Source of the DNA: Alphaproteobacteria bacterium
GTDB lineage: Bacteria; Pseudomonadota; Alphaproteobacteria; Bin65
Direction of reading: 5' to 3'
Length of the DNA: 34,625 bases
Assembly (NCBI GenBank): GCA_021776685.1
Contig: JAJFFJ010000150.1
Location: forward strand, 1 to 34,625
In this document: positions 1 to 34,625 of the stretch, one piece after another
How positions within the stretch are numbered: position 1 is the stretch's first letter
Layout of the letters: every line of letters starts with the position of its first letter
Program-made: the position numbers and the translations under genes
Notes under the pieces: model-generated
The model's database searches: none
The model's input: only the letters and a program-made list of their open reading frames with translations
What the model was told of the DNA's origin: nothing

Positions 1-1448
1 TCGTTCTTCCACAGCCCACGGGTCAGGCCAATGGACGGCCGCCGCATCACCAGTTCACCCACTTCGCCGGCGGCCACCGGCTCGCCGTCTTCGTTGACAA
101 TGTCCGTACCGCAGCCCGGCACCGGCTTGTTGAAAGAGCAGGGTTTGTGCGGCTCGATCACCAGGCTGGAGATCAGTCCACCCATCTCCGTGCCACCGGA
201 ATAATTCATGATCGGCGCCTTCTTTTTGCCGACCACGTCGAACAGCCACCACCAGGCGTCCGGCGTCCAGGGCTCACCCGTGGATGCGAAAATACGCAGG
301 CTTGAGACGTCGTGGCCGTCAAACTGGTCTTCGGGTCCGATCTTCAGGGTGCGGATCAGGGTCGGGGAGACCCCCATCCAGCTGACCTTGTGGCGGTCGA
401 TGATGCCCCAGATGCGGTCGGGCTCCGGATAGTTGGGTGCGCCTTCGATCAGCACCACGGTGCTGCCGATCAACAGGCCGCCGAAGACGAGAATTGGCCC
501 CACCAGCCAGCCCATGTCCGACATCCACATGATGTGGTCTTCGGGCTTGAGATCCATGCAGATGCCCAGGTCCAGCGCCGTTTTCACCGGGAACCCGCAA
601 TGGCTGTGGACGACGCCCTTGGGCTTTCCTGTGGTGCCGGAGGTGTAGACCAGCAGGAAAGGGCTGTCGGCGTCGACTTCTTCCGTCGGTGCGTCGTCGG
701 GCATGTCCGCGGTCAGCTCGTCCCACCAGTGGTCGCGCCCCTCGACCCAGTCCATCGGCGCGTCGTGGGCGCGATGGACGATCACGTGCTTCAGGGTGGG
801 AATGTCCTTCGCCGCGTCATCGATCACGCTTTTCGAGCCCACGATCTTGCCACGGCGGGGCGAACCATCGACAGTGATGACCGCGACGGCTTCACCATCC
901 GACAGGCGGGCGGCCACCGCCTCGGCGCCAAAGCCGGAGAATAGCGGCATGACAATCCCGCCGACCATGGCGACCGCCAGCAGGGTGATAATCGCCTGCG
1001 GAATATTCGGCAGATACATGCCGACACGGTCGCCCCGGCCGATGCCAAGTTTGCGTAACGCGCCCGCGAGGCGGCAGGTTTCCGCGTGCAGTTCCGCATA
1101 GGTCAGGTCGCGCCGGGCGCCGTCCTCGCCCTCCCACTGCACGGCATTTTTCTGCCAGGTGGAGGTGTCGCGGAATTTCTCCAGACAGTTCATGGCCACA
1201 TTGGTGGTGCCGCCCAGGCACCATTTTGTGAAAGCGATTCCGGCGCTCTCGTCCAGCGCCTTTTCGTAGGGCTTGTAGAAACGATAATCGATGAAGCGGA
1301 AGAGCCCGTCGTGGAACCATTCCGGCTCCTCGCAGGAGCGGCGCAGCAGCGTGTCATAGTCGCTGACGCCAAGAGACTGCATGAACTGGGTCACCACCGC
1401 CCCGGCAATGACGTCCTCACTCGGCCGCCAGGCAATATCGTCCGTCAT
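1..1448 (-). CDS. AMP-dependent acyl-CoA synthetase / ligase (C-terminus beyond window)
   Basis: Member of the adenylate-forming acyl-CoA synthetase family, which activates a carboxylic acid with ATP and passes it to CoA. The AMP-binding P-loop YTSGTTGKPKGVVHSH begins at about residue 268. Other conserved patches are visible, including SWMGVSPTLIRTL and the adenine-site region MNYSGGTEMGG. The N-terminal layout (a long region before the Rossmann part, with YRFYKPYEKAL and a W-rich segment) resembles acetyl-CoA or acetoacetyl-CoA synthetases, but I cannot fix the substrate. The start is ATG at 1446-1448 (protein begins MTDDIAWRPSED). Position 1 falls inside the gene, after about 482 codons, so the C-terminal lysine domain is not seen. 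It is divergent from the Lrp/P450 pair, with 93 bases between. Confidence 0.9.
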   Translation of the reverse strand, partial: MTDDIAWRPSEDVIAGAVVTQFMQSLGVSDYDTLLRRSCEEPEWFHDGLFRFIDYRFYKPYEKALDESAGIAFTKWCLGGTTNVAMNCLEKFRDTSTWQKNAVQWEGEDGARRDLTYAELHAETCRLAGALRKLGIGRGDRVGMYLPNIPQAIITLLAVAMVGGIVMPLFSGFGAEAVAARLSDGEAVAVITVDGSPRRGKIVGSKSVIDDAAKDIPTLKHVIVHRAHDAPMDWVEGRDHWWDELTADMPDDAPTEEVDADSPFLLVYTSGTTGKPKGVVHSHCGFPVKTALDLGICMDLKPEDHIMWMSDMGWLVGPILVFGGLLIGSTVVLIEGAPNYPEPDRIWGIIDRHKVSWMGVSPTLIRTLKIGPEDQFDGHDVSSLRIFASTGEPWTPDAWWWLFDVVGKKKAPIMNYSGGTEMGGLISSLVIEPHKPCSFNKPVPGCGTDIVNEDGEPVAAGEVGELVMRRPSIGLTRGLWKN

Positions 1449-1541
1449 CGTCCGTCTCCCTCCACGTTTGGTCACCTTGACAGCCTAGCCGCCCTCCGCA
1501 AGGTTGCGGCGAACCCGACTGTGGGTGGAAGGGAAGTATCA

Positions 1542-1802
1542 ATGCAGACGATTTTTGTCATGGTGAAATGCGAACTCGGCCAATCCTACAAGGTGGCGGG
1601 CGAGGCGGTTGAAATCCACCAGGTGTCGGAAGTGCATTCAATTTCCGGCCAGTGGGACCTGCTGATCAAATGCTTCCTGGAGGACGGTGACGACATCGGC
1701 CACTTCGTCACCGAGACCGTGCAACTGGTGCCGGGCGTGAAAGATACCTTCACCATGCTCACCTTCAGGGCCTTCACCAGTACGTTGAGATCGGCGGAAT
1801 AA
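1542..1802 (+). CDS. Stand-alone Lrp/AsnC ligand-binding (RAM) domain protein
   Basis: An 86-residue protein that matches only the C-terminal effector-binding alpha/beta domain of Lrp/AsnC regulators. It opens QTIFVMVKCELG and contains the typical run VEIHQVSEVHSISGQWDLL and later FVTETVQLVPGVKDT. There is no helix-turn-helix, so it should not bind DNA itself; stand-alone RAM proteins form oligomers that bind amino acids or other small ligands. The start is ATG 1542, with a purine-rich GGAAGGGAAG upstream. Its stop is 4 bases before the P450 start, so the two are co-transcribed and probably translationally coupled. A consensus TTGACA lies at 1477-1482, but I see no convincing -10 box at the right distance. 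Confidence 0.85.
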   Translation: MQTIFVMVKCELGQSYKVAGEAVEIHQVSEVHSISGQWDLLIKCFLEDGDDIGHFVTETVQLVPGVKDTFTMLTFRAFTSTLRSAE

Positions 1803-1806
1803 GGTG

Positions 1807-3048
1807 ATGGACGGGGCTGCGATTTCCTTCGACCCCCGCACTCCGGAAGCGGTGCGCGACCCCTACGCTGCGCTCCGGCCTTTGCAGGAACACGCGCCGG
1901 TCTACTGGTCCGACGCATTGGGCGCCTGGTGCGTCACGCGCTACGACGATATCCAGAATGCGTTCCGGGATCCGCGCCTGTCGTCGGACCGCATCCGGCC
2001 GTTCATCGCGCAGGCGGCGGAACATATCAAAGATCTGGTCAAGCCTCTGGGCGACCATCTGGAGATGTGGGCGGTGTTCAACGACCCGCCGGACCACACC
2101 CGCTTGCGCGGACTGATGAACAAGGCCTTTACCAGCCGGGCGGTCGACTCCCTGCGGCCCAATATTGCTGAAATCGTCACCGACCTGCTTGATGACATCG
2201 AGCGGAAGATGGCGGCGACCGGCAGCCGCGAGTTCGATTTTATCCGGGACTTCGCCTACCCGCTGCCGGCCACGGTGATCGCCGACATGCTGGGCGTGCC
2301 GCGAAAGGACGTAGATCTTCTCAAGAACTGGTCTGACCTGCTGGCGAAATTCGTCCTGACGTCGCGCGCGGACCCGGAGCGTTATCGTCTCGCTGCCGAA
2401 GGGGTGATGGAGATGGAGGCCTATTTCCGGGACTTCGTCGACAGCCATGACCAGACGCAAGTTGACGTTACCACTGGCCTGGTCGAAGCGCGGGATGCCA
2501 GTGACCGGCTGACCCCGGCGGAGCTGGTGGCCAACTGTGTGCTGTTGCTGTTTGCCGGTCACGAGACGACCACCCAGATGCTGGCCAATGGCACCCTTGC
2601 CCTGCTGCGCCATCCGGAGCAGTTCGCGGATCTCAGGGCCAATCTGGACGATGTCGATCTGATCCAGAATACGGTGGAGGAGGTGCTGCGCTATGACGGC
2701 CCGTCACTGTCGATGGTGCGGGTCGCAGCTGAGGATTTCGACTGGCAAGGCCAACATATCAAGAAAGCGGACCGGATTTTCCTGTTCATGTGCCAGGGCA
2801 ACCGCGACCCGCGGATCTTTACGAACCCGGATGTGCTTGATATCCGGCGTGAGGATGCCAAGAAGAATTTCACCTTCGGCTATGGCATCCACTTCTGCGT
2901 CGGTGCGCCGCTCGCGCGGCTGGAGGGGGAGATTGCTTTCCCGCTGGTCTTCAAGCGGTTCCCCAATCTGGAGCTGGTGAACCCCGACCCGCCCTGGACG
3001 GACTCGATCCTTACCCGTGGCATGATCGAAATGCCCGTCCGGGCGTAA
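1807..3048 (+). CDS. Cytochrome P450 (bacterial class I, soluble)
   Basis: A 413-residue soluble P450, normal bacterial length. Hallmarks (counting from a GTG one codon upstream): I-helix oxygen-activation motif FAGHETTT at 250-257, K-helix ExxR at E293/R296 (EVLR), and heme loop FGYGIHFCVGAPLAR with the axial cysteine at about 365. There is no signal peptide or membrane anchor. It would need a ferredoxin and reductase, neither of which is encoded nearby. ATG 1807 is chosen over GTG 1804 because it is the stronger codon and leaves a 4-base gap from the preceding gene. The substrate is unknown; coupling to a RAM-domain protein and facing an acyl-CoA ligase suggests small-molecule or acyl catabolism (inference). 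Confidence 0.95.
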   Translation: MDGAAISFDPRTPEAVRDPYAALRPLQEHAPVYWSDALGAWCVTRYDDIQNAFRDPRLSSDRIRPFIAQAAEHIKDLVKPLGDHLEMWAVFNDPPDHTRLRGLMNKAFTSRAVDSLRPNIAEIVTDLLDDIERKMAATGSREFDFIRDFAYPLPATVIADMLGVPRKDVDLLKNWSDLLAKFVLTSRADPERYRLAAEGVMEMEAYFRDFVDSHDQTQVDVTTGLVEARDASDRLTPAELVANCVLLLFAGHETTTQMLANGTLALLRHPEQFADLRANLDDVDLIQNTVEEVLRYDGPSLSMVRVAAEDFDWQGQHIKKADRIFLFMCQGNRDPRIFTNPDVLDIRREDAKKNFTFGYGIHFCVGAPLARLEGEIAFPLVFKRFPNLELVNPDPPWTDSILTRGMIEMPVRA

Positions 3049-3075
3049 ACGGATGCGCCTCAGGCGTCCACTCGC

Positions 3076-3780
3076 CTATTCGTAGCTGTCGTGCAGCCGG
3101 ACCCAGTCCATGGAGTAGGGCAGGCCCGCCTCGTTGCGGCCCTTGGGCGCGATATCGAGCAGATTGTAGGCGCCGATAAACATGTCGAGGCCACGCCCGA
3201 AAGTGGAGTAGGTATGGAAGATGTCGCCGCCGCCGTCCTTGTAGAAGCAGCTAATGCCCGGCGCCTCGCCCATGGGGAAAGTGGTCTGGCGATAGTTATA
3301 GGTGACCTCGCCGGCCGCCATCTCTTCTTCCGTATAGCTCACGTTGAAGTCGAAATTGAAGTCGCTGCCCAGGGACGATACCCATTCGAAATCCCAGTCC
3401 ATGCGCTTCCGGAACGCATGCAGGGTCTCCAACGGCGCGTTTGACACCGCCACCAGCGCCACGTCGCGGGCCGCCAGATGGGGCTGGGACGGGCCCATGT
3501 GGTCGGCCATGAAGGAGCAAGACTTGCAGCCTTCCTCCCAGTCCGGGCCAAACATGAAATGCTGCAGGATCAACTGCTCGTGTCCACGGAACAGGTCCGC
3601 CAAGCTTTGCTCGCCGGCGGTGCTTTGAAAGCGATATTCCTTGTCAATCCGCCGCCAGGGCAAGGACTGGCGCTGCTCGGTGATCTGGTCGCGCAGGCGG
3701 GTAAATTCTTTTTCCTTTTTCAGAAGCTCATTGCGGGCGTCAAGCCAGGCCTGGTCGTCAACCACCTGATGGTCGGTCAT
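3076..3780 (-). CDS. DUF899 family thioredoxin-fold protein
   Basis: A 234-residue protein of the DUF899 family, a thioredoxin-like (AhpC/TSA-related) fold. Visible marks are the N-terminal RNELLKKEKEFTRLRDQ, the PWRRIDKEYRF segment, the CxxC-type motif GCKSCSF (Cys85, Cys88), and the C-terminal block DIFHTYSTFGRGLDM. The family is annotated only as a putative dithiol/thioredoxin-like protein; a redox role is likely but unproven. The gene converges on the P450 gene (27 bases apart). A near-perfect 24-bp palindrome sits 43-66 bases upstream of the start, so repressor control is likely. DUF899 genes commonly accompany ArsR-type regulators, but none is present here. Confidence 0.9.
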   Translation of the reverse strand: MTDHQVVDDQAWLDARNELLKKEKEFTRLRDQITEQRQSLPWRRIDKEYRFQSTAGEQSLADLFRGHEQLILQHFMFGPDWEEGCKSCSFMADHMGPSQPHLAARDVALVAVSNAPLETLHAFRKRMDWDFEWVSSLGSDFNFDFNVSYTEEEMAAGEVTYNYRQTTFPMGEAPGISCFYKDGGGDIFHTYSTFGRGLDMFIGAYNLLDIAPKGRNEAGLPYSMDWVRLHDSYE

Positions 3781-3822
3781 GGAAAATCCTCCAGAAAATC
3801 GCCGCGTCCGGTGCGGCCGTCT

Positions 3823-3846
3823 TTATTTAACCAATAGGTTATATAA
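3823..3846. promoter_or_regulatory. 24-bp palindrome upstream of the DUF899 gene (candidate operator)
   Basis: The left arm reads TTATTTAACCAA and the right arm reversed and complemented reads TTATATAACCTA, so 10 of 12 base pairs match. The core is TAACC-N4-GGTTA. It is AT-rich in a GC-rich background and lies in the 90-base gap upstream of the minus-strand DUF899 start. ArsR-family repressors often use such AACC/GGTT palindromes, but that assignment is inference. TATAAT also occurs on the + strand at 3842-3847. Confidence 0.6.
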
Positions 3847-3870
3847 TGCTATATGAAGCGACGGCAACAC

Positions 3871-4665
3871 CTACCGGCCGGTAAATTGCGCCGGGCGTTT
3901 TTCGTCGAAGCTGTCGACCCCTTCCTGATAATCGGCACTCCCCTGGGCGAGGACGAACTGGTCCCGGTCGAGAGCGCTGGCGGCGCGACCCAGTGCGAAC
4001 GCGGCCGCGTTGGTGGCCTCCTTGATCATGCGCACCTGGGCTGGCGGCAGGGCGGCGACGCGGTCGGCCATCTGCTGCGCGCCGGCGACAGCGCCTCCAT
4101 CGGCGGTTACCTCGTCGGCAGCACCCCACTCGACGGCCTGTTGGGCGCCCACCTTGTCTGCCAGCACGAAGAAGCGCTTGGCGCGGGCGGGGCCCACCAG
4201 AGCCACGGTGCGGGGCACCGAGCCCCAGCCCATATTCATGCCGCGCTCGATCTCTGGCGCGTAGAGGGTTGCGCTTTCCGCCATCACACGGAAATCACAG
4301 GCCACCGCAATTGCCACGCCGCCGCCAATGCACCAGCCTTCGATCGCGGCAATGGTGATCGGTTCCACATCCTGCCACGCCTGGCACATGCGAGGACCCA
4401 GGGCGAGGCGCTCGCGCCGGTCCTGCAGATCGGCCTGCCGAACCTCGTTCGTTTCAGGGTCGCGGAGGTCGAAGCCCATGGTGAAGTTGGCTGCGCCCGT
4501 CAGGATGATGGCCGAGGTTTCGTGGTCGCCCTCGAAACTGCGCGCCGCGGCCAGAAGCTCCCGCATCAGGTCCAGCGACAAGGCGTTGGCCCGCGTGCCC
4601 CGGTCAAAATGGACGGTGGCGACGCGACCGTGGCGCTCGATGGTGATGTGTTCAAAGTCAGACAT
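3871..4665 (-). CDS. Enoyl-CoA hydratase/isomerase (crotonase) family protein
   Basis: A 264-residue crotonase-fold protein acting on acyl-CoA thioesters. Family features seen: ANALSLDLMRELL near residue 26, the oxyanion-hole segment NFTMGFDL (60-67), and GGGVAIAVACDFRVMAE (114-130). The position of the first hydratase catalytic glutamate (rat Glu144, in GGGCE) is Ala118. The second (rat Glu164) is kept as Glu138 in APEIERG. A single-glutamate site is what delta3,delta2-enoyl-CoA isomerases use, so an isomerase or other crotonase activity is more likely than classical hydration. The start is ATG 4663-4665. Its Shine-Dalgarno AGGGA (seven bases upstream) lies inside a perfect 12-bp hairpin. 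Confidence 0.88.
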   Translation of the reverse strand: MSDFEHITIERHGRVATVHFDRGTRANALSLDLMRELLAAARSFEGDHETSAIILTGAANFTMGFDLRDPETNEVRQADLQDRRERLALGPRMCQAWQDVEPITIAAIEGWCIGGGVAIAVACDFRVMAESATLYAPEIERGMNMGWGSVPRTVALVGPARAKRFFVLADKVGAQQAVEWGAADEVTADGGAVAGAQQMADRVAALPPAQVRMIKEATNAAAFALGRAASALDRDQFVLAQGSADYQEGVDSFDEKRPAQFTGR

Positions 4666-4670
4666 GGCGG

Positions 4671-4701
4671 TATCCCTGTGGCAGCAATGGCCACAGGGAT
4701 A
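4671..4701 (-). promoter_or_regulatory. 12-bp hairpin sequestering the crotonase ribosome-binding site
   Basis: The arms TATCCCTGTGGC (4671-4682) and GCCACAGGGATA (4690-4701) are perfectly complementary with a 7-base loop. In the minus-strand mRNA the 3' arm contains AGGGA, which ends seven bases before the crotonase ATG, an ideal Shine-Dalgarno spacing. The stem therefore covers the ribosome-binding site. There is no T-run after it, so it is not a standard terminator. Confidence 0.65.
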
Positions 4702-4770
4702 TCCGAGGTGGCGGAAGATGAAAACCGTGGCGCGCGGCCAGGCGCGCCCGGATTTTCCGGTCAGCCGGGT

Positions 4771-5844
4771 CTAATAGGCCACGTAGCTGCGGTGTACCCA
4801 GCGGTCTTTGCCGCCAATCCGGGTTTCAGAAAAAATGCTCTTCTTGCTGCGCCGGAGCGCGACATCGACATTGCCCCGGCGGCGCACCTTCACCTTGCCG
4901 CCCTGGCGGGCCTTCTCCATGAAACCGCGCACAGCAGCCTTGTTGAGATGCTTGAAGGACGTCTTTTTTTGTTCGGCAATCGCCTCGGTCGCGGCAGCGT
5001 GCAACAGCTTCGGCCACAATTTGCGGAACAGCACCGGGTGTGCGTAGACATCCGCTGTGCTGACCTTGCCATTGATGACGACCACGACGCCGACAATGCC
5101 GGCGCCCTTCGGGAGTTTCGCCGCAAGGGCAGACTGATAGCCCTTGATCGAGCGGCCTAGTGCCTTGTTCTCCAGCGAAAGTTGCAGGCTGGTCCGGGAG
5201 GCCTTGGAGCGCACATCCGACTTTACGTTCTTCTCCAATTTCTTCTGAAGCTGCGCCACACCGCGCCAGACCCGGTCCTGGGTGGAGCCGCCGCGATGTA
5301 GCTGGACCCTGTGTTGTCCGCGATGCCGTCCGCCATGCCGCTGCAGTCGGGTATCCCTCGGCGCCGCGCCATAGAGGGCGATCTTCAACTTTCGGGAGGG
5401 CAACGCGGTCTTGGCGCTGGTGAATTGTTTGTCCGACTCCTTGCCACGCCGGGCCCAGCGCCCCCGCTCCACACAGTAGGCGCCAATCGGCACCAGCCCG
5501 GATTTGGGCGGCAGGATGAGATCGCTGGTGATGACACGGTCCTGCCGGCCACCCTTCAGGATGTCGCCGGCCTGGATGAAGATTTGTTTGTTGCTGAGAT
5601 TCTCCACCTTCAGCCGGCGCACATTGCCGGTTTCATGAACGCGGACCAGCTTGCGCTCCATTGCCTCCTGCAATGTGATCAACTTGCCAGCGGCTGCCTG
5701 GGTGTCGCCCCGCACGAACCATACGGTCAGATTCTTGTGGGTGAATGGGCCTGATAGGCCCTTGGGTCCGGTGTCAGCCTGCGCGGGTGATTGCGCCGCG
5801 ACCAGTGCCAGCGTCACGGCGCCGACGATCAAACGTCCTGTCAT
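4771..5844 (-). CDS. Secreted ARPP-1-domain-like protein
   Basis: A 357-residue exported protein. The start ATG 5842-5844 is chosen because it opens a classic signal peptide (MTGRLIVGAVTLALVAA, probable cleavage after AQA at about residue 23) and has GAGAGGGA upstream; a longer reading from 5946 only adds unlikely residues. The mature N-terminus resembles the ARPP-1 domain: TLQEAMERKLVRVHE, then LKVENLSNKQIFIQAGDIL, GGRQDRVITSDLILPP and PIGAYCVERGRW. The C-terminal half is basic and less conserved, with a VVVVING strand and a highly basic tail. The biochemical role of this domain is not established. The gene is followed by a 105-base gap before the crotonase gene. Confidence 0.75.
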   Translation of the reverse strand: MTGRLIVGAVTLALVAAQSPAQADTGPKGLSGPFTHKNLTVWFVRGDTQAAAGKLITLQEAMERKLVRVHETGNVRRLKVENLSNKQIFIQAGDILKGGRQDRVITSDLILPPKSGLVPIGAYCVERGRWARRGKESDKQFTSAKTALPSRKLKIALYGAAPRDTRLQRHGGRHRGQHRVQLHRGGSTQDRVWRGVAQLQKKLEKNVKSDVRSKASRTSLQLSLENKALGRSIKGYQSALAAKLPKGAGIVGVVVVINGKVSTADVYAHPVLFRKLWPKLLHAAATEAIAEQKKTSFKHLNKAAVRGFMEKARQGGKVKVRRRGNVDVALRRSKKSIFSETRIGGKDRWVHRSYVAY

Positions 5845-5992
5845 GGATCTGTTCCCTCTCTCCGATGAGCAGGGACAGGGTGTGCGCGGGATTGGGCAGG
5901 ACCTCGCGCAGGGGGTGACCGGCACGTGGAAATCGCGTGGCGACAAAAAGGCAAACGGAAATTATCGGATCTGGATTTTTTTTTTGCTGGGA

Positions 5993-6006
5993 GTGACGGC
6001 CGTCAC
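5993..6006. promoter_or_regulatory. Perfect 14-bp palindrome in a divergent intergenic region
   Basis: GTGACGGCCGTCAC is a perfect palindrome about 83 bases upstream of the cysteine-rich secreted protein and 149 bases upstream of the ARPP-1-like gene on the other strand. A run of ten T residues lies just before it (5976-5985). It is a plausible operator; no regulator family is assigned. Confidence 0.4.
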
Positions 6007-6043
6007 AGCGTGATGCGGCCCACCCAGTGATACTGCGCACACG

Positions 6044-6062
6044 TCGGGAGCGTTACTCCCGA
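6044..6062 (+). other. 7-bp stem-loop in the leader of the secreted cysteine-rich protein
   Basis: TCGGGAG and CTCCCGA pair perfectly around the 5-base loop CGTTA, 26 bases before the ATG at 6089. It may be an mRNA-stabilising leader structure; the ribosome-binding site CAGGAG is outside it. Confidence 0.35.
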
Positions 6063-6088
6063 GAGAGAGGAACCCAGGAGAAAATTAT

Positions 6089-6664
6089 ATGAACCTGTTC
6101 GCAAATAAATCCGTTTTGGGCGTTCTTTCCACCGCCGCTCTGGGCGCAGGCCTTGCTGCCGCGCCGGTCGCGGTCAACACCGCGTCGGCGGTGATCGTGG
6201 GCTCACCCAACATGCAGCAATATTGCAATCGGTATCATGCCCCCAGCGGGGCAATTTGGGCACAGCGGCGGAATCGCTGGGAATGCGCCAAAATTACAGG
6301 GCGCTTCAGCCGGCTCTATTATCGGGTCAACTATGCGCTCGCCTGCCGGACGACCCATGGCACACTTCGGTATCGCGCCTTTGGCAATCGTGTGCTGTGC
6401 GACCGGGTCGCGACCACCCGTGGGGGCGGTTTCAACACCCGCCGTCTGGTCTCGCCGGACCTGCGCAGATTCTGCTTGCGCAGCTATCGCACCACACGAG
6501 TGAACTTTGACTACCGCCGCAACCGGTTTGTCTGCTCGGTCCGCCGCGGGTACAGCCAGGTGCACTACATCATCAACATGCGCTCGGCCTGCTACTACAC
6601 GCGCAACACCACCCGCGTGACCTATCTGGGCGGCAGTGCTCGCCAGCCGCGCTGCGTCATCTAG
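6089..6664 (+). CDS. Secreted protein with eight evenly spaced cysteines, unrecognised family
   Basis: A 191-residue exported protein with a signal peptide (hydrophobic stretch residues 8-28, likely cleavage near ASA at 34). I do not recognise the family. The mature part has eight cysteines at residues 46, 66, 86, 104, 129, 149, 168 and 189, spaced about 20 apart. The sequence looks like two copies of a roughly 65-residue module: compare YCNRYH...RRNRWEC...YYRVNYALAC with FCLRSY...RRNRFVC...HYIINMRSAC. Each copy contains two C-x(17-20)-C loops. It is rich in Arg and Tyr. The start ATG 6089 has CAGGAG nine bases upstream. The gene stands alone and ends in a good terminator, so it is probably a single-gene transcript. 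Confidence 0.8.
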   Translation: MNLFANKSVLGVLSTAALGAGLAAAPVAVNTASAVIVGSPNMQQYCNRYHAPSGAIWAQRRNRWECAKITGRFSRLYYRVNYALACRTTHGTLRYRAFGNRVLCDRVATTRGGGFNTRRLVSPDLRRFCLRSYRTTRVNFDYRRNRFVCSVRRGYSQVHYIINMRSACYYTRNTTRVTYLGGSARQPRCVI

Positions 6665-6692
6665 GGCAGCCAGGCTAAAGTTTAAGGGCAAG

Positions 6693-6721
6693 CGGCGTCG
6701 CCTTTGGGCGGCGCCGTTTTT
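6693..6721 (+). terminator. Rho-independent terminator
   Basis: Stem CGGCGTCGCC / GGCGGCGCCG (10 bp, one U-G wobble), loop TTTG, then TTTTT. It begins 28 bases after the stop of the secreted cysteine-rich gene and overlaps no coding sequence. Confidence 0.85.
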
Positions 6722-6731
6722 CCATGGGCGG

Positions 6732-7151
6732 CTACACCCGCGGGGACGGCTCTTTGAACACCCGCCAGACGCCGTCGGCGGTCATCAGCACTTTGTCACC
6801 ACAGGTAATTTCACCCTGCAGGAAGGCGATGGTGCGAGCCTGGCGCACCATCCGGGCGCGACCCTCGATCCAGCCGTCTGCCGCCATGCCGGAGACAAAG
6901 TCCACATTCAGGGAAATGGTGGCGGTCAGGCGCTTGGAGTTCGCTTCCAGATGCATACCCATGAAGCTGTCCGCGAAGGTGAACAATGCGCCGCCATGGG
7001 TGACGCCGTTCAGGTTGCCGTGGCGTCGGTCCAGCACCATGCCGAAGACGGCGTCTGCCAGCGGACCCTTCTGATAGAAGGTGCCGACAAGCTCGCTGAA
7101 ATTGTCCTTGAGCTGGCAGGGCTCAAAGCCTTCGGGGATCTGGACGGTCAT
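6732..7151 (-). CDS. PaaI-family hotdog-fold thioesterase
   Basis: A 139-residue single hotdog domain. The hallmark HGGALFTFADS (residues 52-62) matches the helix and catalytic region of PaaI/YbgC-like acyl-CoA thioesterases, with the preceding NLNGVT and the later ISLNVDFVSG strand typical of the family. It probably hydrolyses small or aromatic acyl-CoA esters in the cytoplasm, with substrate unknown. The start ATG is 7149-7151. It faces the terminator of the upstream + strand gene and follows the radC gene on the same strand, 42 bases downstream of its stop. Confidence 0.88.
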   Translation of the reverse strand: MTVQIPEGFEPCQLKDNFSELVGTFYQKGPLADAVFGMVLDRRHGNLNGVTHGGALFTFADSFMGMHLEANSKRLTATISLNVDFVSGMAADGWIEGRARMVRQARTIAFLQGEITCGDKVLMTADGVWRVFKEPSPRV

Positions 7152-7193
7152 GATGGTGATTTTCAGGCGGTCTGGAAAGGGCAGGAGCCCCGA

Positions 7194-8000
7194 TTATAGC
7201 AACCCCAGGCTCCGGAAGGATGCGTGATCCTGTCCTCCGACGATCACATGGTCATGAAGGGTGATGTTGAGGGTCGACAAGGCCGCTTTGATCTGGCCGG
7301 TCATCTCGATATCCGCACCTGACGGCGTGGGATCACCGGAGGGGTGGTTGTGCGCCAGGATAACCGCCGCGGCGCCCATTTCCAGCGCCCGCCGGGCAAC
7401 CTCTCGGGGGTAGACCGGCGTATGGTCGATGGTGCCTTGTTGCTGCACCTCGTCACCGATCAGACGGTTCCGCCGGTCCAGATACAGCACCCGAAACTGT
7501 TCGATCTTCTCGAAGGACATGGCGCCCTGGCAATAGTCCAGCAGCGCATCCCAGTTTCCAATCACCGGCTCCTCCCGCGCCCGGTGGGCGAGAAGACGAA
7601 TACCGCAAGCCTGGACGGTCTTCAGCGCCGTCAAGACAGCGGGGCCGACGCCGCTGACCTCTTCCAGCCTTTGGGGAGCGGCGCTGGCCACCGCCCCAAA
7701 GCTGCCAAAGCGGCCGATCAGCCTCTTCGCCAGCGGCTTGACGTCGCCCCGGGGGACCGCGAGAAACAGCAAGAGTTCCAGAAGTTCATAGTCCGCCAGC
7801 GCGTCAGCACCGCCTGCCAGAAAGCGTGTCCGCAGACGCTGCCGGTGGCCCGCATGTGCGGCCGCGGGGCCGGCTGTTGGGCCAGTTGTTGTTCCGGTCG
7901 TATGGTCTTCGTTCCCGTTTCGGGCCAAAGGCTGTTCCGCACCGGTTCCCGGTTGACGGTCGGCTGCAAGCCCGGGCAGGGTAGATTGGCCATCCAGCAT
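7194..8000 (-). CDS. radC: RadC-family JAB1/MPN domain protein
   Basis: A 268-residue RadC homologue. The N-terminal helix-hairpin-helix-like UPF0758 domain is visible (YELLELLLFLAVPRGDVK, then EEVSGVGPAVLTAL). The C-terminal JAMM metal site is HNHPSGDPTPSGAD, with H217, H219 and D230 as ligands. An approximately 45-residue Gly/Thr/Ala-rich N-terminal tail is extra and probably disordered. Despite the name, a DNA-repair role for RadC is doubtful; metal-dependent hydrolase or isopeptidase-type chemistry is suggested only by the fold. Adjacency to map and sfsA is a recurring alphaproteobacterial arrangement as I recall it. Confidence 0.93.
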   Translation of the reverse strand: MLDGQSTLPGLAADRQPGTGAEQPLARNGNEDHTTGTTTGPTAGPAAAHAGHRQRLRTRFLAGGADALADYELLELLLFLAVPRGDVKPLAKRLIGRFGSFGAVASAAPQRLEEVSGVGPAVLTALKTVQACGIRLLAHRAREEPVIGNWDALLDYCQGAMSFEKIEQFRVLYLDRRNRLIGDEVQQQGTIDHTPVYPREVARRALEMGAAAVILAHNHPSGDPTPSGADIEMTGQIKAALSTLNITLHDHVIVGGQDHASFRSLGLL

Positions 8001-8067
8001 CGCATTCCTCCCTGGAAATCATAATGTACCCGAAACGTTCCAGGAATATCAAGGGTCCATAGTTAAC

Positions 8068-8337
8068 ATGGCAGATTCGGAATTAACCAAACCGCCAACT
8101 GGTGCAAAGACGGGGACCAAAAGACCCAAGTCGAAGCTGGGATGCTTTGGCGCTATTTACGTTGCCGGCTTCCTGTTTACGACGTTGTGGTACGCCATCA
8201 CCCTTTTCGACGGAACCTGCGATGCGCGCAGCCTGCGGGGCCGCTGCCTCGACGGCAGCATTTTCGAGATCCTGATCTATGCCCTAATCTGGCCGCTTCA
8301 CTGGCTATTCGAACTGCTGGAAGCGCTGGGGGTCTAG
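8068..8337 (+). CDS. Small two-segment membrane protein, unrecognised
   Basis: An 89-residue hypothetical protein with a basic, Lys-rich N-terminal tail (about residues 1-26) and two hydrophobic segments: about 27-48 (FGAIYVAGFLFTTLWYAI) and 65-85 (IFEILIYALIWPLHWLF). Two cysteines (in GTCDARS and GRCLDG) lie in the loop between the segments and could form a periplasmic disulfide. It is divergent from radC and converges on map with only 4 bases between. A 7-bp inverted repeat, CCTGGAA / TTCCAGG (8011-8017 and 8038-8044), lies in its upstream region. No function can be assigned. Confidence 0.65.
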   Translation: MADSELTKPPTGAKTGTKRPKSKLGCFGAIYVAGFLFTTLWYAITLFDGTCDARSLRGRCLDGSIFEILIYALIWPLHWLFELLEALGV

Positions 8338-8341
8338 GGAC

Positions 8342-9166
8342 CTAGGCGTAGGGGGGGCAGGTGTGGCCGGCGGGCGACAGGGTGAATATCTCACAGCCGT
8401 CGTCAGTCACGCCGATGGAATGCTCAAACTGGGCGGAGAGGCTCCGGTCCCGGGTCACTGCCGTCCAGCCGTCGGACAATATTTTCATGTCAGGACGGCC
8501 GACATTGATCATCGGCTCGATGGTGAAGAACATACCGGACTCCAGGACCAGCCCTTCATTCGGGGTGCCATAGTGGAGCACCGACGGCGCGTCGTGGAAT
8601 ATCTGGCCGAGGCCATGGCCGCAAAAATCGGTTACGACGGAAAACCGGTGCGGCTCCACATGGCTCTGAATGGCGTGGCCGATGTCGCCCAGGGTCGCGC
8701 CGGGGCGCACGGCCTCGATACCCTTCATCAACGAGTCGTAGGTGACCTGCACCAGTTTCTTTGCGCGGACGCTGGTCTTGTCGCCCACCAGATACATCCG
8801 GCTTGAATCGCCATGCCAGCCATCCACCGTTGGCGTCACGTCGATATTGACGATATCGCCATTCACCAGCTTCCGGTCGCCGGGGATGCCATGGCAGATG
8901 ACATGGTTGATCGAGGTGCAGATGCTCTTGGGAAATCCCCGATAGCCGAGTGGCGCGGAAATGCCTCCGCGTTCGGCGATAAAATCGGCACAGATTTTGT
9001 CGAGATCGTCGGTGGTCACACCCGGTTTCACATGGGGTGCGATCATGTCGAGTGTTTCGGCGGCCAGGAGCCCCGCCGCGCGCATTCCAGTGAATTCTTC
9101 GGCGCCGTGAATCTTCACAGCTGTGCCGGAACCGCCGGTTTTGTCGAATATTTGTGCAGTACGCAT
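8342..9166 (-). CDS. map: Methionine aminopeptidase, type I
   Basis: A 274-residue type I MetAP that removes the initiator methionine from nascent proteins. All five metal ligands are present: D109 (NIDVT), D120 (HGDSSRM), H184 (CGHGLG), E217 (FTIEPM) and E248 (QFEHS). The substrate-site region SINHVICHGIPG is intact. Length is normal, with a short N-terminal extension (MRTAQIFDKT...) before the usual first helix. The start is ATG 9164-9166. The gene is essential in most bacteria. Confidence 0.95.
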   Translation of the reverse strand: MRTAQIFDKTGGSGTAVKIHGAEEFTGMRAAGLLAAETLDMIAPHVKPGVTTDDLDKICADFIAERGGISAPLGYRGFPKSICTSINHVICHGIPGDRKLVNGDIVNIDVTPTVDGWHGDSSRMYLVGDKTSVRAKKLVQVTYDSLMKGIEAVRPGATLGDIGHAIQSHVEPHRFSVVTDFCGHGLGQIFHDAPSVLHYGTPNEGLVLESGMFFTIEPMINVGRPDMKILSDGWTAVTRDRSLSAQFEHSIGVTDDGCEIFTLSPAGHTCPPYA

Positions 9167-9204
9167 ATGGATAGATGTCCGCCTGTTACCGGGCAGATAG
9201 CTAT

Positions 9205-9915
9205 TTATTCGAGAATCGGCAAGGGTCCAGCCACTGTGATCTTCTCGGTGGTGATGTCGCAGGTGTAACAGATCGCCTCCACACCGGCGGCGCGGGCAGC
9301 CAGGAAAGCGGCTTTGTAGGCGGGGTCAATGTCGCCTGCGAGCGCGAAGCGGTCACAGTCCACGCGCTGGACCAGATAGAACATCACGGCCCGGCATCCC
9401 GCGGCGACCATATCGGCAAGCTCGCCCAAATGCTTGGTACCGCGCGCGGTAACGGAGTCCGGGAACTCCGCCAGACCGGGCATTGCAGGGTCGCGCTTCA
9501 GGTGGACATTCTTGATTTCCACATAGCAGGGCGGTTGACCGTCCGCTTCGAGCAGAATGTCGACGCGTGAATTCTTGCCGTATTTCACCTCACGCCGCAG
9601 CGAGGGGTAGCCGGTCAACTCTGCGATCTGGCCGGCTTCGATGGCCTCCGCCGCCAGCTTGTTGGGGTTGTTGGTGTTGATCCCCACCAGGTGCCCGTTC
9701 ACCCGCAGCAGTTCCAGGTCCCAACTGAGCTTACGGTTGGGATTCGTGGCCGGCGCAACCCAAGCTTCCAACCCGGGATCTTTCAGCCCCAGCATGGATC
9801 CTGGATTGGCGCAGTGTGCGGTCACCACCTGTCCATCCTCCAGCTCGATGTCGGCCAGAAACCGCTTGTAGCGCTGCAGCAGGGTGCCGCGAATAAGGGG
9901 ACTATGAAATTTCAT
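9205..9915 (-). CDS. sfsA: SfsA family protein
   Basis: A 236-residue SfsA (sugar fermentation stimulation) homologue. The start MKFHSPLIRGTLLQRYKRFL aligns with the known E. coli start (M-E-F), so ATG 9913-9915 is preferred over upstream ATG 9927 and the longer reading to 9984. Diagnostic patches: AHCANPGSM, the nuclease-like VDILLEADG and CYVEIKNVHL (a PD-(D/E)xK-like E-x-K), and PDSVTARGTKHLGEL. The fold suggests nucleic-acid binding or nuclease activity; the physiological role is unclear. The gene is divergent from the CinA-like gene. Confidence 0.93.
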   Translation of the reverse strand: MKFHSPLIRGTLLQRYKRFLADIELEDGQVVTAHCANPGSMLGLKDPGLEAWVAPATNPNRKLSWDLELLRVNGHLVGINTNNPNKLAAEAIEAGQIAELTGYPSLRREVKYGKNSRVDILLEADGQPPCYVEIKNVHLKRDPAMPGLAEFPDSVTARGTKHLGELADMVAAGCRAVMFYLVQRVDCDRFALAGDIDPAYKAAFLAARAAGVEAICYTCDITTEKITVAGPLPILE

Positions 9916-10035
9916 TTTGCCGGGCATGTTGCGGGGAAGAACGGACTGTAGTATCCGCCCCTGTGAGCGCGGTGCGACACACAAGCTGACGCACGCCCGA
10001 CTCCGTCAACAACAAACTACGGTATGCTGCCAGCC

Positions 10036-10818
10036 ATGGCTGATACGGAAAAGACCGAATACACCGCCTGCCTGATCGTCATCGGCAACGAGATCCTGTC
10101 CGGGCGCACACGTGATGCGAACCTCCAGTATCTGGCTGAAAAGCTAAATGCCTGGGGCATTCAGATGCGCGAGGCGCGGGTGATCCCCGATGTGGAACAG
10201 ACGATCATCGATGCGGTTCACGAATGCCGGGTGAAGTATGACTATATCTTCACGACCGGCGGCATCGGGCCCACCCACGACGACATTACGGCGGCCACCA
10301 TCGCCAAGGCCTTTGGCCGCGAGCTGGCGCTCGATCAGGAAACCTATGACCGGATGGCGTCACATTATTTTGCCAACAACATGGGTGACTTCAACGCGGC
10401 CCGGCAAAAGATGTGCTACGTGCCGGAAGGCTCGACGCTGATTGGCAACAGCATCTCCATCGCGCCCGGCTTCCAGGTGGAGAATGTGTTTGTGCTTGCC
10501 GGCGTGCCGTCAATCATGCGCGCCATGGTCGATACGCTGCAGAACCGCCTCGTGGGCGGCAAGCCGGTGCAAAGCCGCTCCCTCAACATGTTTATGGGCG
10601 AAGGTGCGGTCGCAGAGGGGCTGACCAGCCTGCAGGCCGCGTATCCAGAAGTTGATATGGGGAGCTATCCTTTCTACCGCGACGGCCGGTTCGGTACGAG
10701 CTTGGTCATTCGCGCCGCGGACGAAGCGAAGTTGGAAGCGGCTGCGGACGACCTTGCGGCGTTGGCCAATTCCCTGGACGCCGAGTGGCACTGGGCGGCC
10801 GAAGAGGGTGAGCCATAA
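10036..10818 (+). CDS. CinA-like molybdopterin-binding-fold protein
   Basis: A 260-residue protein with the MoCF (MoaB/MogA-like) domain found at the N-terminus of CinA. Diagnostic sequence: IVIGNEILSGRTRDANLQYLA and TTGGIGPTHDDITAATIAKAFG. The C-terminal CinA nicotinamide-nucleotide deamidase domain is absent, as in the short single-domain family. Function is uncertain (possibly ADP-ribose or nucleotide hydrolysis, by analogy with CinA). Start: ATG 10036 is preferred; ATG 10024 adds four residues. Neither has a Shine-Dalgarno. TATGCT at 10023-10028 lies seven bases before ATG 10036, so a leaderless mRNA is possible. The stop overlaps the next start (TAATG). Confidence 0.9.
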   Translation: MADTEKTEYTACLIVIGNEILSGRTRDANLQYLAEKLNAWGIQMREARVIPDVEQTIIDAVHECRVKYDYIFTTGGIGPTHDDITAATIAKAFGRELALDQETYDRMASHYFANNMGDFNAARQKMCYVPEGSTLIGNSISIAPGFQVENVFVLAGVPSIMRAMVDTLQNRLVGGKPVQSRSLNMFMGEGAVAEGLTSLQAAYPEVDMGSYPFYRDGRFGTSLVIRAADEAKLEAAADDLAALANSLDAEWHWAAEEGEP

Positions 10819-11006
10819 TGGATGCGGCAATGCCGTATATTCTGGGCGGCCTGGGCGGCGGGGGCGTGTTGTCGATCTACTATGGATTCAAGCAGGTGAT
10901 GGACAATGAACGCCAGTCAGTCGAGCGCAAGCGCGGCCTGTGGCTGATCAATCTGGGGGTTGTTCTGCTCGGCATCACCCTTGCCCTCATGCTTTGGATC
11001 AAATAG
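10818..11006 (+). CDS. Small two-helix membrane protein
   Basis: A 62-residue protein with two hydrophobic segments, about residues 5-22 (MPYILGGLGGGGVLSIYYG) and 41-60 (LWLINLGVVLLGITLALML), joined by a charged loop (NERQSVERKRG). Its ATG overlaps the stop of the CinA-like gene by one base, and the OmpA-family gene follows 21 bases later, so it belongs to the same transcript. Not recognised; presumably an inner-membrane hairpin. Confidence 0.65.
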   Translation: MDAAMPYILGGLGGGGVLSIYYGFKQVMDNERQSVERKRGLWLINLGVVLLGITLALMLWIK

Positions 11007-11027
11007 GGGCAGCGGAGTCTGAACCAG

Positions 11028-12173
11028 ATGCGCGTGTCGATTTCACTGATCTATCTGATGTTCATCCTGCTGCTTGGGCTGGTCTGCGCCTGGGCGGTCT
11101 ATGCCTCGGGTCTGTCGCGCGCCCACGAAGCGCGCCGGCTCGACGGTGACACCTATCCAACCAGCATTGCCGTGCTCGACCGCTTGCACCGCGACGCCTT
11201 TCTCGCCCTGCGCAAGGGTGGGCTTCAGCAGGACGCGTGGGTTGAGAAGGTGGACTGGCAGATGATGGGCGGCCGGGTGACCATCGCGCTGGCGTCGCCG
11301 GACAAAGCCAAGGCCGCGACGATTGTCAAATTGGTGAGCGCTCATCCCGGCGTAGACGAGGTCACCGTCCGCGTGGTGTCAGACCTGAAAGTGCGGGCAA
11401 CGGCGCGGCTGAAAGCCGATGGGCTGGACAAATACGCGTTGGTGGAAGGGGTCCGGGGCCGGGTGCCGCTGGTCAAGCTGACCGATGAGACGCCAAAGAC
11501 ATCGGCGGCGGTGGCGCGCAGCCTGGGTCAGGTGCGCGGCCTGCTGTGGCGCAATGCGGCCCGGACGTATTTCGGCAACTTGCGCCAAATGGCGGTCAAC
11601 GCGCTCAGAAGCGCCGGCCTGGGTCGCCTCGTACGGGTGGGCCGGGCAGACGGACGCATACTCCACCTTCAATTGGCCAGTGCTGATTCCGCAACGGCCA
11701 AGAAGGCGCTCAAGACGGCTGGGGCGGTGCCTGGTGTCCTTCGGGTGCAGTTGTCCAAGATTTCCCTCGATTCAGAGGAAGCTGTCACCGAGGCTGGCGC
11801 CTGTGACCTGCTGCTGCGCGCGGTCAAAGACGGCGGGCGCATCCGGTTCCTGCCGAGGGGTAGTCAGATTGACAAGGCCAGCCATCCCTTGCTGGACCGG
11901 ATCGCAAAGGCAATCAGCCGTTGCAAAAAATTCATTGTCGAAGTCGGCGGGCATATGGACAAATCCCGCCGCGGAACACGCGCTGTTCGTGACAGCGGCA
12001 ATCGCGCCAATGCGGTGGTCGACTATCTGGTGACCAAGGGCATTGAGCGCCGCCGTCTGCGGGCGCAGGCCTATGGCGGGCGGCAACCGCTGGCCAGCAA
12101 CGCGACCGATGCCGGGCGCAAGCGCAACCGGCGCATCGAATTCAAGACTATTGCAGCGGGGGGCGGCCGATGA
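11028..12173 (+). CDS. Membrane-anchored OmpA-family protein
   Basis: A 381-residue protein with one N-terminal transmembrane segment (about residues 5-27) and a large periplasmic part. Residues 265-375 form an OmpA/MotB peptidoglycan-binding domain: IRFLPRGSQIDKASHPLLDRI, then VEVGGHMD, RANAVVDYLVTKGIERRRL, AYGGRQPLASN and AGRKRNRRIEFK. The usual GHTD is GHMD here, but the aspartate and the terminal NRRIE are kept. The middle region contains two weakly similar HPGVDEVTVRVV / VPGVLRVQLS units that resemble BON-type folds (uncertain). It probably tethers the inner membrane to peptidoglycan. The stop overlaps the next start (ATGA). Confidence 0.82.
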   Translation: MRVSISLIYLMFILLLGLVCAWAVYASGLSRAHEARRLDGDTYPTSIAVLDRLHRDAFLALRKGGLQQDAWVEKVDWQMMGGRVTIALASPDKAKAATIVKLVSAHPGVDEVTVRVVSDLKVRATARLKADGLDKYALVEGVRGRVPLVKLTDETPKTSAAVARSLGQVRGLLWRNAARTYFGNLRQMAVNALRSAGLGRLVRVGRADGRILHLQLASADSATAKKALKTAGAVPGVLRVQLSKISLDSEEAVTEAGACDLLLRAVKDGGRIRFLPRGSQIDKASHPLLDRIAKAISRCKKFIVEVGGHMDKSRRGTRAVRDSGNRANAVVDYLVTKGIERRRLRAQAYGGRQPLASNATDAGRKRNRRIEFKTIAAGGGR

Positions 12174-12739
12174 TCTGGCTGATTTCGGAAATTCTTTTGC
12201 CCATCATCGTTGCCGGCCTGCTCGGCCTCGGCTTCGGAATCTGGGTCGCCAACAGGTATTTCGACCGCAAGGTGCAGGAGCGCGATGCGCAGATCGCCCG
12301 GCTGAAACTGGAGCGGGACAATGCGGCCGCCAACCGGCCGGGCACGGGCGGGCAGGTAGAAGTGGCGCCGGTGCGGCAGCCGGCCAAAGACGAGACGTCG
12401 AAGCCAAAGCCCATCAAGCTGGATGACGACAAGCTCAAGCCTCGCATGGAGCCGACGCTTGCCAACGGCAGCGCGGCGCCGGACGTGGCGGGGATCAAGC
12501 CGGACGGTCTGCCAAATCCGGTGGACGGCAAGCCGGATGATCTGAAGGAGATCACCGGCGTGGGGCCGAAGATCGAGCAGTCGCTGCACGAGCTGGGTAT
12601 CTACCACTATGACCAGGTTGCACGCTGGTCAGAGGCGAATGCCGCATGGATCGACGGCATGCTCAAGTTCAAGGGCAGGGTCGCCCGGGAGAAATGGGTC
12701 GAGCAGGCCCAAGAACTGGCCGGCGACCAAGACGGGTGA
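12170..12739 (+). CDS. Membrane-anchored helix-hairpin-helix protein
   Basis: A 189-residue protein: an N-terminal transmembrane segment (about 5-27, LLPIIVAGLLGLGFGIWV), a short coiled-coil stretch (FDRKVQERDAQIARLKLERD), a low-complexity Pro/Lys linker, and a C-terminal helix-hairpin-helix domain (about 123-185) with DLKEITGVGPKIEQSLHELG and YHYDQVARWSE. Such domains occur at the ends of several alphaproteobacterial proteins and often bind DNA or RNA, but no function is demonstrated here. Its start overlaps the OmpA-family stop by four bases. The broken tRNA-Leu begins 76 bases after its stop. Confidence 0.75.
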   Translation: MIWLISEILLPIIVAGLLGLGFGIWVANRYFDRKVQERDAQIARLKLERDNAAANRPGTGGQVEVAPVRQPAKDETSKPKPIKLDDDKLKPRMEPTLANGSAAPDVAGIKPDGLPNPVDGKPDDLKEITGVGPKIEQSLHELGIYHYDQVARWSEANAAWIDGMLKFKGRVAREKWVEQAQELAGDQDG

Positions 12740-12815
12740 GTGTTCATCCTGACACACCTACAGGCGTTGTATTGAGCGAACCCGCCCCCCACGATACCGT
12801 AGGCGCCTTCAGGCG

Positions 12816-12854
12816 GCCCGCTTGGTGGAACTGGTAGACACACAAGACTTAAAA
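12816..12854 (+). pseudogene. 5' half of a split host tRNA-Leu(UAA) gene
   Basis: Begins with acceptor strand GCCCGCT, then the D-arm (TGGTGGAACTGGTAGAC), anticodon stem CAAGA (12843-12847) and loop CTTAAAA (anticodon TAA at 12850-12852). The match to a tRNA stops exactly at the end of the anticodon loop. The matching 3' half lies 1.2 kb away at 14077-14122. Joined, they give a perfectly paired 85-nt tRNA including CCA, with no decay in either half, so the interruption looks recent. Confidence 0.88.
12845..12854 (+). repeat. Left 10-bp direct repeat (attL-like core)
   Basis: AGACTTAAAA, identical to 14067-14076. It consists of the 3' end of the anticodon stem and the whole anticodon loop of the split tRNA. 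Tyrosine recombinases commonly cross over in tRNA anticodon loops. Confidence 0.75.
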
Positions 12855-13007
12855 CTTTTCGTAATTCGTCCCAAGCTTAGGATGCCCCAGAAATCCTGCG
12901 TTTTAAGCGTTAGATACACAAGACTAATTGGTGGACTGGTTGAGTCCCAATATTGAGAAACCTTTTCCGGGTGTTGCAGCACCGTTTTCGCGTGTTGGGA
13001 AATGCCG

Positions 13008-13036
13008 TTGGGCGCAATAGATGGTGTTGATATACA
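13008..13036 (+). promoter_or_regulatory. Promoter for the insert-borne tRNA-Leu and DUF4393 gene
   Basis: TTGGGC at 13008-13013 and TATACA at 13031-13036 are separated by the ideal 17 bases. Transcription would start near 13043, about 14 bases before the tRNA. The insert therefore does not depend on the host tRNA promoter. Confidence 0.5.
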
Positions 13037-13056
13037 ATTCAAATCAATACCGTTCC

Positions 13057-13141
13057 GCGGGCGTGGCGAAATCGGTATACGCAGCGGACTTAAAATCCGT
13101 TCTCTTTGGAGTTGGGGGTTCGAGTCCCCCCGCCCGCACCA
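13057..13141 (+). tRNA. tRNA-Leu(UAA), intact, inside the insert
   Basis: The acceptor GCGGGCG pairs with CGCCCGC (13131-13137), followed by A73 and an encoded CCA (13139-13141). Anticodon stem GCGGA/TCCGT (one G-U) with loop CTTAAAA; anticodon TAA at 13091-13093. The variable arm of about 13 bases is class II, typical of Leu. T-arm GGGGG/CCCCC with TTCGAGT. It differs clearly in sequence from the split host tRNA-Leu(UAA) but has the same length (85) and anticodon, so it is a foreign replacement rather than a duplication. Confidence 0.95.
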
Positions 13142-13156
13142 ACTGATGGGCAAAGT

Positions 13157-13960
13157 ATGGCTGACAAAGAAAAAGATTCTGAGGAAGAGACAGTAGCGCT
13201 GCGCGCGCTAGGACCCGGGGCAGATGAATTCGCCGACGCGTCGAAAGGAACTGGAGCCTCCCTCGGTCGTACAGCATTAACAATCGCTCGAACACTAGAA
13301 GAGGTTGTACATTCTCCAAGGCTAATTATCATTGGGTATAAAAAGATTAAGGAAAAATTGCTACCACTATTAGATCGCAAACTTGAAGATGTTCCAGAAG
13401 ATAATATTCAGATGCCCTCAATATCAATTGCTGGCCCGACGCTAGAAGCCTTACGGTTTTCTATCGATGACGACGATATTACCGATCTATTTGCAGGATT
13501 ACTTGCATCATCGATGAATAAGAAATCTGCGAAATTTACCCACCCGTCGTTCGTGACAATAATCCAACAGCTGTGCCCTGATGAAGCAAAAATCATTAAA
13601 TATTTATCTGGAAAAGCGGACTATCCATTGTTAGAAATTAGAATGGCTAAAGATGGATATAAAATAATTGAACAAAATTTTACTGATATAAATAGTCAAA
13701 TTGATTTAGATATTCCAGAATTAGCTTCTTCATATATTGATAATTTATCAAGACTTGAAATAATTACGACGTCGGTTGATATTTATATAAATGATGCAAA
13801 AGTGTATGAAAATGTAACTAGTTTGGCGAACAAAAAATATGAATACTTTGCTAAAGATATGCCTAATGACCTGGAGGGTTACAAACTTGATTTAAAGAGA
13901 GGTATGATCCGTATTAGCAATTTTGGGCGAAATTTCATTAACTGCTGCGTTTCTATATAA
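13157..13960 (+). CDS. DUF4393 (Abi-alpha type) protein, candidate phage-defence gene
   Basis: A 267-residue protein starting ATG 13157 (MADKEKDSEE), 15 bases after the tRNA CCA end. The conserved DUF4393 block is clear: PSISIAGPTLEAL (residues 87-99), then DDDDITDLFAGLLASSM (104-120) and THPSFVTIIQQLCPDEAKII (128-147). Pfam, as I recall, groups this family as Abi_alpha, putative abortive-infection proteins; the mechanism is unknown. There is no signal peptide; a weak hydrophobic patch (RLIIIGY) is near residue 58. No good Shine-Dalgarno is seen, so translation may depend on tRNA processing creating a short leader. Composition shifts from near host-like at the 5' end to very AT-rich in the 3' two thirds, which suggests foreign origin. 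Confidence 0.8.
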   Translation: MADKEKDSEEETVALRALGPGADEFADASKGTGASLGRTALTIARTLEEVVHSPRLIIIGYKKIKEKLLPLLDRKLEDVPEDNIQMPSISIAGPTLEALRFSIDDDDITDLFAGLLASSMNKKSAKFTHPSFVTIIQQLCPDEAKIIKYLSGKADYPLLEIRMAKDGYKIIEQNFTDINSQIDLDIPELASSYIDNLSRLEIITTSVDIYINDAKVYENVTSLANKKYEYFAKDMPNDLEGYKLDLKRGMIRISNFGRNFINCCVSI

Positions 13961-13975
13961 ATTCTGGCTATAGAT

Positions 13976-14017
13976 TGCTGCAATATGTGCTGCAGGAATT
14001 CTGCAGCATTTGCAGCA
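13976..14017 (+). repeat. Nested TGCTGCA inverted repeats / hairpin at the right end of the insert
   Basis: Outer arms TGCTGCAA (13976-13983) and TTGCAGCA (14010-14017); inner arms TGCTGCAG (13988-13995) and CTGCAGCA (14001-14008) with a 5-base loop. All arm pairs are perfect. It begins 15 bases after the DUF4393 stop. It could terminate or stabilise that transcript (only a weak TTGTTT follows), or serve as a recombinase-binding array. Confidence 0.6.
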
Positions 14018-14066
14018 TTGTTTGAGAAATGTATGGGAAGTACTGGGGAGAAGTGCAGGTCCAATT

Positions 14067-14076
14067 AGACTTAAAA
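14067..14076 (+). repeat. Right 10-bp direct repeat (attR-like core)
   Basis: AGACTTAAAA, identical to 12845-12854; the flanking bases differ on the insert side (T14066 against A12844). It forms the anticodon loop of the right tRNA half. Confidence 0.75.
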
Positions 14077-14122
14077 TCTTGGGCTTTCGGGCGTGCGAGT
14101 TCGAGTCTCGCAGCGGGCACCA
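14077..14122 (+). pseudogene. 3' half of the split host tRNA-Leu(UAA) gene
   Basis: Contains anticodon stem TCTTG (pairs with CAAGA of the left half), the class II variable arm, T-arm GCGAG/CTCGC around TTCGAGT, acceptor AGCGGGC (14112-14118, pairs with GCCCGCT), A73 and CCA (14120-14122). Every stem with the left half is perfect. It has no promoter-like sequence directly in front and cannot form a tRNA alone. The following 147 bases up to ccmD hold no gene I can support. Confidence 0.88.
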
Positions 14123-14269
14123 CTTATCCCAAATACCGCCGGACCACATGCCGCAGTGTTTTGGTCTGATTTGCGCCACAAACTTTGGGTCAATTCCCGC
14201 GTCAATTCCCCATGCTCATCCGCGCCCCGGGTTTGCCCCTGACCGGCCCGGTTTGCGGACGGAGAAGCC

Positions 14270-14458
14270 ATGGATTCTGTCTTGAAATTTTTGTCGATGG
14301 GTGGCTATGCCGCTTTCGTGTGGCCCGCCGTTGGTGTGGTGGCGCTCGGCATGTTGTTGCTGCTGTTCCATACGCTGCGCACCCTGAAGCAGCGGGAGCG
14401 CACCCTGGCAGCCCTGACAACCAACGGCGGCGAGGCGGCGGACAATGAAGAAACCTAA
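14270..14458 (+). CDS. ccmD: CcmD, heme exporter accessory protein
   Basis: A 62-residue protein with one transmembrane segment (about 12-33, GYAAFVWPAVGVVALGMLL) and a charged cytoplasmic tail (LKQRERTLAAL), typical of CcmD. CcmD helps release holo-CcmE from the CcmABC complex in system I cytochrome c maturation. The start ATG 14270 has CGGAGAAG upstream. It overlaps ccmE by 14 bases. The upstream partners ccmABC are not adjacent; the disrupted tRNA lies there instead. Confidence 0.85.
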   Translation: MDSVLKFLSMGGYAAFVWPAVGVVALGMLLLLFHTLRTLKQRERTLAALTTNGGEAADNEET

Positions 14459-14897
14459 ACGGCAGCGCCTATTTTTTGTTGTGGCCGGCGTGTGCCTGAT
14501 GGCCGGCGCCGTCGCATTGGCGCTAGTGGCCCTGGGCGACAGCGTCGTCTTCTTTCACTCGCCCAGCGATGTTGCGGAAAAGAAAATCCAGGCCGGTAAG
14601 AAGTTCCGACTTGGTGGTCTGGTAGAGACCGGCAGCGTCGGCAAGCTGAAGGACGGCGTTACCATCACCTTCAAGGTGACCGATTGCGCGCGCTCTATCC
14701 CGGTGCAGCATCGCGGCGTGCTGCCAGACCTGTTCCGGGAAGGACAAGGCGTGGTGGCGGAAGGAACCCTTCGCGCTGATGGCGTGTTTGTGGCCAGCCG
14801 GGTGCTGGCGAAACACGACGAGAAATATATGCCGCCTGAAGTGGCGGAGGGGCTTAAGAAAGGCCACAAGGCCGGGATGAAGCGGTGCCGCCGATAA
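14445..14897 (+). CDS. ccmE: CcmE, periplasmic heme chaperone
   Basis: A 150-residue CcmE: an N-terminal signal anchor (about residues 9-30), then the OB-fold domain with KFRLGGLVETGSVGK and VQHRGVLPDLFREGQGVVAEG. The heme-binding histidine is H124 in LAKHDEKYMPPEV, which binds heme covalently before delivery to CcmF/CcmH. Normal length. It is nested between ccmD and ccmH with overlaps on both sides, so it is translationally coupled. Confidence 0.95.
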   Translation: MKKPKRQRLFFVVAGVCLMAGAVALALVALGDSVVFFHSPSDVAEKKIQAGKKFRLGGLVETGSVGKLKDGVTITFKVTDCARSIPVQHRGVLPDLFREGQGVVAEGTLRADGVFVASRVLAKHDEKYMPPEVAEGLKKGHKAGMKRCRR

Positions 14898-15385
14898 CCC
14901 GGGCCTTGCGCGCCGGATTGGTGCTGATGATCTTTGCAGCGGGCGCGGCTCCCGCCATGGCGCTTGATCCCGGCGAAGCACTCAAGGACCAGAAACTGGA
15001 AGTTCGGGCCCGGGGAATCAGCCGCCAGCTCCGATGCCTGGTGTGCCAGAATCAGTCGATCGATGATTCCGATGCACCGCTGGCAAAGGACCTGCGCCGC
15101 CTGGTGCGCGTGCGCCTGGTCAAAGGGGACAGCGACTCCCAGGTCATCGGCTACATTCGCGCCAGATACGGCGACTACGTGATGTTGCGTCCCCCGGTTC
15201 AGCCCGGAACGTGGTTGCTCTGGTTCGGGCCGGCGCTGTTGTTGCTTATTGCCGTGGTGGCGATTGTTATTCGGGTTCGCTTCCGTCCAGCAGCCGCCGA
15301 GGCGGCGCCCCTGAGTGCAGATGAACAGGCGAACTTCGAGGCGCTGTTCGGCGATGACAAGCCGGGCCGGGAAGGCGGCGCATGA
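14885..15385 (+). CDS. ccmH: CcmH/CycL, apocytochrome c thiol-reducing subunit
   Basis: A 166-residue CcmH (Ccl2-type). The start is GTG 14885, overlapping ccmE by 13 bases; it gives a complete signal peptide (cleavage likely after AMA at about residue 26). The active-site motif LRCLVCQNQSI has Cys51 and Cys54, which reduce the apocytochrome CXXCH. A transmembrane segment follows at about 101-122, then a short acidic cytoplasmic tail. In most alphaproteobacterial clusters ccmF (and often ccmG) lies between ccmE and ccmH; here it does not. Confidence 0.93.
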   Translation: MPPITRALRAGLVLMIFAAGAAPAMALDPGEALKDQKLEVRARGISRQLRCLVCQNQSIDDSDAPLAKDLRRLVRVRLVKGDSDSQVIGYIRARYGDYVMLRPPVQPGTWLLWFGPALLLLIAVVAIVIRVRFRPAAAEAAPLSADEQANFEALFGDDKPGREGGA

Positions 15386-16272
15386 TTTTCTGGATAGTTG
15401 CCGCTTTGCTTGCGGCTGCGGTTCTTGCGGTCCTGCTGGCCGCGGGCCTGCGGGAACGCGGCACGTCGGCGCAAAGGGGGAGCCACGATCTCGCCGTCTA
15501 CCACGACCAGCTGGCCGAGCTGGAACGGGATCGCGCACGGGGTGTGATCGGCGCCGAAGAAGCAACGGCTGCCGAAGCCGAAATCAAACGGCGGATGATG
15601 GCGGCGGCGGATACGGATTCGCCGGTCGCTGACACCGCAGGCCGGCCCAAAGGTATCTGGCCTTTTGCGGTCGCCTTTATGGTGCCCTGCGTCGCCATTG
15701 CCCTCTACATGGCGCTCGGGCGGCCCGACCTGGCGATTGACGGGCGCGAGCAGGCACGGGGGCCATCGGCGGAAGATGTCCGTCGTGCGGCCGCCATGTC
15801 GCCCCAGGACCGCGCCCGTATGATCCGCGGCATGGTCGAAGGGCTTGCTGCCAGACTGAAGAAAAACCCCAACGATGTTGCTGGCTGGATGCGTCTGGGC
15901 CGGGCCTGGACCGTCCTGAAGGAATGGGCCAAGGCGGCTGGCGCCTACCAGCAGGCAATGCGGCTTCGGCCGAAAGATCCAGCGGTATTGGAGGGGTTTA
16001 TCGCGGCTCGCCTGCGGACGGTGCCGCCCCGCACGCCCTTGCCGCCAGACCTGCGAGCGGCCGTCGGGCAGCTGGCGATGGTGCGCCCCAATCACCCCTT
16101 GGCACTCTATTTCGGCGGCGTCATAGCGGCGGAGGGCAAGAAGTATAGGGTGGCGCTTGGCCTGTGGCGGGTCCTTCTGGCCCGGCTTCCGGAAAAGTCG
16201 CCCCTGGCGCCAGTCCTGAAACAGCGCATTGCGGCCGTAGAAAAGGCCATGGCAGGGACAGGAAATAAATAG
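15382..16272 (+). CDS. ccmI: CcmI, apocytochrome c chaperone with TPR domain
   Basis: A 296-residue CcmI: transmembrane segment 1 (about 2-23), a cytoplasmic heptad-like loop (YHDQLAELERDRARGVIG), transmembrane segment 2 (about 93-112), and a periplasmic TPR part with WMRLGRAWTVLKEWAKAAGAYQQAMRL in two visible repeats (around residues 170-200 and 230-275; segments quoted are parts). It holds apocytochrome c for the CcmFH heme lyase. The start ATG overlaps the ccmH stop (ATGA). The N-terminal acetyltransferase-like EERxAGRLS variants seen in some clusters are absent. Confidence 0.92.
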   Translation: MIFWIVAALLAAAVLAVLLAAGLRERGTSAQRGSHDLAVYHDQLAELERDRARGVIGAEEATAAEAEIKRRMMAAADTDSPVADTAGRPKGIWPFAVAFMVPCVAIALYMALGRPDLAIDGREQARGPSAEDVRRAAAMSPQDRARMIRGMVEGLAARLKKNPNDVAGWMRLGRAWTVLKEWAKAAGAYQQAMRLRPKDPAVLEGFIAARLRTVPPRTPLPPDLRAAVGQLAMVRPNHPLALYFGGVIAAEGKKYRVALGLWRVLLARLPEKSPLAPVLKQRIAAVEKAMAGTGNK

Positions 16273-16347
16273 GTGACCTGCCCGCACGGAGGCCTAAAAT
16301 CGCTCAACCCGCGGCGCAGTTCGCCGCCAGCAGTCTGAAGGGCCCCC

Positions 16348-16632
16348 ATGAGCGGATATCGAAGCTATACGGTTGGCCGGTCGAGCAAGGCAGATATTGT
16401 GCTCGGCAGCGTCGACTCGAGCGTCTCCGGCGTCCATGCGGAACTGGTTGTGTCCACGGAAGGCCGTTACTTCCTGAGCGATGCTGGCAGCAGCAATGGC
16501 ACCTTTGTACGCGAAGGCGAGGAATGGTCGCCCCTGCGTCAGGGCTTTATCGAACCGGAATCCGAAGTCAGGCTGGGCAATCAGCGTCTGGTGGGAAAAG
16601 ACCTGATCGCCAAGTTGCCGGCCGGGAAATGA
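16348..16632 (+). CDS. Single-domain FHA protein
   Basis: A 94-residue protein made up of one forkhead-associated domain, which binds phosphothreonine peptides. Signature residues are YTVGRSSKADIVL (the GR), SVSGVHAEL (S..H) and DAGSSNGTFV (SNGT). It has no signal sequence and is cytoplasmic. It is 25 bases upstream of the protease-FHA gene and probably co-transcribed with it. No Ser/Thr kinase is visible in this window, so the phosphorylated partner is unknown. Confidence 0.9.
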   Translation: MSGYRSYTVGRSSKADIVLGSVDSSVSGVHAELVVSTEGRYFLSDAGSSNGTFVREGEEWSPLRQGFIEPESEVRLGNQRLVGKDLIAKLPAGK

Positions 16633-16657
16633 AACCGGCTGCGCCGGAGGGGATGAC

Positions 16658-18022
16658 ATGAACGGAACTAACATGCGCCGATTGATGACGGGTATCGCGG
16701 CTGCCGCAGTGTTCGGGCTGGCGCTGGGCGGATCCGCGATTCTTTCAGGCGCGGGGGTTGCTCCGGCATCAGCGGCGGACAAGGCCCGGCTGGAAGATCT
16801 GCGCCTGCCGGTGGTCAAAATCATCAAGGTCTCGCGGAAAGGCGCGGGGGTTGGCACCGGGTTTTTCATTGCGCCCGGTATCATCGCCACCAACCGGCAT
16901 GTGATCGGCACGGATAAAGAAGCGCGCCTGTTCGTGTTGCTGCGCCGCGGCGGCAAGCCGGCGATCTTCGTCGGCAAGCGTATTGCCGAGTCCGGTAAGC
17001 TCGACCTCGCCATCATCAAGGTGCCGCTGACGGATCATGCGACCCTTAAGATTACGACCAATATTCCGGATCTGGACCACCCGGTCTACTCGATCGGCTA
17101 TCCCGCACATCTGGAGGCGGTCAACAAGGTAAAGCTGCGCGAGGCGCTGAAGGCCGGGGGTGGCCTGCGCGCCTTCCTGCTCGCCTATGTGCGCGAGCTG
17201 GAGCAGACCAACGTCACCAAGGGGACAGTCTCCAAGGTGGATATGTCCAACTGGGGATTTCCCACCCCATCCCGACTGAAGGTGATTTTTCACACGACTA
17301 AGATTTCCGGCGGCAATAGCGGTGGACCACTGGTTGACCGCTGTGGGCGGGTTATCGGCGTCAACACCCGTGTGCTGACTGCCGTTCGCAGCGCCGGCAC
17401 CAAGGACGCGACCTTTGCCGCCTACAGTCAGGCGTCGCGGGCGGAAGACCTGGTCCAGTTCCTCAAACAAAACAACGTGCCCCACACCCAAGTGGGTGAC
17501 AGATGTGTTCTGGCCACCGCTGGCGCAGCTGGGCCTGCTGGTGTGCCGATCTATTTGTGGGCGGTTATTGGTCTGGTCGGGCTGCTGGCACTGTCTTCCA
17601 TGGGCTTCGCGATCGTTGCACCGCGCAGGGCGAAACAGATGGCAGCCTCTGCGGGCGGCGCCATGACCCAAATGACCCGGCGTATGGGTACTGTGGTCAA
17701 CCGTCCCACGGCGCCGCGCATCAAGGAAATCCGAATTGTTGGCGAAGGCGTGGACCTGCAGATTGAGACCGCCGGCTTGCTCAAAGGCTATGTGATTGGC
17801 CGAGACCAGACCCTGTGCGACGCCGTGTTGACCATCGGCAACGCCTCACGTCGTCACTTCCGCATTCGCCACCGCGGCGGTCGCGCGGTGATAGAGGATC
17901 TGAGTTCTACCAACGGCACTTCTCTGGATGGACAGGTGTTGAAGCCCTACCAGTCTTCACCACTGAAAACCGGCTCGAAGATCTCGATTGGACAGACAGA
18001 TATGGAGGTTACAATCGTGTAG
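16658..18022 (+). CDS. Trypsin-like serine protease with transmembrane segment and C-terminal FHA domain
   Basis: A 454-residue protein with an unusual order: signal peptide (cleavage near ASA, about residue 40), an HtrA/trypsin-like protease domain, a transmembrane helix (about 300-325) and a C-terminal FHA domain (about 375-454). The triad is His81 (ATNRHVIG), Asp116 (GKLDLAII) and Ser221 (SGGNSGGPLV). The FHA signature is GYVIGRD, NASRRHFRI and SSTNGTSLDG. The topology puts the protease in the periplasm and the FHA domain in the cytoplasm, so a phosphopeptide inside the cell could signal to a protease outside. There is no PDZ domain. It pairs with the single-domain FHA gene just upstream. 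Confidence 0.92.
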   Translation: MNGTNMRRLMTGIAAAAVFGLALGGSAILSGAGVAPASAADKARLEDLRLPVVKIIKVSRKGAGVGTGFFIAPGIIATNRHVIGTDKEARLFVLLRRGGKPAIFVGKRIAESGKLDLAIIKVPLTDHATLKITTNIPDLDHPVYSIGYPAHLEAVNKVKLREALKAGGGLRAFLLAYVRELEQTNVTKGTVSKVDMSNWGFPTPSRLKVIFHTTKISGGNSGGPLVDRCGRVIGVNTRVLTAVRSAGTKDATFAAYSQASRAEDLVQFLKQNNVPHTQVGDRCVLATAGAAGPAGVPIYLWAVIGLVGLLALSSMGFAIVAPRRAKQMAASAGGAMTQMTRRMGTVVNRPTAPRIKEIRIVGEGVDLQIETAGLLKGYVIGRDQTLCDAVLTIGNASRRHFRIRHRGGRAVIEDLSSTNGTSLDGQVLKPYQSSPLKTGSKISIGQTDMEVTIV

Positions 18023-18054
18023 CCCTGGGCGGCCCAAATCTGGCCGTTGCTTGC

Positions 18055-18078
18055 AAATAGTCCGTATACGGATTATTT
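18055..18078. promoter_or_regulatory. 24-bp palindrome with GTATAC core upstream of the Liv operon (GntR/FadR-type operator)
   Basis: The centre TCCGTATACGGA (18061-18072) is a perfect palindrome. The flanks AAATA and TATTT extend it to 24 bp with one mismatched pair. A GTATAC core is typical of FCD-type GntR regulators. A weak TTGCAA (18051-18056) overlaps its left edge, so repression of the Liv promoter is plausible. It lies 62 bases before the binding-protein ATG. Confidence 0.65.
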
Positions 18079-18140
18079 CTAAAATATACGAAGATCCGCC
18101 ATCGAACAGGGGGCGGGCATAACGAGGAGGAAGCGGAACA

Positions 18141-19343
18141 ATGGTGACAGGAAGAGCATTAGCCCTTGCGGGCGCTGCGATGATTGCGGCCACCGGGATG
18201 GCGGAAGCGCGTGAGATCAAGGTTGGTTTCGTCGCGCCTAAGTCCGGCGGACTGGCTCAGCTGGGTGATCAGCTCGAGAAAGGCGCCCGGCTATATCTCA
18301 AGCTTCACGCCAAGGAACTGGGTGGCAACACGATCAAACTGATTGTGCGCGATTCCAAACGCCCGGGTGGCCCCATTGCGAAGGCGGCAGCGGCAGGGCT
18401 GGTCGCGCGTGATAAGGTCGAGATCCTGACCGGTGTGATTTTCTCGCCGAACGCCATGTCGATTGCGCCGATCGCAACGGCGGCGAAAGTGCCGTTCGTG
18501 GTGATGAACGCCGGCACCTCCTGGATCACGAAATTGTCGCCCAATATCGCCCGGGTGTCCTTCACGATGTGGCAGGCTGGCTTCATTATGGGCGAGTACG
18601 CGGTCAAGGAGCTTGGCTGCAAGACGGCAATCGCTGGCTATACCAACTATCCCCCAGGCAAGGACAGCGCCAACGCCTTCAAGCGTGGCTTTGAGCGTGC
18701 GGGTGGCAAGGTTCTGGAACTGTTGCCGATGGGCGGCCCAAGGACTCCGCCGGACTTCACACCGTTTTACCAGCGCGTGAAGGACAAGAAGCCGAACTGC
18801 TTCTACGTCTTCGTGCCGGGTGGCAATCATTCGGCCGCCGCGTCGAAATCGTATGTGCAAATGGGCTTGAAGCAAGCCGGCATCCGATTCATCGGCCCGG
18901 GCGATGTGACCCACGAACTGCAGCTGCAGAGCATTGGTCCGGCCATTGCCGGCACAGTGGTCGCGATCCACTACCACAGCGACCTGAAAAACCCGACCAA
19001 CAAGGCCTATGTGAAGGCGTTCAAGGCCGAATATGGGCCAAAGGCGATTCCGGACTTTGTCAGTGTCGGCGGGTATGACGGTATGGCTGCGATCTTCCAC
19101 ATCATCAAGTCGGCAAAGGGCGGTAAAATTACGGCGAAGGCCGCGATCGATTCGTTGCGCGGCTGGAAGCACAACAGTCCGCGTGGACCGATCATGGTCG
19201 ATCCGAAGACCCGCGATATCGTGCAGAACATCTACATTGCGCGGATCGTCAACGACAACGGTACGCTCCGCCACAAGACGATCAAGACGATCACGGCGGT
19301 CAGGGACAAGTGCAAGGAACTGGGCATCGGGCGCTGCAAATAG
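18141..19343 (+). CDS. ABC transporter substrate-binding protein, branched-chain amino acid (Liv) type
   Basis: A 400-residue periplasmic type I binding protein. Signal peptide to about residue 23 (cleavage after AEA, mature start REIKVGFVAPKSGGLAQLG). Family landmarks: VEILTGVIFSPNAMSIAPIA, FVVMNAGTS, and the second lobe AIAGYTNYPPGKDS and FVSVGGYDGMAAIFHII. The start ATG 18141 has GAGGAGG upstream. Ligands for this family range from amino acids to aromatic acids, urea and amides; downstream catabolic genes hint at an aromatic or amide compound (inference). A strong hairpin follows the stop, which would favour higher expression of this gene than of the permeases. Confidence 0.92.
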   Translation: MVTGRALALAGAAMIAATGMAEAREIKVGFVAPKSGGLAQLGDQLEKGARLYLKLHAKELGGNTIKLIVRDSKRPGGPIAKAAAAGLVARDKVEILTGVIFSPNAMSIAPIATAAKVPFVVMNAGTSWITKLSPNIARVSFTMWQAGFIMGEYAVKELGCKTAIAGYTNYPPGKDSANAFKRGFERAGGKVLELLPMGGPRTPPDFTPFYQRVKDKKPNCFYVFVPGGNHSAAASKSYVQMGLKQAGIRFIGPGDVTHELQLQSIGPAIAGTVVAIHYHSDLKNPTNKAYVKAFKAEYGPKAIPDFVSVGGYDGMAAIFHIIKSAKGGKITAKAAIDSLRGWKHNSPRGPIMVDPKTRDIVQNIYIARIVNDNGTLRHKTIKTITAVRDKCKELGIGRCK

Positions 19344-19376
19344 CAGCTGCGTGAGGCACATTTAGTTGAACCTGTG

Positions 19377-19406
19377 GCAGCCGGCTGCGTTTTCGCGGCC
19401 GGCTGC
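19377..19406 (+). other. Intercistronic hairpin between binding protein and permease genes
   Basis: Thirteen-bp stem GCAGCCGGCTGCG / CGCGGCCGGCTGC (one wobble) with a TTTT loop. It begins 34 bases after the binding-protein stop and has no U-tail, so it is more likely an mRNA-stabilising or attenuating element than a full terminator. Such hairpins are known in binding-protein transport operons. Confidence 0.75.
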
Positions 19407-19470
19407 ATGGTTCTGTCGGGCTGATCTGTAGTCCTGCCGCGCAGGCAGGATTTGGGGGTATGGGGGGCTG

Positions 19471-20358
19471 ATGGGCGAAATCCTCGCCAACGCGACGACC
19501 ATTTTGCTCTTCGGCATCGCCTACGCGATGCTGTTGTTCATTATTTCCGTCGGCCTTTCGATCACCATGGGCTTGATGGGGTTCGTCAATCTGGCCCACG
19601 GCTCCTTCGCCATGGTCGGCGGCTATGTCACCGTCACTCTTGTGTCGGGGGAGGGCGTGCATTTCTTGCTCGCCTTGGTGATTGCGTTCGTCGTCGTCGC
19701 GTTGCTCGGCGTTATCCTCGAGAAGAGCCTTTATCGCTGGATCTATCGCCGACCGGAACTGGACCAGGTGCTTTTCACCATTGGCATTGTCTTTATGTCT
19801 GTGGCTGCGGTGACGTTCGTTTGGGACAACAACCCGCGTAACATTCCGACACCTGATCTACCGGGGTTCCTGACCGGGAACCTCGATCTCGGCTTTACCC
19901 AATTTCCGGCCTATCGGGCGTTCATGATTCTAGCTGGCGGTGTGATCGTGGCGGCGCTTTTCTACGGACTTGAGCGGACGCGCATCGGCGCCCAGGTCCG
20001 TGCGGCCGTCGACAACCGCCGCATGGCGGAATCCTGCGGCATCAACACCACCATGCTGTTTACCCTGGTCTTTGCGCTCGGCAGCGGCATGGCGGCGCTC
20101 GGCGGCGGCCTCGGCATCCAGATCCTGGGCGGGCTCAAACCCACATTCGCATTCGACTTTCTGGTGATTTTTCTGATCGTGGTCGCGGTCGGTGGCCTGG
20201 GCAATATCCGCGGCACCTTCTTCGCGGCCCTTCTGCTCGGCATCATTGACTACGCAGGCAACTACTTCCTGCCATCAGGGGGCGGATTCTTTATCTACGG
20301 CGTGACCTTCATTGTCCTGTTGCTTCGGCCCCAGGGCCTGTTCGGGAAGGCCGGTTGA
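19471..20358 (+). CDS. livH: Branched-chain amino acid type ABC permease, LivH subunit
   Basis: A 295-residue inner-membrane permease, LivH class, with about eight hydrophobic segments. Diagnostic regions: IISVGLSITMGLMGFVNLAHG near residue 30 and, toward the end, FLIVVAVGGLGNIRGTFFAALL, the loop that contacts the ATPases. The start ATG 19471 follows a G-rich stretch (GGGGG). It is co-transcribed with the following permease (the stop TGA overlaps the next ATG by one base). Assignment to subfamily is firm; substrate is not. Confidence 0.93.
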   Translation: MGEILANATTILLFGIAYAMLLFIISVGLSITMGLMGFVNLAHGSFAMVGGYVTVTLVSGEGVHFLLALVIAFVVVALLGVILEKSLYRWIYRRPELDQVLFTIGIVFMSVAAVTFVWDNNPRNIPTPDLPGFLTGNLDLGFTQFPAYRAFMILAGGVIVAALFYGLERTRIGAQVRAAVDNRRMAESCGINTTMLFTLVFALGSGMAALGGGLGIQILGGLKPTFAFDFLVIFLIVVAVGGLGNIRGTFFAALLLGIIDYAGNYFLPSGGGFFIYGVTFIVLLLRPQGLFGKAG

Positions 20359-21410
20359 TGGCGGACGCGAACATGACGCCCCAGCCGAGCCCGGCGGTAC
20401 AGCAGCTGCTGCGCCGGCACCGCTTCCGTGTGGTCGAGCTGTTGCCCTGGATCGCCGCCATCGCGGTCTTCTACCTGTTCCCTGGCTACCGCTTGTTGGC
20501 GACCCAGGTTCTGGTGCTGATCCTGTTCGCGTTGTCGGTGGACCTGATCGTCGGCTACGCCGGCATCGTCACTTTGGGCCATACCGCCTATTTCGGCACC
20601 GGCGCCTACGCGGCCGCCCTTCTCGCCCGGCCGGAGTGGCAGGAGACACTTTGGAACGTGGGCGCCCAGCCGCTGGTGGGGATCGCTGCGGGCACAGTGG
20701 CAGGTGCGCTGTTGGGCTTGATATCCGGGTGGATCATCCTGCGCACGCGCGAACTGACGTTGCTCATGCTCACTCTTGCACTGACATTCCTCCTGCACGA
20801 ACTCGCCAAGGACATTGACGGCCTGACCGGCACCCTGATCACCGGCGGCTTCGACGGTATCAACTTCACGATGAACCCGATCCTCGGCATCTTCGAGTTC
20901 GATCCGATCTTCTACAGCACCAACTACTGGTATGCGTTTGCCGTACTGGTGGTCGGGTTCTTGATTGTCCGAACTATTGTGAATTCACCCTTTGGCGCGA
21001 CCCTTGTTGGCATCCGCGAGAACGTCCGGCGCATGCATGCTGTGGGCTCTCCGGTTCAGCGTCGGATGCTGATGGTTTACGTGATTTCCTGCGCGATCGC
21101 CGGGTTGGCCGGTGCGGTCTGGGTACAGGTCCAGGACAACGTCACGATCGCCGTCTATGAGTTCGAACTGGCCGGCGCCATCCTGATCATGGTCATCCTG
21201 GGCGGCACCGGTCGTCTGTATGGCGCCTTCATCGGCGTGCTTGTCTACATGATCCTGGAGAATCTGACAGAGACGGTCCTCGGCACCGATCCACCCTATT
21301 GGGAGTTGGTGGTCGGCGGCGCCCTGGTCCTGACCGTGCTGTTCGCGCCCCGTGGCCTCCTCGGCATCGGCGAAGATGTGAGCACCATGCTGGGGAGAAA
21401 GCGCCGATGA
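20358..21410 (+). CDS. livM: Branched-chain amino acid type ABC permease, LivM subunit
   Basis: A 350-residue permease, LivM class. Landmarks: ALSVDLIVGYAGIVTLGHTAYFG near residue 60 and VMVILGGTGRLYGAFIGVLVY near 280 (segments quoted are parts). About ten transmembrane segments. The start ATG 20358 overlaps the livH stop (TGATG); a TTG one codon earlier is less likely. Its stop overlaps the ATG of livG by four bases. It forms the second half of the transmembrane channel. Confidence 0.92.
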   Translation: MADANMTPQPSPAVQQLLRRHRFRVVELLPWIAAIAVFYLFPGYRLLATQVLVLILFALSVDLIVGYAGIVTLGHTAYFGTGAYAAALLARPEWQETLWNVGAQPLVGIAAGTVAGALLGLISGWIILRTRELTLLMLTLALTFLLHELAKDIDGLTGTLITGGFDGINFTMNPILGIFEFDPIFYSTNYWYAFAVLVVGFLIVRTIVNSPFGATLVGIRENVRRMHAVGSPVQRRMLMVYVISCAIAGLAGAVWVQVQDNVTIAVYEFELAGAILIMVILGGTGRLYGAFIGVLVYMILENLTETVLGTDPPYWELVVGGALVLTVLFAPRGLLGIGEDVSTMLGRKRR

Positions 21411-22180
21411 ATGCGGTCGTCGATAGCGGCAGGCCGATGCTGGAAACCCGGGGCCTTCGCAAGAATTTCGGCGCGCTCGAGGTCGCCCGGGATGTCGACT
21501 TCACGCTCCACGCTGGCGCCCGTCACGCACTGATCGGGCCGAATGGCGCGGGTAAAACCACTTTCGTCAACCTGATCACCGGCGCGTTGGACGCCAGTGG
21601 CGGCGATGTCTTTCTGAATGGCGACCGCATCACCCATGTGTCCGAAGCTGGCCGGGTAAAGCGCGGTCTTGTCCGCACCTTTCAGATCAACACGTTGTTC
21701 ACGGGCCTGACCGTATTGGAAAACCTCTACCTTGCAGTGTCCGAGCATGCCGGCGTGGCGGCCAGAATGCTGCGTCCGGTCGGTTCACGCCCCAAGGTGG
21801 TGGCGGAGGCGATGCACCTTCTGGAAATGCTGCAACTCCAGGACGATGCTGCCCGGTTAATCACCGAACTTCCCTATGGGCGCCAACGCCTGGTGGAAAT
21901 CGCAATTGCGCTTGCGCTCGAACCTAGGGTGCTGCTCCTCGACGAGCCCGCCGCTGGCGTGCCGAGCGCGGAAAGCCACATCATTCTGGACGCAATCTCG
22001 GGGCTACCGGAAGAGATCGCGGTGCTGATCATCGAACACGATATGGATGTGGTTTTCCGCTTTGCCGAAAAAATAACCGTGCTCGTTTCGGGCGCCGTCC
22101 TCGCGACGGGCACACCCGACGAGATCGGCAGCAACGCGGAGGTGAGGTCGGTCTACCTGGGTGAGGGGCACCATGCCTGA
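21407..22180 (+). CDS. livG: Branched-chain amino acid type ABC ATPase, LivG subunit
   Basis: A 257-residue ATPase. Walker A GPNGAGKT, a Q-loop region VRTFQINTLF, signature region LPYGRQRLVEIA (a variant of LSGGQ, as is usual in LivG), Walker B VLLLDEPAAGVP, and switch histidine IIEHDMDVVF. The start is ATG 21407, overlapping livM by four bases; an upstream reading into livM is an artefact. The C-terminus VRSVYLGEGHHA is typical of LivG. Confidence 0.95.
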   Translation: MNAVVDSGRPMLETRGLRKNFGALEVARDVDFTLHAGARHALIGPNGAGKTTFVNLITGALDASGGDVFLNGDRITHVSEAGRVKRGLVRTFQINTLFTGLTVLENLYLAVSEHAGVAARMLRPVGSRPKVVAEAMHLLEMLQLQDDAARLITELPYGRQRLVEIAIALALEPRVLLLDEPAAGVPSAESHIILDAISGLPEEIAVLIIEHDMDVVFRFAEKITVLVSGAVLATGTPDEIGSNAEVRSVYLGEGHHA

Positions 22181-22880
22181 CGCCATCCTCACCGTTCACG
22201 ACCTCAATGCCGGCTATGGCCAAACCCGCGTCCTCGAGAACGTAGACCTTGAGCTTCCACGTGGCGACTCGATCAGCATCATCGGCCGCAACGGCGTCGG
22301 CAAATCGACGTTGCTCGCGACGCTCATGGGCCACACCACCCTGCACAGCGGCAGTGTGTTCTTTAACGGCCAGGATATGAGCCGGACGCCGGTTTTCCGG
22401 CGCGCTACCAGTGGCATTGGCTATGTCCCGCAGGAACGGGAGATATTCCCGTCGCTGACAGTGCGCGAAAATCTTCTTATTGCCGCCCGGCCGGGCGAGT
22501 GGACTGAGGAGCGGATTTTCGCGCTGTTCCCCAATCTGAAAGACCGGCTGGCCAATGCAGGCAACCAGTTGTCCGGCGGCGAACAGCAGATGCTGTCGAT
22601 CGCCCGGGCGCTGATGTCGAACCCGGTTCTGCTCCTGATGGACGAGCCCACGGAAGGCCTCGCGCCGGTCATTGTTGAGCAACTGTCGGCGGCAATGAAC
22701 GAACTACGCCGGGACAGCGATTTGTCGATTATCCTGGTGGAGCAAAACAGCCGGGTTGCGCTCGACTTTTCCGACCGAACCATTGTGCTGGACCGGGGCC
22801 GCGTCGTCTTTGATGGCGCTTCCAGTCACCTGCGGGACAATCCGGACGAACTGGACCGGCTGATCGCCGTCAGCGCCTGA
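22173..22880 (+). CDS. livF: Branched-chain amino acid type ABC ATPase, LivF subunit
   Basis: A 235-residue ATPase. Walker A GRNGVGKST, signature LSGGEQQML, Walker B LLLMDEPTEGLAP and switch region ILVEQNSRVAL. EGLAP after Walker B marks the LivF class. The start ATG 22173 overlaps the livG stop by eight bases. It is the last gene of the transporter; the MetE-like gene begins 40 bases later and has its own possible -10 element. Confidence 0.95.
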   Translation: MPDAILTVHDLNAGYGQTRVLENVDLELPRGDSISIIGRNGVGKSTLLATLMGHTTLHSGSVFFNGQDMSRTPVFRRATSGIGYVPQEREIFPSLTVRENLLIAARPGEWTEERIFALFPNLKDRLANAGNQLSGGEQQMLSIARALMSNPVLLLMDEPTEGLAPVIVEQLSAAMNELRRDSDLSIILVEQNSRVALDFSDRTIVLDRGRVVFDGASSHLRDNPDELDRLIAVSA

Positions 22881-22920
22881 CGGGCACCATTTCTTTACGA
22901 CGATCTGCTATAGGCAGCCC

Positions 22921-24093
22921 ATGATTCTGTCTCAAGATCGCATCCTCACCACCCTGGCGGGCAGCCTGCCACGGCCGGATGATCTGGTCGAACTGTTGCT
23001 GGCGCAGGATGGAGGCGCTGGTGATGACGCCGCCCTGGCCCCGCGCGTGCGCCAGGCGGTTGCCGATGTGGTGGCGCAGCAGGTAGACGCCGGCATCGAC
23101 ATCGTCAGCGACGGCGAGATGTCGAAGATTTCCTACGTCAATTATCTCAAGCATCGGCTCGACGGCTTTGGCGAAGAAGCGTCGCTCGACTGGTCAGCTC
23201 AGGATATCGATGAACATCCCGGTTATGGCGCCACCCTGGGCGGCCCGCTGGAGAAGCGTCCCACAGGCGGCCCGCCGGCGTGCAGAGGGCCGCTGTCGGT
23301 CCGGGACAGGTCGCTGCTGGATGACGACCTGGCCAATTTTTCCGCCGCAGTTTCGGCCTCGCCTCCCGCCGGTGGCGCCTTCATGAATGCGGCGTCCCCG
23401 GGTGTGGTCGCGCAGTTCATGCCCAACAAATTCTATCCGGACGACGATGCCTATATCGAAGCACTGGGCGACGTGCTGCAGGAAGAATATGAGGCGATTG
23501 TCGGCGCGGGCTTTCAGCTGCAGCTCGACTGCCCCGACCTGGCCATGGGCCGTCATATGGTATTTGCAGGCCGGCCGCTGGACGACTTCCGCGCCCGGGC
23601 CCGGCATATCGTCGAGGTATTGAATCACGCCACCCGGAACATTCCGCCGGAGGCGATGCGCCTGCACATCTGTTGGGGTAACTATCCCGGCCCGCACACC
23701 CACGACGTGCCGGTGGCGGATATTGCCGACATCATCTTTCAGGTGCGTCCGCAATATCTGCTGTTCGAAGGCGCCAATCCCCGCCACGCCCATGAGTGGG
23801 AGGAGTGGGCCGGCCTCGACATCCCTGAGGACAAGGTCCTGGTGCCAGGGGTGATCGACACCAACAGCAATCACGTGGAGCATCCGAAGCTGATTGCTCA
23901 GCGGCTCTGCCACTATGCGGATATTGTCGGGCGGGAGCGGGTGATTGCTGGCACCGATTGTGGATTTGCGACATTGGCGAGCCTGCCGCGTGTTTGGCCC
24001 AGCATCGCATGGGAAAAATTGCGGGCGCTGGCCGAAGGCGCTGCGCTGGCGAGTGAACGGCTTTGGCCGCGGGTCAGTTCACGGGTGGAATGA
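22921..24093 (+). CDS. Cobalamin-independent methionine synthase (MetE C-terminal) family protein
   Basis: A 390-residue protein of the UROD/MetE-like barrel. Zinc ligands are all present: His249 and Cys251 (LHICWGNY), Glu283 (LFEGANPRH) and Cys347 (AGTDCGFAT). The N-terminus LTTLAGSLPRP and QVDAGIDIVSDGEMS matches short methyltransferases. It lacks the N-terminal half of full MetE, so it may transfer methyl groups from donors other than methyltetrahydrofolate polyglutamate. ATG 22921 has no Shine-Dalgarno; TATAGG (22909-22914) lies six bases before it, as in leaderless genes. The stop overlaps the convergent permease gene by 20 bases. Confidence 0.88.
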   Translation: MILSQDRILTTLAGSLPRPDDLVELLLAQDGGAGDDAALAPRVRQAVADVVAQQVDAGIDIVSDGEMSKISYVNYLKHRLDGFGEEASLDWSAQDIDEHPGYGATLGGPLEKRPTGGPPACRGPLSVRDRSLLDDDLANFSAAVSASPPAGGAFMNAASPGVVAQFMPNKFYPDDDAYIEALGDVLQEEYEAIVGAGFQLQLDCPDLAMGRHMVFAGRPLDDFRARARHIVEVLNHATRNIPPEAMRLHICWGNYPGPHTHDVPVADIADIIFQVRPQYLLFEGANPRHAHEWEEWAGLDIPEDKVLVPGVIDTNSNHVEHPKLIAQRLCHYADIVGRERVIAGTDCGFATLASLPRVWPSIAWEKLRALAEGAALASERLWPRVSSRVE

Positions 24094-25213
24094 GGGGAGT
24101 TAGCGCAGCGACTCCGATGGCCGCCGCGTAAAAAGGCCAGGACCCGAGGCTAACCGTGCCATCGTCCGAGATTCGATTCCGAAATCCCTTGCCATGGAGC
24201 TGGGGCCCGACGCGCACGGCCTCCGCCGTCACGGCCATCAACATGATGAAGTTCAAAGGGTCGATCCCCATCGACTGAACGGCCGGATAAGTGATCATCG
24301 CCGCAAGACCGACACCAGTCAGCGGACCGGCGAGGGCACCAATACCAAGACCGACGACAAGCGCAATCATTACGACCAGGTATGGGCTCTGTGATACCTG
24401 CTGGGCTGTCCCGGCGATCTCCGAGGGCATCCCCGCGATTGCGAATACATTCACAAACAAGTTGAGCGCGATCAGCAAGACAATCGTCATTACCGCTGCT
24501 CCGGCCCCGCGGATAATACCGTCACCAAAAGCTGCACGGGCGTTTGCGGACAGGCAGATGTGCAAAATGATGACTACCGTGGCCAGGATGGTTGCTGCGC
24601 CTATCGCGGCCGTCGGTGTCAACATGCCGTCGGCTGTCGACAGGATAAGAAGGACCATGAATGCAGGCGGCACGGCGCACGACAGGACAAGACTGGGTGT
24701 GTCGGCCGGCAAAGCAGGGTGGCGCTCGCGGCGCGATCCAGTGAGCGCGGTCGGGAGGAAGATGGCCAGATAGATCAGCGACAAGCCGATCAACGCCGGT
24801 AGCATCGTTGTAAGGGCCTTGGTGATCGAGCTATCGGTTAACATCGACAGCAGGATGACTGCGGCCATCGCAGGCAAAGGCAGTCCGAGGGCTCCACCGG
24901 AAAACCCTGTAGATCGATCGAGGGGTAGCGCGCTGTCTTTCCCACCAAATGGTAGGGCCATCACTGTGCCGCAACGCTCAAACACAGCGCCAAAAAAAAC
25001 CAGGAGGACCAGTGCGGCGGATACGTACGACGTAAGAACGGTATAAATCGAGCGGGAGGCCAACTCCGTAACCGCGTCAGAACTGATGCCCATGCGCGCG
25101 CTGACGACGACCACCATGCCGAAGCTGGCGCCGATCAGCAGGGCCAGCGGCGGCGCAATCCGAACCAACAGTCCACCAAGTATGAGAACCGCCAGGATCA
25201 CCCAGTCAATCAT
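24074..25213 (-). CDS. TRAP-transporter-like large permease (DctM-like)
   Basis: A 379-residue, very hydrophobic protein with about ten membrane segments. The start ATG 25211-25213 (MIDWVILAVLILGGLL) is preferred; reading from 25300 adds a polar tail with no sense. Family-like segments include MLTPTAAIGAATILATVVII and GIDPLNFIMLMAVTAEAVRVGP, similar to the GIFTPTEA and GIDPVHFG motifs of DctM. It is shorter than usual (about 425) and the last motif is divergent, so the assignment is moderate. It overlaps the small-permease gene by eight bases. No DctP binding protein is adjacent. Confidence 0.6.
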   Translation of the reverse strand: MIDWVILAVLILGGLLVRIAPPLALLIGASFGMVVVVSARMGISSDAVTELASRSIYTVLTSYVSAALVLLVFFGAVFERCGTVMALPFGGKDSALPLDRSTGFSGGALGLPLPAMAAVILLSMLTDSSITKALTTMLPALIGLSLIYLAIFLPTALTGSRRERHPALPADTPSLVLSCAVPPAFMVLLILSTADGMLTPTAAIGAATILATVVIILHICLSANARAAFGDGIIRGAGAAVMTIVLLIALNLFVNVFAIAGMPSEIAGTAQQVSQSPYLVVMIALVVGLGIGALAGPLTGVGLAAMITYPAVQSMGIDPLNFIMLMAVTAEAVRVGPQLHGKGFRNRISDDGTVSLGSWPFYAAAIGVAALTPLIPPVN

Positions 25214-25694
25214 TCGCCGGCTCCCCACCGGAAGATCGGCTCCAATCTGACGGTAGAATGGAATGGGCAAATCGCAACAGTGCGGCCATGGTTGCACCAC
25301 CGCCGAAGATCAATAATGGGATCCAGGTGGGCAATCCCAACACCTCTGTACGTTCTTCAATATAGATTCTGGAAAGTCCGGATTGAATGGCCACAGCCGA
25401 AAGCCAGATCCACATCGCCGTCTCAGCAGAGGCCGCCACGTGGCCCAGCAGCCCGCCTGAAGACCAACGCGCCGTCAGCGACGCCACGACAGGGAGGCCA
25501 AATCCTGCGGCGATGGCGATGCCATACGCAACAATTTCCGCCTCACCGACTATATGTGAGCCTTCTTGGCGTCTGATGACGCCGAAAATTAGCAAGGCGC
25601 CGACCAGTAGGATCGTGAAGCCGGCAGCGGATGCAAAAGCCAAAACGAAAGGACGCGCCAGATCGGTCGGCGTTTTGAAAACAGATTCGCCCAT
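25206..25694 (-). CDS. TRAP-transporter-like small permease (DctQ-like)
   Basis: A 162-residue membrane protein with about four hydrophobic segments (about 18-38, 52-72, 88-104 and 124-142), the size and topology of DctQ. Sequence motifs are weak, so the call rests mainly on its overlap with the DctM-like gene. The start is ATG 25692-25694 with GGGGGAGA upstream. It is divergent from the SDR gene across an 82-base gap that contains a 14-bp inverted repeat. Confidence 0.5.
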   Translation of the reverse strand: MGESVFKTPTDLARPFVLAFASAAGFTILLVGALLIFGVIRRQEGSHIVGEAEIVAYGIAIAAGFGLPVVASLTARWSSGGLLGHVAASAETAMWIWLSAVAIQSGLSRIYIEERTEVLGLPTWIPLLIFGGGATMAALLRFAHSILPSDWSRSSGGEPAND

Positions 25695-25737
25695 TGATCT
25701 CCCCCAAATTCCAAGGAAGTATTCGGGCTCAAGCGAT

Positions 25738-25751
25738 ATGGGTCAACCCAT
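25738..25751. promoter_or_regulatory. 14-bp inverted repeat in the divergent promoter region
   Basis: ATGGGTCAACCCAT: two perfect 6-bp arms around CA, placed 26 bases before the SDR start and 44 bases before the DctQ-like start. It could be an operator serving both. No regulator gene is nearby. Confidence 0.45.
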
Positions 25752-25776
25752 GTGGATATGAGGGAATAGCGGTCGA

Positions 25777-26556
25777 ATGAGCATACAATTCCCAGAGGGA
25801 CACGATCTTTCAGGCAAAGTTGCAATGGTCACCGGTGCAGGCTCCGGCATGGGCGCGGCGCACGCGGAAATCCTGGCGGAGCGGGGAGCGCATGTGATTG
25901 TCCAGGATGTCGGCGGCGATGATCGGGCAGCCCAGGTTGCGGATGGCATAACGGACAAGGGCGGGCAGGCCGAAGCGATGGTCGGCGACGTTTCCGACAC
26001 GCCTGACCTGAAAGCCAAGATTGCCGACGCTATCGAACGCCATGGTCGCATCGATATCCTCGTCAACAATGCCGGGATCAGTGGCCGGCAGACCCCGTTC
26101 CTGGAAATCGACGAAGACTTCTTCGACCGCATGTTCCAGGTCCATGTGAAGGGCGCATTCTTTGCCAGCCAGGCGGTGGTGCCGGCCATGCAGGCTGCGG
26201 GCTATGGCAAGATCATCAACATCTCGTCCAACTTCGCCATGCATGGAGGCACGGGCATGGCCCACTACACGTCCGCGAAGGGCGCGCTTCTTGGGCTGAC
26301 CAAGGTGCTGGCGCGGGAATTCGGCGCGGACGGTATCAGGGTCAACGCTGTTGCGCCTGGTCTGGTGCACACCGCCATGACTGACCGGTTGGGGGAAGAA
26401 GGCTTCGAGGCCTTTCGGGTGAATGTGCCGATCAAGCGCCTTGCGGTGCCCCGGGACGTGGCAGAGACGGTCGCCTTTCTGGCGTCCCCCGCGTCGGACA
26501 TGATCACGGGTCAGACCATCACGCCCTCAGGCGGCGACCCGATCGTCGGCTACTAG
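25777..26556 (+). CDS. Short-chain dehydrogenase/reductase (classical SDR)
   Basis: A 259-residue classical SDR, an NAD(P)H-dependent oxidoreductase. Cofactor motif TGAGSGMG at 19-26, NNAG at about 91-94, catalytic Ser151 (NISSN), Tyr164 and Lys168 (HYTSAKGAL). Asp at the end of the second strand (IVQDVGG) suggests NAD(H) preference. It resembles FabG-type and 3-hydroxyacyl or alcohol dehydrogenases; substrate unknown. The start is ATG 25777. Confidence 0.95.
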   Translation: MSIQFPEGHDLSGKVAMVTGAGSGMGAAHAEILAERGAHVIVQDVGGDDRAAQVADGITDKGGQAEAMVGDVSDTPDLKAKIADAIERHGRIDILVNNAGISGRQTPFLEIDEDFFDRMFQVHVKGAFFASQAVVPAMQAAGYGKIINISSNFAMHGGTGMAHYTSAKGALLGLTKVLAREFGADGIRVNAVAPGLVHTAMTDRLGEEGFEAFRVNVPIKRLAVPRDVAETVAFLASPASDMITGQTITPSGGDPIVGY

Positions 26557-26639
26557 TCCCGGCACAATACACACGCACACGTGAAGCTGGCCTGTCGTAA
26601 GCGCGTGAGCCAAGCCCGGTTTTCCGTTAGACTGCGCCG

Positions 26640-27380
26640 ATGGGCGCCTTCCGCCAGAGTGTTGCCGGATGTTTCTTCGCCATGTTGCTGCCCATGGGCA
26701 GCGCCGGGGCCGAGAAGGTCGACCTTGAACTGATCCTTGCCGTCGACATCTCCGGCAGCGTCGATGCCTACGAGGCGCGCCTGCAACGGCAGGGCTATCT
26801 GCAGGCCCTTGTGCATCCCACGGTGATCCGCGCGATCACGTCCGGCGAGCGACGCAGGATCGCAGTGACCTATGTGGAGTGGGCAGGCGTGCACTATCAG
26901 CGTGCTGTTGTCGACTGGACGGTGGTGCGGGATGTCGCCAGTGCCCGCGCCTTCGCCGCGCGGATCGCCCGGGCGCCGCCGATGCGCGAATACTGGACCT
27001 CCATCAGCGGCGTTATCGACTATTCGCTCCGGCGGTTTGCGGCCAACCCTCACAAGGGCACCCGCCGGGTGCTTGATATTTCCGGTGATGGCCCGAACAA
27101 CTCTGGCCGCCAGCTGGAACCAGCGCGCGCAAGAGCGCTGAAAATGGGCATCGTCATCAACGGCCTGCCGATCGTCAACAACCGGCCCCAGCCGTGGGGA
27201 GGTCCGCCGCCGCGCAACCTCGACCGCTACTATGCGCAGAAGGTTATTGGCGGGCCGGGGTCTTTTGTGATTGTCGCGCGGGGCTTCAAAGACTTTGGGC
27301 GCGCCGTGCGCATCAAGCTTGTGCGGGAAATCGCGGGCAGGCGGCTCCTGCATGACCGGCAGAAGGCATCGCGAAGATGA
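26640..27380 (+). CDS. DUF1194 secreted von Willebrand A-like protein (copy 1)
   Basis: A 246-residue exported protein with a signal peptide (cleavage near SAGA, residue 24). The domain starts VDLELILAVDISGSVDAYEA, containing a MIDAS-type DxSxS (DISGS), and continues with the second conserved segment VLDISGDGPNN. This is the DUF1194 family, a VWA-like metal-binding fold. Function unknown. The start ATG 26640 has no Shine-Dalgarno; TAGACT (26628-26633) lies six bases before it, so it may be leaderless. It is followed by a close paralogue with a four-base overlap. Confidence 0.88.
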   Translation: MGAFRQSVAGCFFAMLLPMGSAGAEKVDLELILAVDISGSVDAYEARLQRQGYLQALVHPTVIRAITSGERRRIAVTYVEWAGVHYQRAVVDWTVVRDVASARAFAARIARAPPMREYWTSISGVIDYSLRRFAANPHKGTRRVLDISGDGPNNSGRQLEPARARALKMGIVINGLPIVNNRPQPWGGPPPRNLDRYYAQKVIGGPGSFVIVARGFKDFGRAVRIKLVREIAGRRLLHDRQKASRR

Positions 27381-28135
27381 AACTGGTGTTGATGATTGCC
27401 CTGAGTGCACTGGTCCTGCTGGGTGGCCGCACGACGGCGACTGCGGAGCAGGTTGACCTGGAACTGGTACTCGCGGTGGATGTTTCCGCCAGCGTCGATA
27501 CCTATGAGGCCAGGCTGCAGCGGCAGGGATATCTGCGGGCGTTGGTGCACCCGACGGTGATCCGGGCGATTACGTCCGGGGAGCATCAGAAGATTGCAGT
27601 GACCTACATCGAATGGGCCGGATCGGACAAACAGCACATCGTGGTGGGCTGGACGATCATCCGGGACGCGGCAAGCGCCCGGGCCTTTGCGGCGCGCATT
27701 TCCCGCACCGCGCCGGCGAGCGAGTGGTGGACATCCATCAGCGGCCTGATTGACTTCGCCATCGGGCGGTTTGCGGCCAACCGCCACAAGGGTGATCGCC
27801 GGGTGATCGATATCTCCGGCGATGGCCGTCACAACGAGGGCGGCAATCTGAAGGCCGCCCGTGCCCGGGCGTTAAAGGCCGGCATTACCATCAATGGCCT
27901 GCCGATCGTGAATAACCGGCCCCAGCCTTTTCTGGGCGGTGCGCAGCGGAACCTCGACCGCTATTTCAAACAGCACGTGATCGTCGGCCCCGGCGCTTTC
28001 GTGATCATCGCGCGCGGATTCAAGGATTTCGGCCGCGCCATCCGCATCAAACTGGTGCGCGAGATTGCGGGTTCGCGCTGGCCACTGGCCGCCCGCCCCA
28101 TGACCTTGCCCGGCACCTTGCCGGTCCGTCGCTAG
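27377..28135 (+). CDS. DUF1194 secreted von Willebrand A-like protein (copy 2)
   Basis: A 252-residue paralogue of the preceding gene. Signal peptide to about residue 24 (cleavage after ATA). DVSAS provides the MIDAS motif; VIDISGDGRHNEGG is the second metal-loop region. Most of the mature sequence aligns without gaps to copy 1 (for example YEARLQRQGYL and LVHPTVIRAITSGE are shared). The tails differ: this one ends in a Pro-rich segment. The ATG overlaps the copy 1 stop (ATGA). Its TAG shares bases with the stop of the convergent metallo-hydrolase gene. Confidence 0.88.
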   Translation: MKLVLMIALSALVLLGGRTTATAEQVDLELVLAVDVSASVDTYEARLQRQGYLRALVHPTVIRAITSGEHQKIAVTYIEWAGSDKQHIVVGWTIIRDAASARAFAARISRTAPASEWWTSISGLIDFAIGRFAANRHKGDRRVIDISGDGRHNEGGNLKAARARALKAGITINGLPIVNNRPQPFLGGAQRNLDRYFKQHVIVGPGAFVIIARGFKDFGRAIRIKLVREIAGSRWPLAARPMTLPGTLPVRR

Positions 28136-29028
28136 ATTTCCAGATCCAGCTTGAAGGCGTCGCCGTTGCGGATGATGCGCCCTGCCGTGGGAGACGGGAA
28201 GTGGGCCGTCAGAATGGTCGTGTTTGTCTCACAATACTGGTCGATTACGCGAGTCCGCGTTTCCCGTGACATGACGGGATCCCAGCAGAAGCGGCTGGAG
28301 AGCGAGGGCTGGGCCAATTGCGCCGCCGTATGCAGCATGTCGCCCACCATAATGGCGTGATCGTCCGCCTGCTTGGCGTGCAGGATGACGGCGCCGGGGG
28401 TGTGGCCCTCCGCGGGCTCCAGCCAGAGGGAGTCGTCGAGCGCGAAGTCGCTGTCCACCACCTGATGTTTGCCGGCCTCGATCACCGGCAGCACACTGTC
28501 GAACCAGCAGCCGTGATTGAGTTCAGCCTCCCGGCCTTCCTGCTGCGCCTGGTAGTTCTCCTTCTCCCAGAACTCGAATTCCTTCCGGGCGAAGACATAT
28601 TTCGCGTTGGGGAAAGTCGGTACCCAGCGGCCGTCCACCAGCTGGGTGTTCCAGCCCACATGGTCGCCGTGCATGTGGGTGCACATGACATAGTCAATGT
28701 CTTCCGGCTGCACCCCCTGGGCGCGCAAATTGTCGAGAAACGGGCCCTTTTTGTGGTGCCATGGCAGTCGGTTAGGGCGTTCCTTGTCGTCACCGATGCA
28801 GCTGTCCACCAGGATGGTGTGCCGGTCGGTGCGGATCAGCAGGCTGTGAAAGCTCATCATCACATGCTGATCATCCGCATCCAGGAAGTTGGGGCATAGC
28901 CAGTCGCCGGCCTGGGCGATGATTTCCGCCGGGTTCGACTCCGGTAGCAGAAAGTCGAGCGCTGCGAACTTGCCCTCCATGTCGACCACACGGTCGACGC
29001 GGATATTGCCGATGGTTTGCGTTTTCAT
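28132..29028 (-). CDS. Metallo-beta-lactamase-fold hydrolase
   Basis: A 298-residue MBL-fold enzyme. The metal site HxHxDH is H118, H120, D122 and H123 (CTHMHGDHVGWN), followed by EGHTPG and VGDMLH, which supply the third histidine and the bridging aspartate. It resembles lactonase- and glyoxalase-like hydrolases (quorum-quenching type), but substrate is not fixed by sequence. No signal peptide. It is the last gene of the 28132-31924 minus-strand operon. The start is ATG 29026-29028, with GGGGAGGAA upstream. Confidence 0.92.
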   Translation of the reverse strand: MKTQTIGNIRVDRVVDMEGKFAALDFLLPESNPAEIIAQAGDWLCPNFLDADDQHVMMSFHSLLIRTDRHTILVDSCIGDDKERPNRLPWHHKKGPFLDNLRAQGVQPEDIDYVMCTHMHGDHVGWNTQLVDGRWVPTFPNAKYVFARKEFEFWEKENYQAQQEGREAELNHGCWFDSVLPVIEAGKHQVVDSDFALDDSLWLEPAEGHTPGAVILHAKQADDHAIMVGDMLHTAAQLAQPSLSSRFCWDPVMSRETRTRVIDQYCETNTTILTAHFPSPTAGRIIRNGDAFKLDLEI

Positions 29029-29056
29029 CTGTTTCCTCCCCAGAACCGGTACCGGT

Positions 29057-29548
29057 TTATTTGAACTGCGCCAGGCCGCGTTTTTTCAGCTCGGCATTCA
29101 GGATTTTTTCCATGGCGGCCCGGAGGACGCGAAACTGCGGCCACCAGCGGCGTTCGACGAACGTGCGGCCGGAGCTGGCGACGCGGACGTTCTTGCCGTC
29201 CCATCCCAGGACGAGCGTGACACCGCCCCGATCATACACCTTGCCGCCATCACGGGTCTCGATGTCGGTGAACCGGTTGGCGCGAAACAGGCGCCACAGC
29301 CGGTCAGCGGTGGCCGCCGCCACCTTGAACCTGAAGTCGTACTTTTGCCGCCGATGCCGACCGCGGACATGGCCCTTGTGGCCGCGAATCTCCAGCCAGC
29401 GATAGGTTGGCCGCATGCCACCGTCGAAGTTGTAGCGAAATTCTGCATTGGCCGGCCGCTTTGACGGCATGGTCTCGGCGCAGGCGGGCAGGGCCAATCC
29501 CAGCAGCAGCGCCAGCGCCCGGGCCAACGTACGGGTCGGCGTGCGCAC
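29057..29548 (-). CDS. Predicted lipoprotein, unrecognised
   Basis: A 163-residue exported protein starting at GTG 29546-29548, directly after the stop of the upstream maleate-isomerase-like gene. The N-terminus has an Arg-rich n-region, a Leu/Ala hydrophobic core and LPAC, an acceptable lipobox, so Cys22 may be lipidated. The mature part is basic with YRWLEIRGHKGHVRGRHR and a GGVTLVLGWDGKNVRV strand pair. I do not recognise the family. Its position inside a catabolic operon is odd for a lipoprotein. Confidence 0.7.
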   Translation of the reverse strand: MRTPTRTLARALALLLGLALPACAETMPSKRPANAEFRYNFDGGMRPTYRWLEIRGHKGHVRGRHRRQKYDFRFKVAAATADRLWRLFRANRFTDIETRDGGKVYDRGGVTLVLGWDGKNVRVASSGRTFVERRWWPQFRVLRAAMEKILNAELKKRGLAQFK

Positions 29549-30304
29549 TCAGTGCTGCTCCAGCAGGCGGCCATATCCGCTGATGCGGTCGTCGATGCCG
29601 GCCTCACGCAGCGCCAGCCAGAAGGTGGCCGTGTTGCTGCTGATGACCGGCTTGCCGAGCCTGTCTTCCAGCCGGGCGATCACATCCAGGGTGGCGAGAT
29701 CGGTACAGCTGAGCAGCAGCGCCTGCGCCTCTGGCCGGTCGACCCGGCAGGCAAGGTCGAAGACTTCGCTGCTCTCAATGCGCGAGACGTTGCGATATTC
29801 CTGCGGACCGGCCGCGCCATAGCCGAGCCCTTCAATCGCCAGCACCTCGAATCCCTGCTCGCTGAGGAACGCCACCTCGTGATCATTCAAAGCGTCGTGA
29901 TAGGGCGTGGCGACGGAAAGCCTGACCACATCAAGCGCCCGCAACGCCTCAACAATCGCCTGCGCGGTGGTGACACTGGGCTTGCCGGCCGCTTTCGCCA
30001 TGAACTCCGGCAGGCCGGTCACGGGGGTCACCATGGAGCCGGCGGTGCAGCCATAGGCGATGACATCCGGGCCAAGTTGGGCCAGGTCGCTGGTGAAGCG
30101 CTGCACGTCGTCGTAGAGCGCCGCCTTGCCAGCCTGGCTTTCGGTGTCCGTGTGCAGCGGCATGCGCGCGGAGTGAATGGTGACGCCCTGGGGCGCCATG
30201 ATCTGCCATTCCGCCTCGTTCGACGTGTTGGTCGGTGGCACGATCACGCCCAGCTTGGCGCGCGCGCCGTAGACGGTCGGACGGTCCAGAAGGCTTTCCG
30301 GCAT
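29549..30304 (-). CDS. Maleate isomerase / Asp-Glu racemase family enzyme
   Basis: A 251-residue enzyme of the family that includes maleate cis-trans isomerase and arylmalonate decarboxylase. Two catalytic-type cysteines are placed as in maleate isomerase: Cys86 (AYGCTAGS) and Cys200 (LLSCTDLAT). The N-terminal KLGVIVPPTNTSNEAEW is the typical substrate-binding start. It would interconvert maleate and fumarate, or act on a similar diacid. Start ATG 30302-30304. It lies 13 bases downstream of an isochorismatase-like hydrolase, an arrangement that recalls the maleamate to maleate to fumarate steps of nicotinate breakdown (inference). Confidence 0.88.
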   Translation of the reverse strand: MPESLLDRPTVYGARAKLGVIVPPTNTSNEAEWQIMAPQGVTIHSARMPLHTDTESQAGKAALYDDVQRFTSDLAQLGPDVIAYGCTAGSMVTPVTGLPEFMAKAAGKPSVTTAQAIVEALRALDVVRLSVATPYHDALNDHEVAFLSEQGFEVLAIEGLGYGAAGPQEYRNVSRIESSEVFDLACRVDRPEAQALLLSCTDLATLDVIARLEDRLGKPVISSNTATFWLALREAGIDDRISGYGRLLEQH

Positions 30305-30317
30305 GGGTGCTTCCGGA

Positions 30318-31019
30318 TTATTCCGCGGCGGCGCGGGCGGCAGGCACCAGTCGCTGGATCACCTCGTCGGCAGTCATCACGTCTGCGATTGTGATCGCCA
30401 TGCTGGACAGCGCGGCGTTGTGGATCGCGTCGGTGTATGTGGCGTTGCCATCGCTCACCATGACCACGTTGAAGTTCAGCTGCATGGCGTCACGGGCGCT
30501 GGATTCACAGCAGACGTTGGTCAGGGTGCCGACCATCAGCACATTGTCGATCCCGCGGGCCTTGAGCTGCGCTTCCGTGTCTGCGGCGCCCGGCAGGAAC
30601 GCGCTGAAGCGGTTCTTCTCGACCTTGAGATCCTCGTCCCGGACGTCCATCTCCGGCCAGAATTCATGGCCTTCCCTGCCCGGGGTCAGGTTGTTGATGA
30701 CGGCCTTCGACTTCTCATCAGAATAGGTGCCGCCGAAGAAGCTTTCCCATTCCTTGAGAGTTTCTTCGGTCATGGTCGAATAGACCCAGGCGACGACGCC
30801 GCCGGCGCGGCGCAGTTCATCGCCGAGGCGGTTGATCGTCGGCACGATCTCCCGCGCCATGGGCACTTCCGACGGGCGGCCTTCTTCCAGGAAGGCGCGC
30901 TGCATGTCGATGACCACCATCGCCGTGCGGGAAGCGTCCAGGCTGTCATGTACGTGCAGCTTGCCACGGCGCTTCATGATCACGTCGATCGTATCGGGGT
31001 GCAGTTCGGTCTTGTGCAT
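30318..31019 (-). CDS. Isochorismatase-like cysteine hydrolase (amidohydrolase type)
   Basis: A 233-residue enzyme of the isochorismatase-like family. The catalytic triad is Asp38 (VVIDMQRAF), Lys135 (VEKNRFSAF) and Cys170 (GTLTNVCCESSARDA). The C-terminal pattern is close to ureidoacrylate/biuret amidohydrolases (RutB-type) and to maleamate amidohydrolase. The start ATG 31017-31019 has GGGAG nine bases upstream; the longer reading from 31061 lacks one. It probably hydrolyses an amide (C-N) bond in a small molecule. It is the second gene of the operon, between the isocitrate-lyase-like and maleate-isomerase-like genes. Confidence 0.9.
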   Translation of the reverse strand: MHKTELHPDTIDVIMKRRGKLHVHDSLDASRTAMVVIDMQRAFLEEGRPSEVPMAREIVPTINRLGDELRRAGGVVAWVYSTMTEETLKEWESFFGGTYSDEKSKAVINNLTPGREGHEFWPEMDVRDEDLKVEKNRFSAFLPGAADTEAQLKARGIDNVLMVGTLTNVCCESSARDAMQLNFNVVMVSDGNATYTDAIHNAALSSMAITIADVMTADEVIQRLVPAARAAAE

Positions 31020-31042
31020 GTCTATCTCCCTGCGATTGGGGC

Positions 31043-31924
31043 CTAGGCGACTTCCGCCCATTTCTTCTCAAAGTCCCAGACGTCCTGAAATCCCATCATA
31101 ACCGAGAAATCCTGGAAGTCTTCTACTGGCTGATTCATTCCGACGCTGGAATAGTTCTCGCGGAGATGGCTGTAGACGCCCTTGAGCGCATGACCCATCG
31201 CCAGGAAACCGGTCGCCGGGAAGATCGCCAGGGTATAGCCGATATCCTTCAGTTCGTCGGCGGTCAGCACCGGTGTGGAGCCGCCCTCGACCATGTTGGC
31301 AATCAGCGGCTTGCCTTTGAAGGATTCGCCGATCTTGCGCATCTCCTCTTCCGATTCCGGGCTTTCCACGAACACGATGTCCGCGCCGGCTTCGGCAAAG
31401 GCCTCGCCACGGCGCAGTCCTTCGTCCAGGCCATAGAGGCCGCGGGCATCGGTGCGCGCCATAATCAGGAAATCCTGGCTGTCCCGGCTTGCCACCGCGA
31501 CCTTGATCTTGGCCACGGCGTCCTCGATCGGGATCACCCGGCGGCCGGGCGTGTGGCCGCATTTCTTGGGAAATTCCTGGTCTTCAATCTGGATCACAGC
31601 TGCCCCGGCGCGTTCATAGCCGCGCACCGTATGCTCCATGTTCAGGAGACCGCCATAACCGGTGTCGCCGTCGGCGATCAGCGGCGTCTTGGCCACCTGG
31701 CAGATACGCGATACCCGGTCGATCATGTCGGAATAGGTGGCGAGCCCTGCGTCAGGCAGGCCCAGATAGGACGCGACCGTGCCATAGCCGGTCATGTAGA
31801 GCGCCGGAAAATCCATGCTGTCCGCGACACGGGCTGAGATCAGCTCAAAAATTCCCGGAGCCGAAAAAAACTCAAGATTGCGGATACGCGCCGCAAGGGC
31901 GGCATTATCGGCTGCGCTGGCCAT
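31043..31924 (-). CDS. Isocitrate lyase / PEP mutase superfamily lyase (KKCGH type)
   Basis: A 293-residue TIM-barrel lyase. It has Asp85 and Asp87 (PLIADGDTGYGG) for the metal, EDQEFPKKCGH with catalytic Cys122, and ARTDARGLYGLDE. The KKCGH motif marks true lyases such as methylisocitrate lyase or 2,3-dimethylmalate lyase, so a C-C bond cleavage of a small dicarboxylate is expected. Start ATG 31922-31924 with GAGGAG upstream. It is the first gene of a five-gene minus-strand operon; a perfect GTATAC palindrome lies 58-71 bases upstream. Confidence 0.92.
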   Translation of the reverse strand: MASAADNAALAARIRNLEFFSAPGIFELISARVADSMDFPALYMTGYGTVASYLGLPDAGLATYSDMIDRVSRICQVAKTPLIADGDTGYGGLLNMEHTVRGYERAGAAVIQIEDQEFPKKCGHTPGRRVIPIEDAVAKIKVAVASRDSQDFLIMARTDARGLYGLDEGLRRGEAFAEAGADIVFVESPESEEEMRKIGESFKGKPLIANMVEGGSTPVLTADELKDIGYTLAIFPATGFLAMGHALKGVYSHLRENYSSVGMNQPVEDFQDFSVMMGFQDVWDFEKKWAEVA

Positions 31925-31981
31925 GTGTTCTCCTCAGACGAAGTGCCCGGTCTGGCCGGGTCTGTGATGGTTGTTGGGCGC

Positions 31982-31995
31982 CATTGTATACAATG
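31982..31995. promoter_or_regulatory. Perfect 14-bp GTATAC palindrome, candidate GntR/FadR-type operator
   Basis: CATTGTATACAATG is its own reverse complement. ATTGTATACAAT is a typical FCD-GntR site. On the minus strand it contains TACAAT, a good -10 match, so operator and promoter probably overlap. It controls the 28132-31924 operon. No GntR gene lies in the window. Confidence 0.7.
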
Positions 31996-32004
31996 TTCCG
32001 CCCC

Positions 32005-32072
32005 GTAAAAAGCCCAGGGTAAAAAGGCCAGGGTCAAAAGGCTGGGTCAAAAAGGCGGGGCAAAAGACCAGG
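32005..32072. repeat. Five-unit imperfect 13-14-bp minisatellite
   Basis: Tandem units: GTAAAAAGCCCAGG, GTAAAAAGGCCAGG, GTCAAAAGGCTGG, GTCAAAAAGGCGGG and GCAAAAGACCAGG. They fill nearly all of the space between the stop of the second isocitrate-lyase-like gene and the operator of the next operon. On the minus strand each unit reads as a GC block followed by a T-run, so it might act as a weak multi-step terminator. Confidence 0.8.
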
Positions 32073-32077
32073 GACCA

Positions 32078-32908
32078 TCAGTCGCTGAGCAATTTGTTCA
32101 GGTCCGGATGGGCCATGCCGCCGTCCAGGAAGCCGTGCGTGCCCTGGTCGCGCAGTTCCTCCGCGCCCTGTTTGACCAGGCCGTAGGCAAGGCGGGAGAA
32201 GCCGCCGCCGATGCTGACCCGGGCGACGCCGGCGGCCGCCATCTCTGTCGCTGTTGGCCCGCCGGGCACCGCGAGAGTGTTGACCGGCCCGTCGATGCCT
32301 TCCACCAGCTTGCCGATGATCTCCAGGTCGGTGACGAAGGGGACGAAGACGCAGCCAGCCCCGCCTTCCAGGAAGGCATTGCCCCGGCGGATGGCTTCGG
32401 CCAGCGGGTCATCGATAGCCTTGTTGGTGGGGAAGAAAACATCGGTGCGGGCGTTCAGCACTGCGGGCACGCCGCTGTCTCTGGCTGCCGCCGCGCCGGC
32501 GGCGATGCGCATCACCGCCATGTCGTAGCCGTAGACGGTGTGGCCAGTCAGGCCGTCGCTGTCCTCGATATTGCAGCCGACGCCGCCGACGGCGATCATC
32601 TCCGTGACGCAGGCCGCGACCGCCTCTGGCGCGTCGCCGTAGCCGTTTTCAAGATCGAAGGTCACCGGCAGGTCGACCGCGCCTGCAATCCGGCCGCACC
32701 AGTCGATCATCATGTCCCGCTCGATGCCCTGGCCGTCTGCATGGCCGAGCGCCCAGGCGGCCCCGGCGCTGGAGGTGGCAATCGCCGGATAGCCGGCAGC
32801 GGCGACGATGCGCGCGCTCGGGATATCCCAGACGTTGGCGAAGACGACCGGTTCGCCTGGCGTGTGGAGGGCGAGGAGGGTCTCGGCCTTCTGAATTTGA
32901 TTGGTCAT
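32078..32908 (-). CDS. Isocitrate lyase / PEP mutase superfamily protein (no KKCGH)
   Basis: A 276-residue TIM-barrel relative of the enzyme at 31043-31924. Conserved parts: FANVWDIPSARIVAAAGYPA, FDLENGYGD (metal region) and CNIEDSDGL, ARTDVFF. The KKCGH catalytic loop is missing, so it belongs with PEP-mutase/oxaloacetate-decarboxylase-type members; the reaction is undetermined. It is 8 bases downstream of the AhpD-like gene and co-transcribed with it. Start ATG 32906-32908. Confidence 0.9.
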   Translation of the reverse strand: MTNQIQKAETLLALHTPGEPVVFANVWDIPSARIVAAAGYPAIATSSAGAAWALGHADGQGIERDMMIDWCGRIAGAVDLPVTFDLENGYGDAPEAVAACVTEMIAVGGVGCNIEDSDGLTGHTVYGYDMAVMRIAAGAAAARDSGVPAVLNARTDVFFPTNKAIDDPLAEAIRRGNAFLEGGAGCVFVPFVTDLEIIGKLVEGIDGPVNTLAVPGGPTATEMAAAGVARVSIGGGFSRLAYGLVKQGAEELRDQGTHGFLDGGMAHPDLNKLLSD

Positions 32909-32916
32909 ATCGGTTC

Positions 32917-33483
32917 CTATTCCGCGGCTTCCTTGGCGGCGGCCATCTTCCGCTCGAAGGGCGTCCAGTAGCCATCCGTGGTGGCCATCTCCGCCCGCAT
33001 GTCGAACTTGGTGGGATCGGCCTCGATGCCGAAGCCTTCCACCAGCCGGTTCATGAAATTGGCGAGGCAGGTGAGCGCGATGGTGATGTTGAGCGCCGCC
33101 TCGTCCCAGCCGGCGTCGAAGCAGGCATCCGCGTCCGCCTGGGTGATCTGGTTGGGCGTGTGGTTCAGCTTGTGGGCGTAGCGGAGCAGGGGCTTGAGCG
33201 CGTCATCCACCGGCGCGCTGTCGATGTCCACATTGAGCTTCTCCAAGGCATCCGGCGGCAGGCCGAGCTTCACCGCCGAGGTCGAGTGGCCGCCGAAGCA
33301 ATACTGGCAGGCGTTCTGGCCGGAGACATAGGAGAAGATGGTCTCCCGGTCCTTCTGGCTGAGCGGCCCGTCGCCGCGAAACGCTAGGTCGCTGAATTTG
33401 GCGATGGGTTCATACATCTCCGGCCAGGCGGCAAAGATGTCGAAGGCGGTGCCGTGTTCCGGAAGCGATTTGAAATGGGGCAT
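32917..33483 (-). CDS. AhpD-like / carboxymuconolactone decarboxylase family protein
   Basis: A 188-residue all-helical protein. The CxxC-xxxH motif ACQYCFGGHS (Cys59, Cys62, His66) is the AhpD-type redox centre, so an alkylhydroperoxidase-like role is likely; DRETIFSYVSGQNACQYC places it in the peroxidase-related subgroup. Start ATG 33481-33483, with AAGAGAGAG upstream. It is the first gene of a two-gene minus-strand unit and is divergent from the GlcG/HbpS gene (175 bases between). Confidence 0.9.
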   Translation of the reverse strand: MPHFKSLPEHGTAFDIFAAWPEMYEPIAKFSDLAFRGDGPLSQKDRETIFSYVSGQNACQYCFGGHSTSAVKLGLPPDALEKLNVDIDSAPVDDALKPLLRYAHKLNHTPNQITQADADACFDAGWDEAALNITIALTCLANFMNRLVEGFGIEADPTKFDMRAEMATTDGYWTPFERKMAAAKEAAE

Positions 33484-33610
33484 GGGTCTCTCTCTTGGCG
33501 AATACGCTGTACCAACACGCGATGCAGTTACGGGTCAGCGACGGGCGAGCTTCGGGGCAGCTGTTGGTCAGATAATGGCGCGCGGGACTGGTCTGGCGCA
33601 CCCTGGCGGC

Positions 33611-33616
33611 TATAGT
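33611..33616 (+). promoter_or_regulatory. Possible -10 box for the GlcG/HbpS gene
   Basis: TATAGT, 43 bases before the ATG at 33659. No convincing -35 hexamer sits at 16-18 bases upstream, so this is only a suggestion. Confidence 0.3.
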
Positions 33617-33658
33617 GCCCGGCAATGAACTAGGCTGCAATTCGGGAGGAAACAAACC

Positions 33659-34081
33659 ATGGCAGGCATTACCTGGGAACAGGCGAAAAAAATCATCGAT
33701 GTGGCGCTGGCCACGGGCAAGAAAAAGAAAATGAACCCGCTGACCGTCGCCGTACTGGATGACGGCGGCAACCTGGTGGCCTTCGCCAAAGAGGGCGGCG
33801 GTCCGCTGCGCGAAGCCGTCTGCCGCGGCAAGGCCTGGGGCGCCGTCGGCATGGGCCGCTCCTCCCGCGCGCTCGGCCAGATGGGCGAAGAACGGCCGAT
33901 GTTCATGCAGGCCCTGATCGACGCCTCCGGCGGCAGGGTGGTGCCGGTGCCGGGCGGTGTGCTGGCCATGAAGGGCCGCACCGTGATGGGCGCCGTCGGA
34001 GTCAGCGGCGACACCTCGGACAATGATGAAATCTGCGCCATTGCCGGCATCGAAGCTGCCGGGCTCAAATCCAAGGTGTAA
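33659..34081 (+). CDS. GlcG/HbpS family protein
   Basis: A 140-residue GlcG/HbpS-fold protein. Family landmarks: WEQAKKIIDVAL, VAVLDDGGNLVAFAKEGG, ASGGRVVPVPGGVLAMKGRTV and GAVGVSGDTSDNDEICA. It has a basic KKKKMN insertion at about residue 21. Members bind heme or small organic ligands, and some are linked to glycolate or aromatic catabolism; the role here is unknown. Start ATG 33659 with GGGAGGAAAC upstream. No signal peptide. The next gene begins about 43 bases after its stop. Confidence 0.9.
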   Translation: MAGITWEQAKKIIDVALATGKKKKMNPLTVAVLDDGGNLVAFAKEGGGPLREAVCRGKAWGAVGMGRSSRALGQMGEERPMFMQALIDASGGRVVPVPGGVLAMKGRTVMGAVGVSGDTSDNDEICAIAGIEAAGLKSKV

Positions 34082-34124
34082 TCCGGTTCGCGGGCTCCGA
34101 CAGGGATTAAGGCTGGGGCAGGGC

Positions 34125-34625
34125 TTGGCACTGGGCGGCGCGGCGCTTGTTGCCGCCTCTGCCGCCCCTGCCGCCTGTGCCGAGCCGAAGCCGCAACTCG
34201 ACCGCCGCATCCGCGCGCTCTGGATTGACAGCTTTAAGCTCGGCAATCTTGAAAACGACCACGAGCTCAAGGGCTATCGCCTGAAGACGGTCCTGAACGA
34301 TCAGCGCGTCCGCCCCATGGCCAATGTCTGGGTGCGGCCCCTAAAGATCGGCGCACGCACTGGCTTCCAGGATGTGCGCTTTTTCGTCGAGGCGCGCGGC
34401 GGCAAGCTCTACCGCGTCCACCGCGTGCTGCGCGCGACGCCGGTGGACCGCTACCGGCTCTACCTGAAAGAAGCCCGAACCAAGCTCGGCCCCGCCACCA
34501 TCGAGAAAACCACGACAAACCGCCTGGAGCGTATCGCCCTCCACATCTGGACCACCGCACCCATGGCCCGCGCCGGCACCCGTCTGGAATACCGGATTGT
34601 GTGGCGGACGAAGCAGACGGGGAGA
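34125..34625 (+). CDS. Exported protein of unknown function (3' end beyond window)
   Basis: An open frame with coding character runs to the window end without a stop (about 167 codons seen). The N-terminus is an Ala-rich signal-like segment (ALGGAALVAASAAPAACA) and the body is basic: LDRRIRALWIDSFKLG, VRPLKIGARTGFQDVRFFVE and THESE quoted parts are interrupted. I do not recognise the family. There is no in-frame ATG near the beginning; TTG 34125 is the best start I can offer, with CTG 34113 possible. The missing positively charged n-region makes the start uncertain. It lies close behind the GlcG/HbpS gene and may be co-transcribed. Confidence 0.55.
   Translation, partial: MALGGAALVAASAAPAACAEPKPQLDRRIRALWIDSFKLGNLENDHELKGYRLKTVLNDQRVRPMANVWVRPLKIGARTGFQDVRFFVEARGGKLYRVHRVLRATPVDRYRLYLKEARTKLGPATIEKTTTNRLERIALHIWTTAPMARAGTRLEYRIVWRTKQTGR

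Follow-up and report, generated by a model that had tools for sequence, protein, structure and literature searches.

The principle of breaking a host tRNA and bringing a replacement is already known, so far mainly from phages and prophages. Guerrero-Bustamante and Hatfull reported that a mycobacteriophage integrase with a core of ~10 bp destroys the host tRNA and that lysogeny depends on a phage-borne tRNA of matching isotype; a Lactobacillus prophage was cited as a likely further case of this "tRNA-dependent lysogeny" (PMC10865867). In Sinorhizobium meliloti, a tRNA inactivated by the integration of phage-related sequences is reported to be replaced by an element-borne isoacceptor resembling the tRNAs of other species (PMC11476347). 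In Sinorhizobium, tRNA-Leu(UAA) is one prophage site, and the tRNA is rebuilt there (PMC12429752). Classical tRNA islands use a fragment that they carry to rebuild the target, and a single displaced fragment remains (Islander; PMC4383910).

In the present study, we analysed a window (the whole stretch of 34,625 nucleotides) in which a host tRNA-Leu(UAA), here called X, is split at its anticodon by an insert carrying a second, complete tRNA-Leu(UAA), here called Y. The features of the locus, with their evidence in brackets, are as follows.

10024-10818, + strand: MoCF_biosynth/FLAD1-type gene, marker of the ancestral tRNA-Leu(UAA) locus (Pfam PF00994, 2e-31; PF24102)
12816-12854, + strand: 5' half of the host tRNA-Leu(UAA), X5 (joined with 14077-14122, an ARAGORN tRNA-Leu(UAA) of 85 nt)
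12845-12854, + strand: left copy of the 10-bp core repeat AGACTTAAAA, in the anticodon loop (sequence)
12855-13056, + strand: non-coding left end of the element, holding TAGATACACAAGACT and TTGCAGCACCGTTT; putative attP arm
13057-13141, + strand: complete replacement tRNA-Leu(UAA), Y (ARAGORN; Rfam RF00005, 62.8 bits)
13157-13960, + strand: Abi_alpha (DUF4393) abortive-infection-type gene, 267 aa (PF14337, 8.1e-50; PADLOC PDC-S47, 3.9e-48; spacing)
13961-14066, + strand: non-coding right end of the element, with TGCTGCA/TGCAGCA repeats at 13974-14016; putative attP arm
14067-14076, + strand: right copy of the 10-bp core repeat AGACTTAAAA (sequence)
14077-14122, + strand: 3' half of the host tRNA-Leu(UAA), X3 (sequence; ARAGORN call of the joined halves)

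Among the closest known systems are the actinobacteriophages Fionnbharth, Gabriela and Gaia (PMC10865867), which share with the window a core of ~10 bp within an otherwise single-copy host tRNA gene, a tRNA that is not rebuilt at attL or attR, and an element-borne tRNA of the same isotype that compensates. Thus, the short core, the unrebuilt tRNA and the carried same-isotype tRNA of tRNA-dependent lysogeny were all found in the window, whereas an encoded integrase and a temperate phage genome were not. The phages are temperate, have their own integrase and use tRNA-Lys(TTT) or tRNA-Leu(CAA), whereas the element in the window is a 1.2-kb non-phage insert without an integrase at tRNA-Leu(UAA). 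It also differs from them in carrying one defence gene directly behind the tRNA and in having integrase-bearing relatives with group I introns in Y. The S. meliloti cases likewise come from Alphaproteobacteria, but they are phage-related sequences of 3.2-89 kb, and the portion of that report considered here describes no minimal defence cassette (PMC11476347). Classical islands have in common with the window the tRNA target, the anticodon-loop crossover subsite and the direct end repeats, but in the window both junctions are broken (PMC4383910). The tRNA-Thr locus of Caldiarchaeum is similar in its tRNA fragment, 1.8-kb recombinase-coding insertion and intron-containing tRNA; it differs in being archaeal, in its other kind of intron and in having no defence gene (PMC3293823).

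A preliminary description of this DNA had reported two halves of one tRNA-Leu(UAA), 1222 bp between 10-bp repeats and a different, complete tRNA-Leu(UAA) between the halves. Our results agreed with these observations to the exact coordinate. The insert including one repeat copy spans 12855-14076 (1222 bp), and AGACTTAAAA comprises the anticodon loop plus two to three adjoining bases. ARAGORN accepted the joined halves as an 85-nt tRNA-Leu(UAA); when the window was searched with ARAGORN and Rfam, neither half was called alone, no tRNA was called at either junction, and Y was the only tRNA detected at the split locus. The G+C content was 41% in the insert versus 62% in the remainder of the contig. 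Both insert junctions were broken and the X halves joined only with each other, which ruled out a conventional island with a restored target. Within the left end, TAGATACACAAGACT at 12911-12925 agreed in 14 of 15 bases with the part of the host 5' half that immediately precedes the anticodon and is possibly an older att remnant, and TTGCAGCACCGTTT at 12974-12987 was 86% like 14010-14023. A candidate terminal inverted repeat (12920-12931/14061-14072) was rejected, as by our own estimate it was at about the chance expectation for 12 nt with one mismatch.

We then examined the leucine tRNAs of the genome, a draft assembly of 4.54 Mb in 158 contigs with 98.9% completeness. The remaining tRNA-Leu genes read CAA, UAG, CAG and GAG, and a pattern search for the UAA anticodon loop plus T arm returned only Y, the orphan X3 and one non-tRNA match. 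These results suggested that Y is likely the sole intact UAA-reading tRNA-Leu in the draft genome. The split, the presence of Y and the lack of a second intact UAA copy in the draft together supported the earlier proposal that the target is broken and compensated by a whole replacement tRNA. To place Y, we compared it with the tRNAs of two similar elements described below (G318 and G130). The three Y tRNAs were 80-90% identical among themselves and 71-79% identical to the three X tRNAs, indicating that Y belongs to the element and travels with it and is not host-derived. Two signature patterns searched against IMG/VR as a test for a viral source of Y gave no match, and phage matches to Y were moderate only. 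The motif GGTATACGC was dropped as an element-specific Y signature, since it is also present in several of the tRNA-Leu(UAA) genes that are native to the MoCF locus.

The MoCF-domain gene lies 2 kb upstream of the split tRNA. A survey with the MoCF-gene alignment showed an intact tRNA-Leu(UAA) beside this gene in many alphaproteobacteria; by our own count, an ARAGORN-intact tRNA-Leu(UAA) was within reach in 27 of 80 MoCF loci. In the family of the window, six genomes (G004 and G006 to G010) had intact tRNAs of the same acceptor type (GCCCGCT), and the MoCF gene adjoined the intact tRNA in G006, G007 and G008. The intact tRNAs of the same type, with the MoCF gene alongside, indicated that the split copy is the native host gene. 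In the nearest family genomes the intact tRNAs were at most 82% identical. No empty site was found for the genus of the window, which is represented in the genome set by its own genome alone.

Abi_alpha is the only clear gene of the insert. The profile matches covered most of the protein (residues 66-264 for PF14337 and 23-265 for PDC-S47), suggesting that Abi_alpha is a candidate anti-phage defence gene. It is rare, with matches in 2/385 sampled genomes of the class, the own genome counted. The start codon lies 15 nt past the CCA of Y, and a further in-frame ATG is at 13145. Because the start is only 15 nt after this CCA, Abi_alpha is probably read from the tRNA promoter and would be co-transcribed with Y.

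The same split-plus-replacement pattern occurred in other genomes, including the complete genomes G318 and G130, which belong to one other alphaproteobacterial genus. Both have the order X5, non-coding stretch, Y, one gene and X3, with the following elements.

G318 (locus L270): X5 at 5062, Y at 5348, X3 at 6309; 1219 bp, 11-bp repeat; cargo DUF4145/PD-T7-4
G130 (locus L271): 1109 bp, 17-bp repeat; cargo HEPN_AbiV

The G318 cargo matched DUF4145 (PF13643) and PADLOC PD-T7-4 (3.2e-11), and the G130 cargo matched HEPN_AbiV (PF18728, 2.6e-13) and PADLOC AbiV. The gap from the CCA to the start codon was 15 nt in the window, 15 nt in G318 and 13 nt in G130. A pattern search of the two complete genomes found the UAA loop plus T arm only in Y and in the orphan X3. 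The congener G233 has an empty site, in which the tRNA is identical over 89/89 nt to the joined halves of G318 and to those of G130, and the flanks of G233 align across the insertion point of both elements. The three minimal elements were found partly via the Y-type sequence, so that other types may be missed and their number is no measure of frequency; the first tRNA 5'-half pattern, with which G318 and G130 were found, detected GAAA-type genes only.

Two side observations concern this group. Approximately 600 bp downstream of the first 3' half in G130, past a P-loop kinase ORF, there is a second, partial 3' half (L271, 6338-6384); the kinase ORF is native flank in G233, and the arrangement is a trace of another insertion. 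In G074 (L096, 1944-2797), a 151-aa ORF that weakly matches RTasHEPN (0.002) lies between an orphan 5' half and an intact tRNA-Leu(UAA); here the gene precedes the tRNA, and no 3' half was seen.

Integrase-bearing sister islands were also detected. G395, of the same genus as G318 and G130, carries X5, a 393-aa tyrosine recombinase and a tRNA-Leu(UAA) interrupted at its anticodon, with X3 on another contig. The recombinase matched PF13102 (6e-6) and PF00589 (2.5e-4, below the curated cut-off). Relatives of this recombinase (53-80% identity) lie between X5 and an interrupted tRNA-Leu(UAA) in G019, G109, G390 and G333, and a decayed form of the layout is present in G124. A group I intron reached the Rfam threshold in Y of G019 and G109 and in the related loci L173, L333 and L165; in the remaining integrase genomes, the interruption of Y was judged from the alignment of its halves only. 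The distance from X5 to X3 was 20.4 kb in G109 and 27.6 kb in G019, and the joined halves gave good tRNAs. The joined X of G019 showed 100% identity to the uninterrupted tRNA at the empty site of its congener G152. The G109 island carries type I restriction-modification and AbiEi genes, and the G019 island carries a short Argonaute with a SIR2 partner, PDC-S46 and a caspase-type protein. The integrase of the G395 type had no match in the phage collection. The same layout in other genomes and the two empty sites identical to joined halves exclude in practice a chance origin of the split-plus-replacement arrangement. An uninterrupted tRNA, for which the preliminary description had suggested a search of close relatives, was thus found for the sister elements (G233 and G152), but not for the genus of the window.

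Several further loci were observed. Relatives of the G395 integrase adjoin intact tRNA-Met(CAT) or tRNA-Arg(ACG) genes (L326 3685-5403 in G019, L327, L328, L329, L335 and L332); at L326, the integrase lies between two tRNA-Met genes. At the left junction of the G019 island (L098, 6551-6625), the host 5' half runs on into degenerate remains of a T arm and an acceptor end, as though attP had once included a 3' half, which degenerated when the whole tRNA had replaced it. In G392 (L173, 12034-14229, JAGVLO010000002.1), an orphan tRNA-Leu(UAA) 5' half is followed 158 bp later by a tRNA-Leu(UAA) with a group I intron, beyond which lie a fragment of a serine recombinase (PF07508) and a RepB/ParB gene (PF07506). 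The stretches read showed no 3' half, and they contain a TGTTGC pair resembling that of the minimal elements. In G391, a tRNA-Leu(UAA) 5' half is broken directly after ACTTAAAA at a contig end (L120, 10754-10797), and an intact tRNA whose 5' half is identical to this broken copy lies beside phage-like genes (L211, 8511-8597), perhaps reflecting an element that restores the tRNA gene from its own 5' half. G215 has an intact tRNA-Leu(UAA) and, 1.6 kb off, an extra identical 5' part, which flank a 432-aa ORF, with CCAGCACAAGACCAGCACA repeated (L246, 6511-8259). Within 8 kb of G066 (L097, 2638-10754), a 3' half without a partner accompanies three tRNA-Leu(UAA) genes, apparently conventional islands stacked at one tRNA.

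Paired motifs on both sides of the core are typical of the arm sites of lambda-type integrases. The G318 and G130 elements have the paired motif TGTTGCnGCnnnTGYTGC at both ends, and the pair was found in 0 of 20,000 shuffles of these ends. Genome-wide, both best matches of the TGTTGC motif in G318 and the only perfect match in G130 fall within the element. The examined ends of the integrase elements in G395, G109, G019 and G333 have CTTACACA pairs instead. Both the TGTTGC and the CTTACACA pairs look like integrase arm sites. At the ends of the element in the window, the TGTTGC motif was absent within 2 mismatches; these ends carry TGCAGCA/TGCTGCA repeats, which have a looser likeness to it. 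The insert holds no integrase, its sole gene being Abi_alpha. A search for a helper by the arm motif in the genome of the window named no candidate, and the motif with 2 mismatches was no commoner there than the control. Since no integrase related to that of G395 was found in this genome, G318 or G130, we infer a recombinase acting in trans.

Collectively, these results suggested, with a probability of roughly 0.85, that the insert is an integrase-less satellite that entered the only tRNA-Leu(UAA) gene of its host by site-specific recombination at the anticodon loop and brought its own tRNA and a candidate defence gene. In the proposed mechanism, a tyrosine recombinase supplied in trans would join the short core of the element to the anticodon loop. 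As attP would share only ~10 bp with the target, neither junction would rebuild the tRNA, and the carried Y would keep UUA codons readable after the host gene is destroyed at both junctions. Abi_alpha would be expressed with Y, so that an essential tRNA and a defence gene would travel together. A carried half-tRNA must match the other half of the host tRNA, whereas a whole tRNA would need the invariant loop only; an element with a whole replacement tRNA would therefore need no match to the host tRNA beyond the loop, and transfer between distant hosts may be possible. Precise recombination at the 10-bp repeats would restore X, with the insert lost harmlessly, and the predicted circular attP of the excised element would read ...GGTCCAATT-AGACTTAAAA-CTTTTCG.... 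Imprecise loss or decay of Y would be costly, and the dependence may thus act as a lock against imprecise deletion; decay of the X halves, as in G124, would make it permanent. In the integrase islands, the replacement tRNA would no longer contain the recombination site, as its anticodon loop would be interrupted by the intron.

The insert could instead be a remnant of a larger integrase island of the G109/G019 kind, with the integrase and most of the cargo deleted. Integrase islands with the same X5-Y-X3 logic do exist, and the lack of a related integrase in all three genomes with minimal elements would fit such deletions. We nevertheless consider this origin unlikely: the three minimal elements are alike in size (1109-1222 bp), gene order, single abortive-infection gene and 13-15 nt spacing, their Y tRNAs are without the intron of the integrase islands, and their end motifs differ (TGTTGC versus CTTACACA). 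A threefold convergence of deletion relics is hardly to be expected. Slightly less probable still is that Y serves chiefly to make loss of the insert lethal. The preliminary description had leaned this way in calling the arrangement an addiction without a toxin, and Y is the only intact UAA reader found; phage mutants without the compensating tRNA gave inviable lysogens (PMC10865867). The addiction idea holds in part, in that an imprecise loss would be harmful. A strict addiction module is too strong a reading, because exact recombination between the 10-bp repeats would give back the host tRNA, the X halves of six genomes can still be joined into a good tRNA, and the lock would act on imprecise deletion only.

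Two further readings were considered. If the foreign tRNA had arrived first, its redundancy would have made a later, unrelated disruption of X neutral. This is very improbable, as every clear case has Y within the insertion, and relatives with an empty site have X there but lack Y. Group I introns do occur at this loop in the tRNA-Leu(UAA) of related loci, which raises the question of whether the insert is itself a group I or II intron spliced from a split tRNA transcript. We regard the chance of this as negligible: Rfam gave no intron match in the window and no RF00028 match in the insert, and a 10-bp direct repeat and a complete inner tRNA are not intron features. The satellite with its own tRNA and candidate defence gene remains the preferred reading.

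While the split and the replacement had been recognized in the preliminary description, the candidate defence gene of the insert and the family of similar elements had been missed. Our search of open-access papers gave no integrase-less 1.2-kb cassettes of this kind, no single abortive-infection genes directly behind a replacement tRNA and no intron-bearing replacement tRNAs. What is new here is the minimal cassette, which is not a phage and has one defence gene following its tRNA, together with the replacement tRNAs that are interrupted by introns. A broader proposal seems to us about as likely as not: that mobile defence cassettes of Alphaproteobacteria, minimal and lacking an integrase, form a family of their own, each composed of arms, a whole tRNA-Leu(UAA) and one interchangeable abortive-infection gene behind it. 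In such a family, the tRNA would be entry ticket, promoter and anti-deletion lock, and the integrase islands would shield Y from re-targeting by the group I intron.

These elements extend tRNA-dependent integration from temperate phages to tiny non-phage cassettes with a single defence gene, and also to islands of 20-28 kb with restriction-modification, AbiE or Argonaute-type genes. Island finders that expect a rebuilt tRNA and a single displaced fragment would overlook them. A simple search signature for new defence genes would be a foreign tRNA enclosed by the two orphan halves of another tRNA with the same anticodon. The fusion of tRNA to gene suggests, in testable form, how a defence gene could be driven by an essential promoter. 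Finally, the supply of a whole tRNA, with the need for an invariant anticodon loop only, could explain the spread of such elements among distant hosts.

Follow-up and report, generated by a model that had tools for sequence, protein, structure and literature searches.

A split tRNA-Leu(UAA) gene enclosing a replacement tRNA and an Abi_alpha gene, a candidate integrase-less cassette in Alphaproteobacteria

Analysis of the window, a stretch of 34,625 nucleotides of alphaproteobacterial DNA, revealed a native tRNA-Leu(UAA) gene split by an insert of 1,222 bp (about 12855–14076, as delimited by a split-tRNA detector), inside which lie a second tRNA-Leu(UAA) gene and an Abi_alpha gene. We consider it rather probable that this insert is a non-autonomous integrative cassette, whose tRNA offsets the disruption and whose tRNA transcript would express the cargo gene. 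The features, in window coordinates, are the following.

12816..12854, + strand: native tRNA-Leu(UAA) 5' half, broken in the anticodon loop (5' end at 12816 from the split detector)
12845..12854, + strand: left AGACTTAAAA, a 10-bp direct repeat, presumed recombination core over the anticodon loop (sequence; match overlap in relatives)
12855..13056, + strand: left arm, 202 bp, with one TTGCAGCA site at 12974–12981, a presumed integrase arm site (motif and shuffle analysis)
13057..13141, + strand: replacement tRNA-Leu(UAA) with encoded CCA (tRNA call; Rfam tRNA, 62.8 bits)
13142..13156, + strand: spacer of 15 nt from the tRNA CCA end to the ATG (sequence)
13157..13960, + strand: Abi_alpha gene (PF14337/DUF4393; PADLOC PDC-S47), 267 aa (Pfam, PADLOC, no internal stop)
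13961..14066, + strand: right arm, with four TGCWGCA sites at 13976–13983, 13987–13994, 14002–14010 and 14011–14019 (motif and shuffle analysis)
14067..14076, + strand: right copy of AGACTTAAAA, the 10-bp direct repeat (sequence; relatives)
14077..14122, + strand: native tRNA-Leu(UAA) 3' half with CCA (matches in relatives, fold of the rejoined gene, split detector)

A chance split is excluded, because segment 12816–12854 joined to 14077–14150 gave a perfect 85-nt tRNA-Leu(TAA) in the ARAGORN fold, and because relatives have both native halves side by side in an uninterrupted gene, where the two matches overlap by 10 bases (e.g. in G044). The GC content of the insert was 0.41, versus 0.63 for its flanks; the genes flanking it on the right side include ccmD and ccmE, as identified by Pfam. 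Abi_alpha, in the same direction as the replacement tRNA, was the only protein gene of the insert, and an ORF and Pfam search of the 1,222 bp detected neither an integrase nor phage genes. In the left arm, TAGATACACAAGACTAATTGG (12911–12931) agrees with the native tRNA 5' half in 14 of its first 15 bases, and 11 of its last 12 bases agree with the right junction read as reverse complement; this segment may be what an earlier integration left behind, or a site for a recombinase.

The inserted and native tRNA-Leu(UAA) share 65–68% identity. A pattern search of the window's own genome (158 contigs, 98.85% complete) for UAA leucine tRNAs, allowing up to three mismatches, found, besides the inserted tRNA, only the broken 5' half and a gene with a CAA loop. 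By sequence, the inserted tRNA is thus the sole intact UAA leucine tRNA found in this genome. It is very probably the last remaining reader of UUA codons, and would therefore be essential.

The sequence-only reading had named the cargo a DUF4393 gene, and profile comparison bore this out: the product of 13157–13960 matched Pfam Abi_alpha (PF14337) with an E value of 8e-50, over positions 7–196 of the 196 in the profile, and its score of 170 bits against a gathering cut-off of 29 makes it a full-domain member of the family. It also matched PADLOC PDC-S47 (E 4e-48). Among 10 window proteins taken as a control, two reached a PADLOC E value of 1e-6 or better via generic domains; as PADLOC alone is therefore weak proof, the defence assignment leans on the Pfam matches and on how much of the profiles they cover. 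An AlphaFold model of the protein had a mean pLDDT of 85. When this predicted fold was compared with others, only 3h35, an uncharacterised protein, stood out, and it suggests no mechanism. The window protein probably acts by abortive infection, since Abi-alpha of Enterococcus faecalis prophage 6 (EF2833), which belongs to the same Pfam family PF14337, gives premature lysis following infection (PMC6356687, in the accessible part of that paper). The E. faecalis gene differs in being a prophage gene for which that part of the paper describes no replacement-tRNA setting, while the window protein is known from its sequence. In a draw of 96 genomes of relatives the window protein was matched in one, its own, and the family was present in 8 of 385 genomes of the class. 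Homologues also occur in 73 phage records, of which 55 are from Staphylococcus; in phages 80alpha and BUCT556 the Abi_alpha gene runs in the direction opposite to that of the genes next to it.

To find out how far the layout of the window recurs, the tRNA 5' half was used as a pattern over the 385 class genomes, and the matches listed were read and then passed to the split-tRNA detector. In two genomes of a single other genus, G130 and G318, the same anticodon loop of tRNA-Leu(UAA) is interrupted, by inserts of 1109 and 1219 bp, and among the matches listed a second tRNA-Leu(UAA) follows the split one at 285–317 bp. Each insert consists of a left arm (278 bp in G130, 246 bp in G318), a replacement tRNA-Leu(UAA), a single gene and a right arm. 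The distance from the tRNA CCA to the ATG is 13 or 15 nt, compared with 15 nt in the window, and the core repeats are 17 bp long in G130, 11 in G318 and 10 in the window. The cargo genes are different: that of G130 encodes a HEPN_AbiV protein (PF18728; Pfam E 2.6e-13, PADLOC AbiV E 9e-9), and that of G318 a DUF4145 protein (Pfam E 2.7e-7, PADLOC PD-T7-4 E 3e-11). A third genome of the same genus, G233, has an empty site: of the 1006 columns in its alignment with the joined G130 flanks, 867 match, and it contains, letter for letter, the rejoined native tRNA of both G130 and G318. Because the gene is uninterrupted in G233, comparison of these sequences shows that the G130 and G318 elements were inserted into a tRNA gene.

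Intact examples number three only (window, G130 and G318), two of them from one genus. An exact 35-base tRNA signature was present in 4 of the 385 class genomes, three of which are those of the elements; the fourth, G266, has the signature in an unsplit place. The signature was found in 3 of 387 genomes of an overlapping draw, none of them new, and in 2 of the 4 genomes of the family of G130. A looser tRNA pattern matched 269 of the 385 class genomes, and the pairs seen are those among the matches listed. Over 140 tRNA-bearing loci, many of them overlapping, the split detector reported the three elements and one more, at tRNA-Leu(CAA) in G037; a tRNA-Arg chimera (L011/L096) and a tandem-tRNA artefact (L054) were judged to be chance positives.

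Inspection of the arms revealed a repeated motif, TTGCNGC. Counted on either strand, it occurs 15 times in the six arms of the three elements (4 copies in the window, 6 in G130 and 5 in G318), whereas 2000 shuffles gave 1.2 copies on average and never more than 6. The window copies (one left, three right) gave P 0.0015 against shuffles, for a motif that was picked after the sequences had been viewed. These repeats fit putative arm-type integrase sites. Left and right, the G130 and G318 arms aligned with each other beyond all 500 shuffles, and common descent of these two elements is well supported by their sequences. The similarity of the window arms to the others was weak (left arm, P 0.014 with G130 and 0.390 with G318; right arm, 0.074 and 0.008, respectively); sequence comparison makes the window element a likely member of the same descent. 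A single lineage of element tRNAs was not borne out, as the three element tRNAs came together in 0% of 200 bootstrap trees (49 rows, 87 columns), in a tree that was poorly resolved. A phage origin of these tRNAs was likewise not supported, their best identities being 0.79–0.85 with viral and 0.85–0.87 with bacterial sequences.

The sequence-only reading had placed the ATG 15 bases past the CCA without a clear Shine-Dalgarno sequence, and both statements hold: the tRNA ends at 13141 and the ATG starts at 13157, and the best anti-Shine-Dalgarno duplex reaches only −2.4 kcal/mol (−0.5 in G130, −4.0 in G318). An independent promoter between 13141 and 13157 is ruled out, as the 15-nt gap is too short. 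The promoter-like sequence claimed upstream of the tRNA was not confirmed, since a sigma-70 consensus scan of the + strand from 12600 to 13156 found none; over the whole region the scan gave 4 sites, for 3.0 expected. By eye, the candidate upstream of the tRNA is a weak TTGGGC-N17-TATACA near 13008. Because the spacing of 13–15 nt between tRNA and ATG recurs in the three elements, the cargo is probably transcribed by read-through from the tRNA unit, and the tRNA and Abi_alpha would then be on one shared transcript.

In the mechanism that we propose, a tyrosine-type integrase acting in trans would recombine a circular cassette, in the order right arm, core, left arm, tRNA, cargo, with the host tRNA gene used as attB. 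As the shared stretch is only about 10 bp, the host tRNA gene would not be rebuilt, and the cassette tRNA would cover the essential function thereby lost. The replacement tRNA would both permit insertion and make imprecise loss lethal, hence serving as a retention device. The cargo would lack a promoter of its own and be read through from the promoter of the cassette tRNA or from the captured native one, its mRNA being released by tRNA 3' processing, and its product would act like E. faecalis Abi-alpha, by early killing of phage-infected cells.

A helper integrase was sought in several collections. None of the 7 integrases of the window's own genome has the arm motif TGTTGCNGC nearby, and in the 1.98 Mb (58%) of G130 that was searched, one integrase-like match was found, without an arm cluster. 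In viral contigs the arm pattern gave 4 matches, all within long ORFs and none relevant as a helper. The attP-junction pattern and the strict tRNA signature of the helper search gave 0 matches each, as did the right arm searched against plasmids.

The main rival of the cassette is a decayed prophage: a tRNA-dependent temperate phage would have integrated, and everything would have been deleted except the essential tRNA, the adjoining useful defence gene and the attachment arms. We regard this history as possible but doubtful. Phages that combine an integrase, a tRNA-Leu(UAA) and a GACTTAAAA core seem to exist: a related tRNA-Leu(UAA) signature occurs in 70 viral contigs, and four of these, L341, L346, L393 and L381, have an integrase match and the core, 92–96 bp from the signature start and shortly after the tRNA; in L341 the core is followed by a tRNA 3' half. 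By their sequences these four are candidates for tRNA-dependent lysogeny at tRNA-Leu(UAA). Lo5R7ANS-like prophages do likewise at tRNA-Leu(UAG), according to the accessible part of PMC11476347. That decay around a kept tRNA happens is indicated by the tRNA-Leu(CAA) locus of G037, with its replacement tRNA and broken ORF. Against such a history, the three inserts all measure 1109–1222 bp, keep both arms, and carry unrelated single genes 13–15 nt after the tRNA, so that independent deletions would have had to converge; moreover, the TGTTGCNGC arm motif was absent from the att regions examined in L341, L346, L393 and L381. In a further viral contig, L358, the tRNA-Leu(UAA) also has a core nearby, and the contig gave an integrase match.

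The sequence-only reading had proposed that cleavage or depletion of tRNA-Leu by phage or host nucleases controls the expression or activity of Abi_alpha, the tRNA and the gene forming a sensing module. The order of tRNA then gene, common to the three elements, is compatible with sensing, as are the cargo of one element, with a HEPN domain (PF18728), and that of another, with DUF4145; HEPN proteins are often RNases. However, the need to replace the split gene already explains the tRNA, and Abi_alpha of E. faecalis prophage 6 functions with no tRNA linked to it, as far as the accessible part of PMC6356687 describes. Nor is DUF4393 tied to tRNA genes: none of 48 homologue loci (8 from the class, 37 from genomes and 3 from plasmids, the window's own left out) has a tRNA within 50 bp, an absence of enrichment that the sequence-only reading had itself named as telling against its proposal. 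In the two phage records whose annotation was read (80alpha and BUCT556, of the 73), no tRNA is listed in the stretch by the Abi_alpha gene. A DUF4393-specific tRNA association thus fails, and sensing is very improbable. What stood of the proposed module is that a replacement tRNA and a gene of the abortive-infection type are paired in an insert lodged in a tRNA gene; this pairing is real and recurs in G130 and G318 with other defence-type genes. The special link to DUF4393 did not stand. Least credible of all is an ordinary transposon insertion or a group I intron. The 10-bp repeat does look like a target duplication, and tRNA-Leu(UAA) genes are well known as hosts of group I introns, in which the 5' exon ends in U and the intron in G. 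Yet the insert has no terminal inverted repeats at its ends and no transposase, no Rfam intron match was obtained at E up to 1, the repeat varies (17, 11 and 10 bp) as a fixed duplication would not, and the same anticodon-loop position is used in three genomes, with a full tRNA in each insert.

The integration logic of the favoured cassette is known from phages. In actinobacteriophages Fionnbharth, Gabriela and Gaia, an attP/attB core of about 10 bp is used for tRNA-dependent lysogeny, the host tRNA is not rebuilt, and the element supplies the isotype (PMC10865867, accessible part). Similarly, the window insert has a short 10-bp core inside a tRNA gene, a native tRNA that was not reconstructed and a supplied tRNA of the same isotype. 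In contrast, the actinobacteriophages are complete temperate phages that encode an integrase themselves, whereas the window-type elements, of 1.1–1.2 kb, are integrase-less and have one defence-type gene right after the tRNA. With only Abi_alpha in place of an encoded tyrosine integrase and a phage genome, the window insert works like tRNA-dependent lysogeny without being a phage lysogen. Closer in host are the Lo5R7ANS-like prophages of Sinorhizobium meliloti, also an alphaproteobacterium, in which a leucine tRNA gene, tRNA-Leu(UAG), is disrupted mid-gene and replaced by the tRNA of the element (PMC11476347, accessible part). They differ in the isotype UAG and in having a phage genome with an integrase, and no TTGCNGC cluster was found in the integrase-tRNA region of one such phage (NC_025431). 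The phiLM21-like prophages rebuild the tRNA, as stated in the accessible part of PMC12429752.

Among non-phage elements, cis-mobilizable elements (CIMEs) are derivatives of ICEs, and we know of no replacement tRNA in their definition. CIMEs and helper-dependent satellites resemble the window insert in keeping attachment sites and lacking the recombinase, presumably being moved in trans; satellites or hitchers rely on helper elements (PMC11389934, accessible part). An integrase-less, tRNA-replacing defence cassette was not found in the literature searched, which lay mostly outside subscription papers and preprints. What may be new here is the integrase-less version with one defence gene, the logic of tRNA-dependent integration being already known.

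The recurring layout with differing defence genes suggests, on comparison of the three elements, a small mobile route for phage immunity. A more speculative extension, which we put forward tentatively, is a family of defence cassettes of about 1.2 kb that would borrow the integrases of tRNA-dependent temperate phages. Such cassettes would combine a constant frame (arms and replacement tRNA) with swappable single anti-phage genes; the tRNA would be the insertion licence, the lock against imprecise loss and the cargo promoter, and the cassette would fill the attachment site of the helper phage and kill infected cells. Large islands, prophages and satellites are where defence genes are generally looked for. 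Should single ones indeed travel as 1.2-kb units that occupy an essential tRNA gene, annotation overlooks them, because tRNA finders cannot see the split native gene and nothing marks the replacement as unusual. In that case, searching for an intact tRNA gene nested between the halves of another of its isotype would be a simple test for listing cassettes and candidate defence genes. The reach of tRNA-dependent integration would extend from phages to minimal integrase-less elements, with a clear addiction logic.

Other leucine tRNA loci were interrupted in different ways. In G037 (L015, G037:C68), a 611-bp insert interrupts tRNA-Leu(CAA); it contains a replacement tRNA-Leu(CAA) along with a broken ORF, lacks the arm motif, and is possibly a decayed cousin of the window-type elements. 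A 15-kb insert in G149, inside which no tRNA was found, was treated as another kind of insertion, as was the locus of G333 (L117, G333:C18), where an integrase-like gene lies beside a broken tRNA-Leu(UAA) 5' half. In G254 (L118, G254:C184), of the same genus as G333, a tRNA 3' half has a foreign 5' part. From their sequences, the G333 and G254 loci appear to belong to an integrase-bearing island at the same tRNA-Leu(UAA); no replacement tRNA was found on these short contigs. The 1.66-kb insert of G215 (L165, G215:C1), where the 5' half is duplicated and the tRNA-Leu(UAA) rebuilt, is also of another kind, and encodes a 432-aa protein that is beta-lactamase-like by eye. Finally, at locus L140 of G130, some 608 bp past the native tRNA 3' half and behind an AAA_18 kinase-like gene, lies another tRNA-Leu 3' half, a partial one, as if an earlier, conventional one-gene insertion had taken place at the same tRNA.
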